Assembly: GCF_006352065.1 (NCBI RefSeq)
Contig: NZ_CP040915.1
Coordinates: 248,001-312,000 of the forward strand
Reading direction: 5' to 3'
DNA length: 64,000 bases
DNA from: Georgenia yuyongxinii
Lineage (GTDB): Bacteria; Actinomycetota; Actinomycetes; Actinomycetales; Actinomycetaceae
Position 1 is the stretch's first letter, and each line of letters begins with the position of its first letter. This document shows positions 1 to 64,000 of this stretch, in pieces. Under the pieces are notes generated by a model that was given only the letters and a program-made list of their open reading frames with translations, had not been told where the DNA came from and made no database searches. Position numbers and translations under genes: made by a program.

Positions 1-1
1 C

Positions 2-19
2 CGCCCGGCCCGCCGGGCG
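2..19. terminator. Short GC hairpin, possible terminator of an upstream gene
   Basis: Eight-base perfect arms (CGCCCGGC and GCCGGGCG) are separated by two bases. No T tract follows, and the gene it would end lies outside the window. Confidence 0.25.
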
Positions 20-81
20 CCGAAGGATCGCGGTGCGGCCGGCGCCAGCGGGGCGCCGACCAACCTCGACAGGAGCACCTC

Positions 82-870
82 ATGGCCTCGACCTCCGTCG
101 ACCAGGTCGTCCCCGGCAGGGTCCGTGCCCGCCGTTACCTGCTGTTCCGGATCTTCGCTGTCCTCGTTGCGCTCGTGTTCCTCGTCCTGTTCGGGGTGTG
201 GCAGTCGATCCTCACCCCGTGGGTGCTCTTCCCCGACGCCACGGACCACGGCTGGGTGCGCACCGCGGAGCTGCACCGGTACGCCGACGCGGCTGCGGCG
301 GCCGGGATGGGCGCGGCCGGAGTGGGCGCGCTGGTGGCGGCGCTGCGGCCCGCCCGGCGTTCCGGCCTGGTCGCATGGGTCGGCGGAACTCTGACGATCA
401 TCGGCCTGGGCAGCATCGCCTCGGTGCTCCTCCAGCAGCACACCGGTCTGCTGGGGGCGCTGGTGCAGGGGCTGGTCACCGTGGCGGTGACCGCGGTGCC
501 CCTGGTGCTGCTGCACCCCGAACGCCGGACGGTGCTGCGTGGGGGCGCCGCGGTGGTGGGGGGACCCGCGGGAGCCCGTGCGTCGAGGGGCACGGATGTG
601 CCCGCGGGGGCCGCACGGATCGGTCTGCTCGCGCTCGGCGGTGCCGGTGTCGTGCTGGCGGTCGGGATGCTGATCTGGCGCCTGACGGGCGGAGTCTTCG
701 AGAGCCCCCGTGAGGACGACGTGCTCAGCTTCGTCATCCTGGGCCTGTCCGTCGCCCTCGGCAGCCGGCTGTGCCTGACCGGCCGGGAGGGCTGGCGTCC
801 GCTCGTGGTGATCCTCGCGGTCGTGGGTGCCTACGCCGTCGTCGGCGGGCTGTCGCTCGCCCTGGGCTAA
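82..870 (+). CDS. Multi-pass membrane protein of unknown function
   Basis: A 262-residue protein with about six or seven hydrophobic segments: roughly residues 19-44, 70-90, 98-120, 123-148, 177-205, 215-235 and 240-262. The loop around 150-175 is Gly/Ala/Arg-rich. The ATG has a good ribosome site (AGGAG, 6 bases upstream). I do not recognise the family and see no catalytic motif. It stands alone ahead of icmF, which has its own promoter, so the two are probably separate units. It is surely a real gene, given consistent codon use and clear membrane topology, but its role is unknown. Confidence 0.75.
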   Translation: MASTSVDQVVPGRVRARRYLLFRIFAVLVALVFLVLFGVWQSILTPWVLFPDATDHGWVRTAELHRYADAAAAAGMGAAGVGALVAALRPARRSGLVAWVGGTLTIIGLGSIASVLLQQHTGLLGALVQGLVTVAVTAVPLVLLHPERRTVLRGGAAVVGGPAGARASRGTDVPAGAARIGLLALGGAGVVLAVGMLIWRLTGGVFESPREDDVLSFVILGLSVALGSRLCLTGREGWRPLVVILAVVGAYAVVGGLSLALG

Positions 871-920
871 GGGCCCCGGTGCGCGGTGTGCGCCGGTCGG
901 CGGAGTTGCCGGGGGCTGAT

Positions 921-979
921 CTACCGGTGGTAGACGCTCCTGCGGTGGTCGATGCGGACCGGATGTCTATGCTCGAAGC
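921..979 (+). promoter_or_regulatory. icmF promoter: CTACC/GGTAG palindrome and leaderless -10 box
   Basis: The -10 box TATGCT (968-973) ends six bases before the icmF ATG, so transcription should start at or next to the start codon. Upstream, CTACC-GGT-GGTAG (921-933) is a short perfect inverted repeat near the -35 zone and could bind a regulator. Confidence 0.5.
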
Positions 980-3900
980 ATGTCCAACGACGGGCAGGGC
1001 ACCCAGGGCAGGCTCGCGCTCGCGCCGGGGAGCCCGGCCGAGGCGACGGCGGACCGGCAGGCCGAGCTCGAGGACCGGCAGGCCGAGCCCCGGACGGAGC
1101 GCGGCCCCGCGCTCCACGTGCCCGCCCACCCGGTCCGCGTGGTCACCGCCGCCAGCCTCTTCGACGGCCACGACGCCGCCATCAACATCATCCGCCGCAT
1201 CCTGCAGGCCCAGGGCTGCGAGGTCATCCACCTCGGCCACGACCGCTCCGTGGCGGAGGTGGTCGCCGCCGCCGTGCAGGAGGACGCCCAGGCCGTCGCG
1301 ATCTCGTCCTACCAGGGCGGGCATGTGGAGTACTTCACCTACCTCGCCGACCAGCTGCGCGCGCACGGCTGCGGCCACGTGCGGGTCTTCGGCGGCGGCG
1401 GCGGGGTGATCGTCGCGGACGAGATCGCCGCGCTCGCGGACGTCGGCGTGCGGATCTTCTCCCCGGAGGACGGCCAGCGCCTCGGCCTGGCGGCGATGGT
1501 CAACGAGGTGGTGCGCGAGGCCGACGTCGACCCCGTCGCCGCCGCCGGCGGCCCGCCCGCCGACCTCGCCGCGCTCGGCGTCGGGGACGTGCGCGCCCTG
1601 GCCCGCACCCTCACCGCCCTCGAGCTCGGCCGCCTGCCCGAGCACCTGCTCGCCGAGCTGCGCCGGGCCGCGGAGGCGAGCGCCGCCGTCGTCCTGGGGA
1701 TCACCGGCACCGGCGGGTCGGGCAAGTCCTCCCTCACCGACGAGCTGCTGCTGCGGGCGCGGCTGGACCAGGGCGACGGGCTGCGCATGGCGGTGCTCGC
1801 CGTCGACCCCACCCGCCGGCGCGGCGGCGGGGCGCTCCTGGGCGACCGGATCCGGATGAACGCCCTCACCGAGGGCACGTTCTTCCGGTCCGTCGCCACC
1901 CGCGGCGCGGGCGGGGACCTGCCCGCCGCGCTGGACGAGATGGTCGCGGCCGCCAAGGTGTGGGGCGCCGACCTGGTGATCGTCGAGACGCCGGGGATCG
2001 GGCAGGGCGACGCGGGGATCGTCGACCACGTCGACGTGCCCGTGTACGTCATGACCCCGGAGTTCGGCGCGGCCACCCAGCTCGAGAAGATCGACATGCT
2101 CGACCTCGCCGAGGTCGTCGTCATCAACAAGTTCGACCGGCGCGGCGCCGAGGACGCCCTGCGCGACGTGCGCCGCCAGGTGGCCCGCAACCGCCTCGCC
2201 TTCGCCGCCGCCCCGGAGGCCCTGCCAGTGTTCGGCACGGTCGCCTCCCGCGTGCACGACGACGGCGTCACCGCCCTCTACCTGCACCTGCGCCACCTGC
2301 TCGCCGGGCACGGCCTGCCGGTGGGCAACGGCGCCCTGGCGCCCGTCGACCACATGGTCTCCACCCGGGTCGCGCCCCTGGTGCCGGTCGCCCGGGTCGG
2401 CTACCTCGCCGAGGCCGCCGAGGCGGTGCGCGCCTACCACCGCCGCACCGCCGAGCAGGCCGCCGCGGCCCGCGAGCTGCAGCACCTGACCGGCGCCCGC
2501 GAGATCCTGGCGGGCCGGCTCACCGGCGCCCCCGCCGGCTTGGACGACGCCGTCGCCGAGGCCGAGGCGCACCTGACCGAGGAGACGCGCGTCCTGCTCG
2601 CCGAGTGGCCCACCCTCGCCACCGCGGCGGGCGCCGTCGCGCCGGCCGTGTCGCTCTCCGGCACACCCGTGCCGCGGCTCGCCCTGCCGCGCCTGCACGA
2701 CGACGGCGACCTGCTCACCTGGCTGCGCGGCGAGCACCTGCCGGGCCACTTCCCATACACCGCCGGCGTTTTCACCCGCCGCCGCACCGACGAGCACCCG
2801 GCCCGCATGTTCGCCGGCGAGGGGGACCCGGCGCGCACCAACCGCCGCTTCCACCTGCTCGCCTCAGGCCAGCCCGCCGTCCGGCTGTCCACGGCGTTCG
2901 ACTCGGTGACGCTCTACGGCTCCGACCCCGACACCCGGCCCGACATCTACGGCAAGGTCGGCAACTCCGGGGTCTCCATCGCCACGCTCGCGGACATGAA
3001 GGCGCTCTACGCCGGGTTCGACCTGTGCGCGCCGAGCACGTCGGTGTCGATGACCATCAACGGCCCCGCGCCGACCATCCTGGCGATGTTCCTCAACACC
3101 GCGATCGACCAGCGCCTCGACGCCTTCGCCGCCGCGCACGGACGGCCGCCGTCGGTCACCGAGGCCGCGGACCTGCGCGCGGAGGCGCTGCGGACCGTGC
3201 GCGGCACCGTGCAGGCCGACATCCTCAAGGAGGACCAGGGGCAGAACACCTGCATCTTCTCCACCGACTTCTCCCTCAAGGTGATGGCGGACATCCAGGA
3301 GTGGTTCGTCGCCCACGAGGTGAAGCGGTTCTACTCGGTGTCCATCAGCGGCTACCACATCGCCGAGGCCGGGGCGAACCCCATCAGCCAGCTCGCCTTC
3401 ACCCTCGCCAACGGCCTGACGTACGTGGAGGCGTACCTGGCGCGGGGCATGGCGGTGGACGACTTCGCGCCCAGCCTGTCCTTCTTCTTCTCCAACGGGA
3501 TGGACCCGGAGTACTCCGTGCTGGGCCGGGTGGCGCGGCGGGTGTGGGCGATCGTGCTGCGCGACCGGTACGGCGCGACCGCCCGCAGCCAGCGGCTGAA
3601 GTACCACATCCAGACCTCGGGCCGGTCCCTGCACGCCCAGGAGATGGCGTTCAACGACATCCGCACCACCCTGCAGGCGCTCATCGCCCTGTACGACACC
3701 GCGAACTCGCTGCACACCAACGCCTACGACGAGGCCGTCACCACGCCCACCGAGGAGTCGGTGCGCCGCGCGCTGGCCATCCAGCTCATCATCAACTCCG
3801 AGTGGGGCCCGATGAGCAACGAGAACCCCAACCAGGGCTCGTTCCTCATCGCCGAGCTCACCGACCTCGTGGAGCGCGCGGTGCTCGACGAGCTCGACCG

Positions 3901-4321
3901 CCTCTCCGCCCGGGGCGGGGTGCTCGGCGCCATGGAGACCGGCTACCAGCGCGGCCGGATCCAGGACGAGTCGATGCTGTACGAGCAGCGCAAGCATGAC
4001 GGGTCGCTTCCGATCGTCGGCGTCAACACCTTCCGGGCGCCCGACGGCGACGACGGCGACGACGGCGGCGGCGCGGCGAAGGGGCCGCTGCGGCTGGCAC
4101 GGTCCACGGAGGCGGAGAAGCGTGGCCAGGTGGAGCGGCTGCGCGCGTTCCAGGCCGCGCACGCCGAGGAGCGGCCGGCCGCGCTGGCGCGGCTGCAGTC
4201 CGCGGCGCTCGCGGAGGAGAACGTCTTCGACGTCCTGATGGACGTGGTGCGGGTGGCCAGTCTGGGGGAGATCACCCAGGCGCTGTTCGAGGTGGGCGGG
4301 AAGTACCGGCGCAACGTGTGA
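980..4321 (+). CDS. icmF: Fused isobutyryl-CoA mutase IcmF
   Basis: Adenosylcobalamin-dependent mutase that interconverts isobutyryl-CoA and n-butyryl-CoA, with its G-protein chaperone built in. Order over 1113 residues: B12-binding domain (about 50-185, DGHDAAIN motif), MeaB-like GTPase (P-loop GITGTGGSGKSS near 240, then ETPGIGQGD and NKFD), a linker, and the large mutase domain (about 590-1085). Length and order match the IcmF family rather than split methylmalonyl-CoA mutase. The N-terminal 45 residues are charged and low in complexity. The ATG has no ribosome site and follows a TATGCT box by six bases, so it is likely leaderless. It links valine or fatty-acid CoA metabolism to butyrate. 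Some IcmF proteins also act on pivalyl- or isovaleryl-CoA, which cannot be judged from sequence alone. Confidence 0.95.
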   Translation: MSNDGQGTQGRLALAPGSPAEATADRQAELEDRQAEPRTERGPALHVPAHPVRVVTAASLFDGHDAAINIIRRILQAQGCEVIHLGHDRSVAEVVAAAVQEDAQAVAISSYQGGHVEYFTYLADQLRAHGCGHVRVFGGGGGVIVADEIAALADVGVRIFSPEDGQRLGLAAMVNEVVREADVDPVAAAGGPPADLAALGVGDVRALARTLTALELGRLPEHLLAELRRAAEASAAVVLGITGTGGSGKSSLTDELLLRARLDQGDGLRMAVLAVDPTRRRGGGALLGDRIRMNALTEGTFFRSVATRGAGGDLPAALDEMVAAAKVWGADLVIVETPGIGQGDAGIVDHVDVPVYVMTPEFGAATQLEKIDMLDLAEVVVINKFDRRGAEDALRDVRRQVARNRLAFAAAPEALPVFGTVASRVHDDGVTALYLHLRHLLAGHGLPVGNGALAPVDHMVSTRVAPLVPVARVGYLAEAAEAVRAYHRRTAEQAAAARELQHLTGAREILAGRLTGAPAGLDDAVAEAEAHLTEETRVLLAEWPTLATAAGAVAPAVSLSGTPVPRLALPRLHDDGDLLTWLRGEHLPGHFPYTAGVFTRRRTDEHPARMFAGEGDPARTNRRFHLLASGQPAVRLSTAFDSVTLYGSDPDTRPDIYGKVGNSGVSIATLADMKALYAGFDLCAPSTSVSMTINGPAPTILAMFLNTAIDQRLDAFAAAHGRPPSVTEAADLRAEALRTVRGTVQADILKEDQGQNTCIFSTDFSLKVMADIQEWFVAHEVKRFYSVSISGYHIAEAGANPISQLAFTLANGLTYVEAYLARGMAVDDFAPSLSFFFSNGMDPEYSVLGRVARRVWAIVLRDRYGATARSQRLKYHIQTSGRSLHAQEMAFNDIRTTLQALIALYDTANSLHTNAYDEAVTTPTEESVRRALAIQLIINSEWGPMSNENPNQGSFLIAELTDLVERAVLDELDRLSARGGVLGAMETGYQRGRIQDESMLYEQRKHDGSLPIVGVNTFRAPDGDDGDDGGGAAKGPLRLARSTEAEKRGQVERLRAFQAAHAEERPAALARLQSAALAEENVFDVLMDVVRVASLGEITQALFEVGGKYRRNV

Positions 4322-4338
4322 GCGAGCCGACCCAGCTC

Positions 4339-4358
4339 TTAGTTGATGTATCAACTAA
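4339..4358. promoter_or_regulatory. MarR-type operator palindrome upstream of doxX
   Basis: TTAGTTGAT-GT-ATCAACTAA is a perfect 9+9 base inverted repeat, AT-rich in a roughly 74% GC background. It has the form bound by MarR/DUF24-type winged-helix regulators. It lies just upstream of a TAGGGT box (4367-4372). No MarR gene is in the window. Confidence 0.6.
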
Positions 4359-4376
4359 ATCCGGGTTAGGGTGCCC

Positions 4377-4493
4377 ATGGCTGGCCAGCACCGGGGGGCG
4401 CGCGGCGAGATGCGCCAAGCCCCCGTGCGCAGCCGAGCGCACGACATCGGTCGGCTCCAGCATCCTTGCTCGCGGTCGGTGGTCGTGCCCTGA
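4377..4493 (+). CDS. Possible 38-residue leader peptide ahead of doxX
   Basis: A short open frame lies between the operator and doxX. It starts with ATG four bases after TAGGGT (4367-4372) and stops 55 bases before doxX. Residues near its end read RAHDIGRLQHPCSRS. This resembles, only loosely, the basic His/Asp/Arg/Cys pattern of short actinobacterial putative leader peptides found before sulfur-related genes. Spacing from the -10 box is shorter than for the other leaderless genes here. It could be chance; conservation upstream of doxX in relatives would decide. Confidence 0.3.
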   Translation: MAGQHRGARGEMRQAPVRSRAHDIGRLQHPCSRSVVVP

Positions 4494-4548
4494 CCTCTGA
4501 CCCGCACGGGGCCGCGCGTTGGCCGCCGACGACACCAAGGAACACTCC

Positions 4549-5016
4549 ATGACCCTGACCACCCTTCCCCGCGCCCTCCGTGACGTCCTCCTGCTGCTGG
4601 CGCGGGTGGGACTCGGCGCCGTCTTCCTCGCGCACGGCCTGCAGAAGTTCCTCAGCTACGGCATGGCCGCCACGACGGAGAGCTTCGCGGCCATGGGAGT
4701 GCCCGCACCGGGCCTGTCGGCCTGGGTTGCCGCCCTCGTGGAGACCGTCGGCGGCGTGGCCCTGATCTTCGGGGTGCTCACCCCGGTGTTCGCGCTGCTG
4801 CTGGCCGCCGAGATGATCGGCGCCCTGCTCATCGTCCACCTGCCGTTCGGCATCTGGGTGACCGAGAACGGCTACGAGCTCGTCCTCGCGTTGGCCGCGG
4901 GCGCGCTCGCCCTGGCGGCCGCCGGAGCCGGGCGCTTCAGCGTCGACGGCGTGCTCGCCACGCGGCCCGCGGCCCAGGCCGAGCCCGCCCGCGAGAGCGT
5001 GACCGCCGGGCGCTGA
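4549..5016 (+). CDS. DoxX family membrane protein
   Basis: A 155-residue inner-membrane protein with four hydrophobic segments and the DoxX signature near the N-terminus (LLARVGLGAVFLAHGLQK). DoxX/DoxD-like proteins occur in respiratory and redox-stress settings, but most have no proven reaction. I chose the ATG because AAGGA lies 7 bases upstream; an in-frame TTG 30 bases earlier lacks such a site. The MarR-type palindrome at 4339-4358 suggests induction by oxidative or electrophilic stress, as for other MarR-controlled DoxX genes (inference). A second, frameshifted doxX occurs at 18067-18629. Confidence 0.85.
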   Translation: MTLTTLPRALRDVLLLLARVGLGAVFLAHGLQKFLSYGMAATTESFAAMGVPAPGLSAWVAALVETVGGVALIFGVLTPVFALLLAAEMIGALLIVHLPFGIWVTENGYELVLALAAGALALAAAGAGRFSVDGVLATRPAAQAEPARESVTAGR

Positions 5017-5030
5017 CCCCTCCATCCGCA

Positions 5031-5071
5031 CGAGGCGAGGCCACCGACCCCTGGTCGGTGGCCTCGCCTCG
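5031..5071. terminator. Bidirectional terminator, 19-bp perfect stem
   Basis: Arms at 5031-5049 and 5053-5071 are perfectly complementary with a 3-base loop, between the convergent doxX and ATC hydrolase genes. The core GAGGCCACCGACC is shared with the hairpin at 11041-11073. Confidence 0.85.
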
Positions 5072-5100
5072 TCCCGATGCTGGCCGAGCGCACGCGCCGG

Positions 5101-5637
5101 TTACGCCGTGCCGGCCGTGCTGCCCGTGCGGACGGCGCCCCGCCGGACGTACCGGAAGTCGCAGTGGGAGGCGCCCTCCATGACGGTCTGGGTGCGCGTG
5201 AGCTCGACGTCCGGGTCGTACCCGTGGATGAACTCGAAGTCCCGCACGCACGAGAGCAGGTAGCCGATCTCGGCCAGCCCCATGGACTGGTACATCTCCG
5301 CGTACGCGCAGCGGTGGACGTCGTAGGAGTAGACGTCGTCGGACTCGACGTTGGTCTGCGTCGTCAGCGCGTCGTCCTTCTTCCACAGGTCCTGGATGTC
5401 GATGAACGTGCGCAGGTTCGCCCCGCCCGGCTCCCGGGCCGCGAACCGCGCGCCGGACTTCCGGGCGTCCTCGGTGATCGCTTCCTCGATGATCCCGGCC
5501 GCACGCTCCTGACCGAGCTCGCGCTTCAGGATGGTGTAGATCGGGGCGATGATGTTCGCCTCGATGCGGCGTCGCTGGAGGATGCCGATCTCGTCGTCGG
5601 CGTCCTCGGGCCCCGCCTGCTGCGTGGGGAGTGTCAT
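5101..5637 (-). CDS. L-2-amino-thiazoline-4-carboxylate (ATC) hydrolase family protein
   Basis: A 178-residue soluble protein with hallmarks of the ATC hydrolase family (Pfam ATC_hydrolase): an N-terminal helical part, HRCAYAEMY at 108-116, a cysteine at 130 (LSCVRDFEF) and EGASHCDFRY at 154-163. The known Pseudomonas enzyme opens the L-ATC ring to N-carbamoyl-L-cysteine. Its ATG overlaps the racemase stop (ATGA), so it is last in the transcript SBP-racemase-hydrolase. An N-carbamoyl amino acid hydrolase is transcribed divergently, which supports an ATC-to-cysteine role. Family members acting on other cyclic amidines cannot be ruled out. Confidence 0.8.
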   Translation of the reverse strand: MTLPTQQAGPEDADDEIGILQRRRIEANIIAPIYTILKRELGQERAAGIIEEAITEDARKSGARFAAREPGGANLRTFIDIQDLWKKDDALTTQTNVESDDVYSYDVHRCAYAEMYQSMGLAEIGYLLSCVRDFEFIHGYDPDVELTRTQTVMEGASHCDFRYVRRGAVRTGSTAGTA

Positions 5638-6464
5638 CGCGTCTCTCCTGTCCTGACCGGCTGCTCCGCACCGGCCGTGGTCGGTTTCTGGTGGCTCACG
5701 TCGTCGGGCCGGGCGCCGGCCAGCCCGTGTCCGTCGAGGAAGTCGGTCAGGCTCTCGGCCATGGCGCGGTTGCTGCTCAGCACCGGTAGCCCGATCCGCC
5801 GCTCCAGCTCCTCGTGGACGACGGCGGTACGCAGGTTGGTGCAGCTGAGCATCACCACGTCGGCACCGTCCTCGGCACCAGTGGTGGCGAACCGGACCAG
5901 CTCGTCGGCGCCCACGCGCGCGGTCTGCTCGTCCTCGGTGATGCCGAGCCCCTCCGCACTGACCACGTCGAGGCCGTACGACTCCAGGTACGCGCGCTCG
6001 GCGTCGACGATGTCCTGGGTGTAGGAGGCGCGCAGCCGCACCCGGCTCCCGCGCCGGCGCAGCCCGGCCGCCATGGCCTGCGCCGTCAGGATCACGGGTG
6101 CGCCGGCGGCCTCGGCCAGCCGGGCCGCCAGCTCGGCCTCGTTCGCGCGGCCCCGCACGAAGGAGGCGCTCGTGCAGCCGAGCACCAGTGCCACGGGCCG
6201 GATGGGTGCCAGGGCGGCTGCCTGGGCGACGGCGTCGTGCTCCATGGCGAGCAGGTCGGCCACGGTGACGGCGTCGAGGCGTGCGCGAGCGACGTGGATG
6301 CTGGCCCGGCCGGCGACCAGGCCGGGCAGCTCGATCTCGACGCCGGTGTCCGTGGCGGGCACGATCACCGCGACGCGTGGCGGCTCTCCGGCGGGCACGG
6401 GTGCGAGCCCCGCGAGGACGGCAGTCGCCGCCCCCGCAGGGCCCACACCCTCGCGGCGGGTCAC
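5634..6464 (-). CDS. Asp/Glu racemase superfamily enzyme, candidate ATC racemase
   Basis: A 276-residue protein of the aspartate/glutamate racemase, hydantoin racemase and maleate isomerase superfamily. Two catalytic cysteines sit at the expected places: Cys97 (LVLGCTSASF) and Cys208 (VMLSCTNLRT). This layout is closest to maleate isomerase-like members. Its GTG start overlaps the stop of the upstream binding protein (GTGA) and its stop overlaps the next start (ATGA), so translation is coupled on both sides. Between an ATC hydrolase and an importer gene, the simplest role is interconversion of D- and L-ATC (inference). Maleate isomerase, hydantoin racemase or arylmalonate decarboxylase activity remains possible. 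Confidence 0.75.
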   Translation of the reverse strand: MTRREGVGPAGAATAVLAGLAPVPAGEPPRVAVIVPATDTGVEIELPGLVAGRASIHVARARLDAVTVADLLAMEHDAVAQAAALAPIRPVALVLGCTSASFVRGRANEAELAARLAEAAGAPVILTAQAMAAGLRRRGSRVRLRASYTQDIVDAERAYLESYGLDVVSAEGLGITEDEQTARVGADELVRFATTGAEDGADVVMLSCTNLRTAVVHEELERRIGLPVLSSNRAMAESLTDFLDGHGLAGARPDDVSHQKPTTAGAEQPVRTGETR

Positions 6465-7300
6465 AGGTAGCGCGGCTCGCCGACCTCCGCGGCCGACGGG
6501 TCGAGGCCGACGGCCTCGAGGATCGGCGCGATGGCGTCCTCGTCGTGGAGGGTGGCGATCACGTCGTTGAACGCCTTCGTGAGGTCGGTGCTCTCCGACT
6601 TGACGACGAAGCCGACCTGCCCGGGGTTCGTCGCGGCCGCGATGCGCTCGTCCGGGGGCAGCACCTTCACCTGGAAGTCGGTGCCCTCGTAGAGGTAGAG
6701 CGCCGTGCCGTAGCTGTCGATACCGACGTCGAGGCGCCCGGCCTCGAGGTCCTGCTTGAGCTCGACGGATGAGGGGTACTGGGCGAGCTCGCCGCCGAGC
6801 TCGCGGTCGACGTCCTCGACCCAGTTGTAGCCCTGGATGGTGCCGACCCGCTTGCCCACGAGGTCGTCGACGCTCGAGATGTCGTCCTTGGAGATGAAGC
6901 TACCCGGCTCGATGTAGATCGGGTCCGTGAAGTCGATGACCTTGTCACGCTCGGTCGTGCGGAAGATCGAGCCGATGGCCACGTCGATGCGGCCCTGCTG
7001 CACAGCCGGGATGAGCGCGGAGAACTCGTACGGCTCCGCGACCACGTCGAGGCCGTAGTGCTCGGCGATCTCGTAGATGACCGCACCGTCGGGGCCGACG
7101 ATTCGCCCGTCCTCGATGCTGGAGAAGGGCGGGAAGGTGGGCACGCCCACGGTGATGGTGCCGGCGGTGACCGTCTCGAACGGGGCGTCCGCGGAGGCCC
7201 CGTCCGACTCGGCCGCCTGCGAGGAACAGGCGGCGGCGGCGACGGCGAGGAGGCCTGCCGCAGCGATGGCGCCCAAGCGAGAGCGAGTCCGTGTAGCCAT
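6461..7300 (-). CDS. Polar amino acid ABC transporter substrate-binding lipoprotein
   Basis: A 279-residue family 3 solute-binding protein. It has a lipoprotein signal (hydrophobic stretch AAAGLLAVAAAAC, lipidated Cys near 25), then the two-lobe fold with TITVGVPTFPPFSS and an arginine-containing ligand region (VGKRVGTIQGYNW). The ATG is chosen because GAAAGGA lies just upstream; a longer in-frame extension reaches into the divergent promoter. It is first in the leftward operon, while its probable ATPase and two permeases are in the rightward operon. It likely captures the thiazoline or carbamoyl substrate outside the cell (inference). Confidence 0.88.
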   Translation of the reverse strand: MATRTRSRLGAIAAAGLLAVAAAACSSQAAESDGASADAPFETVTAGTITVGVPTFPPFSSIEDGRIVGPDGAVIYEIAEHYGLDVVAEPYEFSALIPAVQQGRIDVAIGSIFRTTERDKVIDFTDPIYIEPGSFISKDDISSVDDLVGKRVGTIQGYNWVEDVDRELGGELAQYPSSVELKQDLEAGRLDVGIDSYGTALYLYEGTDFQVKVLPPDERIAAATNPGQVGFVVKSESTDLTKAFNDVIATLHDEDAIAPILEAVGLDPSAAEVGEPRYL

Positions 7301-7375
7301 GGGTGTTCCTTTCACAGGGTCTGCGCGATACCGGGGACTATCCCTGCCTGCGCCGAGACACCCGCTGAACGCCCA

Positions 7376-7452
7376 GTCCGCAAGATAACGGACAAGTTTC
7401 CGCCACAATCTGAGACGGTGCGGGCCCCGGTACCGGGCCGTGATGGCATCAC
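7376..7452. promoter_or_regulatory. Divergent promoter region of the ATC locus with three short palindromes
   Basis: The 296-base gap between the divergent binding-protein and hydrolase genes holds GTCCG-8-CGGAC (7376-7393), CCCGGTACCGGG (7426-7437) and GTGATG-G-CATCAC (7440-7452). The last resembles a GntR-family site. No regulator gene is linked to the locus in this window. Confidence 0.4.
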
Positions 7453-7596
7453 CGGTAGGTGCCCTGCGTGGGACTGGTGTGCCCGCGGTCGCCGTCACCA
7501 AGGTCAACGACGGGCCGCGCGCCGTCACCACCTGCACAGAGCTGCGAGCGCGTGGCCCGGGCCCCCGTGCGGACGCAGACGAAAGGACAGCGACCG

Positions 7597-8841
7597 ATGA
7601 CCAACGCATCGTCATCGCCCGCGATCGACCCAACGCGGCTGTGGGCCAGCCTGACGGAGATCTCGCGCTTCGGTGCCACGGTGCGGGGCGGGCTGGACCG
7701 GCTCGCCCTGGGCGACCACGACCGGGCCGCACGTGACTACCTCGTGGCCCAGGCCCGCCACCACGGGTACGACGTGATCGTCGACGCCCTGGGCAACATC
7801 TTCATCACGCGCGCGGGCGCCCGACCGGACCTCACGCCGGTGCTGCTCGGCTCGCACCTGGACTCCCAACCGAGCGGCGGCCGGTTCGACGGCACCTACG
7901 GCGTCATCGCCGGCCTCGAGGTGCTGCGTGCCTTGGACGACGCCGACGTCACCACCCTGCGACCGGTGGTGCTCGCGAACTGGACCAACGAGGAAGGGGC
8001 GCGGTTCAGCCCGAGCATGCTCGGTTCCGCCGTCTACGCCGGCCGGCACGACGCAGGGGCGGCCCTGGCCCGCAGCGACGCCGACGGTGCCACCATCGGC
8101 GCCGAGCTCGCGCGCATCGGCTACGCCGGCACCGGTGCCGGCCCCGCACGGGTCCACCGGTCGCTGGAGCTGCACATCGAGCAGGGGCCCGTCCTCGAGG
8201 ACCGCGGCCTGGACATCGGCGTGGTCACCGGCGTGTACGGGATCCACTGGCTCGACGTCGTCGTCCGTGGCCGCAGTGGGCACGCCGGCACCACGCCGGC
8301 CGGCTCCCGCCAGGATGCGCTGGTGGCGGCCAGTCGCATCGTGCTCGCGGTCGACGAGCTGACGGCCGCGGAGCCGGAGCTGCGTGCCACCACCGGCGAG
8401 GTCCGCGTCTGGCCGAACTCCCGCAACGCGATCCCGGGCGAGGTCCGCCTCGCGCTCGACCTGCGCCACCCGGCGGAGGAGACCCTGGCCCGCGTGGAGC
8501 GCGCCCTGTCCGAGCAGGTGGCCGAGATCGCCGCCCGCTCGGGCGTGACGGCGACGGTCACCCCCGTGCTGTCGCAGCCGCCCACCCAGTTCGACGGCGG
8601 CACCGTCGCCCTGGTGCGGGAGGTTGCCGCGGAACGGGGCTACTCCGCGACAGACCTCGTCTCCGGAGCGGGGCACGACTCGGTGCACCTGGCCCACGTC
8701 ACCCGTGCGGGGATGATCTTCATCCCATGTGTCGGCGGCGTCAGCCACCGCGAGGACGAGGACATCCGGCCCGAGTGGGCCCTCACCGGCGCCGACGTGC
8801 TCCTCCACGCCACGGTGCGCGCCGCAGCGGAGGAGAGCTGA
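7597..8841 (+). CDS. M20-family N-carbamoyl-L-amino acid / allantoate-type amidohydrolase
   Basis: A 414-residue zinc amidohydrolase of the hydantoinase/carbamoylase group. Metal ligands are visible: GSHLDSQPSGGRFDG (His87, Asp98), NEEG (Glu132, Glu133), ELHIEQGP, and GAGHDSVH near the C-terminus. The family releases CO2 and ammonia from N-carbamoyl amino acids. Beside an ATC hydrolase, the likely substrate is N-carbamoyl-L-cysteine (inference), matching the Pseudomonas hydrolase-plus-carbamoylase pair. The ATG has GAAAGGA nine bases upstream; an upstream in-frame extension of 46 codons is not needed. It is first in the rightward operon, with one base between its stop and the ATPase start. 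Confidence 0.85.
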   Translation: MTNASSSPAIDPTRLWASLTEISRFGATVRGGLDRLALGDHDRAARDYLVAQARHHGYDVIVDALGNIFITRAGARPDLTPVLLGSHLDSQPSGGRFDGTYGVIAGLEVLRALDDADVTTLRPVVLANWTNEEGARFSPSMLGSAVYAGRHDAGAALARSDADGATIGAELARIGYAGTGAGPARVHRSLELHIEQGPVLEDRGLDIGVVTGVYGIHWLDVVVRGRSGHAGTTPAGSRQDALVAASRIVLAVDELTAAEPELRATTGEVRVWPNSRNAIPGEVRLALDLRHPAEETLARVERALSEQVAEIAARSGVTATVTPVLSQPPTQFDGGTVALVREVAAERGYSATDLVSGAGHDSVHLAHVTRAGMIFIPCVGGVSHREDEDIRPEWALTGADVLLHATVRAAAEES

Positions 8842-8842
8842 C

Positions 8843-9616
8843 ATGTCCGAGCACCCCACCCCGGCCGAGGCCGGCTCCGTCACCATCACCGGGCTCGCCA
8901 AGTCCTTCGGCGACACCGCCGTGTTCGCCGACGTCACCTTCGCCGTGCCCGCGGGCACGGTGACCGCGATCATCGGCCCGAGCGGCTCGGGCAAGAGCAC
9001 GCTGCTGCGCTGCATCAACCGCCTGGAGACCCCGGACGCCGGGACCGTCGTCGTCGACGGCACCCGGTACCCGGCGGGTGAGCCGCTGACCGGCGCCGGC
9101 CGCCGGACGCTCCACACCGCCGTCGGCATGGTGTTCCAGTCCTTCAACCTCTTCCCGCACCTGACCGTGCTCGGCAACCTCACCCTCGCCCAGGAGCGGG
9201 TGCTGGGGCGCTCCCGGGTGGAGGCGACGAGCTACGGACGCGAGCTGCTCGCCCGCGTGGGCCTGCAGGAGAAGGCCGACGCCCGGCCCGCCACCCTCTC
9301 CGGCGGCCAGCAGCAGCGCGTCGCGATCGCCCGGGCGCTCGCGCTCGACCCGCACGTGCTCCTCTTCGACGAGCCCACCTCGGCGCTCGACCCCGAGCTC
9401 GGCGTGGAGGTGCTCGGGGTCATGCGCGACCTCGCCGCCGAGGGACGCACCATGCTCGTGGTCACCCACGAGATGAAGTTCGCCCGTGAGGTCGCCGACC
9501 AGGTCATCGTCATGGCCGACGGCGGCATCGTCGACGCCGGCGACCCGGCGACGGTCTTCACCACGCCCGCCCACGAGCGCACCCGCCGGTTCCTGCACTC
9601 GGTGCTGTACCGCTGA
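8843..9616 (+). CDS. Polar amino acid ABC transporter ATP-binding protein
   Basis: A 257-residue ATPase with Walker [11 protein letters not shown]-loop VFQSFN, signature LSGGQQQR, Walker [14 protein letters not shown] and the switch histidine in VTHEM. It follows the amidohydrolase by one base and overlaps the first permease (TGATG). It should energise the importer whose binding protein is encoded divergently at 6461-7300. The ATPase at 50003-50926 belongs to the same family and shares long blocks, but its operon carries its own binding protein. Confidence 0.93.
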   Translation: MSEHPTPAEAGSVTITGLAKSFGDTAVFADVTFAVPAGTVTAIIGPSGSGKSTLLRCINRLETPDAGTVVVDGTRYPAGEPLTGAGRRTLHTAVGMVFQSFNLFPHLTVLGNLTLAQERVLGRSRVEATSYGRELLARVGLQEKADARPATLSGGQQQRVAIARALALDPHVLLFDEPTSALDPELGVEVLGVMRDLAAEGRTMLVVTHEMKFAREVADQVIVMADGGIVDAGDPATVFTTPAHERTRRFLHSVLYR

Positions 9617-10254
9617 TGGACATGCTCGCCGCGATCGCCCAGGGCATCCCGCTGACCATCGGGGTGACCGTGGCGTCCTTTGCGCTCGCCGCGGTGGCCG
9701 GCGTCCCGCTCGTCCTGGGCCTGCGCTCACCCCGGGCGCTCGTCCGAGTGCCTATCCGGGCGGTGGTCGACCTCGTCCGAAGCATCCCCATCCTCGTCTG
9801 GATCTTCCTGCTCTACTTCGGGCTGTCGGTGGGCGGGTTCCGCCTGGACAACCTCCAGGCCGCGATCCTCGCCCTCGGCGGCGTCTCGGCCGCCTACCTC
9901 GCCGAGGTCTACCGCGGGGCCATCGAGTCGGTCGATCCCGGCCAGTGGGAGGCGGGGCGAGCCCTCGCGCTGAGCCCGACGGAGACGTTCACCAAGGTGA
10001 TCGCCCCCCAGGCGGTCCGGGTGGCGCTGCCCAGCGCCACCACGTTCGCCCTCACGCTGCTCAAGGACTCCTCGATCCCCAGTGTCATCGGGGTCGCCGA
10101 GATCTCCCACTTCACCCTCGCGGAGTCCCGTGCCACCGGGCAGGGGCTGACCGCGTTCACCACCGCCGTCGTCCTCTACATCGTCCTGAGCGTGCCGATC
10201 GCCCTGCTCTCGCGCTATCTCGACCACCGGATGCGGCGAAAGGTGGCGCGATGA
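9616..10254 (+). CDS. Polar amino acid ABC transporter permease 1
   Basis: A 212-residue inner-membrane permease of the HisMQ/GlnP type with about five membrane helices. The cytoplasmic EAA loop (QWEAGRALALSPTETFTKVI) contacts the ATPase. Its start overlaps the ATPase stop (TGATG) and its stop overlaps the second permease (ATGA), so the three subunits are translationally coupled. It probably forms a heterodimer with permease 2. Confidence 0.92.
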   Translation: MDMLAAIAQGIPLTIGVTVASFALAAVAGVPLVLGLRSPRALVRVPIRAVVDLVRSIPILVWIFLLYFGLSVGGFRLDNLQAAILALGGVSAAYLAEVYRGAIESVDPGQWEAGRALALSPTETFTKVIAPQAVRVALPSATTFALTLLKDSSIPSVIGVAEISHFTLAESRATGQGLTAFTTAVVLYIVLSVPIALLSRYLDHRMRRKVAR

Positions 10255-10916
10255 GCGGCGAGCAGCTCCTCGACCTCCTCGGGGGCCTGGGCGTGACCCT
10301 GCAGCTGGCGGCGGTGAGCATCGGTGCCGGCCTCGTGGTGGCGCTCGGCCTTGCGCTGCTGACCTCCTCGCCGCGGCGCTGGCTGTCCTGGCCGGGCATC
10401 GTGGTCGTCGAGATCGGGCGCGGCGCACCGGTGATCGTGCTCCTGCAGCTGGTGTACTTCGGCCTGCCGAGCGCGGGCATCACTCTCGACGCCATGCCGG
10501 CGGCCTGGGTGGCCATCGGGTTCAGCGTGGCCGCCTACGGCAGCGAGATCATCCGGGCCGCGCTGCAGTCGGTGGCGGCCGGACAGGACGAGGCCGCCCG
10601 GGCGCTGGGCCTGGGCCGGGTGGACACCCTGCGGTTCGTGCTGATCCCGCAGGGGCTGCGGGTGGCGGTGCCGCCGCTGATCGGGCTGGCGGTCCAGATG
10701 TTCCAGGCCACGTCGCTGGCGTTCGCGCTGTCGGTGCCCGAGCTGCTCAGTCAGGCCTACAACCTGGGCTCGGTCACCTTCCGGTACGTGGAGTTCCTCG
10801 CGGTCGCCGGGGTCATCTACGCGGTGGTCGCCCTGCCGCTGATGCGTCTGGCGGGCCGGCTCGAGCGGAGCACGGGCGGCGCCGGGACGGGGCTGCGGGG
10901 CATGACGCACGCCTGA
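10251..10916 (+). CDS. Polar amino acid ABC transporter permease 2
   Basis: A 221-residue HisMQ-type permease with a typical EAA loop (QDEAARALGLGRVDTLRFVL) and five hydrophobic segments. The ATG overlaps the preceding stop. It is last in the rightward operon of the ATC locus, and a strong hairpin follows at 11041-11073. Arrangement and families indicate an importer for a small polar compound, presumably ATC or a relative. Confidence 0.92.
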   Translation: MSGEQLLDLLGGLGVTLQLAAVSIGAGLVVALGLALLTSSPRRWLSWPGIVVVEIGRGAPVIVLLQLVYFGLPSAGITLDAMPAAWVAIGFSVAAYGSEIIRAALQSVAAGQDEAARALGLGRVDTLRFVLIPQGLRVAVPPLIGLAVQMFQATSLAFALSVPELLSQAYNLGSVTFRYVEFLAVAGVIYAVVALPLMRLAGRLERSTGGAGTGLRGMTHA

Positions 10917-11040
10917 GCAGCCCGTCTTCACTACCGAGCGCTGTCGTTCGCGGCTAGCGCGGGTGGTGCACCATGCGCGCGAGCCGCGAACGGGCGCGCT
11001 CGGCCAGAGCGGCCGCCCTGTGCACGCGGCACCGGGCGCG

Positions 11041-11073
11041 GTGAGGCCACCGACCGGTGGTCGGTGGCCTCAC
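11041..11073. terminator. Bidirectional terminator, 15-bp perfect stem
   Basis: GTGAGGCCACCGACC and its exact complement are separated by GGT. It lies between convergent genes and shares a 13-base core with the hairpin at 5031-5071 on the other side of the ATC locus. Confidence 0.85.
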
Positions 11074-11092
11074 GCGTGCTCATCCCGACGGG

Positions 11093-12778
11093 CTACTTCT
11101 TGGCCTGCCCCGGCGCGGTGCCGCCGTGCCCGGGCGCGGTGCCGCCGTGTCCGGGCGGGGTGCCGTCGTGTCCGGGCGGGGTGCCGGCGGCGTCGTCGTC
11201 AGCGGATGCCGGGACCCCGATCCGGTCCAGCAGCGTGTTCGCGACCCCCTGGAAATACTCCGCACCCCACTCGGTGAGGTACCCGGCCTCGATCTGGCCG
11301 GCGTCGAACTCCGCGATCAGCTCGAGGTAGGCCTCCCGCGTGCCGTAGGTCCGCGCGAACTCCTCCGCCGAGATCAGGTCGGCCGAGCCGTACACCGCAC
11401 CCGGAGCGGCGGCGCCGAGGTACCGACCCAGCGGGTGCTCGATGAGGCCGTAGCGCACGCCGCCGGTGACGTTGCCGTGCTCGTCGCGCACCAGCGCGCC
11501 GCCGGCCTGGTCGAACCACTGCGACGGTGCGGCCTCGTGGCCCTTCTTCGCCCAGGAGACCAGCGACTCCGCGGCCGCGATGATCGTCGGCTCGAGCGGG
11601 TAGGGGTTGAGCGCCTCGCGGAACGCCGGGTCCTTGACCTGCGTGTTGGGCAGGCGGCCGGCCTGGTAGATCTCCTCGTCGGCCGGGATCACGGTCGAGA
11701 GCAGGTCGGTGTGCGGGGTGCTGGGCACCTGCCAGTGGCGCCGGTTGTCGGGCAGATCCTTCTCGGCGAGCGTCGCTGCGCCGAACAGGCCGGCGTCGCC
11801 CTCGGAGGTGACGGTGATGAACGGGACGTCCAGCCCGGGCTCCGAGCCGGGCACGGTGACGAACCCGTCCTTCTCCGCCTGGCGCAGCGGCCGCTCGAGG
11901 ACCGCGCCGACGGTGTTGAGGTAGCCGTCGAAGACCGGCCCGCGGTTGGCCTCGGTGGCTGCCTCGTGGAAGTTGCTGGCGTAGGTGTTGAGGTAGACCC
12001 CGGACTGGGACTGCCCCATGAGGAGCACCGTCTTGGCCTTCTGCCCACCCAGGACCTCACGGCCCTCCTTGCTGTCCAGCAGCGTGCCGACCTGGGTGAG
12101 GATGTCCCACGCCAGGCCCTCCTCGGCGCCGGGCACCACCATGAACGGGTTGAAGGAGCCCGGGTTCGCCGGGTCGGCGACGATGGGCTCGCGCTCGACA
12201 TCCTCGACGTCCCACGTGAGGTCCGCGTAGCGCTCGGCGTCGAAGTTCTTCAGCGCGTCCACCTGGATCGGCTTGGAGGTGACGCCGATGACGGTGTGGC
12301 CCTCTTCCATGGCCCAGTCCCACATGCGGCGCCAGTGGTCCTCGCCAGGGAAGCCATTGGAGGCGTTGAGGATGTCGACCAGCACGACGCCGGAGGAGTC
12401 CGACTTCTTGGCCGGGCGGCGCACCAGGATGTTGTTGACGTACGGCACGTCCTTGGTGACCACCGACAGCTCGCCGCCGGCGTTGTCGTAGACGTTCGCG
12501 GTGCCGGAGAGGAAGAACTCCTCCTCCACGTACCCGCGCTCGGCGAGGTCGAGCGGCACCCGGGCGCGGTCCATCGTCGACCACATGTGACTGCTCCCGG
12601 ACTCCGCGACCGGGCCCTCGACCTCCGGGACGGCGGTGAGGGACTGCGTGATCGGGCCCCTCTGAGGCGGCCCGGGCTTCGCGGTCGCCGGGGCGGCGGC
12701 CAGCGTCAGCCCCAGTGCCCCCACGCATGCCGCGGCCAGTGCCGCGCGCGTCGAACGATGGCGTAGCAGGTTCGTCAT
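11093..12778 (-). CDS. Secreted alpha/beta-hydrolase domain protein (Abhydrolase_10 type)
   Basis: A 561-residue exported protein. A signal peptide (basic start, then AALAAACVGALGLTLAAAPATA) is followed by a long alpha/beta-hydrolase domain with nucleophile elbow GQSQSG around residue 235, matching the large family annotated simply as alpha/beta hydrolase domain. The tail carries four seven-residue repeats of the form GTxPGHG, written in DNA as a 21-base tandem repeat, and may be a flexible or surface-associated end. The ATG is preceded by AGGGGGGAA. Substrate is unknown; an esterase or lactonase role is plausible. It has no obvious operon partner. Confidence 0.8.
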   Translation of the reverse strand: MTNLLRHRSTRAALAAACVGALGLTLAAAPATAKPGPPQRGPITQSLTAVPEVEGPVAESGSSHMWSTMDRARVPLDLAERGYVEEEFFLSGTANVYDNAGGELSVVTKDVPYVNNILVRRPAKKSDSSGVVLVDILNASNGFPGEDHWRRMWDWAMEEGHTVIGVTSKPIQVDALKNFDAERYADLTWDVEDVEREPIVADPANPGSFNPFMVVPGAEEGLAWDILTQVGTLLDSKEGREVLGGQKAKTVLLMGQSQSGVYLNTYASNFHEAATEANRGPVFDGYLNTVGAVLERPLRQAEKDGFVTVPGSEPGLDVPFITVTSEGDAGLFGAATLAEKDLPDNRRHWQVPSTPHTDLLSTVIPADEEIYQAGRLPNTQVKDPAFREALNPYPLEPTIIAAAESLVSWAKKGHEAAPSQWFDQAGGALVRDEHGNVTGGVRYGLIEHPLGRYLGAAAPGAVYGSADLISAEEFARTYGTREAYLELIAEFDAGQIEAGYLTEWGAEYFQGVANTLLDRIGVPASADDDAAGTPPGHDGTPPGHGGTAPGHGGTAPGQAKK

Positions 12779-13113
12779 CGATTCCCCCCTGGAATCTCGT
12801 TGTCCGGCGCGCGACGTCGCGCACCTGTCGGCTGGACGAACCCCCGAGGTCGCCGGTGGCATCTTGAGAAGGTCGTCCCGCCATATCGATCATGCGGTGG
12901 ACATCTGAGACTCTGGCATGGTTGCCACTTGTTGCCGTCCGGAAGGGAGAGGGCGGCTTCGATGTGCTCAAGGGAGGTGGCGCCCGAGTAATGCGCCGGT
13001 AACGCCGGAGCGAGGATCCTTCTCCGGGCAAGTACGTGCCCATGGCGAGCCACAGGTGCCCCGGGGTCGACCGTGCACTGGGCCGGCAGCCGCTGGCGAG
13101 AGGAACGGAGCAC
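12779..13113. other. 335-base intergenic region
   Basis: Upstream of both the leftward hydrolase and the rightward CAP-lectin gene, so it must hold two promoters. It is less GC-rich near 12880-12940. I see no convincing -10/-35 pair, operator or riboswitch. Confidence 0.4.
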
Positions 13114-13983
13114 ATGACCGTTACCTTCGGCGACCTGCTGTTCGGCGTACCGCTGACCGGGACGGCGATCCAGCTCCACATCAACCAGCACCGGGCGGCG
13201 CTGGGCCTGCTGCCGGTCTTCGTGGACCCAGCGCTCTCGACGGCCGCCGCGCGGCACACGGCCGACATGTCGACGAACCCATGGGTCTACAAGACCGCCG
13301 GCCGTGACGCGCACCAGGGCTCCGACCTGAGTACACCGACGGTCCGCATCGAGGCCGCCGCGGCGGCCAATGGCTGGCGCCCCGACCGGACGGGCGAGAT
13401 CCTCTACTGGGGCGGCCCGCTCCTCAACGGCGACGCGCCCTTCAACTGGTGGATGGGCAGCCCCGGGCACCGGCAACGCATCGAGGACGGCGCCTACACG
13501 CACCTCGGCTTCTCTGCCAGCCACACCAACAGCGCCAACGAGTGGGTGTACGGCGTCACGTTCGCCCGCGCCCCGGCCCGCGCGATCTTCGCCCAGCACA
13601 GCGGACGGGTCATCGACGTCAAGGACATCTCGACGGCGAACGGTGCCGCCATCATCCAGTGGGACTGGTGGGGCGGCGGGAACCAGCGCTGGGTGCTGGA
13701 GCCTGTGGGCGGCGGCTACGTGCGCATCGTGGCCGTCCACAGCGGCAAGGTGCTCGACGTCGCCGGCATCTCCATGGACAACGGCGCGCCCCTCACCCAG
13801 TGGGACTGGTGGGGCGGCGACAACCAGCGCTTCCGCCCCGAGGTCTACGGCATCGGCCAGCTCAAGCTGACGGCCAAGCACAGCGGCAAGGTGGTCGAAG
13901 TCGCCGGGATGGACGAGAACAACGGCGCACGCGTCCAGCAGTGGGACTGGTGGGGCGGCGCCAACCAGCTGTGGAAGTACTGA
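13114..13983 (+). CDS. CAP-domain protein with C-terminal ricin-type beta-trefoil lectin
   Basis: Residues about 1-150 form a CAP/SCP-like domain (HINQHRAALGL, RHTADMS, WWMGSPGHR). The rest is a ricin-B-like beta-trefoil with three repeats carrying QWDWWGGxNQ. Such proteins usually bind cell walls or glycans outside the cell. Oddly, no signal peptide is visible at the ATG (GGAG and AGGA sites just upstream) or at the in-frame ATG 78 bases earlier. It may leave by another route, or the true start may be misjudged. The next gene (TipAS-like) starts 25 bases later and may be cotranscribed. Confidence 0.8.
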   Translation: MTVTFGDLLFGVPLTGTAIQLHINQHRAALGLLPVFVDPALSTAAARHTADMSTNPWVYKTAGRDAHQGSDLSTPTVRIEAAAAANGWRPDRTGEILYWGGPLLNGDAPFNWWMGSPGHRQRIEDGAYTHLGFSASHTNSANEWVYGVTFARAPARAIFAQHSGRVIDVKDISTANGAAIIQWDWWGGGNQRWVLEPVGGGYVRIVAVHSGKVLDVAGISMDNGAPLTQWDWWGGDNQRFRPEVYGIGQLKLTAKHSGKVVEVAGMDENNGARVQQWDWWGGANQLWKY

Positions 13984-14008
13984 CACGGTCGAGGGATGGT
14001 GTGAGGCC

Positions 14009-14392
14009 ATGGCACGCGAGGTGCGACGTCCGGAAGGGCTCCTGGACCGGCTGGCCACGGCGTACCGCGGCGAACGTCCGCAGGAGTGGCCCGAGGAGCT
14101 CCGCCGCGAGGAGAGCGACGTGGCCGACCGGATGGTCCGCCTCGCCGAGCTGATGGTCGCGGGCACACCCCCGACCGACCCGGCGGCCATGGACGCGGTC
14201 GACTGGTACTACCGCGCGGCCAACCAGTACGGCGGCGTCGACACCGCCGTGTTCACCGCGCTCGGCGAGGCGCTCGCGGCCGAGGACGACAAGCGTGCCC
14301 TCTTCGACGACGTCGTCCCGGGGCTGGCCGGCTATCAGCGCGAGGCGATGACCGCGTACGCGCGGACCCGCCTCGCCGCCGGCGGCGCCTGA
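14009..14392 (+). CDS. Stand-alone TipAS antibiotic-recognition domain protein
   Basis: A 127-residue all-helical protein resembling the drug-binding half of Streptomyces TipA (TipAS). It retains the pattern of a helix ending in LMVAGTPPTDPAAMDAV, then FTALGEALAAEDD and PGLAGYQREAMTAYA. The MerR-type DNA-binding half of TipAL is missing, so it cannot act alone as a regulator. Free TipAS binds and sequesters thiopeptide antibiotics, which suggests a drug-trapping role (inference). It follows the CAP-lectin gene closely. Identity with the family is judged from motif order, not a search. Confidence 0.75.
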   Translation: MAREVRRPEGLLDRLATAYRGERPQEWPEELRREESDVADRMVRLAELMVAGTPPTDPAAMDAVDWYYRAANQYGGVDTAVFTALGEALAAEDDKRALFDDVVPGLAGYQREAMTAYARTRLAAGGA

Positions 14393-14548
14393 AGCCAGGG
14401 CGTCCCGAACGCGCTTGGGTGCCGCGCCCACGAGCAGCGCCGTGCCCGCTGAGCGTCGCGAGGACACGCCGGTGAGCTGTCGCCCTCGGCAGCCCCGGCG
14501 CGGCAGCATGTCGCTGCCGCGCTCGGAGCGCGGGTCGAGGGAGACAAG

Positions 14549-14698
14549 GTGGTAGAGGCAGCGGTGCACGATGCGCCGGCCGAGCCGGTGGGGGACGCCG
14601 GCCGGTCAGCACACGCCGTCCCCATGGCGACGCTCATGGCACTGTGCTCGCTCCTGGCGTGGGGAGCGGCGTCGGTGGGGCGGCGGCTGATCCGCTGA
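14549..14698 (+). CDS. Possible 49-residue single-pass membrane peptide
   Basis: A GTG-started frame with GAGGGAGA five to six bases upstream. The last half is hydrophobic (MATLMALCSLLAWGAASV) and ends in RRLIR, as expected for a small membrane protein. About 86% of third positions are G or C. It lies in the 364-base gap between the TipAS-like gene and the convergent DUF429-RelA gene. It may still be chance, as GC-rich DNA has many open frames. Confidence 0.4.
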   Translation: MVEAAVHDAPAEPVGDAGRSAHAVPMATLMALCSLLAWGAASVGRRLIR

Positions 14699-14753
14699 GC
14701 TCGCGGCGGTCACGACCGTGGTCGCAGCCTGCTTCGAGCCGAGGTCTCCCGCG

Positions 14754-16625
14754 TCAGTCGCGGAGCTTCGCCAGCCGGGCACGGAGCGCGTCCCGCCGTC
14801 GGGCGTTCCCGTGCAGCTGCACGTACCGGTCGCCGAAGACCCCCAGCAGCGCGTCGTCCAGCCGGCGGACCGCGCCGGGCGCGTACCGGTAGCCCATCCG
14901 CTCGCTGATCACGGCGCTGTCGACCGGCCTCAGCAGCTCACCGAGCTCGAGCAGCGACGTCACACCGAGCTCGAGCAGCAGACCGGAGACCCACGCGTAG
15001 TGGTCCGTGCGGGACCAGCCGGCGTCCGTGAACCGCCCGGCGAGGAACGCGGCCAGGTCCTGGGCGCTGATCCGCGGGTCGGTCTCGTCCGACTGTGGCT
15101 CCTGATCGGGCATGCTCTCCTGCAGCCGGTCCCGGATGGTGGAGAACTCCCGGTCGGCGAGGTCGAGCAGCCCCGCCGCCAACGTGAAGCGCCGGTCCAG
15201 GTCCGGGGCGACCTTCTCGGGGATGCTGCCCTTGTAGCGGATGTCGTGCTCGAACTCCGCCCACGCGTGCTGCAGCACGGTGCGCACCTGGACGGAGGCG
15301 GTCCGGTCTCGCAGGCGCGCGAGCTCCGGCTCGCCCGACCGGCCGGCGTCGAGAGCCACGAGCACGTGCCGGCTGGCGTACCCGAACCGGCCCTCCTGCG
15401 CCGTCTCGAGGCCCATGTCCCGGTCGCCGAGCATCACCAGCTGGTCGGCGAGCAGCTCCACCACGGCCTGGACGTCGCTCAGCACGTACGTCACGATCCG
15501 CAGCCCGATCTGGTCGGTGATCTCGCGCAACGGGTCGGAGAAGGCGGGCCTGCCGTCGACGGTCCGCGCCGCCTTCCCGGCGAACGAGGCGACGCTCTTC
15601 GTGCGGCCGGTGACCGCGTGGTAGTTGATGCCCGCGTCGTCGAGCAGGCCCGTGATCAGGGTGACGTACTGCGCCGTCGTGCGTTCGAGCTCGGGCCGCT
15701 GCGCCGCGTAGGCCTGCACCGCGCGCTGGACCGGGTCGGTGGCCGGCTGGGCCACGGTGGGCGAGCTCGGGGTGGCGGGCCCGGCGTCCGTCTCGGACGC
15801 GGCAGCCGGCCCGGCCGCCTCGGACGCGGCAGCCGGCTCGGCCTCACCCGCGGCAGCCGGCCCGACGGCGGAGGCCCGGGGAGTGGGGACCCGACCCTCC
15901 GGCAGGGTCGGGGTGATGATGTACCCCGTCGCCAGGTCGCCGTAGGTCGTCATGCGCTCGGGATGAGCCACCGCGAACCGGGCGACGTAGGCGCACAGCA
16001 CCGCGTCGACCTGGTCCTCCGCCACGCGCAGCTGGCTCTTGCGGGTGGCGGTGCGCACCGCCGTCGCCAGCTCGCGCCAGCCCGCGTGCTCCGTGACCAC
16101 CATCGCGGGCTCGGCACCTGCCAAGGCCTCGACGTGGTCCACCAGGGTCTGCAGGGCCTCCCGGAGCTGGGTGAGGTCCCGGCCGCCGCGCTGCTTGTAC
16201 TTCAAGGTCCGGCCCAGGCCGAAGAGCACCACGGTAGCCGGGTGCGGGTAGACCTCGATGCCGCGCCGTTCACGACCCGAGGCCGGGTTGATGTCGAGCC
16301 CGAGGGCCTTGGCGAGCCGGGCGCCGCGGGGGGTGCCGGCGAACTCGGGCTTGCCGGTGTTGGCGGGGTGCGCGCCGGCGTCGAACGCGGCGAAGTCGCG
16401 GTTGAGCGCTGCCTCGCACGGCCGGTTGCCCGTGGCGTTGGTGACCACCAGCGGGGCGTCGATCCCCGCCAGGACCGGCCCGTCGCGATACGGGGCCAGC
16501 GCGGTGAGGATGGACTCGTCCGTGGTCTCCGCGGAGAGGTGGACCAGCTGCCCGCCGGCGTCCAGGACGGCCACGCCGGTGGGGCTGCGCTCACCCCACG
16601 CGAGGTCGATGCCGACATAGTGCAT
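14754..16625 (-). CDS. DUF429 (RNase H-like) fused to RelA/SpoT synthetase domain
   Basis: A 623-residue fusion. Residues about 3-240 are a DUF429 domain, a predicted RNase H-fold module with acidic positions in GIDLAWG, AGIDAPLV and EDQVDAV. An Ala/Pro/Glu-rich linker runs from about 245 to 300. Residues about 310-470 are a RelA/SpoT nucleotide-synthetase domain: DQIGLRIVTYVLSD, the G-loop-like RFGYASRHV, and VQVRTVLQHAWAEFEHDI. No HD hydrolase domain is present, so if active it would make (p)ppGpp or pyrophosphorylate another target such as tRNA, as toxic small alarmone synthetases do. A C-terminal tail of about 150 residues is helical and unassigned. I prefer the ATG at 16625; a GTG 30 bases earlier is possible. 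Confidence 0.82.
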   Translation of the reverse strand: MHYVGIDLAWGERSPTGVAVLDAGGQLVHLSAETTDESILTALAPYRDGPVLAGIDAPLVVTNATGNRPCEAALNRDFAAFDAGAHPANTGKPEFAGTPRGARLAKALGLDINPASGRERRGIEVYPHPATVVLFGLGRTLKYKQRGGRDLTQLREALQTLVDHVEALAGAEPAMVVTEHAGWRELATAVRTATRKSQLRVAEDQVDAVLCAYVARFAVAHPERMTTYGDLATGYIITPTLPEGRVPTPRASAVGPAAAGEAEPAAASEAAGPAAASETDAGPATPSSPTVAQPATDPVQRAVQAYAAQRPELERTTAQYVTLITGLLDDAGINYHAVTGRTKSVASFAGKAARTVDGRPAFSDPLREITDQIGLRIVTYVLSDVQAVVELLADQLVMLGDRDMGLETAQEGRFGYASRHVLVALDAGRSGEPELARLRDRTASVQVRTVLQHAWAEFEHDIRYKGSIPEKVAPDLDRRFTLAAGLLDLADREFSTIRDRLQESMPDQEPQSDETDPRISAQDLAAFLAGRFTDAGWSRTDHYAWVSGLLLELGVTSLLELGELLRPVDSAVISERMGYRYAPGAVRRLDDALLGVFGDRYVQLHGNARRRDALRARLAKLRD

Positions 16626-16680
16626 GGGAACACTCTGCCGTGCCGCGCCGGTCACCGGTGCACGGCAGGGCGGTGCTGAA

Positions 16681-16735
16681 CCTGCCTGTTGCGCCGAGAC
16701 CTGCCTCTTGCGCCGAGACCTGCAGGCGGAACGGC
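16681..16735. repeat. Two-and-a-half 19-base direct repeats upstream of the DUF429-RelA gene
   Basis: Unit 16681-16699 is repeated at 16700-16718 with one mismatch (G/C), and a third partial unit starts at 16719. CCTGCC and GGCAGG ends could also pair into a hairpin. It lies 56 to 110 bases upstream of the leftward gene's start, where a promoter or operator is expected. Confidence 0.6.
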
Positions 16736-16808
16736 AGGTATCGGTCGGAAAGTGCAGGTGTCACCGCGCCGCGCCGAAAAAGCCTCGCACCGGCGTTGGC
16801 AGGGCGGG

Positions 16809-16814
16809 TACGGT
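16809..16814 (+). promoter_or_regulatory. Possible -10 box (TACGGT) for the leader/rsgA transcript
   Basis: TACGGT fits TANNNT and would start transcription about 30-40 bases before the strong ribosome site of the 21-residue leader frame. Confidence 0.3.
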
Positions 16815-16859
16815 CACGTCGCACAGGCACCAGCTGAAACGACATGGGAGGTGAGGAGC

Positions 16860-16925
16860 ATGCGGGTCCTTCCGCTCCACCCCTGCCCCCCGACAACCAC
16901 CTCCCGGATGCCCGTGCCCCGCTGA
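16860..16925 (+). CDS. Possible 21-residue leader peptide before rsgA
   Basis: An ATG frame preceded by an unusually strong purine-rich ribosome site (GGAGGTGAGGAG, 16847-16858, one base from the ATG). The peptide is proline- and threonine-rich (PCPPTTTS) and ends 41 bases before the rsgA TTG. A leader that stalls ribosomes at its proline cluster is conceivable next to a ribosome-assembly GTPase, but this is inference. Spacing to the ATG is short unless the GGAGG part is used. Confidence 0.35.
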   Translation: MRVLPLHPCPPTTTSRMPVPR

Positions 16926-16966
16926 CGCACCTCGTGCGGCATCCCGCCTGACAAGGATGCTCACCG

Positions 16967-18070
16967 TTGCTTGCTGACCTCAGCCTCACCGATCTGGGCT
17001 GGGACGACCGGTTCGCCGAGTCCCTGCCCGCCGACACCCTCCCGGCCCGCGTGGTGCGGGTCGACCGCGGCGCCGCCCTCGTCCACACCGCCGACGGCGT
17101 CACGCACGTCCGCCTGAGCGCCCAGCTGCGCCGGACCGGCGCCCAGGATCCCGTCGCCCTGCCCTGCGCCGGCGACTGGGTCGCCCTCCACCCGCTGCCC
17201 GGCGGCGGCCACGTGGCCGACGTGGTGCTGCCCCGGCGCACCGCCGTCGTCCGCGGCGGCGTCGCCCGCCTCTCCCGCGGCGGCCTGTCCGGTGACGGTC
17301 AGGGCCAGGTCCTCGCCGCCAACGTCGACGTGGTCCTCGTCGCCGAGCCGGCCCGCCATGCGGTCGACCCCGCCGACCTCGGCCGGATCGAGCGGCTCGT
17401 CGCCCTGGCCTGGGAGAGCGGCGCCGTGCCCGTCGTCGTGGTCACCAAGGCGGACCTGCTGCCCACCGGGCTGGGCGACCTGCTCGACGACGTCGCCGCG
17501 GCGACCCCCGGCGCCGAGGTGCACGCCGTCGCCGCCCTCGACGGGCAGGGTCTCGACGCCGTCCGCCCGCACCTCGGCCCGGGCCGCACCGCGGTGGTCC
17601 TGGGCCCCTCCGGGGCGGGAAAGTCCACCCTCGTCAACGCACTCGCCGGGACGCCGGTCATGGCCACACAGCAGGTCCGTGCCGCCGACGGGCGCGGCCG
17701 GCACACCACCGTCCATCGCGAGCTGGTGGTGCTGCCGAGCGGCGGGCTGGTCATCGACACCCCCGGGCTTCGGCGCGTGAGCCTGTACGAGATGAGCGAA
17801 GGCGTGGACCGGGTCTTCGCCGACGTCGAGGACCTCGCCCAGCGGTGCCGGTTCACCGACTGCGGGCACCGCACCGAACCGGGCTGCGCGGTGGTCGCCG
17901 CGGTGGACTCCGGTGCGCTGCCCCGGCGGCGCCTGGAGAGCTGGCGGCTGCTGCAGCGGGAGGCGGCGTGGATGGCCACTCGCACCGACGCCCGGCTGCG
18001 CACCGAGCAGACGAAGGCGTGGCGCAGCGAGACCCTGCATCGACGGCGGACCGGTCAGAGCCGGCCTTAG
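16967..18070 (+). CDS. rsgA: Ribosome small-subunit maturation GTPase RsgA
   Basis: A 367-residue circularly permuted GTPase that checks and matures the 30S subunit. Order: N-terminal OB-fold (about 25-115), then G-motifs in permuted order VTKADLL (G4), GPSGAGKSTLVN (G1) and DTPGLRR (G3), then the zinc knuckle CRFTDCGHRTEPGC. The start is TTG with AAGGA nine bases upstream. An out-of-frame ATG overlapping that ribosome site opens only six codons. The stop overlaps the convergent, frameshifted doxX by four bases. Confidence 0.93.
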   Translation: MLADLSLTDLGWDDRFAESLPADTLPARVVRVDRGAALVHTADGVTHVRLSAQLRRTGAQDPVALPCAGDWVALHPLPGGGHVADVVLPRRTAVVRGGVARLSRGGLSGDGQGQVLAANVDVVLVAEPARHAVDPADLGRIERLVALAWESGAVPVVVVTKADLLPTGLGDLLDDVAAATPGAEVHAVAALDGQGLDAVRPHLGPGRTAVVLGPSGAGKSTLVNALAGTPVMATQQVRAADGRGRHTTVHRELVVLPSGGLVIDTPGLRRVSLYEMSEGVDRVFADVEDLAQRCRFTDCGHRTEPGCAVVAAVDSGALPRRRLESWRLLQREAAWMATRTDARLRTEQTKAWRSETLHRRRTGQSRP

Positions 18071-18629
18071 AGCGACTCCGAGCTGCGTCGCCGGCGCGGG
18101 CGCCGCGAACGCGGGCGCCGCGAAGATGCCGCCGCCTGCGCCCGCGCGCGCCGCTGCAGGATCACGCCGGCCCCGGCGATCGAGCCGACAAGGCCCGCGC
18201 TCGACATCCATGGCTGGTTGAACCGGTGTCCCAGGACCCTGTCCACGGACCACTCGCCCGGCCCGGTCAGCGCGAGCGCCGCGGGGGATAGGCCGAGCAG
18301 GGCGGCGTACTCGTACCCGCCCTTCTGCGCGACGAACCCGGACGGGTAGTTCACGGCCGTCGCGGCGATCATCGTCCCGGACGCCGCGGCCCCCGCGAGC
18401 GGCGTCCCCAGGCCGAGCACGAGGCACGCGCCGCCGCCCGCTCGCCGACCCCGCCGGCCACGGCGTTGGGGATCCCGGGCGCGAAACCGATCGACTCGAA
18501 GTAGCCGCCGGTGCCCTTGAGACCATGGCCGCCGAACCAGCCGAAGAGCTTCTGGCACCCGTGCGCGATGAGCACCCCGCCTACGCCCGACCTCAGCGCG
18601 AGCAACCCGGCGTCCGTCAACGCAGCCAT
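18067..18629 (-). pseudogene. Frameshifted DoxX family gene
   Basis: Reading leftward from the ATG at 18629 (GAGGGACGG upstream), the first frame encodes a DoxX N-terminus (GVGGVLIAHGCQKLFGWFGG) up to AVAGGVGE, then runs out of the family. The other frame resumes it exactly at AGGGACLVLGLGTPLAGAA and ends with an Arg/Ser-rich tail. One missing base near 18440-18443 explains both; restoring it gives about 187 residues. It is either a recent inactivating deletion or a sequencing error in a GC run. The intact DoxX gene is at 4549-5016. Confidence 0.8.
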
Positions 18630-18760
18630 GAGCCGTCCCTCGCCGCCGAAAGGACCGGCCGGCACGCGGGTCCCGGTCGGCCGCCTCCAGGGTTTCACTG
18701 CGGTCGGTGCTCGGCAGAACCCTCGAACGACGGCGCGGGTGGTTCTCGCGCGTGGCCGCC

Positions 18761-18772
18761 TATGCTGCGTTC
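18761..18772 (+). promoter_or_regulatory. Leaderless -10 box of fbiA
   Basis: TATGCT (18761-18766) ends six bases before the GTG start; the box is identical to that of icmF. Confidence 0.5.
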
Positions 18773-19711
18773 GTGTCCTCGACCGACCCGCGCGTGACCG
18801 TCCTGTCCGGCGGGGGCGGCGGCGCCAAGCTCGCCCACGGCTTGGCTCGTGCGATCGCGGACCTCACGGTGGTGGTCAACACCGCCGACGACGCCGTCGT
18901 GTACGGACTCTCTGTCAGCCCGGACCTGGACACGGTCATGTACACCCTCGCCGGCCTGGCGAACCGGGAGACCGGGTGGGGCGTGGGCGGCGACACGTTC
19001 ACCACCCTCGACGCCATGACGCGGCTCGGGGAGGACACCTGGTTCCGCATCGGCGACCAGGACCTGGCGACCAATGTCGTCCGGACCACACGGCTGCGCG
19101 CCGGCGCGCAGCTCTCGGAGGTGACGGGCCAGCTCGCCGCCGCGCTCGGCGTGCGAGCCAGCCTGCTGCCGATGACCGACGACTGGGTGGCCACCGTGGT
19201 CGACACCGACGTCGGCCGGCTCGGCTTCCAGGAGTACTTCGTCGGCCGGCGCCACCAGGACGAGGTCCGCGGGATCGTCCTCGACGGCGTCGAGGAGGCC
19301 CGGCCCGCGCCCGGCGTGCTCGAGGCGCTGGCGGCGGCCGACGTCGTGGTCGTCGGGCCCTCGAACCCGTTCGTCAGCATCGGGCCGATCCTCGCCGTGC
19401 CCGGGGTGCGCGACGCGCTCGCGGGCACGTCGGCCCGGCGGGTGGGCGTCAGCCCCATCGTGGGCGGGCGGGCCCTCAAGGGGCCGGCCGCCGCGATGCT
19501 GACGGCCCTCGGCCACGAGACCTCCGCGCTCGGCGTCGCCCGGCTGTACGCCGGCCTGCTCGACCTCTACGTGATCGACGAGCAGGACCGCCACCTCGCC
19601 CCGGAGATCGAGGCGCTCGGCCTGCCCGTGGCGGTTCTGGCCACCGTCATGGACGACCCCGACGACCGCGAGCGGCTGGCGCGCGAGCTGCTCGACGCGG
19701 CCCGTGGCTGA
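18773..19711 (+). CDS. fbiA: 2-phospho-L-lactate / phosphoenolpyruvate transferase FbiA (CofD), F420 synthesis
   Basis: A 312-residue transferase that moves the phospho-carboxylate unit from the GDP-activated donor to the deazaflavin Fo, making the F420 core (dehydro-F420-0 in actinobacteria). Family signs are the N-terminal loop LSGGGGGAKLAHGL, NTADDAVVYGL, a TDDWVATVV segment and GPSNPFVSIGPIL. I chose the GTG six bases after a TATGCT box; the longer frame has no better start. The donor-making enzyme fbiD follows with an 8-base overlap. The gamma-glutamyl ligase fbiB and Fo synthase are not in the window. Confidence 0.92.
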   Translation: MSSTDPRVTVLSGGGGGAKLAHGLARAIADLTVVVNTADDAVVYGLSVSPDLDTVMYTLAGLANRETGWGVGGDTFTTLDAMTRLGEDTWFRIGDQDLATNVVRTTRLRAGAQLSEVTGQLAAALGVRASLLPMTDDWVATVVDTDVGRLGFQEYFVGRRHQDEVRGIVLDGVEEARPAPGVLEALAAADVVVVGPSNPFVSIGPILAVPGVRDALAGTSARRVGVSPIVGGRALKGPAAAMLTALGHETSALGVARLYAGLLDLYVIDEQDRHLAPEIEALGLPVAVLATVMDDPDDRERLARELLDAARG

Positions 19712-20369
19712 GCGTGAGCCGGTGGTCGCCGTCGTCCCGCTGCGCGACGGCCGCTCCGGCAAGACCCGGCTGGCGGGGGTGCTCGGCGCGGACCAGCGCA
19801 CCCGGCTGGTGGCAGTGCTCGCCCGGCGGGTGGTGGACGCGCTCCTCGCGGCGGGGCCGGTCACGCGCGTGCTGGTCGTCACCCAGGACCCCGACTTCGC
19901 CGCCGGCGCCGTGCCGGCGGACCCGCGGGTGGAGGTGGTCCGCCAGGGACGGAACCGGCCGGGCCTCAACCCCGCCGTGGCGCTGGGCCACGAGCGTGCC
20001 CGCGACGGCGGGGCGCGCCGCGTCCTGGTCGTCCACGGCGACCTGCCGCTGCTGACGGCGGCGGACGTCCGCGCGCTGCTCGCGCCCACCGCGGCGGTGG
20101 TGGTGGCGGCGGACCGGACCGGCCAGGGCACCAACGCGCTCGTGCTCGACGCCGGCCTGACGTTTGCGTTTCGGTTCGGGCCGGGCAGCCGTGCCGCGCA
20201 CCAGCGCGAGGCCGACCGCCTCGACCTCGGCGCGGTGGTGGTCGACCGGCCGGGAACGGCGATGGACCTGGACAGCCCCGCCGACTGGGCCGCCCTGCCG
20301 GGCGCGGCTCGGGACCGGCTCGCCCGCGCCGTCGGCCCGGCGGTCGCCGTCGGCCCGGCTCACCACTGA
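19704..20369 (+). CDS. fbiD: Phosphoenolpyruvate/phospholactate guanylyltransferase FbiD (CofC)
   Basis: A 221-residue nucleotidyltransferase that activates phosphoenolpyruvate (actinobacteria) or 2-phospholactate (archaea) with GTP for F420 synthesis. Seen are the N-terminal nucleotide loop PLRDGRSGKTRL, HGDLPLL (metal-binding aspartate) and TNAL/FGPGS segments typical of CofC. The GTG start lies inside the end of fbiA. Its last ten bases overlap the convergent nitroreductase gene. With fbiA it forms a two-gene F420 operon. Confidence 0.9.
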   Translation: MAEREPVVAVVPLRDGRSGKTRLAGVLGADQRTRLVAVLARRVVDALLAAGPVTRVLVVTQDPDFAAGAVPADPRVEVVRQGRNRPGLNPAVALGHERARDGGARRVLVVHGDLPLLTAADVRALLAPTAAVVVAADRTGQGTNALVLDAGLTFAFRFGPGSRAAHQREADRLDLGAVVVDRPGTAMDLDSPADWAALPGAARDRLARAVGPAVAVGPAHH

Positions 20370-20965
20370 CCGCGGTGGACCACCTCCGCGGCCGGCCGGC
20401 GCCGGCGGGTGGCCGCCGAGCCGCGTGACGGCGACCGTGCGGGGTGGCCGACCGTGATCGCGCCGACGGGCGCGTGGTCGGCCGGGATGCCGAACGCGGC
20501 CCGCAGCGGCGCCAGGCCGTCGGGAGGGACCCCGAAGAAGCACGCCCCAAGCCCCTCGTCGACGGCGGTCTGCAGGATGAGCAGCGCCGCCATGCCTGCG
20601 TCGACGTGCCAGTACGGCACCGGCCAGTGCGCCTCGTCCCGGTCGGTCCACCCCTTGTCGGGCTCGGCGTAGCGGGCGAGGTAGGCGTCCTTGGACGACG
20701 TCGGGACGATGACCACGGGAGCGGTGCGCATGCCGCGCAGCCAGGGGTCGGGCCGCGCCGCCCGCGCCGGGGGCGTGGTGGCGTCCCAGAAGCGGGCGAC
20801 GTCGGCGGGCCGGTCGAGCACGAGGAAACCCCAGCCCTGGCTGAACCCCGCGCTGGGCGCGCGGACAGCATGACGAAGCATGCGGTCCACCGCGGCCGGG
20901 TCCACCGGGTCGGCGGTGTAGCGGCGCACCATGCGGCGCCGGCGGACGACCTCCTGGAACTCCAT
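20360..20965 (-). CDS. Nitroreductase family protein
   Basis: A 201-residue flavin oxidoreductase. It has the Arg-rich N-terminal cofactor-binding segment (RRRRMVRRYTADPV), PSAGFSQGWGFLVLD, and GLGACFFGVPPDGLAPLRAAFG near the C-terminus, as in NAD(P)H:FMN nitroreductases. FbiB of the F420 pathway has a related C-terminal domain, but this protein lacks the ligase half and faces the other way. It may share a leftward transcript with the VOC gene 67 bases upstream. Substrate unknown. Confidence 0.82.
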   Translation of the reverse strand: MEFQEVVRRRRMVRRYTADPVDPAAVDRMLRHAVRAPSAGFSQGWGFLVLDRPADVARFWDATTPPARAARPDPWLRGMRTAPVVIVPTSSKDAYLARYAEPDKGWTDRDEAHWPVPYWHVDAGMAALLILQTAVDEGLGACFFGVPPDGLAPLRAAFGIPADHAPVGAITVGHPARSPSRGSAATRRRRPAAEVVHRGQW

Positions 20966-21032
20966 GGGGCGATCATGGCGTGGCGGGGAGCCGACGACGG
21001 CACGGCGAGCGGGCCGCCGCGTCGTGAGCGTG

Positions 21033-21422
21033 TCAGCCCTGCGTCGGCCCGTTCCAGTCGACGAGCTGGACGATGACCCCGTTGGGGTCACGCACCTGGA
21101 AGGCGCGCTCGCCCCACTCCTCGACGGTCAGGGGCATCGTGATGGCGACCCCCTCCGCCTCGAGCCGCGCAAGCTCGCCCTCGAGGTCGTCGACGACGAA
21201 CGCGAGGATGACGCCGGCGGCGTGCTCGTCGCGCTGGTCGTCCGGGAGTGTGGGCAGGCCGACGTCCAGGAAGGCGATGTTCATGCCGGCGTCGTCCCGG
21301 GTGAGCGAGGCGAAACCGTCGGCGGCCATCTCCTCGCGGAATCCGAAGTGCTTGACCAGGAACGCGCTCGACGCCGCGGCGTCCTTGACGTTGAGGGAGA
21401 CGGCGGAGGCGGTGATCTTCAT
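21033..21422 (-). CDS. VOC (glyoxalase/bleomycin resistance) family protein
   Basis: A 129-residue protein of two beta-alpha-beta-beta-beta modules (MKITASAVSLNVKDAAASSA, then FQVRDPNGVIVQLVDW at the end). The family covers glyoxalases, dioxygenases and drug-binding proteins. The ATG has GAGGAG upstream. It is divergent from a TetR regulator with a 23-base palindrome in between, so it is probably under TetR control and induced by a small toxic compound (inference). Confidence 0.85.
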   Translation of the reverse strand: MKITASAVSLNVKDAAASSAFLVKHFGFREEMAADGFASLTRDDAGMNIAFLDVGLPTLPDDQRDEHAAGVILAFVVDDLEGELARLEAEGVAITMPLTVEEWGERAFQVRDPNGVIVQLVDWNGPTQG

Positions 21423-21473
21423 AGGTGTGCTCCTCGGGGGAGTGGATGCGGTGGCCTGACGACCCTCACCGCG

Positions 21474-21496
21474 TACAGCGTACGGCGTACGATGTA
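21474..21496. promoter_or_regulatory. TetR-type operator between the VOC gene and its divergent regulator
   Basis: TACAGCGTACG and CGTACGATGTA are 11-base arms around one G, with one mismatch. The stretch also reads as four 7-base GTAC/GTAT steps (21473-21500). Confidence 0.65.
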
Positions 21497-21530
21497 TGAC
21501 GTTCAACGCGCTCGCGGGCAGAATGTTCCC

Positions 21531-22295
21531 GTGGCCCTCGACCGAAGCAGCGCCGGCGACCCGTCGCGGACCCTGGCGCTGCTGTGGCGCGACCCGCAGG
21601 CGGTGCCCCGCCGGGGCCCGCAGCGGGCCCTGGACCTCGACGCGGTGGTCGGCGCCGCCACCGAGCTCGCCGATCGCGACGGGCTGGACGCGCTCTCGAT
21701 GCGCAACGTGGCCCAGGTCCTCGGGGTCGCCCCGATGAGCCTGTACACCTACGTGCCGGGCAAGGCCGAGCTCCTGGACCTCATGCTGGACGCGGCCTAC
21801 GCGCGGATGGACCGCACGGACACCACCGGACGGCCGTGGCGCGAGCGGCTCACCGCCGTCGCCGAGGAGAACCGGGCCCTGTTCCGGGGGCACCCGTGGG
21901 CTGTCAGCGTCTCGACGCTGCGACCCCCGCTCGGTCCCGGTCTGATGGCCAAGTACGAGCACGAGCTCGCGGCATTCGACGGCCTCGGCCTGACCGACGT
22001 CGAGATGGACGACTGCCTGACCTACCTGCTGACGTTCACCCAGGCCGCCGCCCGAGTCGCTATCGATGCACGGGCCGGCCGGCGGGAGAGCGCGATGGAC
22101 GACGCCGAGTGGTGGGCCGCCGTCGGCCCCCTCCTCGATCGGGTGCTCGACCCGGCCGCGTACCCGCTGGCCGGCCGGGTGGGCGCGGCGGCCGGAGAGG
22201 CGCACGGCAGCGCCCTCGACCCCGAGCACGCCTACCGGTTCGGGCTGGCGCGCGTGCTCGACGGGCTTGCCCCGCTGATCGAGCGGAGGGGGTAG
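21531..22295 (+). CDS. TetR family transcriptional regulator
   Basis: A 254-residue regulator. The N-terminal helix-turn-helix (about residues 40-85) contains SMRNVAQVLGVAPMSLYTYV. A ligand-binding helical domain follows (WRERLTAVAEENRALFRGHP, then about 150 residues), like the TetR_C domains of drug-efflux repressors. I chose the GTG at 21531 because the earlier in-frame ATG (21492) lies inside the operator. Its likely targets are its own gene and the divergent VOC gene. Confidence 0.85.
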   Translation: MALDRSSAGDPSRTLALLWRDPQAVPRRGPQRALDLDAVVGAATELADRDGLDALSMRNVAQVLGVAPMSLYTYVPGKAELLDLMLDAAYARMDRTDTTGRPWRERLTAVAEENRALFRGHPWAVSVSTLRPPLGPGLMAKYEHELAAFDGLGLTDVEMDDCLTYLLTFTQAAARVAIDARAGRRESAMDDAEWWAAVGPLLDRVLDPAAYPLAGRVGAAAGEAHGSALDPEHAYRFGLARVLDGLAPLIERRG

Positions 22296-22352
22296 CGCCG
22301 TCGCGGGCGCAGTGGGCATTTCGGCCCCGGCGCGCCGTCGGTCCCGCGCGGC

Positions 22353-22365
22353 TACGTTGGGCGTC
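22353..22365 (+). promoter_or_regulatory. Leaderless -10 box of sppA
   Basis: TACGTT (22353-22358) lies seven bases before the ATG, and no ribosome site is present. Confidence 0.45.
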
Positions 22366-23979
22366 ATGGCCCGACTGCCCGAGCGGCTCCGCCTCGCCCT
22401 CAGCCCCGACCACGCCGACAGCGCCGGCCCGGACTGGGTGGTGCTCGACCTGCACGGCAGCTACCCCACGCACCGCACCGCGCCGCTCCAGGCGATGCTG
22501 CAGCGCACCGAGTCCTTCGAGGCGCTCGCCGACCGGCTCGACCGGATCGGCAAGGCGTCCTGGGTGCGCGGCGTCCTCGTCCGGGTCGGCGGGCTCACGG
22601 TCGGGCTGGCCACCGCGCACGCCCTCGGCGCGCTCCTCGGCCGCCTGGCGGGGAAGAAGCGGGTGGTCGGCTACCTGCCCCAGGTGTCGATGCGCAGCCT
22701 GCTCGTCACTGCGGCGCTCGAGGAGGTGGTGGCGCCGGAGTCCGCCGAGGTGTCGGTGCCGGGCTTCGCCGCCGAGCAGCTCTACCTCGGCTCCTTCCTG
22801 GGCCGCCGCGGCATCGCCTTCGAGAACCTGCGCATCCGGGAGTACAAGTCCGCGCTCACTCGGTTCTCCGACGACCGGATGGACGAGTACAACCGCGAGC
22901 AGCTCACCGCCTACCTCGACTCCGCGGAGACGGGCTGGGTCCGAGAGGTCGCGCGCACCCGCCGCCTCGACGAGGCTCGCATGCGTGCGGTGCTCGACGC
23001 CGACCTCACCAACGCGGCCCAGCTGCTCGACGCCGGGCTCATCACGCGCATCGCGTACGACGACGAGATCGTCACCCCGGTCGACCAGCACTGGGGCCGG
23101 GCGCTGGAGCTGATCCGGCCGCAGCTCTCGGCCAAAAAGCTCACGCGCAAGGTCGACGGCGTCGCGATCGTCCCGGTGATCGGCGCCATCGTCAGTGGCC
23201 GCAGCCGTGGCGGCCCGCCCATGCCGTTCGGCACCGGGCCGCTGGCCGGCGCGGACACAGTCGTGGCCGCCCTGCGCAAGGCGCAGCGCGACGAGCACAC
23301 CAAGGCGATCGTGTTGTTCGTGGACTCCGGCGGCGGGTCCGCCCTGGCGTCGGACCTGATCTGTCGGGCGGTCGCCCGCAGCGACAAGCCCGTCGTCGCC
23401 GTCATGGGCGAGGTCGCCGGATCGGGCGGTTACTACGTCCTCGCCCAGGCCCGGCACGTGGTGGCGAGCCCGTTCACGATCACCGGCAGCATCGGCGTCG
23501 TCGTCGGCAAGCCCGTGCTCACCCAGTTCAACGAGCGCCACGGCCTCAACCCCGAGCTCGTGGGCCGCGAGAAGGCCCTGTTCGCCAGCCCCGCCCGCAG
23601 CTTCTCAGACGACGAGCGGGCCTGGGCCGAGAAGATGATGCGCGAGGTCTACGACCGGTTCGTCGACCGGGTGGCCCGCGGACGCCGACTCACCGCCGCG
23701 CGGGTGGACGAGATCGGCCGCGGCCGCATCTGGAGCGGCGCGGACGCCCTCGAGATCGGGCTTGTCGACGAGCTCGGCGACCTCCAGGCCGGCCTGGCCG
23801 TCGCGCGCCGCCTCAGCGGGCTGCCGGACGACGCACCGGTGCGCACGGTCGGTGCCGGGTTCACCGTCCCCGGCACGCCGAGCTTCGCGAAGGACCCGGC
23901 CGCGGCGCTCGCGGCCCTGTGGCCGTTCGGGCAGGAGCGGGTGCTCACGTGGCTGGACCGGGCGGTGACGATCCGCTGA
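22366..23979 (+). CDS. sppA: Signal peptide peptidase SppA (protease IV), S49 family
   Basis: A 537-residue double-domain SppA of the long (E. coli-like) type. The catalytic pair is visible: Lys161 in REYKSALTRF of the first half and Ser353 in AGSGGYY of the second, 192 residues apart as expected. The second half also has VDSGGGS and GSIGVVVGK. No transmembrane anchor is seen at the N-terminus, unlike the E. coli enzyme, so it may be cytosolic or peripheral. SppA-type proteases digest cleaved signal peptides. It runs up to 1 base from the convergent DUF4097 gene. Confidence 0.9.
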   Translation: MARLPERLRLALSPDHADSAGPDWVVLDLHGSYPTHRTAPLQAMLQRTESFEALADRLDRIGKASWVRGVLVRVGGLTVGLATAHALGALLGRLAGKKRVVGYLPQVSMRSLLVTAALEEVVAPESAEVSVPGFAAEQLYLGSFLGRRGIAFENLRIREYKSALTRFSDDRMDEYNREQLTAYLDSAETGWVREVARTRRLDEARMRAVLDADLTNAAQLLDAGLITRIAYDDEIVTPVDQHWGRALELIRPQLSAKKLTRKVDGVAIVPVIGAIVSGRSRGGPPMPFGTGPLAGADTVVAALRKAQRDEHTKAIVLFVDSGGGSALASDLICRAVARSDKPVVAVMGEVAGSGGYYVLAQARHVVASPFTITGSIGVVVGKPVLTQFNERHGLNPELVGREKALFASPARSFSDDERAWAEKMMREVYDRFVDRVARGRRLTAARVDEIGRGRIWSGADALEIGLVDELGDLQAGLAVARRLSGLPDDAPVRTVGAGFTVPGTPSFAKDPAAALAALWPFGQERVLTWLDRAVTIR

Positions 23980-23980
23980 G

Positions 23981-24808
23981 TCAGGTCAGCTGCTCGAGGT
24001 AGACGCCGCCGCTGACAGTCGAGGCGTGGATCTCGATGTACTCCTGCCCCGGGCGGGGCCGGCCGGCGCCCTGCAGCGTCGAGACGACCTTGCCACTGAT
24101 GCTGTTCACGTCCGTCCACACCGGGACTCCGGGCGTCACGCCCACCCGCACGTCTCCCGAGACAGCCTTGGCGCGCAGCTGCCCGGCGTGCAGCGCGGCG
24201 ACGTGGACGTCCCCGGAGGCCGTGGTCAGGCGCAAGCCGGTGCGGGCGTTGGCCACGTGGAGCTCGCCGGAGCCGGACTTGGCCATGACGTCGCCCTCGG
24301 TGGTGCCCAGTGTGACGTCACCGGAGCCGGTGGAGATGCCTACCGAGCCGCCGCACCGGCCCACGCGGACGTCGCCCGAGCCCGACCGCACGCGCAGGTC
24401 GGACAGGGCCGCCGTGATCTCGACGTCGCCCGAACCGGTCTCGACGACGGCGTGCCGGGTGAGCTCGTCGACGCGAAGGTCCCCCGAGCCCGTGCGCAGA
24501 CGGGCCGCGCCGAAGCTGCCGGTGGCGACCATGTCGGCGGAGCCGAGCCGGGTCACCAGCGTGCTGGCGGTCGGGACGGTGACGTCGACGGTCAGATCGT
24601 GGAAGCTGCCGAAGACGTCGAACCAGCGCCGTGGGGCGAGGAGCACCACCTGGGGGCCGCGCTGCTCGACGGTGACCTGCGCGGCCTCCGTGCCTTCGAC
24701 GTCGACGGTGGTGGCCGTGGCGCCATCATCGGCGCGGACGGTCAGGCGGCCGGCGCCGAGCTCGACGTAGAGCTCGGTCGGGCCGGGGGTCTCGAATGTG
24801 TAGTGCAT
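23981..24808 (-). CDS. DUF4097 beta-strand-repeat protein
   Basis: A 275-residue all-beta protein built of short repeats with recurring GSGD/SGDV turns (for example LRVRSGSGDVRVG), as in DUF4097 right-handed helix-like adhesin folds. No signal peptide or membrane segment is seen. The ATG has AGGAGAG upstream. It follows the ribbon-helix-helix regulator gene by 56 bases on the same strand. This pairing recurs in actinobacteria, so the two probably form one regulated unit. Function unknown. Confidence 0.82.
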   Translation of the reverse strand: MHYTFETPGPTELYVELGAGRLTVRADDGATATTVDVEGTEAAQVTVEQRGPQVVLLAPRRWFDVFGSFHDLTVDVTVPTASTLVTRLGSADMVATGSFGAARLRTGSGDLRVDELTRHAVVETGSGDVEITAALSDLRVRSGSGDVRVGRCGGSVGISTGSGDVTLGTTEGDVMAKSGSGELHVANARTGLRLTTASGDVHVAALHAGQLRAKAVSGDVRVGVTPGVPVWTDVNSISGKVVSTLQGAGRPRPGQEYIEIHASTVSGGVYLEQLT

Positions 24809-24864
24809 GACTTCTCTCCTGCGTTCCCCGGCCGCGGGGGCCGGTGGTGGGCGATGTGGGTGAC

Positions 24865-25395
24865 TCAGACCCAGCCGGACATGCGCCGGCCGCGGGGCGG
24901 GTTGTTGCCGCGCCACATCTGGCCGAGATCGGCGAGTCCGGAGAGGTCGACGTCGATGACCCGCTCGCGGCTGGCGGTGCGCAGTGCGCCGACGATCCAG
25001 CTGTTGAGCGAGCGCCCGCTCTTGGCGGCGAGCTCCTCGACGCGGGTCTTGAGGGACTCCGGGATGCGCAGCGTGATGCGGGCGACGGCGTCGTCGCCGT
25101 CCTCGTCCTCGGCGTCCATCGCGGCCTCGGGGCCGGGGTGGCTCGGCGTGGGCGGCGGAACCTCGACGACGAACTCGGGCTCCCGGCCCCGCAGCCGTAC
25201 CTCGACGGCGCCGGCGGGCATCTTGCTGGTGATCTCGGCCGCCGCCTGAGTGAGGGCGTCCATGAGCGCGAGGCGGACCGCCGGGTCGAGGCTGAGGAGG
25301 AGACGGTCGGCCGCGGCGCGAGCCTCCTCCCCGCCGGCCTCGGCGGCAGTGAGCAGGTCTCGACGAAGGGCTTCGACATACGGCGTGACGTCCAT
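24865..25395 (-). CDS. Ribbon-helix-helix (HicB/Arc-like) DNA-binding protein
   Basis: A 176-residue protein. The N-terminal part is helical (VEALRRDLLTAA), the middle is acidic (DAEDEDGDD), and residues about 105-145 form a ribbon-helix-helix with RITLRIPESLKTRVEELA then SGRSLNSWIVGALR. Such domains bind DNA as dimers. It is sometimes labelled a HicB-family antitoxin, but no HicA toxin is adjacent; the partner is the DUF4097 gene. The palindrome 11 bases upstream is a likely autoregulatory site. The start is taken at ATG 25395; a GTG two codons earlier is possible. Confidence 0.8.
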   Translation of the reverse strand: MDVTPYVEALRRDLLTAAEAGGEEARAAADRLLLSLDPAVRLALMDALTQAAAEITSKMPAGAVEVRLRGREPEFVVEVPPPTPSHPGPEAAMDAEDEDGDDAVARITLRIPESLKTRVEELAAKSGRSLNSWIVGALRTASRERVIDVDLSGLADLGQMWRGNNPPRGRRMSGWV

Positions 25396-25405
25396 GCGCA
25401 CCAGT

Positions 25406-25426
25406 GTGACGCCACAGTGGTGTCAC
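25406..25426. promoter_or_regulatory. Probable operator of the RHH/DUF4097 unit
   Basis: GTGACGCCAC-A-GTGGTGTCAC: 10-base arms with one mismatch, 10 bases upstream of the RHH start codon. It is well suited to a dimeric regulator. Confidence 0.6.
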
Positions 25427-25514
25427 GTCAAGGGTTTCGTGGTGTCGCCGTGACGACGCAGGTGCTGTGGTGCACCCCGCGACGCCGGCCGAAACCGAGC
25501 CGGCGCCGTCGCCT

Positions 25515-25547
25515 CGGCTGCCCAGTCCCTGCAGGGCTGGGCAGCCG
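25515..25547. terminator. Hairpin terminator after the broken dehydrogenase
   Basis: Arms CGGCTGCCCAG and CTGGGCAGCCG are perfect. The 11-base interior is itself largely palindromic (CCCTGCAGGG). It lies 18 bases past the pseudogene stop. Confidence 0.7.
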
Positions 25548-25565
25548 ATCATTGACCGAACGTCG

Positions 25566-26007
25566 TCAGGGGTGGACGTCGATGACGACCTTGACCGCGT
25601 CGTCCTTGTCCTGCAGCGGGTGCAGGTTGAAGTCGATCGCGGCGTCGTGGAGGCTGACGTACTGCGTGAGGCCGCCCGCGGAGTCGGCGATCTCCACGGG
25701 GAGCGACCCTCACCCTGGCGCTTGGAGTTGACCGGGTTGACCCACACGCGCAGGCCCGGCGCGATGGCGGGGGCCACCTCGGCACCGACCTGGTGGACCA
25801 CCGAGACGAACTCGTGCCCGATCTGGTTCCCGGGGAAGATGCCGACGTCGTCACCGCCGCGAAGGTAGGCACCGATGTCCGTGCCGCAGATCCCGGCACG
25901 CATGTTCTTGACGACGACGTCCCTCGGACCGATCTCCGGCATGTCGGCGTCCTCGACGGCGATCTCTCCGATGCCCTTGTAGATCACGGAGCGCGTATCT
26001 GCTTCAT
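25566..26007 (-). pseudogene. Remnant of a zinc-type alcohol dehydrogenase
   Basis: Reading leftward, the N-terminal domain of a medium-chain dehydrogenase is recognisable (VIYKGIGEIAVEDADMP, RAGICGTDIGAYLRGG, GNQIGHEFVSVVHQVG, then VWVNPVNSKRQGEG). Near 25710 the frame slips. Homology continues in another frame (LPVEIADSAGGLTQYVSLHD) and ends abruptly in the family C-terminus DKDDAVKVVIDVHP. The whole Rossmann core, some 200 residues or more, is absent. The possible ATG at 26007 is also out of frame with the conserved part, whose first usable start is GTG at 25987. It cannot give an active enzyme. Confidence 0.85.
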
Positions 26008-26185
26008 CCCTCTCGACTGCAAAAGTGTCTAGATCGACCGTAACCGCGGGATCTGGCGCGCCCCCCGGGACCTTGGGCTCCGGGACCATCGGCCCGACGG
26101 CGCGCGCCACGCGGTCGCACGAGAAGCGGGGCCTGTGCCTCGAGCCGGCGGCCGGCGGGGCATGCCGCCTGCTATAACGGCCCGC

Positions 26186-26221
26186 ATGTCACCTGCTGCC
26201 CGGCGCCCCGGCCGGTCATGA
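26186..26221 (+). CDS. Possible 11-residue leaderless leader peptide before the LysE exporter
   Basis: TATAAC (26173-26178) lies seven bases before an ATG opening [11 protein letters not shown]. Its TGA overlaps the exporter's ATG (ATGA). Three of 11 residues are arginine. This would couple translation of the exporter to the leader; an arginine-sensing role is only a guess. Confidence 0.35.
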   Translation: MSPAARRPGRS

Positions 26222-26916
26222 GCGCCGCCCTCTCCGGCGGCGTCGCGGCCGGCTACGCCATCGCGATCCCGGTCGGCGCGATCGCGGCGTACCTGATCAC
26301 GCTCGGCGCGCAGCACGGCTGGCGCACCGCGACGGGTGGTGCGCTCGGCGCCGCGGTCGTGGACGGGCTCTACGCCGCCGTCGCCGTGTTCCTCGGTGGC
26401 CTGGTGGCACCGGCGATCGCGGCGGTCGCCGAGCCGCTGCGGTGGAGCTCGGCCGCGGTGCTGCTCGTGCTCGCCGCCTGGCTGGTGCGGCCCGCGTTCG
26501 TCGCCGCGCCCGCTCGACCCGGCACGACGGACGCCGGCCCGCCCGCCCGCTCACCGGCCGATAGCCCGGCGGCCGTCACGCCGGCCGGTACACCGCCCGC
26601 GCGCCCGGCGACCGTCGTCTCCCCGGCCCGGGCGTTCGCGGTCGTCCTGGGGCTCACGCTGGTCAACCCCACCACCGTCGTGTACTTCGCCGCGCTGGTC
26701 ACCGGTTCGGTGGTCAGACCGTCCGCGGGGCCGGCCGAGCGGCTGACCTTCGTACTCGGTGCGTTCCTCGCGTCCGCCAGCTGGCAGCTGCTGCTGGCCG
26801 GGGCCGGCTCGACGGCGGGCCGGTTCCTGGCCGGACCCGCCGGCCGGCGGTGGACGGCCATCGTCGGCGGGGGCGTCGTCGCGCTGCTCGCCGTGAAGGT
26901 GGCAGTGGGCGTGTGA
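26218..26916 (+). CDS. LysE/RhtB family exporter
   Basis: A 232-residue inner-membrane protein with about six hydrophobic segments and the family's features: N-terminal AIAIPVGAIAAYLI and the mid-protein LGLTLVNPTTVVYFAALV (NP motif in helix 4). A Pro/Ala-rich cytoplasmic loop (about residues 100-135) splits the two halves. Such proteins export amino acids or similar metabolites; lysine/arginine or homoserine-type substrates cannot be told apart here. The ATG overlaps the stop of an 11-codon leaderless frame, and no separate ribosome site is evident, which supports coupling. Confidence 0.85.
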   Translation: MSAALSGGVAAGYAIAIPVGAIAAYLITLGAQHGWRTATGGALGAAVVDGLYAAVAVFLGGLVAPAIAAVAEPLRWSSAAVLLVLAAWLVRPAFVAAPARPGTTDAGPPARSPADSPAAVTPAGTPPARPATVVSPARAFAVVLGLTLVNPTTVVYFAALVTGSVVRPSAGPAERLTFVLGAFLASASWQLLLAGAGSTAGRFLAGPAGRRWTAIVGGGVVALLAVKVAVGV

Positions 26917-26922
26917 CGGGCG

Positions 26923-28029
26923 TCAGCTACCGTCGCTGCGCGCGGCCTCCTCCGCGAGCCGTTCCTGGCGCCGGGCCACCAGCACGTCCGGCAACGACTC
27001 GGCCAGCGCGAACCCGTCCTTGCCCTTCACCGTCGGGACGCCGTGCTCGGCGTTGGCGTTGCGCAGCGGGTTGGGCTCCTCGATCGCCTCTGTCGTGCCG
27101 TGGGAGAGCACCTGCTCGGCGGGGCTCAGCTCGCGGATGGCGATGGCGGCCACATGGCGGGGATGCTCGCGAGCGACCTCGTCGTAGATCATCGGGTCGT
27201 GCTGACCGTCGTCGCCGACCAGCAGCCAGCGGATGTGCGGGAACGTGATCATGAGGTTGCGCAGCTGGGTGCGCTTGTGCTCGATGCCCGAGCGGAACAG
27301 ACCGGTGTTGGTCGGCCCCCAGTCGGTCATGAGCATGGGACCGTCGGGAAACCGGTGCTTCCTCATGAAGGCCCGCAGCGTGGGCACCACGTTCCACGCG
27401 CCGGTCGACAGGTAGAACACCGGCGCGGCAGGGTGGTCCGCGAGCACCGTGTGGTACAGCTCGGACATACCCGGCACGGCGTTGCGGGCGCTGGTGTGCC
27501 GCACGAAGGTGTTCCACGCCGCGAGGAGGGCGCGCGGCAGCATCGTGACCATGATCGTGTCGTCGATGTCGGAGACGATGCCGGCGCGCACCTCGGGGTC
27601 GACCACCAGCACCCGCGCCGTGACCGGTTCGGCCGCGCGGGCCTCGATGGTCACCTCGTGCCAGCCGGGCGGCAGGCCGTGGTGGCGCACCATGACGTCG
27701 ATGTACCCGCCGCGGTCCGTGGTGGTGCGCACCTCCTGCCCGCCCGCCCGCACCACCACGGGCAGGAAGCCCACCTGTGCGGTGAAGAAGGAGCGCCAGC
27801 CGCGTTGCGCCTCGGCGGCGAGGTTGATCGGGCCGACCGGGGTGACGTCGTCGTCCACGGGCGTCTCGGGGTCGCTCATCACCACGCGACCCAGCACGTG
27901 CAAGGACTGCACGGATCCGTAGCCGGTGAACCCGATCGTGCGCGGGCGCCAGCCCTTGCTGCGGAGGTAGACGACGCTGCGGCGGTTGATGGCGTCGTCG
28001 AGGACGAGGCCGACACGGGACAGTGGCAC
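26923..28029 (-). CDS. App1-like phosphatase domain protein (DUF2183)
   Basis: A 368-residue soluble protein. Residues about 70-150 form a beta-rich N-terminal region, followed by the catalytic domain with the HAD-like DxDxT motif (SDIDDTIMVT), FYLSTGAWN, and GDDGQHDPMIY. Yeast App1 is a Mg-dependent phosphatidate phosphatase with this domain; the bacterial substrate is unknown. The GTG start lies seven bases after TAGGGT (28037-28042 on the complementary strand), so the gene is probably leaderless. Its stop is six bases from the convergent exporter. Confidence 0.85.
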   Translation of the reverse strand: MPLSRVGLVLDDAINRRSVVYLRSKGWRPRTIGFTGYGSVQSLHVLGRVVMSDPETPVDDDVTPVGPINLAAEAQRGWRSFFTAQVGFLPVVVRAGGQEVRTTTDRGGYIDVMVRHHGLPPGWHEVTIEARAAEPVTARVLVVDPEVRAGIVSDIDDTIMVTMLPRALLAAWNTFVRHTSARNAVPGMSELYHTVLADHPAAPVFYLSTGAWNVVPTLRAFMRKHRFPDGPMLMTDWGPTNTGLFRSGIEHKRTQLRNLMITFPHIRWLLVGDDGQHDPMIYDEVAREHPRHVAAIAIRELSPAEQVLSHGTTEAIEEPNPLRNANAEHGVPTVKGKDGFALAESLPDVLVARRQERLAEEAARSDGS

Positions 28030-28094
28030 GGCTCACACCCTAACCGCGGCACGACGGCGTAGCCCGGGCGGGCACGGTCCGGTGCACGCGATCC

Positions 28095-28196
28095 TCAGAC
28101 GGTGCCGTCCGGCCCGTGCACGTGACGGTCGTCGCGCCGCTCGACGTACTCCGTGTGGCTCGTGTTGGTGCGCTGCCGGTTCATGACCAGCGCGAT
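28095..28196 (-). CDS. Small basic protein, about 33 residues, possible ATC start
   Basis: The frame encodes NRQRTNTSHTEYVERRDD followed by RHVHGPDGTV. Nearly every codon ends in G or C (28 of 29 after the internal Met), a strong coding sign for so short a frame. The internal ATG (28184) is 18 bases from the only ribosome site (GGAAAGGA). The codon at ideal distance, six bases, is ATC at 28194-28196. So either a rare ATC start is used or the ATG is served by a distant site. Function unknown. Confidence 0.55.
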   Translation of the reverse strand: MALVMNRQRTNTSHTEYVERRDDRHVHGPDGTV

Positions 28197-28255
28197 GGCT
28201 GTTCCTTTCCGTCAGGGCCTGCCGCGCAGGCCGCTGCGGTCAGTGTGGTGCGGGG

Positions 28256-28873
28256 TCAGCCGTCCGCATCCCGAGGCGGCGCCACGCCCCAGCGTGCGAG
28301 CTCCAGACCGGCCAGCCGGCGGGTGGCCTTCGGGTCGCCGTCGCGCCAGGCGCGCGCGGGCGCGCCAGCGGTGGCGGCGAGCATGGCCGGTGGCCGGTGG
28401 GCGAGGGCGCGCAGGGCGAGCAGGTCCAGGCCCGCGGGGTCGGCCGCGAGACGCCGGACCTCGTCCGCGCGCCGGACGAACCGCAGCCGCGCCACCAGCC
28501 ACGGGACGAGCACCACCAGGGCGGGCAGGGTCGTGAGGAGCACGCCGACCACGACCGCGAGCGTCTCGACGAGGCCGGCGCCGTCCAGCCCGGCGCGCTG
28601 TAGCCGCTCGCCGGCCACGGCGACGCCGTCGAACGGCCCAGCCAGCCGGTCCCCGACGAGGGGCACGCCTCCGGCGGTGGCGCTGGCGGACGTCATGTTT
28701 GCCTCGATCCCGCCGCCCACCTCGGCGACCTGCCGCAACGGGCCGGCGACGACGGCGATCGCGCCGCGCACCGCTGCTCCGGCGGCCACGCAGAGCCCCA
28801 ACCACACCAGGACGAGCACGTCCCCGGTCACCTGCCGTACCCGGCGGGCCGGAAGATCCGCGTAAAGCCGCAT
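28256..28873 (-). CDS. Membrane protein of unknown function
   Basis: A 205-residue protein with two clear membrane segments: about residues 16-42 (VLVLVWLGLCVAAGAAV) and 105-128 (LAVVVGVLLTTLPALVVLVP). A roughly 60-residue extracellular-type loop lies between them and a soluble Arg/Ala-rich C-terminus follows. The ATG has no ribosome site but follows TAGAAC by six bases, so it may be leaderless. The fold resembles small actinobacterial hypothetical membrane proteins; I do not recognise a named family. Confidence 0.7.
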   Translation of the reverse strand: MRLYADLPARRVRQVTGDVLVLVWLGLCVAAGAAVRGAIAVVAGPLRQVAEVGGGIEANMTSASATAGGVPLVGDRLAGPFDGVAVAGERLQRAGLDGAGLVETLAVVVGVLLTTLPALVVLVPWLVARLRFVRRADEVRRLAADPAGLDLLALRALAHRPPAMLAATAGAPARAWRDGDPKATRRLAGLELARWGVAPPRDADG

Positions 28874-29032
28874 GCGCCGGTTCTACCGCATCGGGTCGGC
28901 AAGCGGCGGCTACAGATTCCGTGCGGCACCGCACCGCCTTGTCACGGCAGATCGTCGGTGGCATCGTCACGGGGAGCCGACGGCGGGTCAGCCCGCCGCG
29001 CGGCCATGCCGACGTCGCTCGAGGAGGAGCCC

Positions 29033-29833
29033 GTGACAGGCAGCTGGGACGGCCGCGTCGCCCTCGTCACCGGCGCGGGCGCCGGCATCGGTCGCGGCGT
29101 CGTCGAGCTGCTCGTCGGGCGAGGTGCCGTCGTCGTCGGGGTCGACCGCGACGGCGGGGCCCTCCAGGACGTGGCCGGTGCTGTGGCGGGCGCGCCCGGA
29201 CGGCTCGAGCCGGCCGTGGCCTCGGTGACCGACCCCGCCCGCCTGGCCGCCGTGGCGGAGGAGATCCGCGCCGGCCACGGCGGCGTCGATGCCGTGGTGT
29301 GCGCCGCCGGCATCCAGCGGTACGGGTCCGTCGACACCACCGACCCGACCACCTACGCCGAGGTCATGGACGTCAACGTCGGGGGCGCGTTCAACACCTG
29401 CCGGGTGGGGGTCCCGCTCCTGCGGGCCCGGGGCGGCGGCGCCGTCGTGCTGGTCTCGTCCGCCCAGGCGTACGCCAGCCAGCGTGCGGTCGCCGCGTAC
29501 ACCGCCAGCAAGGCGGCGCTGCTCGGCCTCGTGCGCGCGATGGCGGTGGACCACGCGCGGGAGGGCATCCGCGTCAACGCGGTGTGCCCCGGCTCGGTCG
29601 ACACCCCGATGCTGCGATGGGCGGCCGAGAGGTTCAGCGGCGGCCGGCCCGCGGAGGACGTCGTCGCCGAGTGGGGGCGGGCCCATCCGCTCGGCCGGGT
29701 GGCCAGGCCCCGCGAGATCGCCGAGGCCGTGGAGTTCCTGCTGTCGGAGCGAGCCTCGTTCATCACCGGAGCCGACCTCAAGGTCGACGGCGGCCTCACC
29801 GCCGGGCTCGCCGCCGCCCTGCCGAAGGACTGA
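29033..29833 (+). CDS. SDR family oxidoreductase
   Basis: A 266-residue short-chain dehydrogenase: cofactor loop TGAGAGIGRG, AAGIQ, active-site Ser (LVSSAQAY) and YTASK, then PGSVDTPM. Asp after the second strand (GVDRDGG) suggests NAD use. I chose the GTG just after AGGAGG (5-base spacer) over the upstream ATG. The dehydratase gene starts four bases after its stop. In this sugar region it likely oxidises a free sugar or aldonate (inference). Confidence 0.88.
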   Translation: MTGSWDGRVALVTGAGAGIGRGVVELLVGRGAVVVGVDRDGGALQDVAGAVAGAPGRLEPAVASVTDPARLAAVAEEIRAGHGGVDAVVCAAGIQRYGSVDTTDPTTYAEVMDVNVGGAFNTCRVGVPLLRARGGGAVVLVSSAQAYASQRAVAAYTASKAALLGLVRAMAVDHAREGIRVNAVCPGSVDTPMLRWAAERFSGGRPAEDVVAEWGRAHPLGRVARPREIAEAVEFLLSERASFITGADLKVDGGLTAGLAAALPKD

Positions 29834-29836
29834 CCG

Positions 29837-31108
29837 ATGCCGATACCTGGAAGCCCCCTCCGGATCGCCGACGTGCGGGCGACCACCGTCACCGTGCCCC
29901 TCCAGGCGCCGCTGCGACACAGCAACGGCAGCCACTGGGGCCGGTTCGTGCGCACGATCGTCGAGGTCGAGACGGCCGACGGGATCGTCGGGCTCGGCGA
30001 GATGGGCGGCGGCGGCGAGAGCGCGGAGGCTGCGATCGCCGGCCTGAAGCCGTACCTCCTCGGGCACGACCCGGCCCGCCTGGAGGCGCTGCGGTTCATG
30101 ATCGCCAACCCGACGGCGAGCCTGTACAACAACCGCACCCAGCTGCTCGCGGCGATCGAGTTCGCGTGCCTCGACATCCTCGGCCGCCACACCGGGCTGC
30201 CGGTCCACGCCCTCCTCGGTGGCGCCGTGCGCGACCGGGTCGAGTTCGCCAGCTACCTCTTCTTCCGCTACCCCGCCGCCGACGGCACGGGGGAGGTACG
30301 CACCCCCGAGCAGCTGGTCGAACATGCCCGCGAGCTGAAGAGCGCGCACGGCTTCCGCGTCCACAAGCTCAAGGGCGGGGTCTTCGACCCCGACTACGAG
30401 CTCGCGTGCTACCGCGCCCTTGCCGAGGCGCTGCCCGGCGACCGGTTCCGGTACGACCCCAACGGGGTGCTCAGCGTCGAGGGCGCCATCCGGTTCGCGC
30501 GGGCGATCGAGGACCTCGACAACGACTACATCGAGGACCCGTGCTACGGGCTCAACGGGATGCGCCGGCTTCGGGAGAACACGACGATCCCGACGGCGAC
30601 CAACACCGTCGTCGTCAACTTTGAGCAGCTGGCCGCGAACGTCCTCCAGCCGGCCGTCGACGTCGTCCTCCTCGACACGACCTTCTGGGGCGGCATCCGT
30701 CCCTGCGTGAAGGCCGCCGGGGTGGCCGAGACGTTCCAGCTCGGCATCGCCGTGCACTCCTCGGGCGAGCTGGGCATCCAGCTGGCGACCATGCTCCACC
30801 TGGGGGCGGTGGTCCCGAACCTCGCCTTCGCCGCCGACGCCCACTACCACCACCTGCTGGACGACGTCGTCGTCGGCGGGAAGCTGCCCTACGCCGGCGG
30901 GTCGATCGCCGTCCCGGAGGCGCCCGGTCTCGGCGTCGAGCTGGACCGGGACAAGGTCGCCGAGTACGCGGAGCTTTTCCGCGAGCTCGGTCCCTACCCG
31001 TACGACCGGGACCCGGGCCGGCCCGGCTGGTACCCGCTCCTGCCGAACACCGACTACGCGGACCACGAGGCCGAGGGCCGGCCCGCGGCGCTGGACCAGC
31101 CCTCCTGA
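29837..31108 (+). CDS. Enolase superfamily dehydratase, glucarate-dehydratase-like
   Basis: A 423-residue mandelate-racemase/muconate-lactonising-type protein. The N-terminal capping domain is followed by the barrel with base motif HKLKGG (KxK). Metal ligands are in RYDPNG, YIEDPC and TNTVVVN, and the general-acid His in [13 protein letters not shown]. The TN and KLKGG sequences are nearest to glucarate dehydratase. It should dehydrate an acid sugar to a 2-keto-3-deoxy product. Linked SDR, lactonase and KDG enzymes fit that chemistry; the true substrate is not determined. Confidence 0.85.
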
Positions 31109-31178
31109 CCCCCCGGCCGTGGCGGGCAGGGGCGGCCGTAGGCTGGGACCGCCAGCGCCCGCCGTCCCGGAGGCTCCC

Positions 31179-31736
31179 GTGCCCGTCCTCGCCGCCTACG
31201 GGCACTCGTGGATCGCGGGCGACGGCGCGTCCCGGCCGGACCGCTGCCTGGTGGCCACCGCCGGGCGTGCCCTGGGTGCCACGGTCCTCAACCGGGGCGT
31301 CGGAGGCAGCCTCAGCACGGACACCGCCGCCCTCGTCGCGGCCGCCGCCGTGCCGCGCGCCGACGCGTACCTGCTCATGACCGGCTTGAACGACGCCCGG
31401 CTCCACGGCGCCGCCCCCGCTGCGCTGGGCGAGTATGCCGCCGCGCTCGCCACGGTCCTCGGCGCCTTCGGCGATGCGAGCCCGGACGCCGCGGTGGCGA
31501 TCATCGAGCAGCCCCGGCTCGTCGACTACACCCGGCACGAACCCTACGACCGGGGGTCGGACGAGCTCCTCGACGCGTACAACGACGTCCTGCGGACGGC
31601 GGCCGCGGCCGCTGGTGCGCTCGTGGCGGCGCCGTCGAGCTGGGACCCGGCCACGATGCTCGCCGAGGACACCGTCCACCCGAACGATCGGGGCCACGCT
31701 TACCTGGCGCAGGTGGTCGTGGGCGTGGTGAGCTGA
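31179..31736 (+). CDS. SGNH/GDSL-family hydrolase
   Basis: A 185-residue hydrolase. Block I is GHSWIAGDG with the nucleophile Ser, followed by RGVGGS, TGLNDARL and the C-terminal DTVHPNDRGH holding the catalytic Asp and His. No signal peptide is seen. The GTG start has CGGAGG five bases upstream, and a TAGGCT box at 31139-31144 suggests its own promoter. A role in removing acetyl or other ester groups from imported sugars would fit the neighbours (inference). It converges on the next gene with a 4-base gap. Confidence 0.83.
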   Translation: MPVLAAYGHSWIAGDGASRPDRCLVATAGRALGATVLNRGVGGSLSTDTAALVAAAAVPRADAYLLMTGLNDARLHGAAPAALGEYAAALATVLGAFGDASPDAAVAIIEQPRLVDYTRHEPYDRGSDELLDAYNDVLRTAAAAAGALVAAPSSWDPATMLAEDTVHPNDRGHAYLAQVVVGVVS

Positions 31737-31740
31737 GCCG

Positions 31741-32937
31741 TCACGCCCCCATCGCCAGGACCAGGCCCGCCCACGTCTGCGGGACGGCGCCCAGGCCACG
31801 GCCGTCCTCGGGGTTCCAGTACTCGGCGAAGCCGCTGCGCCAGGCCGCGCGGATCGTCCGGGCCCGCAGCCCCGCCGCGGCGTCGTGCAGGCCGAGACGG
31901 GCGAAGGCCACCCAGAACAGGTAGCTCAGCGGCGGCCAGGCCGGTCCGCGCCAGTACATGTCCGGGTCGTACGCGGGGTGGGTGCGGGTGACGTTCGCCG
32001 GCCCGAAGGGGGCGCCGAACCGGTCGGGGTCGTCGAGCTGGCGCAGCGCGGCGAGGGCCCGGGCACGGTCGGTCGTGACGAGTGCGGGCATGACCCCCTC
32101 GCTCGTCGGGCTGCGGGCGGAGGCGCCGCCGCCGACGACCGCCAGGTCCGCCCAGAGCTGCTCCTCCTCGTCCCACAGGTGCTCGTCGATCGCCTCGGCC
32201 AGGGCGGCGGCGCGTCCGGCGAGCACGGCGTCGTCGAGCAGCTCGGCGAGCTCGGCGAGGTTGAACGCCACGTAGGCGTTGAAGCCGGCCGGGCAGGCGA
32301 CGAAGCTCGACGACCACTCCGCGGAACCGTCGGCCGCGAACGTGACGTCGTGCATGCGGGCCTTGTTCCATGCCGTGCGCGCCGCCCGGTCGTAGTCGGC
32401 GCGCGTGCGTCCGGGTGCGCCCCAGTCGTCCCAGCGCGGGGCGTGGTCGTTGCCCGCCTCCCAGGGGTGGACGACGTAGACGAGCCCGAGCTCGGTGCGC
32501 CGCCGCTCCCACAGCCAGTCGAGCCCTCGAACGGCCCGGGTGAGCAGCTCGTCGGCGGGGCGCGACCCACGGTCGGCGAGCACCCGTGCGGCGTGGCCGT
32601 ACATGGGCGGCTGGGTCAACGACGAGGTGCGCTCCAGCGGGCCGAGCCAGGTGTCGGGGCCCGCGTCCCCGTAGCGCATGTGCGGGACGAGGCCCGAGGC
32701 CAGCTGCCCGTCCAGGGTGGCCTCGAGCTCACGCAGCGCCCGTGGGTCGTCCAGCGCCGCCCACACGATCGCGTGGAAGCAGGAGTCCCACAGCCACAGG
32801 TGGGGGTAGATCGACGGGTTGGGCACCGAGTAGCCGCGCGCCTCGTCCCAGTGGGCCTCGAGCAGTGCGGCGACGCGGCGACGCAGACCCTCGGCGTCGT
32901 TCTCGACGGCGTCGGCGCCCCTCGCTGCGTGCGCCAT
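31741..32937 (-). CDS. GH63/MGH1-like glycoside hydrolase (first paralogue)
   Basis: A 398-residue alpha/alpha-barrel protein resembling mannosylglycerate hydrolase and GH63 enzymes: YPHLWLWDSCFHAIV near residue 43 (Trp-Asp-Ser motif), VHPWEAGNDHAPRWDDW near 160, and WRGPAWPPLSYLF near 330. No signal peptide, so it acts in the cytoplasm. It is last in the leftward operon SBP-permease-permease-hydrolase, so it likely cleaves the imported glycoside. A diverged relative lies at 40402-41781. Confidence 0.8.
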   Translation of the reverse strand: MAHAARGADAVENDAEGLRRRVAALLEAHWDEARGYSVPNPSIYPHLWLWDSCFHAIVWAALDDPRALRELEATLDGQLASGLVPHMRYGDAGPDTWLGPLERTSSLTQPPMYGHAARVLADRGSRPADELLTRAVRGLDWLWERRRTELGLVYVVHPWEAGNDHAPRWDDWGAPGRTRADYDRAARTAWNKARMHDVTFAADGSAEWSSSFVACPAGFNAYVAFNLAELAELLDDAVLAGRAAALAEAIDEHLWDEEEQLWADLAVVGGGASARSPTSEGVMPALVTTDRARALAALRQLDDPDRFGAPFGPANVTRTHPAYDPDMYWRGPAWPPLSYLFWVAFARLGLHDAAAGLRARTIRAAWRSGFAEYWNPEDGRGLGAVPQTWAGLVLAMGA

Positions 32938-32943
32938 CGCGCC

Positions 32944-33870
32944 TCAGCCCTTCTCGGCCCCGGCGGTGAGCCCCTCCGTGAGCAGCCGCTGCGTGGCGAA
33001 GAAGCCGATGACGATCGGCAGCGTGAGGATGACCGAGCCCGCCATGAGGACGGTCGTCGGGATCTCGATGCTGCCCGCGAGCTGGGACAGGCCGAGTGAG
33101 ACGGTCCAGTTGTCCCGGCGCTCGATGAGGAAGAGCAGCGCGAACAGGAACTCGTTCCACGCGATCATGAAGATGTACAGGCCGTTGGAGACGATGCCGG
33201 GCATCGCCAGCGGCAGGCTGATCCGCCACATGACGCCCAGCCGGGTGCACCCGTCGATCGCGGCGGCCTCCTCCAGGCTCACCGGGATGGTGTCGAAGTA
33301 GTTGCGCAGCATGTAGATCGTGACCGGGACGACCTGGGCGATGTAGACGAACAGCAGCCCGAGGAGCTCCCCGCGCAGCCCCAGCCGCGTGAAGATGATG
33401 AACAGCGGGATCGCCAGCAGGATGCTCGGGAAGAGGTAGACGCTGAGGAACAGCGCCCCGATCTTGCGGCGGCCGAAGAACTCCAGCCGGCTCACGGCGT
33501 AGGCGCCGGGCAGCGCGATGGCCAGGGTGGCGAACACGGTGCCGACGGCCACCAGCGCGCTGTTGGCCATGAACCTGACGAAGCCCTGCCCGCCCTGCGA
33601 CTGCGGTGTCAGGACGGCCTCGTAGCTGTCGAAGGTGACCTCGTCCAGCCCGACCCACAGCGCCCCGGGGTCCTGCAGCACCGCGTCCAGCGGGCGGAAG
33701 GAGAGCAGGATCATGTAGTAGAACGGGAAGATCGTCACCACGACGATGCCGGCGATGATGAGCCAGCGCAGCACGCCGAACCCGACCGTCTCCACCCGGT
33801 CGCGGCTGAACCGCCGGGGCGGGGCGTCGGGGGCCCGGCGTGGACGTGCCTCGACGTCGACGGCGGCCAT
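32944..33870 (-). CDS. Carbohydrate ABC transporter permease (MalG type)
   Basis: A 308-residue inner-membrane permease with six hydrophobic segments and the EAA loop EEAAAIDGCTRLGVMWRISL before helix 5. The ATG overlaps the stop of the partner permease (TGATG). With that permease and the binding protein at 34868 it forms a CUT1-type sugar importer. No ATPase is encoded nearby, so a shared MsiK-like ATPase elsewhere in the genome is expected, as is usual in actinobacteria. Confidence 0.92.
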   Translation of the reverse strand: MAAVDVEARPRRAPDAPPRRFSRDRVETVGFGVLRWLIIAGIVVVTIFPFYYMILLSFRPLDAVLQDPGALWVGLDEVTFDSYEAVLTPQSQGGQGFVRFMANSALVAVGTVFATLAIALPGAYAVSRLEFFGRRKIGALFLSVYLFPSILLAIPLFIIFTRLGLRGELLGLLFVYIAQVVPVTIYMLRNYFDTIPVSLEEAAAIDGCTRLGVMWRISLPLAMPGIVSNGLYIFMIAWNEFLFALLFLIERRDNWTVSLGLSQLAGSIEIPTTVLMAGSVILTLPIVIGFFATQRLLTEGLTAGAEKG

Positions 33871-34871
33871 CACAGCTCCTTCCCGCCCCGCGTGAACACC
33901 CGCAGGTAGATGCTCACCAGGACCGCGAGGATGAGGGCGAGCACGAGCGCCTGGGCGGCCGCCGCCCCGATGTCCCCGCGGGCGGTGAGGAAGTTGAACA
34001 CCCGCACTGCGACGACCTCGGTCCCCGCCCCGCCGCCCGTGAGCAGGTAGATGTCGTCGAAGCTGTTGAAGGTCCAGATGAACCGCAGGACCGAGAGCAT
34101 CGCGATGATCGGCAGCAGCTGGGGAAAGATGATGTACCGGAACCGCTGGCTCGGCGTGGCGCCGTCGACCATGGCCGCCTCCTCCAGCGTGGCGTCGACG
34201 GCCTGCAGCCGGGCGGTGATGAAGAGGAAGGCGAAGGGGAAGGACCGCCAGCCCTCGAAGACGATCACGCTGACCAGGGCGATGGGGAGGGTGAGCTCCC
34301 AGCCCAGGAACGTCACGTCCAGGTCCCGCTGGCTGAGGAACGCGATCGGCTCGTCCCAGCCGAGCAGCCGGGTGCCCCAGTAGTTGACCACCCCGAACTG
34401 GGGGTTGAGCATCGTCGTCCAGGCGAAGGTCGCCGCGACGATGGGGGCGACGTAGGGCAGCAGGACCGCGGCGCGGACGAGGCTGCGGCCCGGGAAGGGC
34501 CGGCGCAGCGCCAGCGCCGCGACGAGGCCGGCGCCGATCGCGAGCGCCGTGCCGCACACGGAGTAGATGAGCGTCGTCACCAGGGCCTGCAGGAACCCCG
34601 GGGAGAGGATGACCTCGGTGATGTTCGACAGCGTGAAGTTGCCGACGAGGCCGGCCGTCTGGATATTGATCAGCCGCAGGTCCTGGAAGGCGAGCACGAT
34701 CGTCCACAGGATCGGCAGGACGACCATGACCAGGACGATGACGAGGGTCGGGGAGATGAGCGTCAGCCCCGCCCGGCCCTCGGCCCGCTGCGACGGGGAC
34801 CGGCGTGAGCGGCGGGTCCTGGCCGTCATACCGGGCGCCACCCCGGTACCAAGCCCGCTGGAGCCGCTCAC
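33870..34871 (-). CDS. Carbohydrate ABC transporter permease (MalF type)
   Basis: A 333-residue permease with about six membrane segments (first at VIVLVMVVLPILWTIVLAF) and EAA loop EEAAMVDGATPSQRFRYIIF. Two starts are possible. I list the GTG that overlaps the binding-protein stop (GTGA), which gives coupling; the ATG at 34829 would remove 14 residues. Neither has a clear ribosome site. Confidence 0.9.
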   Translation of the reverse strand: MSGSSGLGTGVAPGMTARTRRSRRSPSQRAEGRAGLTLISPTLVIVLVMVVLPILWTIVLAFQDLRLINIQTAGLVGNFTLSNITEVILSPGFLQALVTTLIYSVCGTALAIGAGLVAALALRRPFPGRSLVRAAVLLPYVAPIVAATFAWTTMLNPQFGVVNYWGTRLLGWDEPIAFLSQRDLDVTFLGWELTLPIALVSVIVFEGWRSFPFAFLFITARLQAVDATLEEAAMVDGATPSQRFRYIIFPQLLPIIAMLSVLRFIWTFNSFDDIYLLTGGGAGTEVVAVRVFNFLTARGDIGAAAAQALVLALILAVLVSIYLRVFTRGGKEL

Positions 34872-36277
34872 CCCAGGGAGTCCTGGATCGACTGGAGCGC
34901 CGCGGCGGCATCCTCGGCCGCCTGCTGCGGGTCCGCCCCGCCGGTGGTGACCTCGCTGACGGCGGCGGCGACCGGCTGCTCGCCGGCTGCCGCACCGATC
35001 AGGTCGCCCTGGCCCTGGGTGATGGCCCAGCGCTGCATGTTCTCGGGCCCCGCCTGCAGCGGTTCGAGCACGTCCTCGCTGTAGAAGTCGGACAGCGGTG
35101 CCTTGGTGTCGACGCCCACGGGCAGGGTGGCCCAGGTGTCGGCGAACTCCGTGGGGTTGTCCTGCGTGCCCAGACGCACGGGGACCTTGCCCTCGGGGGC
35201 GATCGCGGTCCAGTCGACGTAGCCGTCGCTCATCATGTAGGTGACGAACTGCTGGGACGGGTCGGCGTCGGCGGTGGCCGTGATGACCCAGTTGGTGATC
35301 TCGCCGAACTGGGCCGGCTCGTCGCCGTCCGGCCCGAGGATGGCGGGAACGACACCGGTGTTCTTCGCGAGGAAGGCGGGGTCGTCCGCGCACTGCGGGC
35401 AGCTCGGCATGGCGTCGTTGCGCAGCCCGGCCATCTCGTCGAGGACGAACGTCGACCAGATGAACATCGCGGCCTGGCCGGCGAAGTACGAGGCGCGGAC
35501 GGTGTCGACGTCCTGTCCGCCCTGCACCGAGTAGTTGTTGAGGAGGTCGCCGTAGAACTCGAAGGCCCCGACGCACACGTCGCTGGCGATGGTGATCTCG
35601 CCCGACTCGTCCACCATCTCGCACCCGTTGCCGAGAGCCACGTGCTCGAAGGTCTGCTGGGTGAACGCCTCACCGGGCTTGTTCGCGCCGACGAAGCCCA
35701 CCACCTCAGGGGTGTTCAGGGCCTCGGCGGCGGCGAGGATGTCGTCGTAGGTCTCCGGGGCGTCCAGCCCGGCCGCCTCGAACAGGTCGGTGCGGTAGAA
35801 GAGGAGCTGGGCCCAGAAGTCCGACGGCACCGACAGCTGCTGATCGCCGTCGCGCGTGAGCTCGAGGGCTCGCGGCACGAACGTGTCCTCGCCCAGCTCG
35901 TCGATCACGGCGGCGTGCGCGTCGTTGTTGGCGAGCTCGTTGGCCGCCAGGGTGCGGGTCTGCGCCAGCGAGATCGAGCCGATGACGTCCGGCAGGTCGC
36001 CGGCCGCGGCGGAGGAGGTCAGCACCTGGTTGAACTGGTCCTCGGGCACGCCGACGAGCTCGACCTCGATGCCCGTGGCCTCGGTGAACTTGGCGATGAT
36101 GTCCTCTGTCGCGGCGACGCGGTCGGGCAGCGTGTCCGTCGTCCAGACCGTGATGGATCCACCGCCCGTCGAGCCGGACGTCTCCTCGCCGCCACCGTCC
36201 CCGCCGCCGCTGCAGGCGGCGAGAAGCGTCACGCTCGTCGTGGCGGCCAGGGCGGTCCAGATCCTTCTCCGGTCCAT
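34868..36277 (-). CDS. Sugar ABC transporter substrate-binding lipoprotein
   Basis: A 469-residue family 1 extracellular binding protein. The lipoprotein signal is MDRRRIWTALAATTSV, then LLAAC. A Gly/Ser/Glu linker precedes the mature fold starting at ITVWTTDTLPDRV. It contains four extra cysteines (for example ALGNGCEM, ASDVC, PSCPQC) that could form disulfides. The ATG has GAGGAGAT upstream. It is first in the leftward transport operon. The ligand is unknown; linkage to GH63-like enzymes points to a di- or glycosyl-acid sugar. Confidence 0.9.
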   Translation of the reverse strand: MDRRRIWTALAATTSVTLLAACSGGGDGGGEETSGSTGGGSITVWTTDTLPDRVAATEDIIAKFTEATGIEVELVGVPEDQFNQVLTSSAAAGDLPDVIGSISLAQTRTLAANELANNDAHAAVIDELGEDTFVPRALELTRDGDQQLSVPSDFWAQLLFYRTDLFEAAGLDAPETYDDILAAAEALNTPEVVGFVGANKPGEAFTQQTFEHVALGNGCEMVDESGEITIASDVCVGAFEFYGDLLNNYSVQGGQDVDTVRASYFAGQAAMFIWSTFVLDEMAGLRNDAMPSCPQCADDPAFLAKNTGVVPAILGPDGDEPAQFGEITNWVITATADADPSQQFVTYMMSDGYVDWTAIAPEGKVPVRLGTQDNPTEFADTWATLPVGVDTKAPLSDFYSEDVLEPLQAGPENMQRWAITQGQGDLIGAAAGEQPVAAAVSEVTTGGADPQQAAEDAAAALQSIQDSLG

Positions 36278-36332
36278 CACGATCTCCTCGCCAGGGCGCG
36301 TGCGCCCCTGCTTGGGGCGGCCCGCGGGCCCT

Positions 36333-36420
36333 CGCACGTGAACGTGCGCGCCGGGGCGTGGGACGGATCGTGGACCGCCGTTGGCCGTGTCGTTCCTGTG
36401 CGGCGACGGTAGCGCTAAGT
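36333..36420. promoter_or_regulatory. Promoter region of the sugar transport operon with two palindromes
   Basis: CGCACGT-GA-ACGTGCG (36333-36348) and TAGCGCTA (36410-36417) are perfect inverted repeats upstream of the binding-protein gene. AGCGCT cores are typical of LacI-family sites; no LacI gene is in the window. Confidence 0.5.
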
Positions 36421-36503
36421 CGCACTCGGCGCACTCGGCCAGGACGCCAGGACGCCGCGGTCATCGGGACGACCCGCGCCGTCGTCGACCTCGTCTTCCG
36501 GCC

Positions 36504-37373
36504 TCAGCCGGCGAACGCCCGCACGGGCAGGCCCGGGACGTCCGATCTGGTGACGAACAGCGCTCCGGCGCCGGGCGGCGCGTGCTCCCCGGCACCTCCT
36601 CTCGAGGTGGTGATGTAGAGCTGCCGCAGGTCGGGACCGCCGAACGTGCACGCGGTGACGTGCGGCACCGGGACCTCGACCACCTCGAGGAGCCTCCCGG
36701 CGGGGGAGTAGCGGTGGACTGCTCCGGCCCCGTACACGGCCACCCAGATCGTGCCCTCGCTGTCCACGGTCAGGCCGTCGAGGTCGCCGATGTCCCGGGA
36801 CAGCGTGACGAGGGGGCGCCGCCTCGTCAGCGCGCCGCCGACGACGTCGAAGGTGTCCATCCGTCCCGCGCCGCTGTCGACGTAGTAGGCGTGGTCGAGA
36901 CCCGGGGAGAAGTCGAGCCCGTTGGAGATGGTGACGTCGGCGAGGACGGTCTGTACCTGCAGGTCCGGGGTGACGCGGTAGAGGTGGCCTCGCTCCGGGG
37001 CCTGGTCCCAGGTGGTCGAGCCGACGTAGAGGCTGCCGTCCGGGGCCGCCGCCCCCTCGTTCATACGCTCGCCCGGCGTGCGCGAGATGTCGACCGACCG
37101 GTCCGGCACCGCGTCGGCCGAGCCGGCCAGGCCCAGACCGTGCTCCGTGGCGACGACGTACCCGCCGGCGCGCCGCGGCCGGACGAACGCCGCCACGCGT
37201 CCGACGTCGAGCCGGTCGACCGTGCCGTCCGGCCTGAGGGTGAGGACCGCGCCGGCGAGCATGTCGACGAACCGCAGCCCGCCCCACCCCGTCGACCACA
37301 CCGGCCCCTCGCCGTGGTCGGCGACCACATCGGTGATCTGCTCGACGTCGCGCACGCGGCCAGTGTCGGACAC
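36504..37373 (-). CDS. SMP-30/gluconolactonase family protein
   Basis: A 289-residue six-bladed beta-propeller. Metal-site motifs are visible: EGPVW (Glu near 21), NEGAAAPDGSLYVGS, ISNGLDFSPG and GDLDGLTVDSEGTIWVA. The family opens aldonolactones using a divalent metal. Start is GTG at 37373. It follows the Gfo/Idh/MocA gene by ten bases in one leftward transcript, so a dehydrogenase-lactonase pair is likely. Confidence 0.88.
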   Translation of the reverse strand: MSDTGRVRDVEQITDVVADHGEGPVWSTGWGGLRFVDMLAGAVLTLRPDGTVDRLDVGRVAAFVRPRRAGGYVVATEHGLGLAGSADAVPDRSVDISRTPGERMNEGAAAPDGSLYVGSTTWDQAPERGHLYRVTPDLQVQTVLADVTISNGLDFSPGLDHAYYVDSGAGRMDTFDVVGGALTRRRPLVTLSRDIGDLDGLTVDSEGTIWVAVYGAGAVHRYSPAGRLLEVVEVPVPHVTACTFGGPDLRQLYITTSRGGAGEHAPPGAGALFVTRSDVPGLPVRAFAG

Positions 37374-37383
37374 CCCGGCGGAC

Positions 37384-38343
37384 TCAGCCGCCTGTCGCCG
37401 GCACGCTCACCCAGCCGCCGCCCTCGGCGGCGCGCCGCACGGCCTCCAGCACGGCCTGCAGACGCAGTCCGTGAGCGGCGTCGGCGGTGACCGGGGCGCC
37501 GTCGCGCACGGCGGCGGCGAGCTCGGCACGCATCCGGGCCCACGGCTCGGCGGGGTCCAGGCCGGCGGTGTCCCACCGGACCTCCCCGACGCCGGCGTAG
37601 ACCTCCACGCGGGTCCGCGCCGGGTCCACGGCGACCAGCCCGGACAGGAACGACTGCCCGACGGCGCCGCCCTCGTGCCTGGTCGTGACCGCCAGGTGTG
37701 TGGCCGGGTCGCCCACGGCGCGCACCTCGCGGATCCGGCCGAGGGCCTCCTGCACCAGGTCCAGCAGGTGGGGGCCGATGTCCAGCAGCATGCCGGCCGG
37801 CCCGCCGCGCCAGGTGGTCGCCGCGGCGCCGTCGAGGAACCCGCCCGGGAGGTACCCGCCGTGCAGGTAGAGCGCCTGCCCGCCGGCCGGCCCGCCCTGG
37901 GTGCGCAGGCCGGCGGCCGCCCGGAGGAAGTCGCGCGTGCCGGCGTGATAGCGGCGGGTCAGCGCGACGACGCTGGCCACGCCGGACTCGGCGACGGTGT
38001 CGGCCACCTCCCGCGCCTGCGCCAGCGTGGCGGCCAGCGGCTTCTCCAGCAGCAGTGACTTCCCGGCGCGGGCGGCGAGCGGCGCAAGGTCGCCCTGCAC
38101 GGCGGGAGGCACGGCGAAGTCGACCGCCTCACAGACCTCGAGGAGGTCCTCGACCTGCCGGAACGCCGGCACGCCGAGCTCGGCGGCCAGCTCGTCCGCG
38201 GCCGCCCGACGCCGTGCCCAGACGCCGGCGAGCCGGGTGGGGCCGGGCGGGGCGTGCATCGGCCCGTGGGTGAGGCGTGCCCACCGACCCGCGCCGACCA
38301 GCCCGACCGAGACCGGCCTGCCGGCTGTGCCGTGGTCCGTCAC
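37384..38343 (-). CDS. Gfo/Idh/MocA family oxidoreductase
   Basis: A 319-residue NAD(P)-dependent dehydrogenase with N-terminal Rossmann loop GLVGAGRWARL, the signature EKPLA near residue 97 and a C-terminal alpha/beta domain (MLLDIGPHLLDLV). It likely oxidises a sugar ring hydroxyl, giving a lactone for the adjacent SMP-30 protein (inference). GTG start; divergent from the MDR gene at 38562. Confidence 0.86.
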   Translation of the reverse strand: MTDHGTAGRPVSVGLVGAGRWARLTHGPMHAPPGPTRLAGVWARRRAAADELAAELGVPAFRQVEDLLEVCEAVDFAVPPAVQGDLAPLAARAGKSLLLEKPLAATLAQAREVADTVAESGVASVVALTRRYHAGTRDFLRAAAGLRTQGGPAGGQALYLHGGYLPGGFLDGAAATTWRGGPAGMLLDIGPHLLDLVQEALGRIREVRAVGDPATHLAVTTRHEGGAVGQSFLSGLVAVDPARTRVEVYAGVGEVRWDTAGLDPAEPWARMRAELAAAVRDGAPVTADAAHGLRLQAVLEAVRRAAEGGGWVSVPATGG

Positions 38344-38561
38344 GAGCGTCCTCGCTCCCTGCCCCGGACTGCGTGGACGCCGGAATCGCTACCGTTGTCG
38401 TGAGATACGCCACACCGTAACCTGGCGGCGGGCGGCCTGCGACGGGGAGCGCGTCCTTCCCCCGTGTGCCGGTCGTCGTGCTCTTCGTCGCCGCGCGCAC
38501 CCGCCGGTCATGGTCCCGACCGGCGGTGTGGACACGGACTGAGGGGAAAGAGGCTGCCGAG
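38344..38561. promoter_or_regulatory. Divergent promoter region, 218 bases
   Basis: TACCGT (38390-38395) and TAACCT (38418-38423) are possible -10 boxes for the rightward gene. I see no strong palindrome. Confidence 0.3.
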
Positions 38562-39614
38562 GTGCCAGAGGTGGTGCGCTTCACGGCCCCGCGCGTGGTC
38601 GAGGTCGTGCCCGTGCCCTCCGCGGTGCTGCAGCCCGGTCAGGTACGGATCCGCACCATCGCCTCGGGCATCTCCGCCGGCACCGAGATGACGGCGTACC
38701 GGGGCACCAGCCCCTACCTCACCTCCGTGTGGGACCCGCAGCTGCGGCTGTTCCAGCACCGCGAGGACCCCTCCGCCGGGTACCCGCTGGAGGGCTGGGG
38801 CTACTCCGAGGTCGGCGAGATCGTGGAGATGGCCGAGCGGCTGACCATGCCGCAGCCGGGTGACGTCGCCGTCGGCGATCTGGTCTGGGGCATCTGGGGC
38901 CACCGCACCGAGGGCGTCGTCGACGCCGTGGAGCTGCGCGGGCACCGGCTCCCCGCGGGCGTGGACCCGGTCCTCGGGTGCTTCGTGCGGGTCGGCGCGA
39001 TCGCGCTCAACGCCGTCCTCGCCGCCCACTCCACGATCGGGTTCACCGTGTGCGTGATCGGGCAGGGCGTCGTGGGCCTTCTCGCCACCCGGTACGCGGT
39101 GCTGACCGGCGCCACCGTGATCGCCGTCGAGCAGATTCCCCGGCGCCGCGAGATGGCCGTGCGGATGGGCGCCCACCACGTCCTTCAGCCCGGGCCGGAC
39201 CTGCCGCGCCAGGTGCGCGAGCTGACCGGCGGCGCGGGGGTGGACTCGGCCGTGGAGATCTCCGGCTCCTACGCGGGACTGCAGGCCGCCACGCGGACCG
39301 TGGGGCTGGACGGTGTCGTGGTCGCCGCCGGCTTCTACCAGGGTCAGGACGAGGCGCTGCGGCTGGGGGAGGAGTTCCACCACAACCGGGTGCAGATCGT
39401 CGCCTCGCAGATCGGCTCGGTGCCCTCGGTGCTGCGCTCGCGGTGGGACGTGCCGCGGCTGCAGCGCACGGTGGTCGAGCTGCTGCTCCGCGGCGAGCCG
39501 GACGTGGTGTCCATGGTGACCCACCGCTATCCGCTGGCCCGGGCGGCGGAGGCCTACGCCATGCTCGACGGCGGCGGGGCCGACGCCCTGCAGGTCATCC
39601 TGGAGGCGTCGTGA
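38562..39614 (+). CDS. Medium-chain (MDR) zinc-type dehydrogenase
   Basis: A 350-residue protein of the medium-chain dehydrogenase superfamily: GroES-like N-terminal domain (VRIRTIASGISAGTEMTAYR) and Rossmann domain with VIGQGVVGLLATRYA. The catalytic Cys of classical zinc enzymes is replaced by Ser/Ala in GISAGTE, and no structural cysteine quartet is seen, so zinc binding is doubtful. Such members are common in inositol and sugar-acid clusters. GTG start with AAAGAGG eight bases upstream; its TGA overlaps the isomerase GTG. Confidence 0.83.
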   Translation: MPEVVRFTAPRVVEVVPVPSAVLQPGQVRIRTIASGISAGTEMTAYRGTSPYLTSVWDPQLRLFQHREDPSAGYPLEGWGYSEVGEIVEMAERLTMPQPGDVAVGDLVWGIWGHRTEGVVDAVELRGHRLPAGVDPVLGCFVRVGAIALNAVLAAHSTIGFTVCVIGQGVVGLLATRYAVLTGATVIAVEQIPRRREMAVRMGAHHVLQPGPDLPRQVRELTGGAGVDSAVEISGSYAGLQAATRTVGLDGVVVAAGFYQGQDEALRLGEEFHHNRVQIVASQIGSVPSVLRSRWDVPRLQRTVVELLLRGEPDVVSMVTHRYPLARAAEAYAMLDGGGADALQVILEAS

Positions 39615-40405
39615 GGCTCTGCGTGCAGGAGCAGCACCTCCCCGGCGCCACCCTCGAGGAGAAGTGGGCGGCGGCGACGGCGTGGGGCTACGACGGGATC
39701 GAGCTGCGCGCCCGGGGGGACGGGGCGTTCGTCGCCCGCCTGCCGGAGCTGCGCTGGGCGGCCGCCCGCGGCGTCGTCATGCCCACGGTGTGCCCCGAGA
39801 CCGACCACTTCGTGGGCGACTTCGACGCCGCCCGCCGGGAGGACGCCGTCGTCCAGCTGTGCGCCCAGCTCGACGTGATCGCCGAGCTCGGCGGCACCGG
39901 TGTGACCACGCCCGCCTCGTGGGGCATGTTCTCCACCCGGCTGCCGCCCTTCGTCCCGCCCCGCACCGCGGCGGAGGACTCCGCCGTGCTGGTCGACACC
40001 CTCGGCCGCGCCGCCGCCCACGCCACCGCGCTCGGCGTGTGCGTCTACCTCGAGCCGCTCAACCGCTACGAGGACCACATGGTCAACCGCCTCGAGCAGG
40101 GGTCGGCGCTGATCAGGGCGGTCGGCTCCCCGGGACTGCGGCTCACTGCCGACACCTTCCACATGAGCATCGAGGAGGCCGACCTTCCCGGGGCGCTGCG
40201 GGCGGCGGGCCCGGACCTGGGGCACGTGCAGGCGTCGGACTCCAACCGGCTCGAGCCCGGTGCGGGGCACCTGGACCTCGCGGGGGTGCTGGGCGTCCTG
40301 ACCGAGATCGGGTACGCCGGCGACGTCGCCGTCGAGTCGAGGCTCAGCGGGCCGGCGCACCAGGTGCTGCCGCGGGCGGCCGCGCTGCTGCGGGAGGTGC
40401 TGTGA
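39611..40405 (+). CDS. Sugar phosphate isomerase/epimerase (xylose-isomerase-like TIM barrel)
   Basis: A 264-residue AP-endonuclease-2-type TIM barrel. Metal ligands are expected in YLEPLNRYEDH, LTADTFHMSIEE, HVQASDSNR and VAVESRL. The family interconverts keto and aldo sugars or epimerises 3-keto sugars. The GTG start overlaps the upstream stop. Its last codons (CTGCGGGAGGTGCTGTGA) supply the ribosome site and start of the next gene, and that segment has been tandemly copied. Confidence 0.86.
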   Translation: MRLCVQEQHLPGATLEEKWAAATAWGYDGIELRARGDGAFVARLPELRWAAARGVVMPTVCPETDHFVGDFDAARREDAVVQLCAQLDVIAELGGTGVTTPASWGMFSTRLPPFVPPRTAAEDSAVLVDTLGRAAAHATALGVCVYLEPLNRYEDHMVNRLEQGSALIRAVGSPGLRLTADTFHMSIEEADLPGALRAAGPDLGHVQASDSNRLEPGAGHLDLAGVLGVLTEIGYAGDVAVESRLSGPAHQVLPRAAALLREVL

Positions 40406-40482
40406 GCGACGCTGCGGGAGGTGCTGTGGACGACGCTGCGGGAGGTGCTGTGGACGACGCTGCGGGAGGTGCTGTGGACGAC
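40388..40482 (+). repeat. Four tandem 24-base copies of a ribosome site plus GTG start
   Basis: CTGCGGGAGGTGCTGTG recurs at 40388, 40412, 40436 and 40460 with a strict 24-base period. Each copy carries GGAGG four bases before a GTG (40402, 40426, 40450, 40474), all in the frame of the downstream hydrolase. The first copy is the 3' end of the isomerase gene. Confidence 0.95.
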
Positions 40483-41781
40483 GACGAGCGGCCGGGCGCG
40501 GAGGAGATCCGCAGTGCGGCGGCGGCCTTGCTGGAGGAGAACTGGACCGGCGACCACACGGTGCCGGCCACCGGCCTGTACCCCCACCAGTGGAGCTGGG
40601 ACTCCGGGTTCATCGCGGTCGGGCTGAGGCACGTCGCCCCCCAGCGGGCGCAGCGCGAGCTCGAGTCGTTGCTGGCCGCGCAGTGGGCGGATGGGCGCCT
40701 GCCGCAGATCGTCTTCGACCTCGACCGCGACGACGACTACGCCCCCGGCGACTCCTTCTGGCGCTCGCGGACCATCGCGGGGGCACCGGAACGTCCGACG
40801 GCGGGGCTGATCCAGCCGCCCAACCACGCCTGGGCCGCCCTGCTGGTGCACCGGGCCGACCCCACGCTCTCCCGCGAGCGTCGCTTCCTCAAGGGGGTCT
40901 ACCCCCGGCTGGTCGCCTGGCACGGCTACCTGGCGGCGCGCCGCGACCACCGCGGCGCCGGGCTGGCGGCCGTCGTGCACCCGTGGGAGTCCGGCACCGA
41001 CAACTCCCCGCTGTGGGACGAGGCGCTCGCCGCGGTGCCGGACACTCCCGCCTGGCAGGTCACCCGTCCCGACCTGGCGCATGCCGACGCGGCGGAGCGG
41101 CCGGGCCGGAAGGAGTACGCGCGGTACTTCTGGCTCGCCGAGCGCTACCGGGACCACGGGTGCGACGACACGGACGAGGACCACCCCTTCGCCATGGAGG
41201 ACCCGTGCTTCAACGCGCTGTGGGCCGTCTCCGAGCTGGCGCTCGCGGAGATCGCCACCGAGCTCGGGCGTGACGACGCACCGCACCGCGCCCGGGCCGC
41301 CCGCATCGCCGCGGCACTGGAAGGGCTCTTCCTGCCCGAGCTGGGAATCTACGGCGCGCACGACGTGGTGCGGGACACCCTGGTCCGCAAGGCGACCGTC
41401 AACGGGCTGGTGCCGCTCGTCCTGCCGGGCCTGCCGCACGCGGCGGAGCTGGTGGACACCATGCGCGGGCCCGGCTTCCTCGGCGGCGGGGCCCTGCTGG
41501 TGCCCAGCTACGACCTGCGCGCCCCGGACGCGGACACCGCCCTGTACTGGCGGGGACCGGCGTGGTTCAACATGAACTGGATGCTCGTCGCCGGGCTGCG
41601 CGAGCACCTCGAGGGCCCTTTGGCCGACTCCATCGCCAGGCAGCTCGTCACGCTCGCGGTGCGTCACGGCTTCCCCGAGTACGTCGACCCGATCACCGGC
41701 GAGCCGCACGGCACGCGTGACTTCTCCTGGACGGCCGCGCTCGCTCTCGATCTCGCCATCACGGAGCGAAGCCCGCAGTGA
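40402..41781 (+). CDS. GH63/MGH1-like glycoside hydrolase (second paralogue)
   Basis: 459 residues from the first GTG. The N-terminus is three repeats of DDAAGGAV coming from the tandem start region; the enzyme proper begins near residue 32. Family motifs: YPHQWSWDSGFIAVG, VHPWESGTDNSPLWDEA, EDPCFNALW, WRGPAWFNMNWML, and FPEYVDPITGEPHG near the end. No signal peptide. It shares motif order with the 31741-32937 protein but is diverged, so the two may cut different linkages or successive products. Any of four GTGs could start translation. Confidence 0.83.
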   Translation: MSDAAGGAVDDAAGGAVDDAAGGAVDDDERPGAEEIRSAAAALLEENWTGDHTVPATGLYPHQWSWDSGFIAVGLRHVAPQRAQRELESLLAAQWADGRLPQIVFDLDRDDDYAPGDSFWRSRTIAGAPERPTAGLIQPPNHAWAALLVHRADPTLSRERRFLKGVYPRLVAWHGYLAARRDHRGAGLAAVVHPWESGTDNSPLWDEALAAVPDTPAWQVTRPDLAHADAAERPGRKEYARYFWLAERYRDHGCDDTDEDHPFAMEDPCFNALWAVSELALAEIATELGRDDAPHRARAARIAAALEGLFLPELGIYGAHDVVRDTLVRKATVNGLVPLVLPGLPHAAELVDTMRGPGFLGGGALLVPSYDLRAPDADTALYWRGPAWFNMNWMLVAGLREHLEGPLADSIARQLVTLAVRHGFPEYVDPITGEPHGTRDFSWTAALALDLAITERSPQ

Positions 41782-41905
41782 CACGAGGCCGGTGTACCCG
41801 TCCTCGGAGTGTTGCAGGCAGGAACCGGTCGACGGAGCGACGCGCAGATGCTGGCGCCGCCGGGACCGCTGGACCTCGGTGGCGCAGTCCGACGGCTACG
41901 GTCCG

Positions 41906-42550
41906 TCAGCCGATCTCCTCGCCGATCTCCTCGCCGGCGAGTGCACGGGCGGCCAGCCGCTCCTCGGTGGCAAGCTCCCAGACCTCCTTGGCGGCCGAGA
42001 CGTTGACCACCACGATGACCAGGCCGAGGACGATGTCCGGCCATCCCGTCCCCAGCCAGGCGGTGAGCATCCCCATCGCGATGATGGCCAGGTTGACGAC
42101 GACGTCGTTGCGAGCGGCGAGCCACGCGGCGTGAGTCATCGACCCGCCGTGGTGACGCACCCGCGCGAGGATCAGCGTGCACACCAGGTTCACGACGACG
42201 GCGCCCCCTGCCGTGAGGACGAGGGCACGCGGGTCGGGCGCCGTGGGAGCGGAGAGCTTGGCGAACGCCTGCCACGCGGCGGCCAGCGCGGGCACGAGGA
42301 TGATCCCGGCCATGACATGGCCGGCGCGCGCCCGCCAGGACAACGACCAGCCCAGCGCGAGGAAGATCAGCAGGTTGACCGCCGTGTCCTCCAGGAAGTC
42401 CACGCTGTCGGCGAAGAGCGAGACCGACCCGATGGCCAGCGCGACGCCCGCCTCCACGAAGAAGTAGGCCAGGTTCAGCCCGGCGACCAGCAGCACCGTG
42501 CGCCGCACCTGGGAGGGTGCGACGTGCGGCGCAGCGTCGGTCTCTTCCAC
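41906..42550 (-). CDS. Cation-efflux (CDF)-like membrane protein
   Basis: A 214-residue protein with about six membrane segments. The second helix carries SLFADSVDFLEDT, matching the metal-binding aspartates of cation diffusion facilitators, and a second acidic/basic pair lies in HAAWLAARNDVVVNLA. It lacks the usual cytoplasmic C-terminal domain and ends in an acidic EEIGEEIG repeat. Probably a proton-coupled divalent metal exporter. GTG start with AAGGGG upstream. Confidence 0.78.
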   Translation of the reverse strand: MEETDAAPHVAPSQVRRTVLLVAGLNLAYFFVEAGVALAIGSVSLFADSVDFLEDTAVNLLIFLALGWSLSWRARAGHVMAGIILVPALAAAWQAFAKLSAPTAPDPRALVLTAGGAVVVNLVCTLILARVRHHGGSMTHAAWLAARNDVVVNLAIIAMGMLTAWLGTGWPDIVLGLVIVVVNVSAAKEVWELATEERLAARALAGEEIGEEIG

Positions 42551-42669
42551 GCTCGCCCCTTCTCGATCGTCCCGTCGACTCGCACGCTACGCCTGGGCGC
42601 CCGAGCGGGCCGCGTCCCGGCCGGCGACCGGGTCGTGGCAGCGCATCCTGCTCGTGCGACCCTGACCAG

Positions 42670-43446
42670 GTGCTGACGCTCTCGACGATCGCCTGGGTGG
42701 TGCTCGCCGTCGCGGCCTTCCTGGTCGGCGTGGGCAAGACCGCACTGCCCGGCGTCGGCACGATCACCGTGGCGCTGTTCGCGACGGTGCTGCCCGCGAG
42801 GGAGTCCACCGGCGCCCTGCTCGCACTGCTCATCGTCGGCGACCTGTTCGCGGTGTGGTCCTACCGCTCGCACGCGGATCTCGTGATCCTTCGGCGGCTC
42901 GTTCCCACCGTGCTGGTCGGGGTCCTTGCCGGGACGGCGTTCCTGGCCGTCGCCGACGACGCCGTCGTGCGCCGGGTGATCGGCGCGGTCCTCCTGGTGC
43001 TCATCGCTCTGACGCTCGTCCAGCGTGCGGTCGCCGTCCGGCGCCGGGTCGAGGTGGCCGACCCGGGGCAGGGGGGCAGTGACCCGGCGGGGCCTCGCCG
43101 GGCCCGGGCGGCGGCCTACGGCGTGCTGGGCGGCTTCACGACCATGGTCGCCAACGCGGGCGGCCCGGTCATGTCGCTGTACTTCCTCGCCTCACGGCTG
43201 CCCGTCCTGACGTTCCTCGGGACGGCCGCGTGGTTCTTCTTCGCGGTGAACCTCGCCAAGGTGCCCTTCTCGGTGGGCCTCGGGCTGATCACGGCGGAGT
43301 CGCTGCTGCTGGACCTCCTGCTCGTGCCCGCACTGCTGCTCGGCACGCTCCTCGGGCGGCGCCTTGCCCGGCGGATCTCGCAGAAGGTGTTCGACCGGCT
43401 CATCCTCACGCTGACCGTCGTCGCCGCCGTCTACCTGATGGTGTAG
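42670..43446 (+). CDS. TauE/SafE family anion exporter
   Basis: A 258-residue membrane protein with about eight hydrophobic segments and the internal repeat typical of TauE/SafE (FLVGVGKTALPGVG, then VLGGFTTMVANAGGPVMSLY). Members export sulfite, sulfoacetate or other organic anions. GTG start without a clear ribosome site. It converges on the kinase gene (11-base gap) and has no sulfur gene beside it. Confidence 0.87.
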   Translation: MLTLSTIAWVVLAVAAFLVGVGKTALPGVGTITVALFATVLPARESTGALLALLIVGDLFAVWSYRSHADLVILRRLVPTVLVGVLAGTAFLAVADDAVVRRVIGAVLLVLIALTLVQRAVAVRRRVEVADPGQGGSDPAGPRRARAAAYGVLGGFTTMVANAGGPVMSLYFLASRLPVLTFLGTAAWFFFAVNLAKVPFSVGLGLITAESLLLDLLLVPALLLGTLLGRRLARRISQKVFDRLILTLTVVAAVYLMV

Positions 43447-43457
43447 AGCGCCGGCGT

Positions 43458-44399
43458 CTACTCCGCGTCACGCACGCGTGGTCCGTGCCCGGGGCGGAAG
43501 TCGTCGGGCGACCCGAGCACCCACGCGGCGACGGAGTGGCCCATGGCGAGGCGGTCGGCCGGGCTGTCGCCGCGCAGCAAGGCGCCCAGGTAGCCGCCTG
43601 CGAAGGCGTCACCGGCGCCGACCGGCTCGACGACGGCCACGCGGCGGGCCGGGACCCTGGTGACGAGCACGTCGCGGTCGCGTCGGTGGAACTCCACAGC
43701 CTCCTTGGCCCCGTCCTTGACCACGACGTACCGGGCCTCGGGGAACAGGCCCGCGATCTCCTCCGCGGTCGGGGTGCCCCACAGGCGCTCGGCCTCGTCC
43801 CTGCCGACGAGGACGACGTCCGCACTCGCGGCCAACGGCCGTAGAACGGTGGCAGCCTCCTCCGCGGGCCAGAGCGCCGGGCGGTGGTTGACGTCGAAGG
43901 AGACCAGCGCCGCGTTGCTCCGCGCGGTGTCGATAACGGCGGGCACGAGCGCGCGACAGCTCGGCGAGAGGGCGGAGGTGATCCCGGTGAGGTGGACGAG
44001 CCGCGCTCCGGCGACAGGCCAGTCGGGGATGTCCGACGCCCGCATGCGGGAGGCGGCCGAACCCTTCCTGTAGTAGTACACGCCGCCCGCCGGATCCTTG
44101 ACGTACAGACCCGTGGGGGCCTCGGGATCGCGACGGACCCACCTGGCGTCCACACCGTGCGACTCCAGCTGGGTGACCACCCGCCGCCCCAGCGGGTCGT
44201 TCCCCACGGCGGACGCCCACGCCGTGGCGATGCCCAGGCCGGCGAGGTGCTGGGCGACGTTGGACTCCGCACCACCCGCCGACATCGTGAACGTCCGGCC
44301 GGTCGCCACTGGGCTGGCGTCGGACGTGGTGACCATCGCCATGGTCTCCCCGATGCACACCACCTCGGGAGGGGTGTGCGCGCCACGTGGCCACGACAT
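43458..44399 (-). CDS. kdgK: PfkB-family sugar kinase, probable 2-keto-3-deoxygluconate kinase
   Basis: A 313-residue ribokinase-fold kinase with N-terminal CIGETMAMVT, AGGAESNVAQHLAGLG and the anion-hole motif VGAGDAFAGGYL holding the catalytic Asp. The Ala-Glu-Ser-Asn-Val region and YYYRKGSAA fit KDG kinases. It phosphorylates KDG at O6 to give KDPG. The KDPG aldolase gene lies just upstream in the same direction (about 20-base gap), so the two form the lower half of an Entner-Doudoroff-like route. Confidence 0.85.
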   Translation of the reverse strand: MSWPRGAHTPPEVVCIGETMAMVTTSDASPVATGRTFTMSAGGAESNVAQHLAGLGIATAWASAVGNDPLGRRVVTQLESHGVDARWVRRDPEAPTGLYVKDPAGGVYYYRKGSAASRMRASDIPDWPVAGARLVHLTGITSALSPSCRALVPAVIDTARSNAALVSFDVNHRPALWPAEEAATVLRPLAASADVVLVGRDEAERLWGTPTAEEIAGLFPEARYVVVKDGAKEAVEFHRRDRDVLVTRVPARRVAVVEPVGAGDAFAGGYLGALLRGDSPADRLAMGHSVAAWVLGSPDDFRPGHGPRVRDAE

Positions 44400-44418
44400 G
44401 AGGGCTCTGCGATCGTGT

Positions 44419-45060
44419 TCAGGCAGTGGGCACCGGCGACGCCGCGGCGCGTGCGACCGCCTCGGAGGTCAGGCGGGTGACGCCGGCGAAGTCACCCGAG
44501 GTCACCAGGTGGTCCGGGACCATCCAGGAACCGCCGACGGCCACCACCGAGGGCAGAGCCAGGTAGTCGGCGAGGTTCCGCGGGCTCACGCCGCCGGTGG
44601 GAATGAACCGGACCTGCGCGAACGGTGCGGCTAACGCCCTGATGGCCGCCGCACCGCCGGAGGCCTCCGCCGGGAAGAACTTCAGCGTGCTCAGCCCCAG
44701 CTCGAGCGCCGCCATGACCTCGGTGGCGGTGACCGCGCCCGGCAGCACCAGCACCCCGTGCTCCGCGCACCTCTCGACCACGGCGCGGCTGAGACCCGGG
44801 GAGACGACGTAGGTGGCTCCGGCCGCGACGGCCCGGTCAACCTGCGCGGCCGTCAGCACTGTGCCGGCACCCACGAGGACGTCGCCGCGGCCCGCCATCG
44901 CGCGGATCGTCTCCTCGGCTGCGGCGGTTCGGAACGTCACCTCGGCCACGGGCAGGCCGCCGGCGACCAGTGCCGCGGCCAGCGGGTCGGCCTGCGCGGG
45001 ATCGTCCAGGACGACGATGGGAACCAGCCGGGCGGCCCCCAGCCGCCTCAGGACATCCAT
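44419..45060 (-). CDS. eda: KDPG/KHG aldolase
   Basis: A 213-residue class I aldolase that splits KDPG to pyruvate and glyceraldehyde 3-phosphate. The Schiff-base lysine is in STLKFFPAE. The family segments AEVTFRT, GAGTVLT and FIPTGGVS are in order. The ATG with AGAGGAG upstream is preferred to a GTG 21 bases earlier. It is cotranscribed with kdgK. Confidence 0.92.
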   Translation of the reverse strand: MDVLRRLGAARLVPIVVLDDPAQADPLAAALVAGGLPVAEVTFRTAAAEETIRAMAGRGDVLVGAGTVLTAAQVDRAVAAGATYVVSPGLSRAVVERCAEHGVLVLPGAVTATEVMAALELGLSTLKFFPAEASGGAAAIRALAAPFAQVRFIPTGGVSPRNLADYLALPSVVAVGGSWMVPDHLVTSGDFAGVTRLTSEAVARAAASPVPTA

Positions 45061-45123
45061 GTCGTCTCCTCTCATCACCACGTCGCGCCGGACCGCGCCG
45101 GCGTGGGAGCCGGGCGTCGGGTG

Positions 45124-46155
45124 TCAGGCGGTGGCGCCGTCGTCCTCCTGCCACAGGGAGATGACCACCTTGCCGGAGGTCTCGGAGTCCTTGGCGGCCG
45201 CGAAGGCCTCCAAGGCCCGGTCGGCTGACAGGGTGTGCGTGATGACCTGCTCGATCGACGGGTTGGCCCGGAGCATCTGTACGGCCTCGTCGATCTCGTC
45301 GTCGAAGCGGAAGGACCCCCGCAGCTGCAGCTCCTTCGAGACGAGCGGGGCGAGGTTGACGGGCCGCGGCTCGTTCGGCACCATGCCGACCTGGACCACG
45401 ATGCCGGCGCGGCGACCACCGACGAGGGCCGGGCTGATCGCGGCGGGGGCGCCCGAGCACTCCAGCACGATGTCGAACGCCATTGCCGGGATCTCCTCGA
45501 CGCCGACCTGGACCGTGCCGTGCACGCCGAGGGCCCGGGCCCGCTCGAGCGGGCCGGAGAGGACGTCGGTGGCGACCACCTCAGCGGCACCGTCGGTGAG
45601 GGCGCCGGCGGCGGCGAGCAGGCCGATGGGGCCGGACCCGGAGACCAGCACCCTCTTGCCCGCGACGCCGCCGGCGACCCGGATGCCGTGCAGGCCGACG
45701 GCGAGCGGCTCCGCAAGCGCGGCGCGGCGCAGCGTCAGGCCGGCGGGCAGCACCCTGACCATCTCCTTGCTGACCAGGAGGTACTCGCTCATGCCGCCCT
45801 GGGTGTGCGGCCAGGTCGAGGCGCTGCCGAGGTAGGCACCGCCGGGCCAGAGGTGGCGACGGTCCTCGATGCCGGCCTCGGGCGTGCCGAACGTGGCGGG
45901 GTGGACGGTCACCGGGGTGCCGGGGGCGAGCTCGCCGGAGGGGTCGAGGTCGACGGTGCCGGAGACCTCGTGGCCGGGGACGAGCGGCTCGCGCACCACG
46001 TACTCGCCGTTGGCGCCCTCGTTGTAGTAGTGCAGGTCGGAGCCGCAGATGCCGCCGAACGCCATGCGCAGGCGGACCTGGCCCGCGCCCGGTTCGGGGG
46101 TGGGGAGCTCGACCTCCTGCAGGTCGAGCTTGCCCTTGATGACGATCGCCTTCAT
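45124..46155 (-). CDS. idnD: L-idonate 5-dehydrogenase-like zinc dehydrogenase
   Basis: A 343-residue medium-chain dehydrogenase. Catalytic zinc ligands are in FGGICGSDLHYY and PGHEVSG, with a Rossmann loop VSGSGPIGLLAAAG. The four-cysteine structural zinc lobe is replaced by HPATFGTPEAGIEDRRHLW, a variant I associate with actinobacterial idonate-type enzymes. It would oxidise L-idonate to 5-ketogluconate, which the next-door IdnO reduces to gluconate. Sorbitol-type polyols are an alternative substrate. Confidence 0.83.
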   Translation of the reverse strand: MKAIVIKGKLDLQEVELPTPEPGAGQVRLRMAFGGICGSDLHYYNEGANGEYVVREPLVPGHEVSGTVDLDPSGELAPGTPVTVHPATFGTPEAGIEDRRHLWPGGAYLGSASTWPHTQGGMSEYLLVSKEMVRVLPAGLTLRRAALAEPLAVGLHGIRVAGGVAGKRVLVSGSGPIGLLAAAGALTDGAAEVVATDVLSGPLERARALGVHGTVQVGVEEIPAMAFDIVLECSGAPAAISPALVGGRRAGIVVQVGMVPNEPRPVNLAPLVSKELQLRGSFRFDDEIDEAVQMLRANPSIEQVITHTLSADRALEAFAAAKDSETSGKVVISLWQEDDGATA

Positions 46156-46204
46156 CGGGATCTCCTTCTCGGTGCCGCGTGGAGGTAGGCACGGCGGGAC
46201 GGCG

Positions 46205-46975
46205 TCAGACGACGGAGGTCATGCCGCCGTCGACGAAGATGTTCTGCCCCGAGACGAAGCTGGAGGCGTCGGAAGCCAGGTAGACCAGCGTCCCGACGAG
46301 CTCCTCGAACTTGCCCCACCGCTGCGCGGGGGTGCGGTTCACCACCCAGGCGTTGAAGGTCTCGTCCTCGACGAGGGCCTTGTTCATCTCGGTGGCGAAG
46401 TAGCCGGGGGAGATGGCGTTGACCTGGATGTTGAAGCGGGCGAGGTCGGCGGCCATGCCCTTGGTGAGCATGACGAGGCCACCCTTGCTCGCCGAGTACG
46501 GCGCGATGGTCTGGCGGGCCAGCATGGACTGCACCGACCCGATGTTGATCACCTTCCCGGAGCCACGTTCGGCCATGCTGCGCGTGACCTGCTGGGAGAC
46601 GTAGAACGCGCTGGAGAGGTTGGCGGCGACGATGTCGTCCCAGTCCTTGACGTCGAAGTCGTTGAACGGGGCACGGCGCTGGATGCCGGCGTTGTTGACC
46701 AGGATGTCGGGCACCCCGTGCCCGGCCACCAGGGCGGCGACGCCGTCGTGCACGGCCGCGTGGTCGGTGACGTCGAAGGTGACGCTCCCGGCCGGGGCGG
46801 TGCCGGTGACCAGCGTGATGTTGTCGGCGGCGCGTGCGAGGACCTCCGTGTCGCGGCCGTGGAGGACGACGCGTGCGCCGGCCGCGGCCAGGCCGGTGGC
46901 CAGGGCGTTGCCCAGGCCGCGCGAGGAGCCCGTGACGAGGGCCAGCCGGCCCGTGATGTCGAAGACGTTGGTCAT
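46205..46975 (-). CDS. idnO: Gluconate 5-dehydrogenase-like SDR (IdnO)
   Basis: A 256-residue SDR: TGSSRGLGNALA cofactor loop, NNAGIQRRAPF, INIGSVQS and YSASKGG catalytic residues, then the NPF-like SPGYFATEMN. It is nearest to IdnO/KduD reductases that interconvert 5-ketogluconate and gluconate. It lies between the idonate dehydrogenase and the gluconate permease in one leftward operon (gntT-idnO-idnD-eda-kdgK). Confidence 0.86.
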   Translation of the reverse strand: MTNVFDITGRLALVTGSSRGLGNALATGLAAAGARVVLHGRDTEVLARAADNITLVTGTAPAGSVTFDVTDHAAVHDGVAALVAGHGVPDILVNNAGIQRRAPFNDFDVKDWDDIVAANLSSAFYVSQQVTRSMAERGSGKVINIGSVQSMLARQTIAPYSASKGGLVMLTKGMAADLARFNIQVNAISPGYFATEMNKALVEDETFNAWVVNRTPAQRWGKFEELVGTLVYLASDASSFVSGQNIFVDGGMTSVV

Positions 46976-47033
46976 GTCGCTCCTTCGCAGATACGGGCTG
47001 GGCCGCTCGGCCTGGGCTGCCCGGCCTGGGTCG

Positions 47034-48419
47034 TCAGCCGATCCAGAAGATGACCAGGGTGAACAGGAAACCGACGATCGACTCGAGGGTCTGCTGGACG
47101 GTCCAGGTCTTCAGGGTGGTCTTCACGTCCATACCCATGAGTCGGCCCACCAGCCAGAACCCGGAGTCGTTGACGTGGCTGGCGAAGACCGAGCCGGCGG
47201 CAGTGGCCAACGTGATCGCGACGATCTGGATCACGCTGTAGTCGCCGGCGGCAACGGCCGGTGCCATGAGCCCGGCGGCGGTGACCAGGGCGACGGTCGC
47301 CGAGCCCTGCGCCACGCGAAGCACGACGGCGATGACGTACGCGGCGACGATGACGGGCAGACCGATGTCGGCCAACGAGTCCGACAGTGCGTCGCCGATG
47401 CCCGAGGTCCGCAGCACCCCGCCGAACATGCCGCCCGCGCCGGTGATGAGGATGACCGAGCAGACCGGGCCGAGCGCGGAGTCGACGACCTTCTCCAGGG
47501 CGGTGCCGTGCTCGCCGCGGCGGCTGCCGAGCACGAAGATCGCCACGAGCACGGAGATGAGCAGGGCCACCGGGGCGGTGCCGAGCGTGGAGAGCACCTG
47601 GACCCAGGTGGCGTCGCCGTCCACGACGCCGGCCGTGTCGAGGAAGTCGAGGCCGGTGTTGAGGAAGATCAGCAACAGCGGCAGGAGCAGGATGGCGATG
47701 ACCGTGCCGACCCCGGGCGGGTTCACCTGGCGGTCCTCGTCCACGGTCCCGAACAGGGCGGGCACGGGAAGGATGTAGCGACGGCCGACGTAGGTGCCCC
47801 AGAGGTAACCGGTGAGGTACCAGAGCGGGAACGCCATGATGACGCCGATGAGCAGGACGAGGCCGATGTTCGCGCCGTAGAGCTCGGTCGCGGCGACCGG
47901 GCCCGGGTGCGGGGGCACGAAGACGTGCATCACGGAGAAGGCAGCGGCGGCCGGCATGCCGAAGAGCAGCACGTTGTTCCCGAGGCGCCGCGCGACGGCG
48001 AAGATGATCGGCAGCATCACCACGAGGCCCGCGTCGAAGAAGATCGGGAAACCCATGATCAACGACGCGAGACCGAGGCCCAGCGGTGCCCGCTTCTCGC
48101 CGAAGACGTCGACCATCTTCTCGGCGAGCACCCTCGCCCCGCCGCTGTGCTCGACCATCTTGCCGAGCATCGCGCCCAGCCCGATCAGCAGCGCGACCGA
48201 CCCCAGCGTGGTCCCGAAGCTCGTGACCAGGGTGGGCACGATGGCGGCGACCGGGATACCCGTGGCGAAGGCCGTGAGCAGCGAGACGAGCACGAGCGTG
48301 AGGAACGCGTGCATCTTGAAGACGATGACGAGGATCAGGATCAGGGCGATGGCGGCGGCGGCGATGCCGAGGAGCGCGCCCGCGCCGAGCGTCTGGGTCC
48401 AGCCTTCCAGTGCTTCCAC
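47034..48419 (-). CDS. gntT: Gluconate:proton symporter family permease
   Basis: A 461-residue, 12-helix-class permease of the GntP family with SLIMGFPIFFDAGLVV, the conserved PPHPGPVAATELYG loop, GAGGMFGGVL and NDSGFW. It would import gluconate or idonate. GTG start with GGAGG five bases upstream. First gene of the leftward operon and divergent from the FadR-type regulator. Confidence 0.92.
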   Translation of the reverse strand: MEALEGWTQTLGAGALLGIAAAAIALILILVIVFKMHAFLTLVLVSLLTAFATGIPVAAIVPTLVTSFGTTLGSVALLIGLGAMLGKMVEHSGGARVLAEKMVDVFGEKRAPLGLGLASLIMGFPIFFDAGLVVMLPIIFAVARRLGNNVLLFGMPAAAAFSVMHVFVPPHPGPVAATELYGANIGLVLLIGVIMAFPLWYLTGYLWGTYVGRRYILPVPALFGTVDEDRQVNPPGVGTVIAILLLPLLLIFLNTGLDFLDTAGVVDGDATWVQVLSTLGTAPVALLISVLVAIFVLGSRRGEHGTALEKVVDSALGPVCSVILITGAGGMFGGVLRTSGIGDALSDSLADIGLPVIVAAYVIAVVLRVAQGSATVALVTAAGLMAPAVAAGDYSVIQIVAITLATAAGSVFASHVNDSGFWLVGRLMGMDVKTTLKTWTVQQTLESIVGFLFTLVIFWIG

Positions 48420-48628
48420 AGCTGCCTCCGTGGTGTCGTGCGAACTGCCGGCCGGGAGGTACGTCGACGTCCTCGTCGGCGGCGGTCCCCGCGTGCGCGG
48501 CGGGGGAACCAGGATCGGATCGGGTCGGCCGGCGGTCGTGCCGGCCCCGCCAGGTGGACAGGGGAACGGGTGTTGACCAGGGACGCTACTCTCAGCCGAA
48601 CCAGACGGCTCGGGGAGAGGATCGACGC
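48420..48628. promoter_or_regulatory. Divergent promoter region of gntT and its regulator
   Basis: ACGTCGACGT (48461-48470) is a perfect palindrome near the gntT start. TTGACC (48573-48578) and TACTCT (48587-48592) lie before the regulator but are spaced too closely to be one -35/-10 pair. Confidence 0.35.
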
Positions 48629-49366
48629 GTGCGACGGGTGGGTGAGCGTGCACCGGTGCTGCACAGCGACGTGCTCGACCGGCTGGGGCGGGACATCGCG
48701 CACGGCGTGTGCCCGCCCGGCAGCGTGGTGACGCTGTCCACGCTCGCGGAGGAGCACGGCGTGTCACGCACTGTCGTCCGGGAGGCGGTGCGGGTGCTGG
48801 AGTCGCTCGGCATGGTCGAGTCCCGTCGGCGCGTGGGGGTGCGGGTGCGGCCGGTCGAGGACTGGAGCGTGCTTGACCCGCAGCTGGTCTCCTGGCGCCT
48901 GACCGGGCCGCAGCGCGACGACCAGCTGCACCGCCTGACCGAGATCCGCCTCGCCATCGAGCCGACGGCGGCACGCCTGGCCGCCCGTAAGGGCGCCCCT
49001 GAGGTGGGCGAACGCCTCGTCGAGCTCGCCGCCACGTTGCGGCGCCTGGGCGAGGACGGCCGCGGCGCCGACGCGGAGTACCTCGAGGCGGACGTCGCGT
49101 TCCACACTCTGCTTATCGAGGCGAGCGGCAACGACATGCTGGCCGCGCTCCAGGACATCATCGCGGCGGTGCTGATCGGCCGCACGCACCTGCGCCTGAC
49201 CCCCGCCAACCCGGTGCCCGTCTCGCTCGACCACCACGAGGCGGTGGCACATGCCGTCGCGGCCGGTGACGAGGACCGGGCCGAGCACCATGCCCGCGCC
49301 GTCGTCATGGAGGTCTGGCACGAGCTGCGGGACGTGAGCTTCACGCCGCCGCTGGCGCCGGCCTGA
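48629..49366 (+). CDS. GntR/FadR-family transcriptional regulator
   Basis: A 245-residue regulator: winged helix-turn-helix (LAEEHGVSRTVVREAVRVL near 35-55) and an all-helical FadR-type (FCD) domain with histidine/aspartate metal-binding positions (DVAFHTLLIEAS, LDHHEAVAHAV). GTG start with GGAGAGG eight bases upstream. Its position opposite gntT makes it the probable regulator of the gluconate/idonate operon. Confidence 0.87.
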   Translation: MRRVGERAPVLHSDVLDRLGRDIAHGVCPPGSVVTLSTLAEEHGVSRTVVREAVRVLESLGMVESRRRVGVRVRPVEDWSVLDPQLVSWRLTGPQRDDQLHRLTEIRLAIEPTAARLAARKGAPEVGERLVELAATLRRLGEDGRGADAEYLEADVAFHTLLIEASGNDMLAALQDIIAAVLIGRTHLRLTPANPVPVSLDHHEAVAHAVAAGDEDRAEHHARAVVMEVWHELRDVSFTPPLAPA

Positions 49367-49406
49367 CGCCACGCAGCACGACGTGGCAGCCTGGCCTGCG
49401 GCGTCG

Positions 49407-49859
49407 TCAGCCTGGCAGGTGGAGCCGGCTGAGGACCCCGTCGGTGATCTGCTCCGGAGCACCGGCGATGCCGACCTCGATGCCGTTCTCGTGCGGTTCG
49501 AGCGCCTCGAGCGTGCTGAGCCGCGAGGGCAGCAGCGACGGCGGCATGAAGTGACCGGTGCGCCCGCTCATCCGCTCGGCGATGAGCTCGGCCGAGCCGG
49601 TCAGGTGCACGAAGCTGACGTCCTGGTCCGGCCCGGCGAGGATGTCACGGTAGGCGCGGATGGCGCGTAGCCAGGGCCAGCGGTCCTCGTCGGTCAGCGG
49701 CGTGCCGGAGGCCATCTTCTCGACGTTGGCCGTGCTGTGGAACTCGTCGGCCTCGGCCCGCACCCAGCCGAGCCGATCGGCGAGCAGCCCGGCGACGGTG
49801 GTGTTTCCAGAACCCGCTACGCCCATGATCGGCAGGTGCTTCGGGCTGTGCTTCGCCAT
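49407..49859 (-). pseudogene. Degenerate gluconokinase with intact frame
   Basis: A 150-residue GntK-like protein, shorter than the usual 165-175. The P-loop reads GVAGSGNTT, with Asn in place of the Walker A lysine. About 22-25 residues holding the (V/I)VCSALK motif are missing between DRWPWLRAI and RAYRDIL. The rest (FHSTANVEKMASGTPLTDEDR, HLTGSAELIAERM, GHFMP) is well kept and the frame is open, so loss is recent or the protein has another role. It should not phosphorylate gluconate. Ribosome site before the ATG is weak. Confidence 0.75.
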
Positions 49860-49950
49860 CGTTCCGCCTGTCGGTTCGCCGTCGTCCGCGGTCTTTCCGG
49901 GGCGACCCGGAGGGCACCAACCTAGCGGCGGGCGGCGGGCACGACACCCC

Positions 49951-49971
49951 GGCGGGCGGGCGGGCGGGCGG
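49951..49971 (+). other. GGGC microsatellite with G-quadruplex potential
   Basis: Four GGG tracts with single-C loops (GGGCGGGCGGGCGGG, 49954-49968) lie upstream of the leftward gluconokinase remnant. This is the tightest class of predicted quadruplex. Confidence 0.6.
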
Positions 49972-50002
49972 AGTGGGGCCGGGGCCGGTGACGCGGCCGG
50001 GC

Positions 50003-50922
<920 letters not shown>

Positions 50923-50926
<4 letters not shown>

Positions 50927-51708
50927 CGGGCCCTCGCCATCTTCCGTTCGAGCCAGGCCACCAGCCGGGTCAGCGGGATGGTCACCAGCAGGTAGAGCAT
51001 CGCCGCCATGATCAGCGGGGTGCCGTTGGCGGTGGTCGTCAGGCCGTCCCGGGCGAACGTGGTCAGCTCCTTGGTGAACACGGTGGAGCCGGCGATGAAC
51101 AGCAGCGAGGTGTCCTTGAGCAGCAGGACGAACTCGTTGGTCATCGGCGGGATGATGATCCGGAAACCCTGGGGCAGGATCACCCAGAACATCGTGCGTC
51201 CCTCGGACATACCCAGCGAGCGAGCCGCCTCCGCCTGCCCCTTGGGCACGGCCTGGATGCCGGCCCGGATGACCTCGGCCATGTAGGCCGAGGCCACGAG
51301 GATGAGGCCCACCAGGCCGGCCCCCACCTGGCCGCCCGGCACCTTGATCCCGAACGCGATGGGCAGCATGTACGCCATCGCGAAGATCGTCAGCAGCGCG
51401 GGGACCCCGCGGAAGAACTCGATGTACGCGGTGGCGAACCACCGGTACGGGGCCACCGTCGAGAGCTTGAGCAGAGCCATGACGACGGCGAGCACCAGGC
51501 CGCCGACGAACGAGATCGCCGTGAAGAGCAGCGTGTTCTTCAGCGCGATCGTGATGATCTCGGGCAGCTGGTCACGGGCGATGTCCAGGCGGAAGAACTG
51601 GTTGCCGATGCGCTCCCAGTCCGCCGCCACGAGGACGAAGACCACCACGGCGGCGAATATCGCGTAGTTGACGCCCCGGGACAGCCGGCGCTTCGTGGTC
51701 TTTCGCAT
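50923..51708 (-). CDS. Polar amino acid ABC transporter permease (second system)
   Basis: A 261-residue HisMQ-type permease with EAA loop [20 protein letters not shown]. It has an extra N-terminal helix ([17 protein letters not shown]) ahead of the usual five. It follows the binding-protein gene by ten bases and overlaps the ATPase. As the only permease, it presumably works as a homodimer. Confidence 0.92.
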
Positions 51709-51718
51709 GGCGATCCGG

Positions 51719-52552
51719 TCAGGAGCCGTCAGCGGTGAAGTAGGAGCTGTAGATCTCGTCGTAGGTGCCGTCGTCGCGCAGGGTCTGCAGCTCGGCGTTG
51801 ACGGCCTCCCGCAGCGCGGTCTTCTCGCCCTTGGCGAAGGCGAAGCCGTACTGCTCGTCGGTCTCGAACTGCTCGACGATCTTGTAGTTGGGGTCGGCGA
51901 CCTCGTGCTCGCGGTTCACCGGCCAGTCCTGGAGGATCGCCTCGACCTGCCCGGCCTGCAGGGCCGGCCACATCTCGCCGTCGCCGGGGTAGTCGACCAG
52001 CTTCGCCTCGGGGGCGTTCTCCTCGGCGTAGGCCTTCCCGGTGGTGCCCTGCTGGACGGCGACGGTGCGGCCGGCGAGGTCGGCGATGCCGGTGATGTCG
52101 GAGTCGGCGGGCACCAGCAGGGACTGCAGCGAGTCGTAGTACCCGTCGGTGAAGTCGATGTTCGCCTTACGCGCGTCGGTGATGGTGATGGCCGAGGCGC
52201 CGATGTCGCACTGGCCGGCCACGAGGGTCGTCCCCGACTGGAGCGCGTCGAAGCTGACGTCCGCGACGACGAGCTCGAGCCCGAGGTTGTCCGCGATGGC
52301 CTGCAGCAGGTCGATGTCGAACCCGGAGTAGCCCGACGGCGCATCGGCGTCCTCGAACTCGAAGGGCACGTAGGGCACCTCCGAGCACGCGGTGAGCGCG
52401 CCGTCCTGGATGAGGTCGAAGTCGCCCCCGGCAGCCGGCTCGCTGCCGCCGGTGGTCTCGGCGTCCCCGCCGTCGCTCCCGGCACCGCACGCGGCCAGCA
52501 GGAGGGCCGCGCCCGTGGCGACGGCGGCGAGACGGATCTGGCGTGCGGACAT
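51719..52552 (-). CDS. Amino acid ABC transporter substrate-binding lipoprotein (second system)
   Basis: A 277-residue family 3 binding protein. Lipoprotein signal: MSARQIRLAAVATGAALLLAAC. The mature part begins with LTACSEVPYVPFEFED and has the ligand loop GQCDIGASAITITDARK. The ATG has GGAGG six bases upstream. First gene of the three-gene operon; ligand is probably a polar or basic amino acid. Confidence 0.92.
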   Translation of the reverse strand: MSARQIRLAAVATGAALLLAACGAGSDGGDAETTGGSEPAAGGDFDLIQDGALTACSEVPYVPFEFEDADAPSGYSGFDIDLLQAIADNLGLELVVADVSFDALQSGTTLVAGQCDIGASAITITDARKANIDFTDGYYDSLQSLLVPADSDITGIADLAGRTVAVQQGTTGKAYAEENAPEAKLVDYPGDGEMWPALQAGQVEAILQDWPVNREHEVADPNYKIVEQFETDEQYGFAFAKGEKTALREAVNAELQTLRDDGTYDEIYSSYFTADGS

Positions 52553-52706
52553 CGTGGCCTCCAAGGGGGCGATCAGCGCAACGTAGCGCCAACACATGGC
52601 ATCAGGTTCGTGTTTCGGTGGGGTTACACCGACGTTGCGGGAGTGTCGCAGACCACAGTGCCACAGGCAAAGAGTGTCCATGGTGTGTCCGACGAGCCGA
52701 GCTGGC

Positions 52707-54449
52707 TCAGGGGCGCGGCACGTTGCGCAGGTTCGACCGGGCCATCGACATGACCTCCCCCATGCCGCCGCCCAGGATCTGTTTGGTCATCGCCGTCGCG
52801 AAGCCGCGGATCTGCCCGGCGGTGATCGACGGCGGGATGGACAGCGCGTTGGGGTCGGTGACGACGTCGATCAGGGCGGGCCCGCGGCGGGCGAGGCCGT
52901 CGGTCAGGGCTTTGCGCAGGTCGCGCGGGTTCTCCACCCGCACCGCCGGGATGCCCAGGGCCAGGGCGACCGCCCGGAAGTCCACCGGCGGGGAGTCGGT
53001 GGCGTGCGGGGGCAGGCCCTCGACAAGCATCTCGAGCTTGACCATGCCCAGGGAGGCGTTGTTGAACACCACGACCTTGACCGGGAGGTCGTAGTGGCGC
53101 AGCGTGATGAGCTCGCCGAGCAGCATCGACAGCCCGCCGTCGCCGGCGAGCGCCACCACCTGGCGGTCGGGGTCGGCGAACGCGGCGCCGATGGCGTGGG
53201 GCAGCGCGTTGGCCATGGAGCCGTGCAGGAACGAGCCGACCACCCGGCGTCGTCCGTTGGGGGTGAGGTACCGGGCGGCCCAGACGTTGTTCATGCCGGT
53301 GTCCACGGTGAACACGGCGTCGTCGGCGGCTGCCTCGTCGAGCACGACGGCCGCGTACTCGGGATGGATCGGGACGGTCTTCTCCACGTTGCGGGTGTAG
53401 GCGCCCACCACCTTGCCCATCAGGTCGTCGTGCTTCTTCACCATCGAGTCGAGGAACTTGCGGTGCTTCTTGCGCTGGACCAGGGGAATGAGCAGGCGCA
53501 TCGTCTCGGCGACGTCGCCGTGCACCGGCAGGTCCAGCCGGGTGCGCCGGCCCAGGTGTCGTGCGTCGTTGTCGATCTGCGCGGTGCGCACCCCGGCGGG
53601 CAGGAAGCTCGTGTAGGGGAAGTCGGTGCCCACCAGCACCAGGAGGTCGGCGGACTCCATGGCCTCCTGGCAGGCGCCGTAGCCCAGCAGCCCGGACATG
53701 CCGACGTCGAACGGGTTGTCGTACTGGATGACCTCCTTGCCGCGCAGGGAGTGCCCCACCGGGGCCGCGGCGACGTCGGCCAGCTGCAGGACGGCGTCGT
53801 GCGCGCCCCGCGCCCCGGCCCCGACGAACAAGGTGACCTTCGTGGCGGCGTTGATCGCCTCGGCCAGGGCGGCGACGTCCGCCTCGTTCGGCACGAGCCG
53901 GGCGGGGCACGCGCCCGGGATGAGGATGGGGGCGCCGTCGTCATGGATCTCCGCGTCGGCGACGTCGCCCGGCAGGGTGAGCACGGCGACCCCCGGGGTG
54001 GCGACGGCGTGCTGGATGGCGGTCCGGGTCACCCGCGGCACCTGCAGAGGCGAGGAGATCAGCTCGGAGTAGACGGACGCCTCGGTGAAGAGCCGGTCGG
54101 GGTGGGTCTCCTGGAAGAAGGTGGTGCCTACCTCCGCGCTGGGGATGTGGGAGGCGATGGCGAGCACGGGCAGGCCGGAGCGGTTCGCGTCGTACAGGCC
54201 GTTGATGAGGTGGAGGTTGCCCGGCCCGCACGAGCCGGCGCACGCCGTCAGCCGGCCGGTGACCCCCGCCTCCCCGGCAGCGGCGAAGGCGGCCGCCTCC
54301 TCGTGGCGTACGTGGACCCAGTCGATGCCGTCGGTGCGGCGCACCGCGTCGACCACGGGGTTGAGCGAGTCCCCGACGATGCCGTACACGCGCTCGACGC
54401 CGGCGGCGACGAGCTGGTCGACGAGGTGGTCGGCGACGGTGCGAGCCAT
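52707..54449 (-). CDS. poxB: Pyruvate dehydrogenase (quinone) / pyruvate oxidase PoxB type
   Basis: A 580-residue thiamine-diphosphate flavoenzyme that converts pyruvate to acetate and CO2 and passes electrons to quinone. Catalytic Glu in VRHEEAAAFAAAG, SCGPGNLHLINGLYDA, FAD-domain GYGACQEAMESADLLVLVG, and the ThDP motif GDGGLSMLLGEL with NNASLGM. The C-terminus (MTKQILGGGMGEVMSMARSN) fits the membrane-binding end of PoxB. The ATG has AGGAGG upstream. Confidence 0.92.
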   Translation of the reverse strand: MARTVADHLVDQLVAAGVERVYGIVGDSLNPVVDAVRRTDGIDWVHVRHEEAAAFAAAGEAGVTGRLTACAGSCGPGNLHLINGLYDANRSGLPVLAIASHIPSAEVGTTFFQETHPDRLFTEASVYSELISSPLQVPRVTRTAIQHAVATPGVAVLTLPGDVADAEIHDDGAPILIPGACPARLVPNEADVAALAEAINAATKVTLFVGAGARGAHDAVLQLADVAAAPVGHSLRGKEVIQYDNPFDVGMSGLLGYGACQEAMESADLLVLVGTDFPYTSFLPAGVRTAQIDNDARHLGRRTRLDLPVHGDVAETMRLLIPLVQRKKHRKFLDSMVKKHDDLMGKVVGAYTRNVEKTVPIHPEYAAVVLDEAAADDAVFTVDTGMNNVWAARYLTPNGRRRVVGSFLHGSMANALPHAIGAAFADPDRQVVALAGDGGLSMLLGELITLRHYDLPVKVVVFNNASLGMVKLEMLVEGLPPHATDSPPVDFRAVALALGIPAVRVENPRDLRKALTDGLARRGPALIDVVTDPNALSIPPSITAGQIRGFATAMTKQILGGGMGEVMSMARSNLRNVPRP

Positions 54450-54624
54450 GGTGTCCTCCTGGGTGGCGGCGCCCACCGGTGGCGGTGGGCGGGTCCGCGT
54501 CGATCCTGCCGCCGCTCACCGGCCCGCGCCCGTCGGCCCGCGCCCGCCGGGGTGCGGCACCGTGGACCCGGCAGGTTTCCCGCACCGCCCGGCGGGTGTC
54601 GGTGGCCTCTGCCAGGATCGGCCC

Positions 54625-55089
54625 ATGGAGGCACGCAAGGTCGCGGACGACGGCGGGGCGCTCGCCGTCGCGCTCGCGGAGGCACAGGCGGGCCGCGCGG
54701 AGGGCGGGATCCCGATCGGGGCGGCGCTGGTCGTGGACGGCGAGGTTCGCGCCGTCGGCCGCAACCGGCGTGTCCAGGCCGCCAGCGCAATCCGCCACGG
54801 CGAGACGGACTGCCTGGAGAACGCCGGGCGGCTCCCGGCGGCGGTCTACGCCCGCGCGACGATGGTGACCACCCTGTCCCCGTGCGACATGTGCGCCGGC
54901 GCGATCCTGCTCTACAAGATCCCCCGGGTGGTGATCGGCGAGAACCGGACCTTCCGCGGCGCCGAGGACCTGCTGCGCGCACGCGGTGTGGAAGTGGTGG
55001 TGCTCGACGACGCGGCGTGCGTGGCGCTCATGGAGTCCTTCATCGCCGCCGAGCCGGCGCTGTGGCACGAGGACATCGGGGAGGCGTGA
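54625..55089 (+). CDS. Yeast-type cytosine/nucleoside deaminase
   Basis: A 154-residue zinc deaminase. Ligands: HGETD (His, catalytic Glu) and PCDMC. The C-terminus, LWHEDIGE, is the tail typical of yeast Fcy1-like cytosine deaminases rather than tRNA or guanine deaminases. The ATG follows CAGGAT by six bases and is either leaderless or uses AGGA. Its TGA overlaps the GNAT start (TGATG). Confidence 0.87.
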   Translation: MEARKVADDGGALAVALAEAQAGRAEGGIPIGAALVVDGEVRAVGRNRRVQAASAIRHGETDCLENAGRLPAAVYARATMVTTLSPCDMCAGAILLYKIPRVVIGENRTFRGAEDLLRARGVEVVVLDDAACVALMESFIAAEPALWHEDIGEA

Positions 55090-55610
55090 TGAGCGACGGG
55101 ACTGCGGCGGCCGAGCCGCTGGAGCTGCGCGAGTGGGCGGCGGGGGACCTCGCGGTGGTGGAGGGCACCATGGGAGCGGTCACGGCCACCCGTCACCTCG
55201 GCGGGCCGGAGCCCGCGGCGAAGCTGGCCGAGCGGCATGCCCGCTACCTGGCGCTGGCGGGGTCGGGCCTGGGTCGGATGTTCGTGATCGTGACCGGCCC
55301 CGACGCCCAGCCCGCCGGGTCGGTGGGGTTCTGGGACGCGGAATGGGCCGGCGCGCGGGTGTACGAGATGGGCTGGAGCGTGCTGCCCGCGTTCTGGGGG
55401 CAGGGCATCGCCACCCGCGCGACCGTGCTGGCGCTGGCCCATGCCCGGGAGGCGGGGAAGCATCGCCGGGTGCACGCCTTCCCGTCCGTGGAGAACCTTG
55501 CTTCCAACGCCGTCTGCCGGAAGGCGGGATTTACTCTGGCCGGCGAGGTGGAGGTCGAGTACCCGAAGGGCCGACCGATGCGTGCCCACGACTGGCGCTA
55601 CGACCTGTAG
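55089..55610 (+). CDS. GNAT family N-acetyltransferase
   Basis: A 173-residue GNAT protein of the RimJ/RimL-like group: LELREWAAGD at the start, MGWSVLPAFWGQGIATRA as the acetyl-CoA loop, and SVENLASNAVCRKAGF near the end. Translationally coupled to the deaminase. Target unknown. Confidence 0.87.
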   Translation: MSDGTAAAEPLELREWAAGDLAVVEGTMGAVTATRHLGGPEPAAKLAERHARYLALAGSGLGRMFVIVTGPDAQPAGSVGFWDAEWAGARVYEMGWSVLPAFWGQGIATRATVLALAHAREAGKHRRVHAFPSVENLASNAVCRKAGFTLAGEVEVEYPKGRPMRAHDWRYDL

Positions 55611-55619
55611 CGGGGTGGG

Positions 55620-55643
55620 TCCGGCAGGCGGGTGCCTGTCGGA
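55620..55643. terminator. Bidirectional hairpin between the GNAT gene and pgm
   Basis: TCCGGCAGGC-GGGT-GCCTGTCGGA, ten-base arms with one mismatch (C/T), in the 33-base gap between convergent genes. Confidence 0.65.
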
Positions 55644-57326
55644 CTATCCCGCCAACGCCGCGTCCACGACCTTCTTCGCCTCGTCCTGCACCTGCCCCAG
55701 GTGGTCCGGCCCTCGGAAGGACTCGGCGTAGATCTTGTACACGTCCTCGGTGCCGGAGGGGCGGGCGGCGAACCAGGCGTTCTCGGTGGTGACCTTCAGC
55801 CCGCCGATGGCCGCGCCGTTGCCCGGGGCCTCCGTGAGGCGGCCCGTGATGGCCTCGCCCGCGAGCTCGGTGGCGGCGACGTCGTCGGGCCGCAGCGCGC
55901 CGAGCTTGGCCTTCTGCGCCTTGGTGGCCGGGGCGTCGATGCGCGCGTAGGAACTGGCGCCGTGGCGCTCGACCAGGTCTGCGTGCAGCTGGCTGGGGGA
56001 GCGGCCGGTGACGGCAAGGATCTCCGAGGCGAGCAGCGCCAAGAGAATGCCGTCCTTGTCGGTGGTCCACACGTTGCCGTCCGTGCGCAGGAACGACGCG
56101 CCGGCAGACTCCTCACCGCCGAAGCCGACCGACCCGTCGAGCAGGCCGGGCACGAAGTACTTGAACCCCACCGGCACCTCGATGAGACGCCGCCCCAGGC
56201 CGGCGGCTACCCGGTCGATCAGGGCCGAGGAGACCAGCGTCTTGCCGATCGCGGCGTCCTCGCGCCAGCCGGGACGGTGCGTGAACAGGTACTCGATCGC
56301 GACGGCGAGGTAGTGGTTGGGGTTCATCAGCCCGCCGTCGGGGGTGACGATGCCGTGCCGGTCGGAGTCGGCATCGTTGCCGGTGGCGATGTCGAAGGGT
56401 GCCGATCCGCCGTCGGGCGCCTGCATCTTCTCCCGCAGTGACGCCATGGCGTAGGGGGAGGAGCAGTCCATGCGGATCTTGCCGTCCCAGTCCAGGGTCA
56501 TGAACCGCCAGGTGGGATCCGTGGTGGGGTTGACGACGGTCAGGTCCAGGTTGTGCCGCTCCCCGATCGCCCCCCAGTACTCCACCGCGGCACCGCCCAG
56601 GGGGTCGGCGCCGATGCGCACGCCGGCCTCCCTGATGGCGTCGAGGTCGAGGACGTTGGCCAGGTCGTCGACGTAGGAGGTGAGGAAGTCGTGCTTGCGC
56701 GTGGTCTCCGCCGTCGCGGCGCGCTCGAACGGGACGCGTGCGACGCCGCGCCACCCGGAGCGCAGGATCTCGTTCGCGCGGGCCGCGATGACGGAGGTGG
56801 CGTCGGAGTCGGCAGGGCCGCCGTGGGGCGGGTTGTACTTGAAGCCGCCGTCGCGCGGGGGGTTGTGCGAGGGCGTCACGACGATGCCATCGGCCCGGCC
56901 GGGGCCCTGGGTGCGCACCCCGCCCGTGGTGCCGGCGCCGTTGGCGCGAAGGATCGCGTGGGAGACGGCCGGGGTGGGGGTCCAGGAGTCGCGGGCGTCG
57001 ACCTGCACCTCCACGCCCGCGGCCGTGAGCACCTCGAGGGCGGTGCGCCACGCCGGCTCACTGAGCGCGTGCGTATCGCGGCCGATGAACAGCGGGCCGT
57101 CGATGCCCTGCGACCGGCGGTACTCCACGATCGCGGCGGTGGTGGCGACGATGTGCGCCTCGTTGAACGCGCCGTCGAGGCTCGAGCCGCGGTGGCCGGA
57201 GGTGCCGAAGACGACCTGCTGGGCCGGGTCGTCCATCTGCGGCTCGCGGTCGTAGTAAGCGGCGGTGACCTCCTCGACGTCGATGAGGTCTTCGGGCAGG
57301 GCGGGGGTACCGGCGCGCTCGTGCAT
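55644..57326 (-). CDS. pgm: Phosphoglucomutase (alpha-D-glucose type)
   Basis: A 560-residue phosphohexomutase interconverting glucose 1- and 6-phosphate. The active-site loop is [11 protein letters not shown] with phospho-serine, the metal loop [11 protein letters not shown], the sugar-binding loop [12 protein letters not shown] and the phosphate loop [11 protein letters not shown]. Length is normal for Pgm. It stands alone. Confidence 0.95.
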
Positions 57327-57684
57327 GGGCCGATCCTGCCACCGCCCCCTGGGGGGCGCCCGACTTCACGTGTTGTTCGCCTGCCGGTCAGGTGGTGGGC
57401 CACCTTCCCCCCGAGCCGGGGGCGCGGGGGTCGGCGCGCGCATCGACGGCGCATCGTCGGGCCGAGGGCTGACGGTCCGCCATGCGCACTCGGTCCGTCG
57501 ACCAGCCCTCGGTGCGCCGAGCGACCGTCGTTGGGCCGAGCGAGGGTCGTCGGGCTGAGCGAGGGTCGTCGGGCCGAGCGAGGGTGGTCTGCCACGGGCG
57601 CTCGGTCCCAACACCATCGCTCGACGGCGGAGCGCACGTGGGCCGGTGTCCCGCCGTCGCCGGACTCGTGCTTAACCTGGGACC
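57327..57684. repeat. 358-base intergenic region with a 19-base tandem repeat and a long hairpin
   Basis: Four 19-base units at 57516-57591 (consensus GCCGAGCGAGGGTCGTCGG) are preceded by an imperfect hairpin: CCGAGGGCT (57462-57470) pairs with AGCCCTCGG (57504-57512), and GACGGTCCG with CGGTCCGTC inside. Frames here look like chance. Confidence 0.75.
57673..57684 (+). promoter_or_regulatory. Leaderless -10 box of the rhodanese gene
   Basis: TAACCT (57673-57678) ends six bases before the ATG. Confidence 0.45.
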
Positions 57685-58035
57685 ATGGCACTTCCGACCC
57701 TCCCCGGCACACCCGTCACCGTGGCGGACCTCGACCGCGACAACCCCGGCCAGGGCATCGTCATCCTCGACGTGCGCGAGCAGGACGAGTGGGACGCCGG
57801 GCATGCCCCCGGCGCGGTCCACATCCCCATGGGCGAGCTGCCCGCCCGTGTGGACGACCTGCCCGACGGTGACCTGCTCGTCGTGTGCCGCTCCGGCGGG
57901 CGGTCGGCCCGCTCGGTGGCCTGGCTCAACCACTCCGGCTATGACGCCTACAACCTCGAGGGCGGGATGAAGGACTGGCAGGCCGCCGGCCTCCCGCTCA
58001 CCGCCGACGGCGCACGGCCTGCGACGATCCTCTGA
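57685..58035 (+). CDS. Rhodanese-like domain protein
   Basis: A 116-residue single-domain rhodanese: VILDVREQDEWDAGHAPG, then the active-site loop VCRSGGRSAR with the persulfide cysteine, and YNLEGGMKDW at the end. It likely transfers sulfur in the cytoplasm. Confidence 0.9.
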   Translation: MALPTLPGTPVTVADLDRDNPGQGIVILDVREQDEWDAGHAPGAVHIPMGELPARVDDLPDGDLLVVCRSGGRSARSVAWLNHSGYDAYNLEGGMKDWQAAGLPLTADGARPATIL

Positions 58036-58071
58036 CGGCGACCATGGCCGCGTGACCGCCGCGGTGGCCCG

Positions 58072-58085
58072 TACGCTAAGGCCCC
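58072..58085 (+). promoter_or_regulatory. -10 box of the DUF5926 gene
   Basis: TACGCT (58072-58077) lies eight bases before the ATG; no clear ribosome site. Confidence 0.4.
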
Positions 58086-58961
58086 ATGGGTAAGAAGAGC
58101 CGCAGCAAGCGCCAGCCCCAAGCGGGCACTCCGAAGCAGAAGCGTCAGGAGGTGGCCTACGTCGAGCGGCCCTTCGAGGGGCTGCCCGGCGAGACCGACC
58201 TCGTCGCCATGCGCGAGGTGGTCCCGGCCGCCAGCGTCACGGTGCGCACCACCGCCGAGCACGGCGCGCGCGAGGTCCAGCTCGTCACCCTGCTGCCCGA
58301 GTCGCTGCCCGCGCTGCACCGCGAGGACGGCACCGTGCTCGTCGCCCTGCAGAACGCCCAGCACTCCGGGGACGCCTCCCGCGACATCGCCGCCGCCCTG
58401 CTCGACGCGCTCGAGCTCGAGCCGGGCACGCCGCTGACCACGGCGGGGCTCCCCGAGCCCGGGCCGCGCCTGCAGGACATCCTCGACACCTCCGTGCCCG
58501 TCGAGATCACCATGCACGACACGTTCGACTACTGGCTGACCCCCGGCGAGCGCGACGCCGACGTCGAGCACGCGCTCGAGCACGCCAGCGAGAACATCAT
58601 TCCCACGGTCAAGGTCGACGGCGTCGACTCGGCGTACTGGGTGCGCATGGGCAACCGCGAGTTCCTCCGCTGGGCCAGGCCCGAGAACCAGGAGCGGGTC
58701 CTGGACGGCATTGCCCGCCTGCACGCGGCCCGCCAGTCCGCCCTCGACGAGGGGTCGAAGTTCATCGGCGCGTTCCGCACCTGCGGCATCCTCATCCCCG
58801 TCTGGCAGCTCGCCCCGGGCACCGAGGCCGCCGAGCTCGTCGAGCCGCTCAAGGCGTTCGACACCACGCTGCAGGCGGCCATCGCCTCCACCGAGCCGCT
58901 CACCGCGGACGAGCGACGCGCCCGCGCGGGCATCGTCTCGCGCCAGGTCGCGCTGCGCTGA
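58086..58961 (+). CDS. DUF5926 family protein
   Basis: A 291-residue actinobacterial conserved protein with a very basic N-terminus (MGKKSRSKRQPQ), then FEGLPGETDLVAMREVVPAA, DTFDYWLTP, and a C-terminal helix. This pattern and the position upstream of a GT2 glycosyltransferase are typical of DUF5926. No function is known; the basic start hints at nucleic-acid or membrane binding. Confidence 0.85.
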   Translation: MGKKSRSKRQPQAGTPKQKRQEVAYVERPFEGLPGETDLVAMREVVPAASVTVRTTAEHGAREVQLVTLLPESLPALHREDGTVLVALQNAQHSGDASRDIAAALLDALELEPGTPLTTAGLPEPGPRLQDILDTSVPVEITMHDTFDYWLTPGERDADVEHALEHASENIIPTVKVDGVDSAYWVRMGNREFLRWARPENQERVLDGIARLHAARQSALDEGSKFIGAFRTCGILIPVWQLAPGTEAAELVEPLKAFDTTLQAAIASTEPLTADERRARAGIVSRQVALR

Positions 58962-59096
58962 GGGACGCGCCCGGCCCGCGGCGGACGCTGTCGGGCCGGG
59001 GCGCGGGACGCCGTCGGGCCGGGGCATGTGAGCCGATCGTCATGGTCAGGTCAAGGCCGTACCGCGCGAGTGTGCGCCGCAGGTCGAGATCGTGGA

Positions 59097-59109
59097 TAGG
59101 CTTTCCCAT
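59097..59109 (+). promoter_or_regulatory. Leaderless -10 box of the GT2 gene
   Basis: TAGGCT (59097-59102) lies seven bases before the GTG start. Confidence 0.45.
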
Positions 59110-59916
59110 GTGAGACAAGCAGGAGCGAGGTCGCAGCGGGTCGCGGTGGTGATCCCCGCCAAGGACGAGGTCGACCGCATCGCCGCGACCGTCCGGGCCG
59201 CCCGCGCCATCCCTCACGTGGACCTCGTGCTCGTCGTCGACGACGGCTCCGAGGACGACACCCAGCACGCCGCCCGGGCGGCCGGCGCCGTCGTCGTGCG
59301 CCACTCGGTCAACCGGGGCAAGGCCTCCGCGATGGAGACCGGGGCGTCCGTCGTCGCGATGCGCGACGTCGAGGGTGTGGCGCCCCGGCTCCTGCTCTTC
59401 CTCGACGCTGATCTCGGCGAGACGGCGGTCGCGACCGCCCCGCTGGTGCCGCCGGTGCTCGAGGGACGGGCGGACTGCGCCATCGCCGTCCTGCCCCCGC
59501 AGCCGGGAGCCGGCGGGCGGGGCATCGTCACCGGGCTGGCGCGCCGCTCGATCGCCCGGGCGACGGGGTGGAACCCGACCCAGCCGCTCTCCGGGCAGCG
59601 GTGCATGACGCGCGCCGCGTTCGAGGCGGCCAGCCCGCTCTCACGCGGCTGGGGCGTGGAGACCGGCATGACGATCGACCTCCTCGTGGCCGGGTTGACG
59701 GTCCAGGAAGTCCCTTGCGACCTGCGCCACCGACCGTCGCGCAACGACCTTTCCGGTCAGCTGCACCGCGGCGCGCAGTACCGCGATGTCGCCCTGGCCG
59801 TGAACACTCGCCGGGTGCGCGGGGTCAAGGTGCCCAGCCCGCGACGCGGGGACAACCCGACCAATCAGCGGCCCGGCCGCCCCTACCGGGCCTGGGCGCC
59901 GGCCACCGGGAGCTGA
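59110..59916 (+). CDS. Family 2 glycosyltransferase
   Basis: A 268-residue GT2 enzyme: VAVVIPAKDEVDRI, VDDGSEDDT, FLDADLGE (DxD metal motif) and SGQRCMTR then WGVETGMTIDLL. It resembles dolichol-phosphate-mannose or glucosyl-3-phosphoglycerate synthase-type transferases. No membrane helix is seen. The start is the GTG matching the TAGGCT box. Confidence 0.86.
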   Translation: MRQAGARSQRVAVVIPAKDEVDRIAATVRAARAIPHVDLVLVVDDGSEDDTQHAARAAGAVVVRHSVNRGKASAMETGASVVAMRDVEGVAPRLLLFLDADLGETAVATAPLVPPVLEGRADCAIAVLPPQPGAGGRGIVTGLARRSIARATGWNPTQPLSGQRCMTRAAFEAASPLSRGWGVETGMTIDLLVAGLTVQEVPCDLRHRPSRNDLSGQLHRGAQYRDVALAVNTRRVRGVKVPSPRRGDNPTNQRPGRPYRAWAPATGS

Positions 59917-60000
59917 CCGGCGGGCAGGACGGCGTCCGCTCTCGACGCCGACCCCGCCCGGTCCGTCAGCCCCGCGCGAAGCTCGGCGCCCTCCCTTCGC

Positions 60001-60080
60001 GGTGAGATGTCATCTTCTCCGTCAGAAGTCATGACATCTGACGGAGAAGATGACATCTCACCGAGAAGATGACATCTCGG
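60001..60080. repeat. AT-rich 62-bp near-perfect palindrome with an extra half-unit
   Basis: Arms 60001-60026 and 60037-60062 are perfectly complementary over 26 bases; the 10-base centre contains GTCATGAC, itself a palindrome. A third copy of GAGAAGATGACATCTC follows (60063-60078). It sits between convergent genes and includes the last codons and stop of the leftward gene, and may end transcription in both directions. Confidence 0.9.
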
Positions 60081-62625
60081 GGGAAGCGGGAGCGGGGGCG
60101 GCGACGCTGCCGTGCTGCAGGAGCCACCCGGTCACGACGGCGACGAGCAGCGGCACGGCAAGCGAAGTCCCGATGGCCGGCAGCACGATGCCGGAGTCGT
60201 TCACCGCGAACGCAATCGCGAACGTGACCCCGAGCGCGACGAGCGTGGGCCGCAGCATCACCGCGTCCCGGTCGATGCGCCCGATGGTGTTGCCGCCGGT
60301 GAGCCAGCCGTAGCTGCCGTGCCCGCCGACATCCCGGCCGCGGGCCGTCCGCAGCGGCCGGGTCAGGAGCATCACCACCAGGACGATGCCGCCGATGGCG
60401 AGCAGCGTCAGGGTCGAGCCGAACAAGTTGGTGAGGTTCTGCGCGGCCTTGCGGGTGATGACCGACCACAGGCCGCCGTCGAGCACCGTCTCGATGAACC
60501 GGCCCAGGTGTGAACGCTCGCTCGGCGGCCGGAGCCAGTCCACCACCGAGAAGCTGATCGCAGCGACGGCGGTGACGGCGAGCACCACGGCAATGCGCCG
60601 CCAGGTCAGCCGCACCCCCATCGCGAGCAGCCCGAGCACGAGGAAACCGGGGATGAGGGCCGGGGGGCCACCGAAGTCCGCGCCGATCGACGGCGCCCCG
60701 TCCAGCACCGTCGCGACCACGCCCACCACCGCGATGACGGCCGCCGCCCACACCCGCCGGCCGCGCCGCACGAGCGGGTCGGTCAGGCACATCGCCACCA
60801 GGATGGTCGAGGCCGCGAACAGCGAGAACGAGGAGTTGTTGAAGCCGTAGAACCGGCCGCCCACCTGCGGCTGGACGCCCATGAGGGAGGAGACCTGCAG
60901 CCGGGCCCCGGTAAGCACGTCCACCGCCAGCAGCACCGCCGTCAGACCGGCGACGACGGCGACCGGCGCCAGCAGCCGCCGGCGCCACGGGCCGAGCAGC
61001 GCGACGGCGGCCACGGCGACCGCGAGCACCACGGTCGCGCCGTACAGGGCGAGCCCCGGGCTGCCGGCCCGCCACCAGGGCAGCAGGTTCGCGAGGTAGG
61101 TGGCGACCGGGACGGCGCCGACCACCACCGCCGCGGTGCGTAGCGCCCGCAGCAGCGGCACCGGTCGGCGCGAGCGCAGCGCCCGCGCCATCCGGGCGGA
61201 GGTCGTCCCGCCGCGGGCCTCCAGCCGGGCCGCGGTGCCGTCGAGCATCCGGCGGTTCAGCCCGAGCGTGACCACCCCGTACAGCAGGAGGTTCACCAGC
61301 ACGAGAGCGGAGTAGAACGGGCCCACGAGCGAGCGGATCTCCACCGCGTGCCGGTTGACGTCGACGAGGTGGGCCACCCGGGCGGGCCCGGAGCGGCCGT
61401 CCTCGACCGCCGAGAACGGCGCCCCGGCCAGGCCCGCGGGCACGTCCACGCCCAGCATGCCCAGCACCGTGGGAGTGAGGTCGGTGGACTGGACCATGCC
61501 CGGCTGGCGGGTGGAGCGGGTGTCGAGCAACGCACCGCCGGCCGGCACCGTGGGCATGGCGGGACCGGCGGCGGTGACCATCTGCATGAGGGCGACCGAC
61601 CCGGAGTCGGCCAGGGAGGCGAGCAGCACGGTGGCGGCCGGCGCGGTGGTGCGCACGGCGTCGAGGACCGCGCCGACCCGGGCGTCGACGGCGGCCACCT
61701 GCAGTCCGCGTTCGGGGGACTTCAGCAGCCACGCCTCCTCGGCGGGCAGCGTGGGCGTCTCCGCCGGCTCGGGCTCCTCGGGCAGCGTGGGGGCGCCGGC
61801 CGCGCTGGGCACCGACACCAGCGGGCGGTTGCGGTCACGCACGCTGCCGACGTCGATGACGGCGAGCGCGTGCCCGGGCAGCGCCTGCGCCACCTGCGCG
61901 CCCATCCGGACCGAGCTGGTGGAGGCGAAGGCATGGTCGCCCGCCACCGTGCCCGCCGAGGTGGCCAGCGCGACGGCGGCGCCCGGCCCGACCGCGACGG
62001 AGGTGACCCCCGCGGCGGCGAGCGTGTCGCCGAGCAGGCCGGGTGTGGCGTCGTAGGAGGCGGCGTCGGCGGCGCCGAGGTAGTCCGCCCAGCCGGGCAC
62101 GGCGCCGTCCTCACGGGCGGGGGGCAGGTCCCGACAGGTGCCGAACTCTTCCATCGGCACGTCCGCGGCCCGCCGTCCGGCGGAGAGCGCGAGCCACCCG
62201 TCGGCGGGGCAGGTGGAGGAGCGCACGGATCGGACCACCATGTTCGCGCTGGCGCCCTGCTGGGCCAGCTGCCACATGTTCGGGGTGGCGAGCGCGGAGA
62301 GGTCCTGCCAGCGCACGCCGGTGGTGCCGATGACGACCAGGGGGGCCTCGGCCGTCACGGCCCCGGCGGGGGTGGTGGCGGCGCCGGTGGTGGCTGTGGG
62401 GGCGGTGCTGGCTGCCGTGGCACTCACGGCCGACGCGCCTGACGCCGTCGTCCTCGCCGCCGGTGCGGCGACCGCGGACAGGAGCGGGAGGACGAACGGC
62501 AGCACCAGTGCCAGCGCGACGACGAGGGCGAGGATCGTCGCCCGGCGCCGCTGCCGCTGCCGGCGCTGTGTGCTGCTCACGCTGGGAAGCCTACGTGCCA
62601 GGTCCCGGACGGCGGCCGGGCGCAT
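60058..62625 (-). CDS. Membrane protein with alkaline-phosphatase-like ectodomain
   Basis: An 855-residue protein. A basic start and one helix (ILALVVALALVLPFVLPLL, about 31-52) lead to an extracellular region of about 380 residues. This region is reminiscent of the alkaline phosphatase superfamily (VVIGTTGVRWQDLS, ATPNMWQLAQQGASANMVV, STDLTPTVLGMLGV). The second half (about 455-835) has around ten membrane helices. Similar proteins are conserved in actinobacteria without known function; cell-envelope polymer modification is a guess. The last residues, PEMSSSR, are encoded by the palindromic repeat. Start uncertain: the ATG has no ribosome site. Confidence 0.8.
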   Translation of the reverse strand: MRPAAVRDLARRLPSVSSTQRRQRQRRRATILALVVALALVLPFVLPLLSAVAAPAARTTASGASAVSATAASTAPTATTGAATTPAGAVTAEAPLVVIGTTGVRWQDLSALATPNMWQLAQQGASANMVVRSVRSSTCPADGWLALSAGRRAADVPMEEFGTCRDLPPAREDGAVPGWADYLGAADAASYDATPGLLGDTLAAAGVTSVAVGPGAAVALATSAGTVAGDHAFASTSSVRMGAQVAQALPGHALAVIDVGSVRDRNRPLVSVPSAAGAPTLPEEPEPAETPTLPAEEAWLLKSPERGLQVAAVDARVGAVLDAVRTTAPAATVLLASLADSGSVALMQMVTAAGPAMPTVPAGGALLDTRSTRQPGMVQSTDLTPTVLGMLGVDVPAGLAGAPFSAVEDGRSGPARVAHLVDVNRHAVEIRSLVGPFYSALVLVNLLLYGVVTLGLNRRMLDGTAARLEARGGTTSARMARALRSRRPVPLLRALRTAAVVVGAVPVATYLANLLPWWRAGSPGLALYGATVVLAVAVAAVALLGPWRRRLLAPVAVVAGLTAVLLAVDVLTGARLQVSSLMGVQPQVGGRFYGFNNSSFSLFAASTILVAMCLTDPLVRRGRRVWAAAVIAVVGVVATVLDGAPSIGADFGGPPALIPGFLVLGLLAMGVRLTWRRIAVVLAVTAVAAISFSVVDWLRPPSERSHLGRFIETVLDGGLWSVITRKAAQNLTNLFGSTLTLLAIGGIVLVVMLLTRPLRTARGRDVGGHGSYGWLTGGNTIGRIDRDAVMLRPTLVALGVTFAIAFAVNDSGIVLPAIGTSLAVPLLVAVVTGWLLQHGSVAAPAPASPEMSSSR

Positions 62626-62638
62626 CCGCGCGCGGCAC

Positions 62639-62677
62639 TAGGCTGCCGGCGATCAGGCCCCAGGCAGGAGGACCCCT
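62639..62677 (+). promoter_or_regulatory. pheA promoter and ribosome site
   Basis: TAGGCT (62639-62644) is a likely -10 box; AGGAGG (62666-62671) lies six bases before the ATG, so this mRNA has a short leader. Confidence 0.5.
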
Positions 62678-63727
62678 ATGCACGACGACGCAAGCGACGT
62701 CGAGCGCCCGGACGGCGCGGTCGCGACCCCCCGTGAGCCGCGCGACCGAGCGGCTTCGGCCGGCCGGCCCGCCACCGGCAACGGCACCGGGCGAGCCCGC
62801 TACGCCTTCCTCGGCCCGGAGGGCACGTTCACCGAGGCGGCGCTGCTGCAGGTGACCGATCCCACCGAGGCCGAGCTGGTCCCGTGCCTGGACGTGATCA
62901 CCGCCCTGGACCTGGTGCGGCGCGGTGAGGCCGACTTCGCCGTCGTGCCGATCGAGAACTCCGTGGAGGGCGGCGTCAACGCCACCCTGGACTCCCTCGC
63001 CACCGGGGCCCCGCTGGTGATCGTCGGCGAGATGCTCGTGCCGATCACCTTCTTCCTTGTCGCGCGTGAGGGCATGACCCTCGAGCACGTCCGGCGCATC
63101 TCCACCCACCCCCACGCCTGGGCCCAGTGCCGCGGCTGGGTCGCCGAGCACATCCCAGGTGCGGTCCACGTCCCGGCCACCTCGACGGCGGCGGCCGCCG
63201 CGCTGCTCGCCACCGACCAGGAGGCGCCGGGGTTCGACGCCGCGCTGGTCTCCCCGCTCTCGGCCGAGAAGTACGGCCTGCAGGTCCTCGACACCGGCGC
63301 GGCGGACAACCCGCACGCCGTCACCCGCTTCATCCTGGTCGCCCGGCCGGGCTACGTGCCCGAGCCCACCGGGGCCGACAAGACCACGCTGATGGTGCAC
63401 CTGCCCGACAACGAGGCCGGCGCCCTGCTGAGCATGCTCGAGCAGTTCGCGACCCGGGGCGTGAACCTGTCCCGGATCGAGTCCCGGCCGATCGGGGACT
63501 CGCTGGGCCGGTACTCCTTCTCCATCGACGCGGAGGGCCACATCGCCGAGGAGCGGGTGCAGGCGACACTCATCGGCCTGCACCGGGTCTGCCCGACGGT
63601 CCGTTTCCTCGGCTCCTACTCCCGGGCCGACGGGCACCGCCCGCACGTGCGGCCGGGCACCTACGACGCCGACTTCCGCGCGGCGCGCGAGTGGGTCTCC
63701 CGGCTGCTCGCCGGGCTGGCGGTCTGA
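62678..63727 (+). CDS. pheA: Prephenate dehydratase
   Basis: A 349-residue monofunctional prephenate dehydratase making phenylpyruvate for phenylalanine synthesis. The catalytic domain starts near residue 40 (YAFLGPEGTFTEAAL), with VPIENSVEGGV and the key Thr-Arg-Phe in AVTRFILV. The C-terminal ACT domain carries LSRIESRPIG, the allosteric phenylalanine site. The first 38 residues are a low-complexity extension. Confidence 0.95.
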   Translation: MHDDASDVERPDGAVATPREPRDRAASAGRPATGNGTGRARYAFLGPEGTFTEAALLQVTDPTEAELVPCLDVITALDLVRRGEADFAVVPIENSVEGGVNATLDSLATGAPLVIVGEMLVPITFFLVAREGMTLEHVRRISTHPHAWAQCRGWVAEHIPGAVHVPATSTAAAAALLATDQEAPGFDAALVSPLSAEKYGLQVLDTGAADNPHAVTRFILVARPGYVPEPTGADKTTLMVHLPDNEAGALLSMLEQFATRGVNLSRIESRPIGDSLGRYSFSIDAEGHIAEERVQATLIGLHRVCPTVRFLGSYSRADGHRPHVRPGTYDADFRAAREWVSRLLAGLAV

Positions 63728-63733
63728 GCCCGC

Positions 63734-64000
63734 TCAGGAGCCGGTCAGGTCCGTCACGGCAGCCAACCAGCGTGCCCGCAGGGCCGTGCCCTCGCTGAGC
63801 AGCTCATTGGCGGTCGCCAGAGTGGCGGCGTCCTGGTGCTCGACGGCGTCGGCAGCGAGCCGGGTCCCCTCGGTGAGCCGGGCCAGGGCCTGCACGACCA
63901 AGCCGTGGACCGCCGCCACCCGCTCGTCGGGAGGGTCGTAGGACCGCGCCTGTGCCTGCATGGCCGTCAGCGGCTCAAGAACCTCCTCACGCAGCCGCGC
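63734..64000 (-). CDS. C-terminal part of an unknown helical protein, cut by the window end
   Basis: The frame stays open to the last base of the window, so the true start is probably outside; an internal ATG at 63961 has no ribosome site. The visible 88 residues are helical and Ala/Leu-rich (VHGLVVQALARLTEGTRLAA) with no known motif. It converges on pheA with a 6-base gap. Confidence 0.6.
   Translation of the reverse strand, partial: ARLREEVLEPLTAMQAQARSYDPPDERVAAVHGLVVQALARLTEGTRLAADAVEHQDAATLATANELLSEGTALRARWLAAVTDLTGS

Follow-up and report, generated by a model that had tools for sequence, protein, structure and literature searches.

The question raised by this locus is whether a protein that carries a nuclease-like domain and an alarmone synthetase domain in one polypeptide is something new or belongs to a known enzyme family, and what such a protein may do. 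The gene lies in a window of 64,000 nucleotides (the whole stretch of DNA analysed here) from Georgenia yuyongxinii. A preliminary description of it had proposed a DUF429 domain fused to a RelA/SpoT domain and a coupling of nucleic-acid sensing or cutting to alarmone production or tRNA pyrophosphorylation, possibly in stress or phage defence.

Domain layout and relationship to RelZ

An open reading frame with an ATG start fills the proposed interval exactly (Table 1), and the fusion was borne out by the Pfam domain search. The DUF429 family matched residues 5–225 (E 2.6e-25; score 89.9 bits, cutoff 23) and RelA_SpoT matched residues 340–466 (E 2.2e-14; score 54.1 bits, cutoff 27). The description of a nuclease-fold domain joined to a hydrolase-less synthetase was also right: a Pfam scan at E 0.1 listed no HD, TGS or ACT family for the 79 members of our alignment, and no family besides DUF429 and RelA_SpoT in more than 4 of the 79. 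A third conserved part, absent from that description, was found at about residues 506–623 and showed a median identity of 67% in the 79-row alignment. The linker (about residues 246–300) had a median identity of 35%, in contrast to 64–67% in the three conserved parts. A search of PDB sequences returned RelQ and RelP chains as relatives of the synthetase domain (best E 2.8e-12) and gave no credible relative for DUF429 or for the C-terminal segment. The NCBIfam model for RelQ, GTPPhKinYjbM, matched weakly, its 50.4 bits lying below the equivalog cutoff of 320, and the protein is therefore not a RelQ by this model.

Table 1. Positions of the gene, its parts and its surroundings in the window.
Feature	Position	Strand or orientation	Basis or remark
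Whole gene, RelZ-type DUF429–RelA_SpoT protein	14754..16625	-	623 aa + stop; Pfam
DUF429 (RNase H-like) domain, aa 1-245	15891..16625	-	Pfam aa 5-225; residue conservation
Variable linker, aa 246-300	15726..15890	-	Median identity 35%
Alarmone synthetase (SYNTH) domain, aa 301-505	15111..15725	-	Pfam RelA_SpoT; RelQ/RelP PDB sequences
S444 codon, position of the ExQIRT glutamate of RelP/RelQ/Rel	15294..15296	-	Alignment and sequence letters
Conserved C-terminal segment, aa 506-623	14757..15110	-	Common to unfused homologs too
Conserved upstream stretch, consensus about TA[GC]GGCAGnnT	16632..16644	-	79 upstream regions compared
RsgA GTPase gene	16967-18070	Divergent from the DUF429–synthetase gene	Pfam
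TipAS-domain gene	14009-14392	Convergent with the DUF429–synthetase gene	Pfam
CAP domain, then ricin-type beta-trefoil lectin repeats	13036-13983	+	Side observation

DUF429 has been assigned to the RuvC-containing clade of the RNase H-like superfamily. Seven residues of the domain (D7, D56, E124, H128, E203, D204 and D207) were invariant in all 79 members, and the same seven were kept in all four stand-alone DUF429 proteins compared (L184–L187), which resemble the N-terminal domain of the window protein in these acidic residues but have no synthetase domain. The RNase HII model (PF01351) was not listed as a match in any of the 79 members; since the domain is DUF429 and not of that family, the name 'RNase HII' used for such proteins refers to the reported activity alone. 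A canonical RNase HII is encoded at another place in the genome (G000:C1:1340043).

Relatives were taken from a one-genome-per-species collection with 440 encoding stretches, of which the best 80 were kept after ranking by match to the full-length query; because of this ranking the 80 tell nothing about the frequency of the fusion. Every organism title among the best 80 names actinobacteria. All 80 matches have both domains together in frame, and the fusion is therefore genuine and no artefact of assembly. The alignment and trees omit two of them (L044 and L092), though both are fused, and the remaining 78 full-length homologs have 58–79% identity to the window protein; both Pfam domains were matched in all 79 aligned sequences. 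Georgenia proteins were nearest to the window protein on the tree, and the named Mycolicibacterium homologs, M. hodleri (L082) and M. moriokaense (L090), aligned over residues 1–622. On a tree of the SYNTH domain and C-terminal segment, the window protein and the Mycobacteriaceae rows stood together among 148 rows, apart from two outgroups. Besides the window protein, the genome encodes one other RelA_SpoT protein, a long Rel-type frame; no DUF429 was found in it other than that of the window protein.

The presence of the gene was followed in samples of increasing breadth. In its own genus seven of nine genomes (the window's included) had a match, in every case with both domains in one frame. 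In the class sample, the synthetase and C-terminal part was matched at more than 300 bits in 19 of 197 genomes, with an in-frame DUF429 in 12 and without one in 7. Matches of this strength were confined, among the 198 genomes of the phylum sample, to the window's own genome and one genome of its order, and the clade therefore seems restricted to part of the class.

The preliminary description had called the architecture unlike Rel, RelP/RelQ or the known toxic small alarmone synthetases, and in this it was mistaken: the protein has the actRel-with-DUF429, or RelZ, architecture, which has been in print since 2011–2012. DUF429 was noted in some actRel proteins, including those of M. gilvum and M. 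smegmatis (Atkinson 2011). The Mycobacterium smegmatis protein MSMEG_5849, described as MS_RHII-RSD and later as RelZ, is reported to cut RNA:DNA hybrids and R-loops (PMC7591505). According to the same source, RelZ is a hexamer with a preference for GMP and produces both pGpp and (p)ppGpp; ssRNA and pppGpp inhibit it, UV stress upregulates it, and neither domain is active alone. Its dual activity is also mentioned in PMC4429107, PMC4300193, PMC5566576, PMC8622095 and PMC10112252. RelZ is thus a reported case of one protein that both removes R-loops and makes an alarmone.

We consider it likely that the window protein is an ortholog of mycobacterial RelZ, that is, a chromosomal stress enzyme from the actRel group of small alarmone synthetases that carries DUF429 at its N terminus. 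An N-terminal DUF429 and a C-terminal RelA_SpoT stand in one polypeptide with no hydrolase domain, a Pfam architecture identical to the published one; the homology to the mycobacterial members L082 and L090 runs over the full length, and the gene is chromosomal and widespread, both in its own genus and, as regards the core of synthetase and C-terminal segment, in the genus g83 considered below. The likeness to RelZ is drawn from the published description of MSMEG_5849 and from the named Mycolicibacterium homologs, and the window protein belongs to another genus. Against orthology stand the family sample of 151 genomes, where the seven genomes of the window's genus matched over both domains but 26 of the 33 matching genomes only partially, and the two of nine genomes of the genus that had no match to the gene. 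By its description RelS of Corynebacterium glutamicum (cg2324) is also a small alarmone synthetase of the actRel group, but it has no DUF429; its Syn4 motif deviates slightly (PMC5566576), its synthetase domain is called extended in a review (PMC7591505), and its authors questioned the placing of RelS and RelZ in one subgroup (PMC5566576). RelQ/YjbM and RelP/YwaC resemble the window protein in the sequence of the SYNTH domain, where all substrate-contact residues but one are the same; they differ in that they have no DUF429, their chains of 209–255 residues stop at the end of SYNTH, and the ExQIRT glutamate is present.

If the window protein shares the activities of the M. smegmatis enzyme, its role would lie in managing stress and not in toxicity or defence. 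DUF429 would bind and cut the RNA in RNA:DNA hybrids (R-loops) by means of a RuvC/RNase H-like acidic site, and SYNTH would transfer pyrophosphate from a nucleoside triphosphate donor to GMP, GDP or GTP, giving pGpp and (p)ppGpp. With hybrid cutting and alarmone synthesis combined, R-loop stress would therefore be both repaired and signalled by one oligomeric protein. The proposed coupling of nucleic-acid cutting to alarmone production thus holds for the M. smegmatis member, for which it is reported, and may extend to the window protein by analogy.

The synthetase active site and the optional DUF429 domain

In RelP the substrates are contacted by R78, K80, S84, K88, R91, R112, Y151 and H190, and Mg2+ is held by Asp107 and Glu174 (PMC5794853). 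We placed these positions on our alignment by motif and spacing, an assignment of our own. The window protein has all nine of the S. aureus RelP residues R78, K80, S84, K88, R91, D107, R112, Y151 and H190. Eight of them were invariant in 115 fused rows, the R91 position being R in 111, K in 3 and S in 1, and all nine were invariant in 33 close unfused rows. The exception was Glu174, the E of the ExQIRT motif. The window protein has S444 at this position and so differs from the RelP/RelQ type; the 115 fused rows had Q in 74, S in 32, A in 7, T in 1 and E in 1, and the 33 unfused rows S in 30 and Q in 3. Since neither the Q nor the R of the motif varies, the alignment column is secure. The single fused row that keeps the glutamate, L110, is a divergent homolog.

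The glutamate was retained in the outgroups L113 and L114, in the long Rel of the genome (L001), in another small synthetase of the genus (L013), in L115–L118 and L120–L123 (L119 had no match to the motif) and in the RelP/RelQ-like neighbours of L125, L127, L132 and L196. A statement of its loss across the clade was not found in the reviews and citing papers searched, and may be in print. Since S444 stands in place of a Mg2+ ligand of RelP, the activity of the window protein is not assured. Because a residue thought to be catalytic is gone from nearly the whole clade while the other contacts persist, the chemistry of these enzymes lends itself to direct testing.

DUF429 is optional in the RelZ clade, a point that was likewise not found stated in the reviews and citing papers searched. 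In the seven unfused loci of the class sample (L095, L100, L102, L105, L106, L107 and L112) no DUF429 was found in any frame within about 1.5 kb. In the genus g83, which is probably Nocardioides, 92 of 98 genomes matched the synthetase and C-terminal part, 89 of them strongly (at least 352 bits). Among these 89 genomes, 59 had a DUF429 match directly upstream on the same contig, 4–102 bases away, and 30 had none anywhere at E 1e-3, a few of the genomes being less than 90% complete. The published statement that neither domain works alone sits badly with these 30 genomes, which keep the core without a DUF429 match. Unfused kin within one genus provide natural fused and unfused pairs for asking if the nuclease part controls the synthetase.

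The 150-row tree contained 115 fused and 35 unfused rows, the latter including L139 and the outgroups L113 and L114; this ratio is no frequency, because the named 80 are the best full-length matches and the unfused loci were fetched on purpose. The fused or unfused label switched eight times on this tree, four of the switches being forced by starred branches, and the same numbers, eight and four, were obtained with a more carefully built tree of 72 selected rows without L139. At least four changes of state are thus forced on both trees. Gain and loss of DUF429 are indistinguishable, because the root is uncertain and the branch to the outgroups very long.

Several observations were made on individual loci. 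In G369 (L139/L183), one of the 59 genomes, DUF429 and the synthetase lie in two different, overlapping frames (2937-3902 and 2062-3840 of L183, both on the minus strand), which may reflect a natural split, a frameshift or a sequencing error. The stand-alone DUF429 proteins L184 (4155-4943, plus strand) and L185 (3648-4418, plus strand) have 51–55% identity to the domain of the window protein, and their genomes gave no match to the synthetase part. In some g83 genomes the RelZ-type gene has a tail-to-tail neighbour, a second synthetase gene that is RelP/RelQ-like and has the ExQIRT glutamate (L125, 2475-3485, minus; L127, 2494-3222, minus; L132, 2-880, plus; L196, 1901-2692, plus).

The preliminary description had named two findings that would count against it, the loss of essential synthetase residues and the existence of a large characterised family with a mundane role. 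Each was found in part: one normally catalytic residue, the ExQIRT glutamate, is lost in the clade and the others are kept, and a characterised member, RelZ, exists. The features that still deserve attention are the altered catalytic site and the removable nuclease module.

Alternative readings and mobile relatives

Both features bear on an alternative that is compatible with membership of the RelZ family, in which the enzyme is a glutamate-less synthetase with altered use of metal or donor and DUF429 is a removable regulator or nucleic-acid sensor, not a required nuclease. That 114 of 115 fused rows and all 33 close unfused rows carry Q, S, A or T instead of the glutamate points this way, as do its retention in the outgroups and the long Rel, its role as a Mg2+ ligand in RelP, and the 30 of 89 g83 genomes in which DUF429 was not found. 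Mg2+-independent activity is mentioned for the M. smegmatis enzyme (PMC5566576). E145 of FaRel2, which stands in an E-x-Q arrangement of equal spacing with Q147, reportedly recognises the amino group of adenosine and gives adenosine specificity (PMC11782079), and by our comparison of the motifs it would occupy the position of the ExQIRT glutamate. Q or S could, however, contact adenine or the metal through water, and L110 is fused and keeps the E. We regard this reading as tenable, but less probable than its negation. Somewhat less probable again, and on balance unlikely, is a stronger form of it, which rests on the loss of the glutamate from all but one of 148 rows: fused and unfused members of the RelZ clade alike would be mechanistically distinct pyrophosphotransferases working with one acidic ligand, with no Mg2+ or with a donor other than ATP, and DUF429 would be an optional module for sensing hybrids, gained or lost on several occasions.

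Two further readings, as an anti-phage effector and as a toxin, are possible, with little behind them. In the first, which we think very improbable, DUF429 would sense or cut phage nucleic acid and the synthetase would halt growth. Candidate PADLOC models matched all 79 members at E 0.1, PDC-S44 on the DUF429 part (268 bits in the window protein) and PDC-S33 on the synthetase part (23 bits), but they are candidates, PDC-S44 being named in the literature in a list of predictions, and the protection itself is putative. Four PHROG families with no function assigned matched the synthetase part (best phrog_9640, residues 306–505, E 6.2e-33), and 24 phage records contained relatives of the synthetase domain, covering 22–31% of the protein at 25–34% identity. 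None of 50,697 phage and 72,556 plasmid records, however, had 80% of the protein in one place, and the core is near-universal in g83 rather than patchy. Of 13 neighbouring frames only two matched PADLOC models, RsgA (best mad8, 26 bits) and an ABC transporter ATPase (best mad3, 136 bits), and we read these as P-loop cross-matches because ordinary Pfam families match about equally well or better. The suggestion of phage defence therefore keeps its candidate models and its phage relatives of one domain, and lacks a full-length phage or plasmid copy and a patchy distribution. The toxin reading, to which we give equally little credence, holds that the protein is ToxSAS-like, acting by tRNA pyrophosphorylation or ppApp, with DUF429 restraining it in cis. 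The SYNTH domain is of the same superfamily, and the family profile weakly matched (E 0.07) the PDB chains 7ztb and 9erv, both named RelA/SpoT family protein, which we take to be CapRel. Between the divergent RsgA gene and the convergent TipAS gene, on the other hand, no adjacent antitoxin-like gene was found, by small-frame checks that a short unconserved antitoxin might escape. The retention of the core without DUF429 in 30 of 89 g83 genomes disallows a cis-antitoxin role unless another antitoxin exists. Identification as a RelZ-type stress enzyme is accordingly the reading we prefer.

A mobile or viral origin of the fused gene was considered and found no support in the phage, plasmid and viral-contig searches, although the synthetase domain alone has such relatives. 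Besides the 24 phage records, partial matches occurred in 45 plasmid records, a figure that includes matches to DUF429 only, and of eight viral-contig stretches that fit tight patterns none encodes a relative.

Neighbouring genes and the upstream region

The further neighbours are metabolic, transport or regulatory genes (M20 peptidase, ABC transporter, DoxX, CofD, CofC, nitroreductase, glyoxalase, TetR and S49 peptidase). Four further small frames beside the gene had no Pfam match above cutoff, and the small frames in the two flanking gaps were unconserved in five loci of the same genus except for shadows of the gene and short matches elsewhere. Of 12 window neighbours looked for in the 80 loci, a signal peptide peptidase-like gene occurred only beside L014 and CofD only in L040; ABC ATPase-like matches occurred in 13 of the 80, with 30–50% identity among the 12 rows listed. 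Clustering of the frames of the 80 loci gave nothing common to more than 14 of them apart from the gene and its shadow frames, with clusters of 10–14 loci present.

An alternative GTG 30 bases upstream opens the same frame as the ATG. We prefer the ATG because a conserved block sits at a fixed distance before it in the homologs. About 7 bases separate the end of this stretch from the start codon, with no ribosome-binding site apparent in the interval, and the stretch may represent the -10 element of a promoter that gives a leaderless transcript. Loose scans of 78 upstream regions for DNA-damage boxes, with up to 3 mismatches to consensus sequences and with mononucleotide shuffles for comparison, gave 46 matches to an SOS-type motif against 13.1 in shuffles, the palindrome being counted on both strands, and 36 to a PafBC-type motif against 14.3, some of these overlying the motif near the start; the matches listed had 2–3 mismatches, and we draw no conclusion from these scans. 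A short direct repeat, two copies of TTGCGCCGAGACCTGC, was read by eye in the upstream intergenic region, at 16670-16750 of the window.
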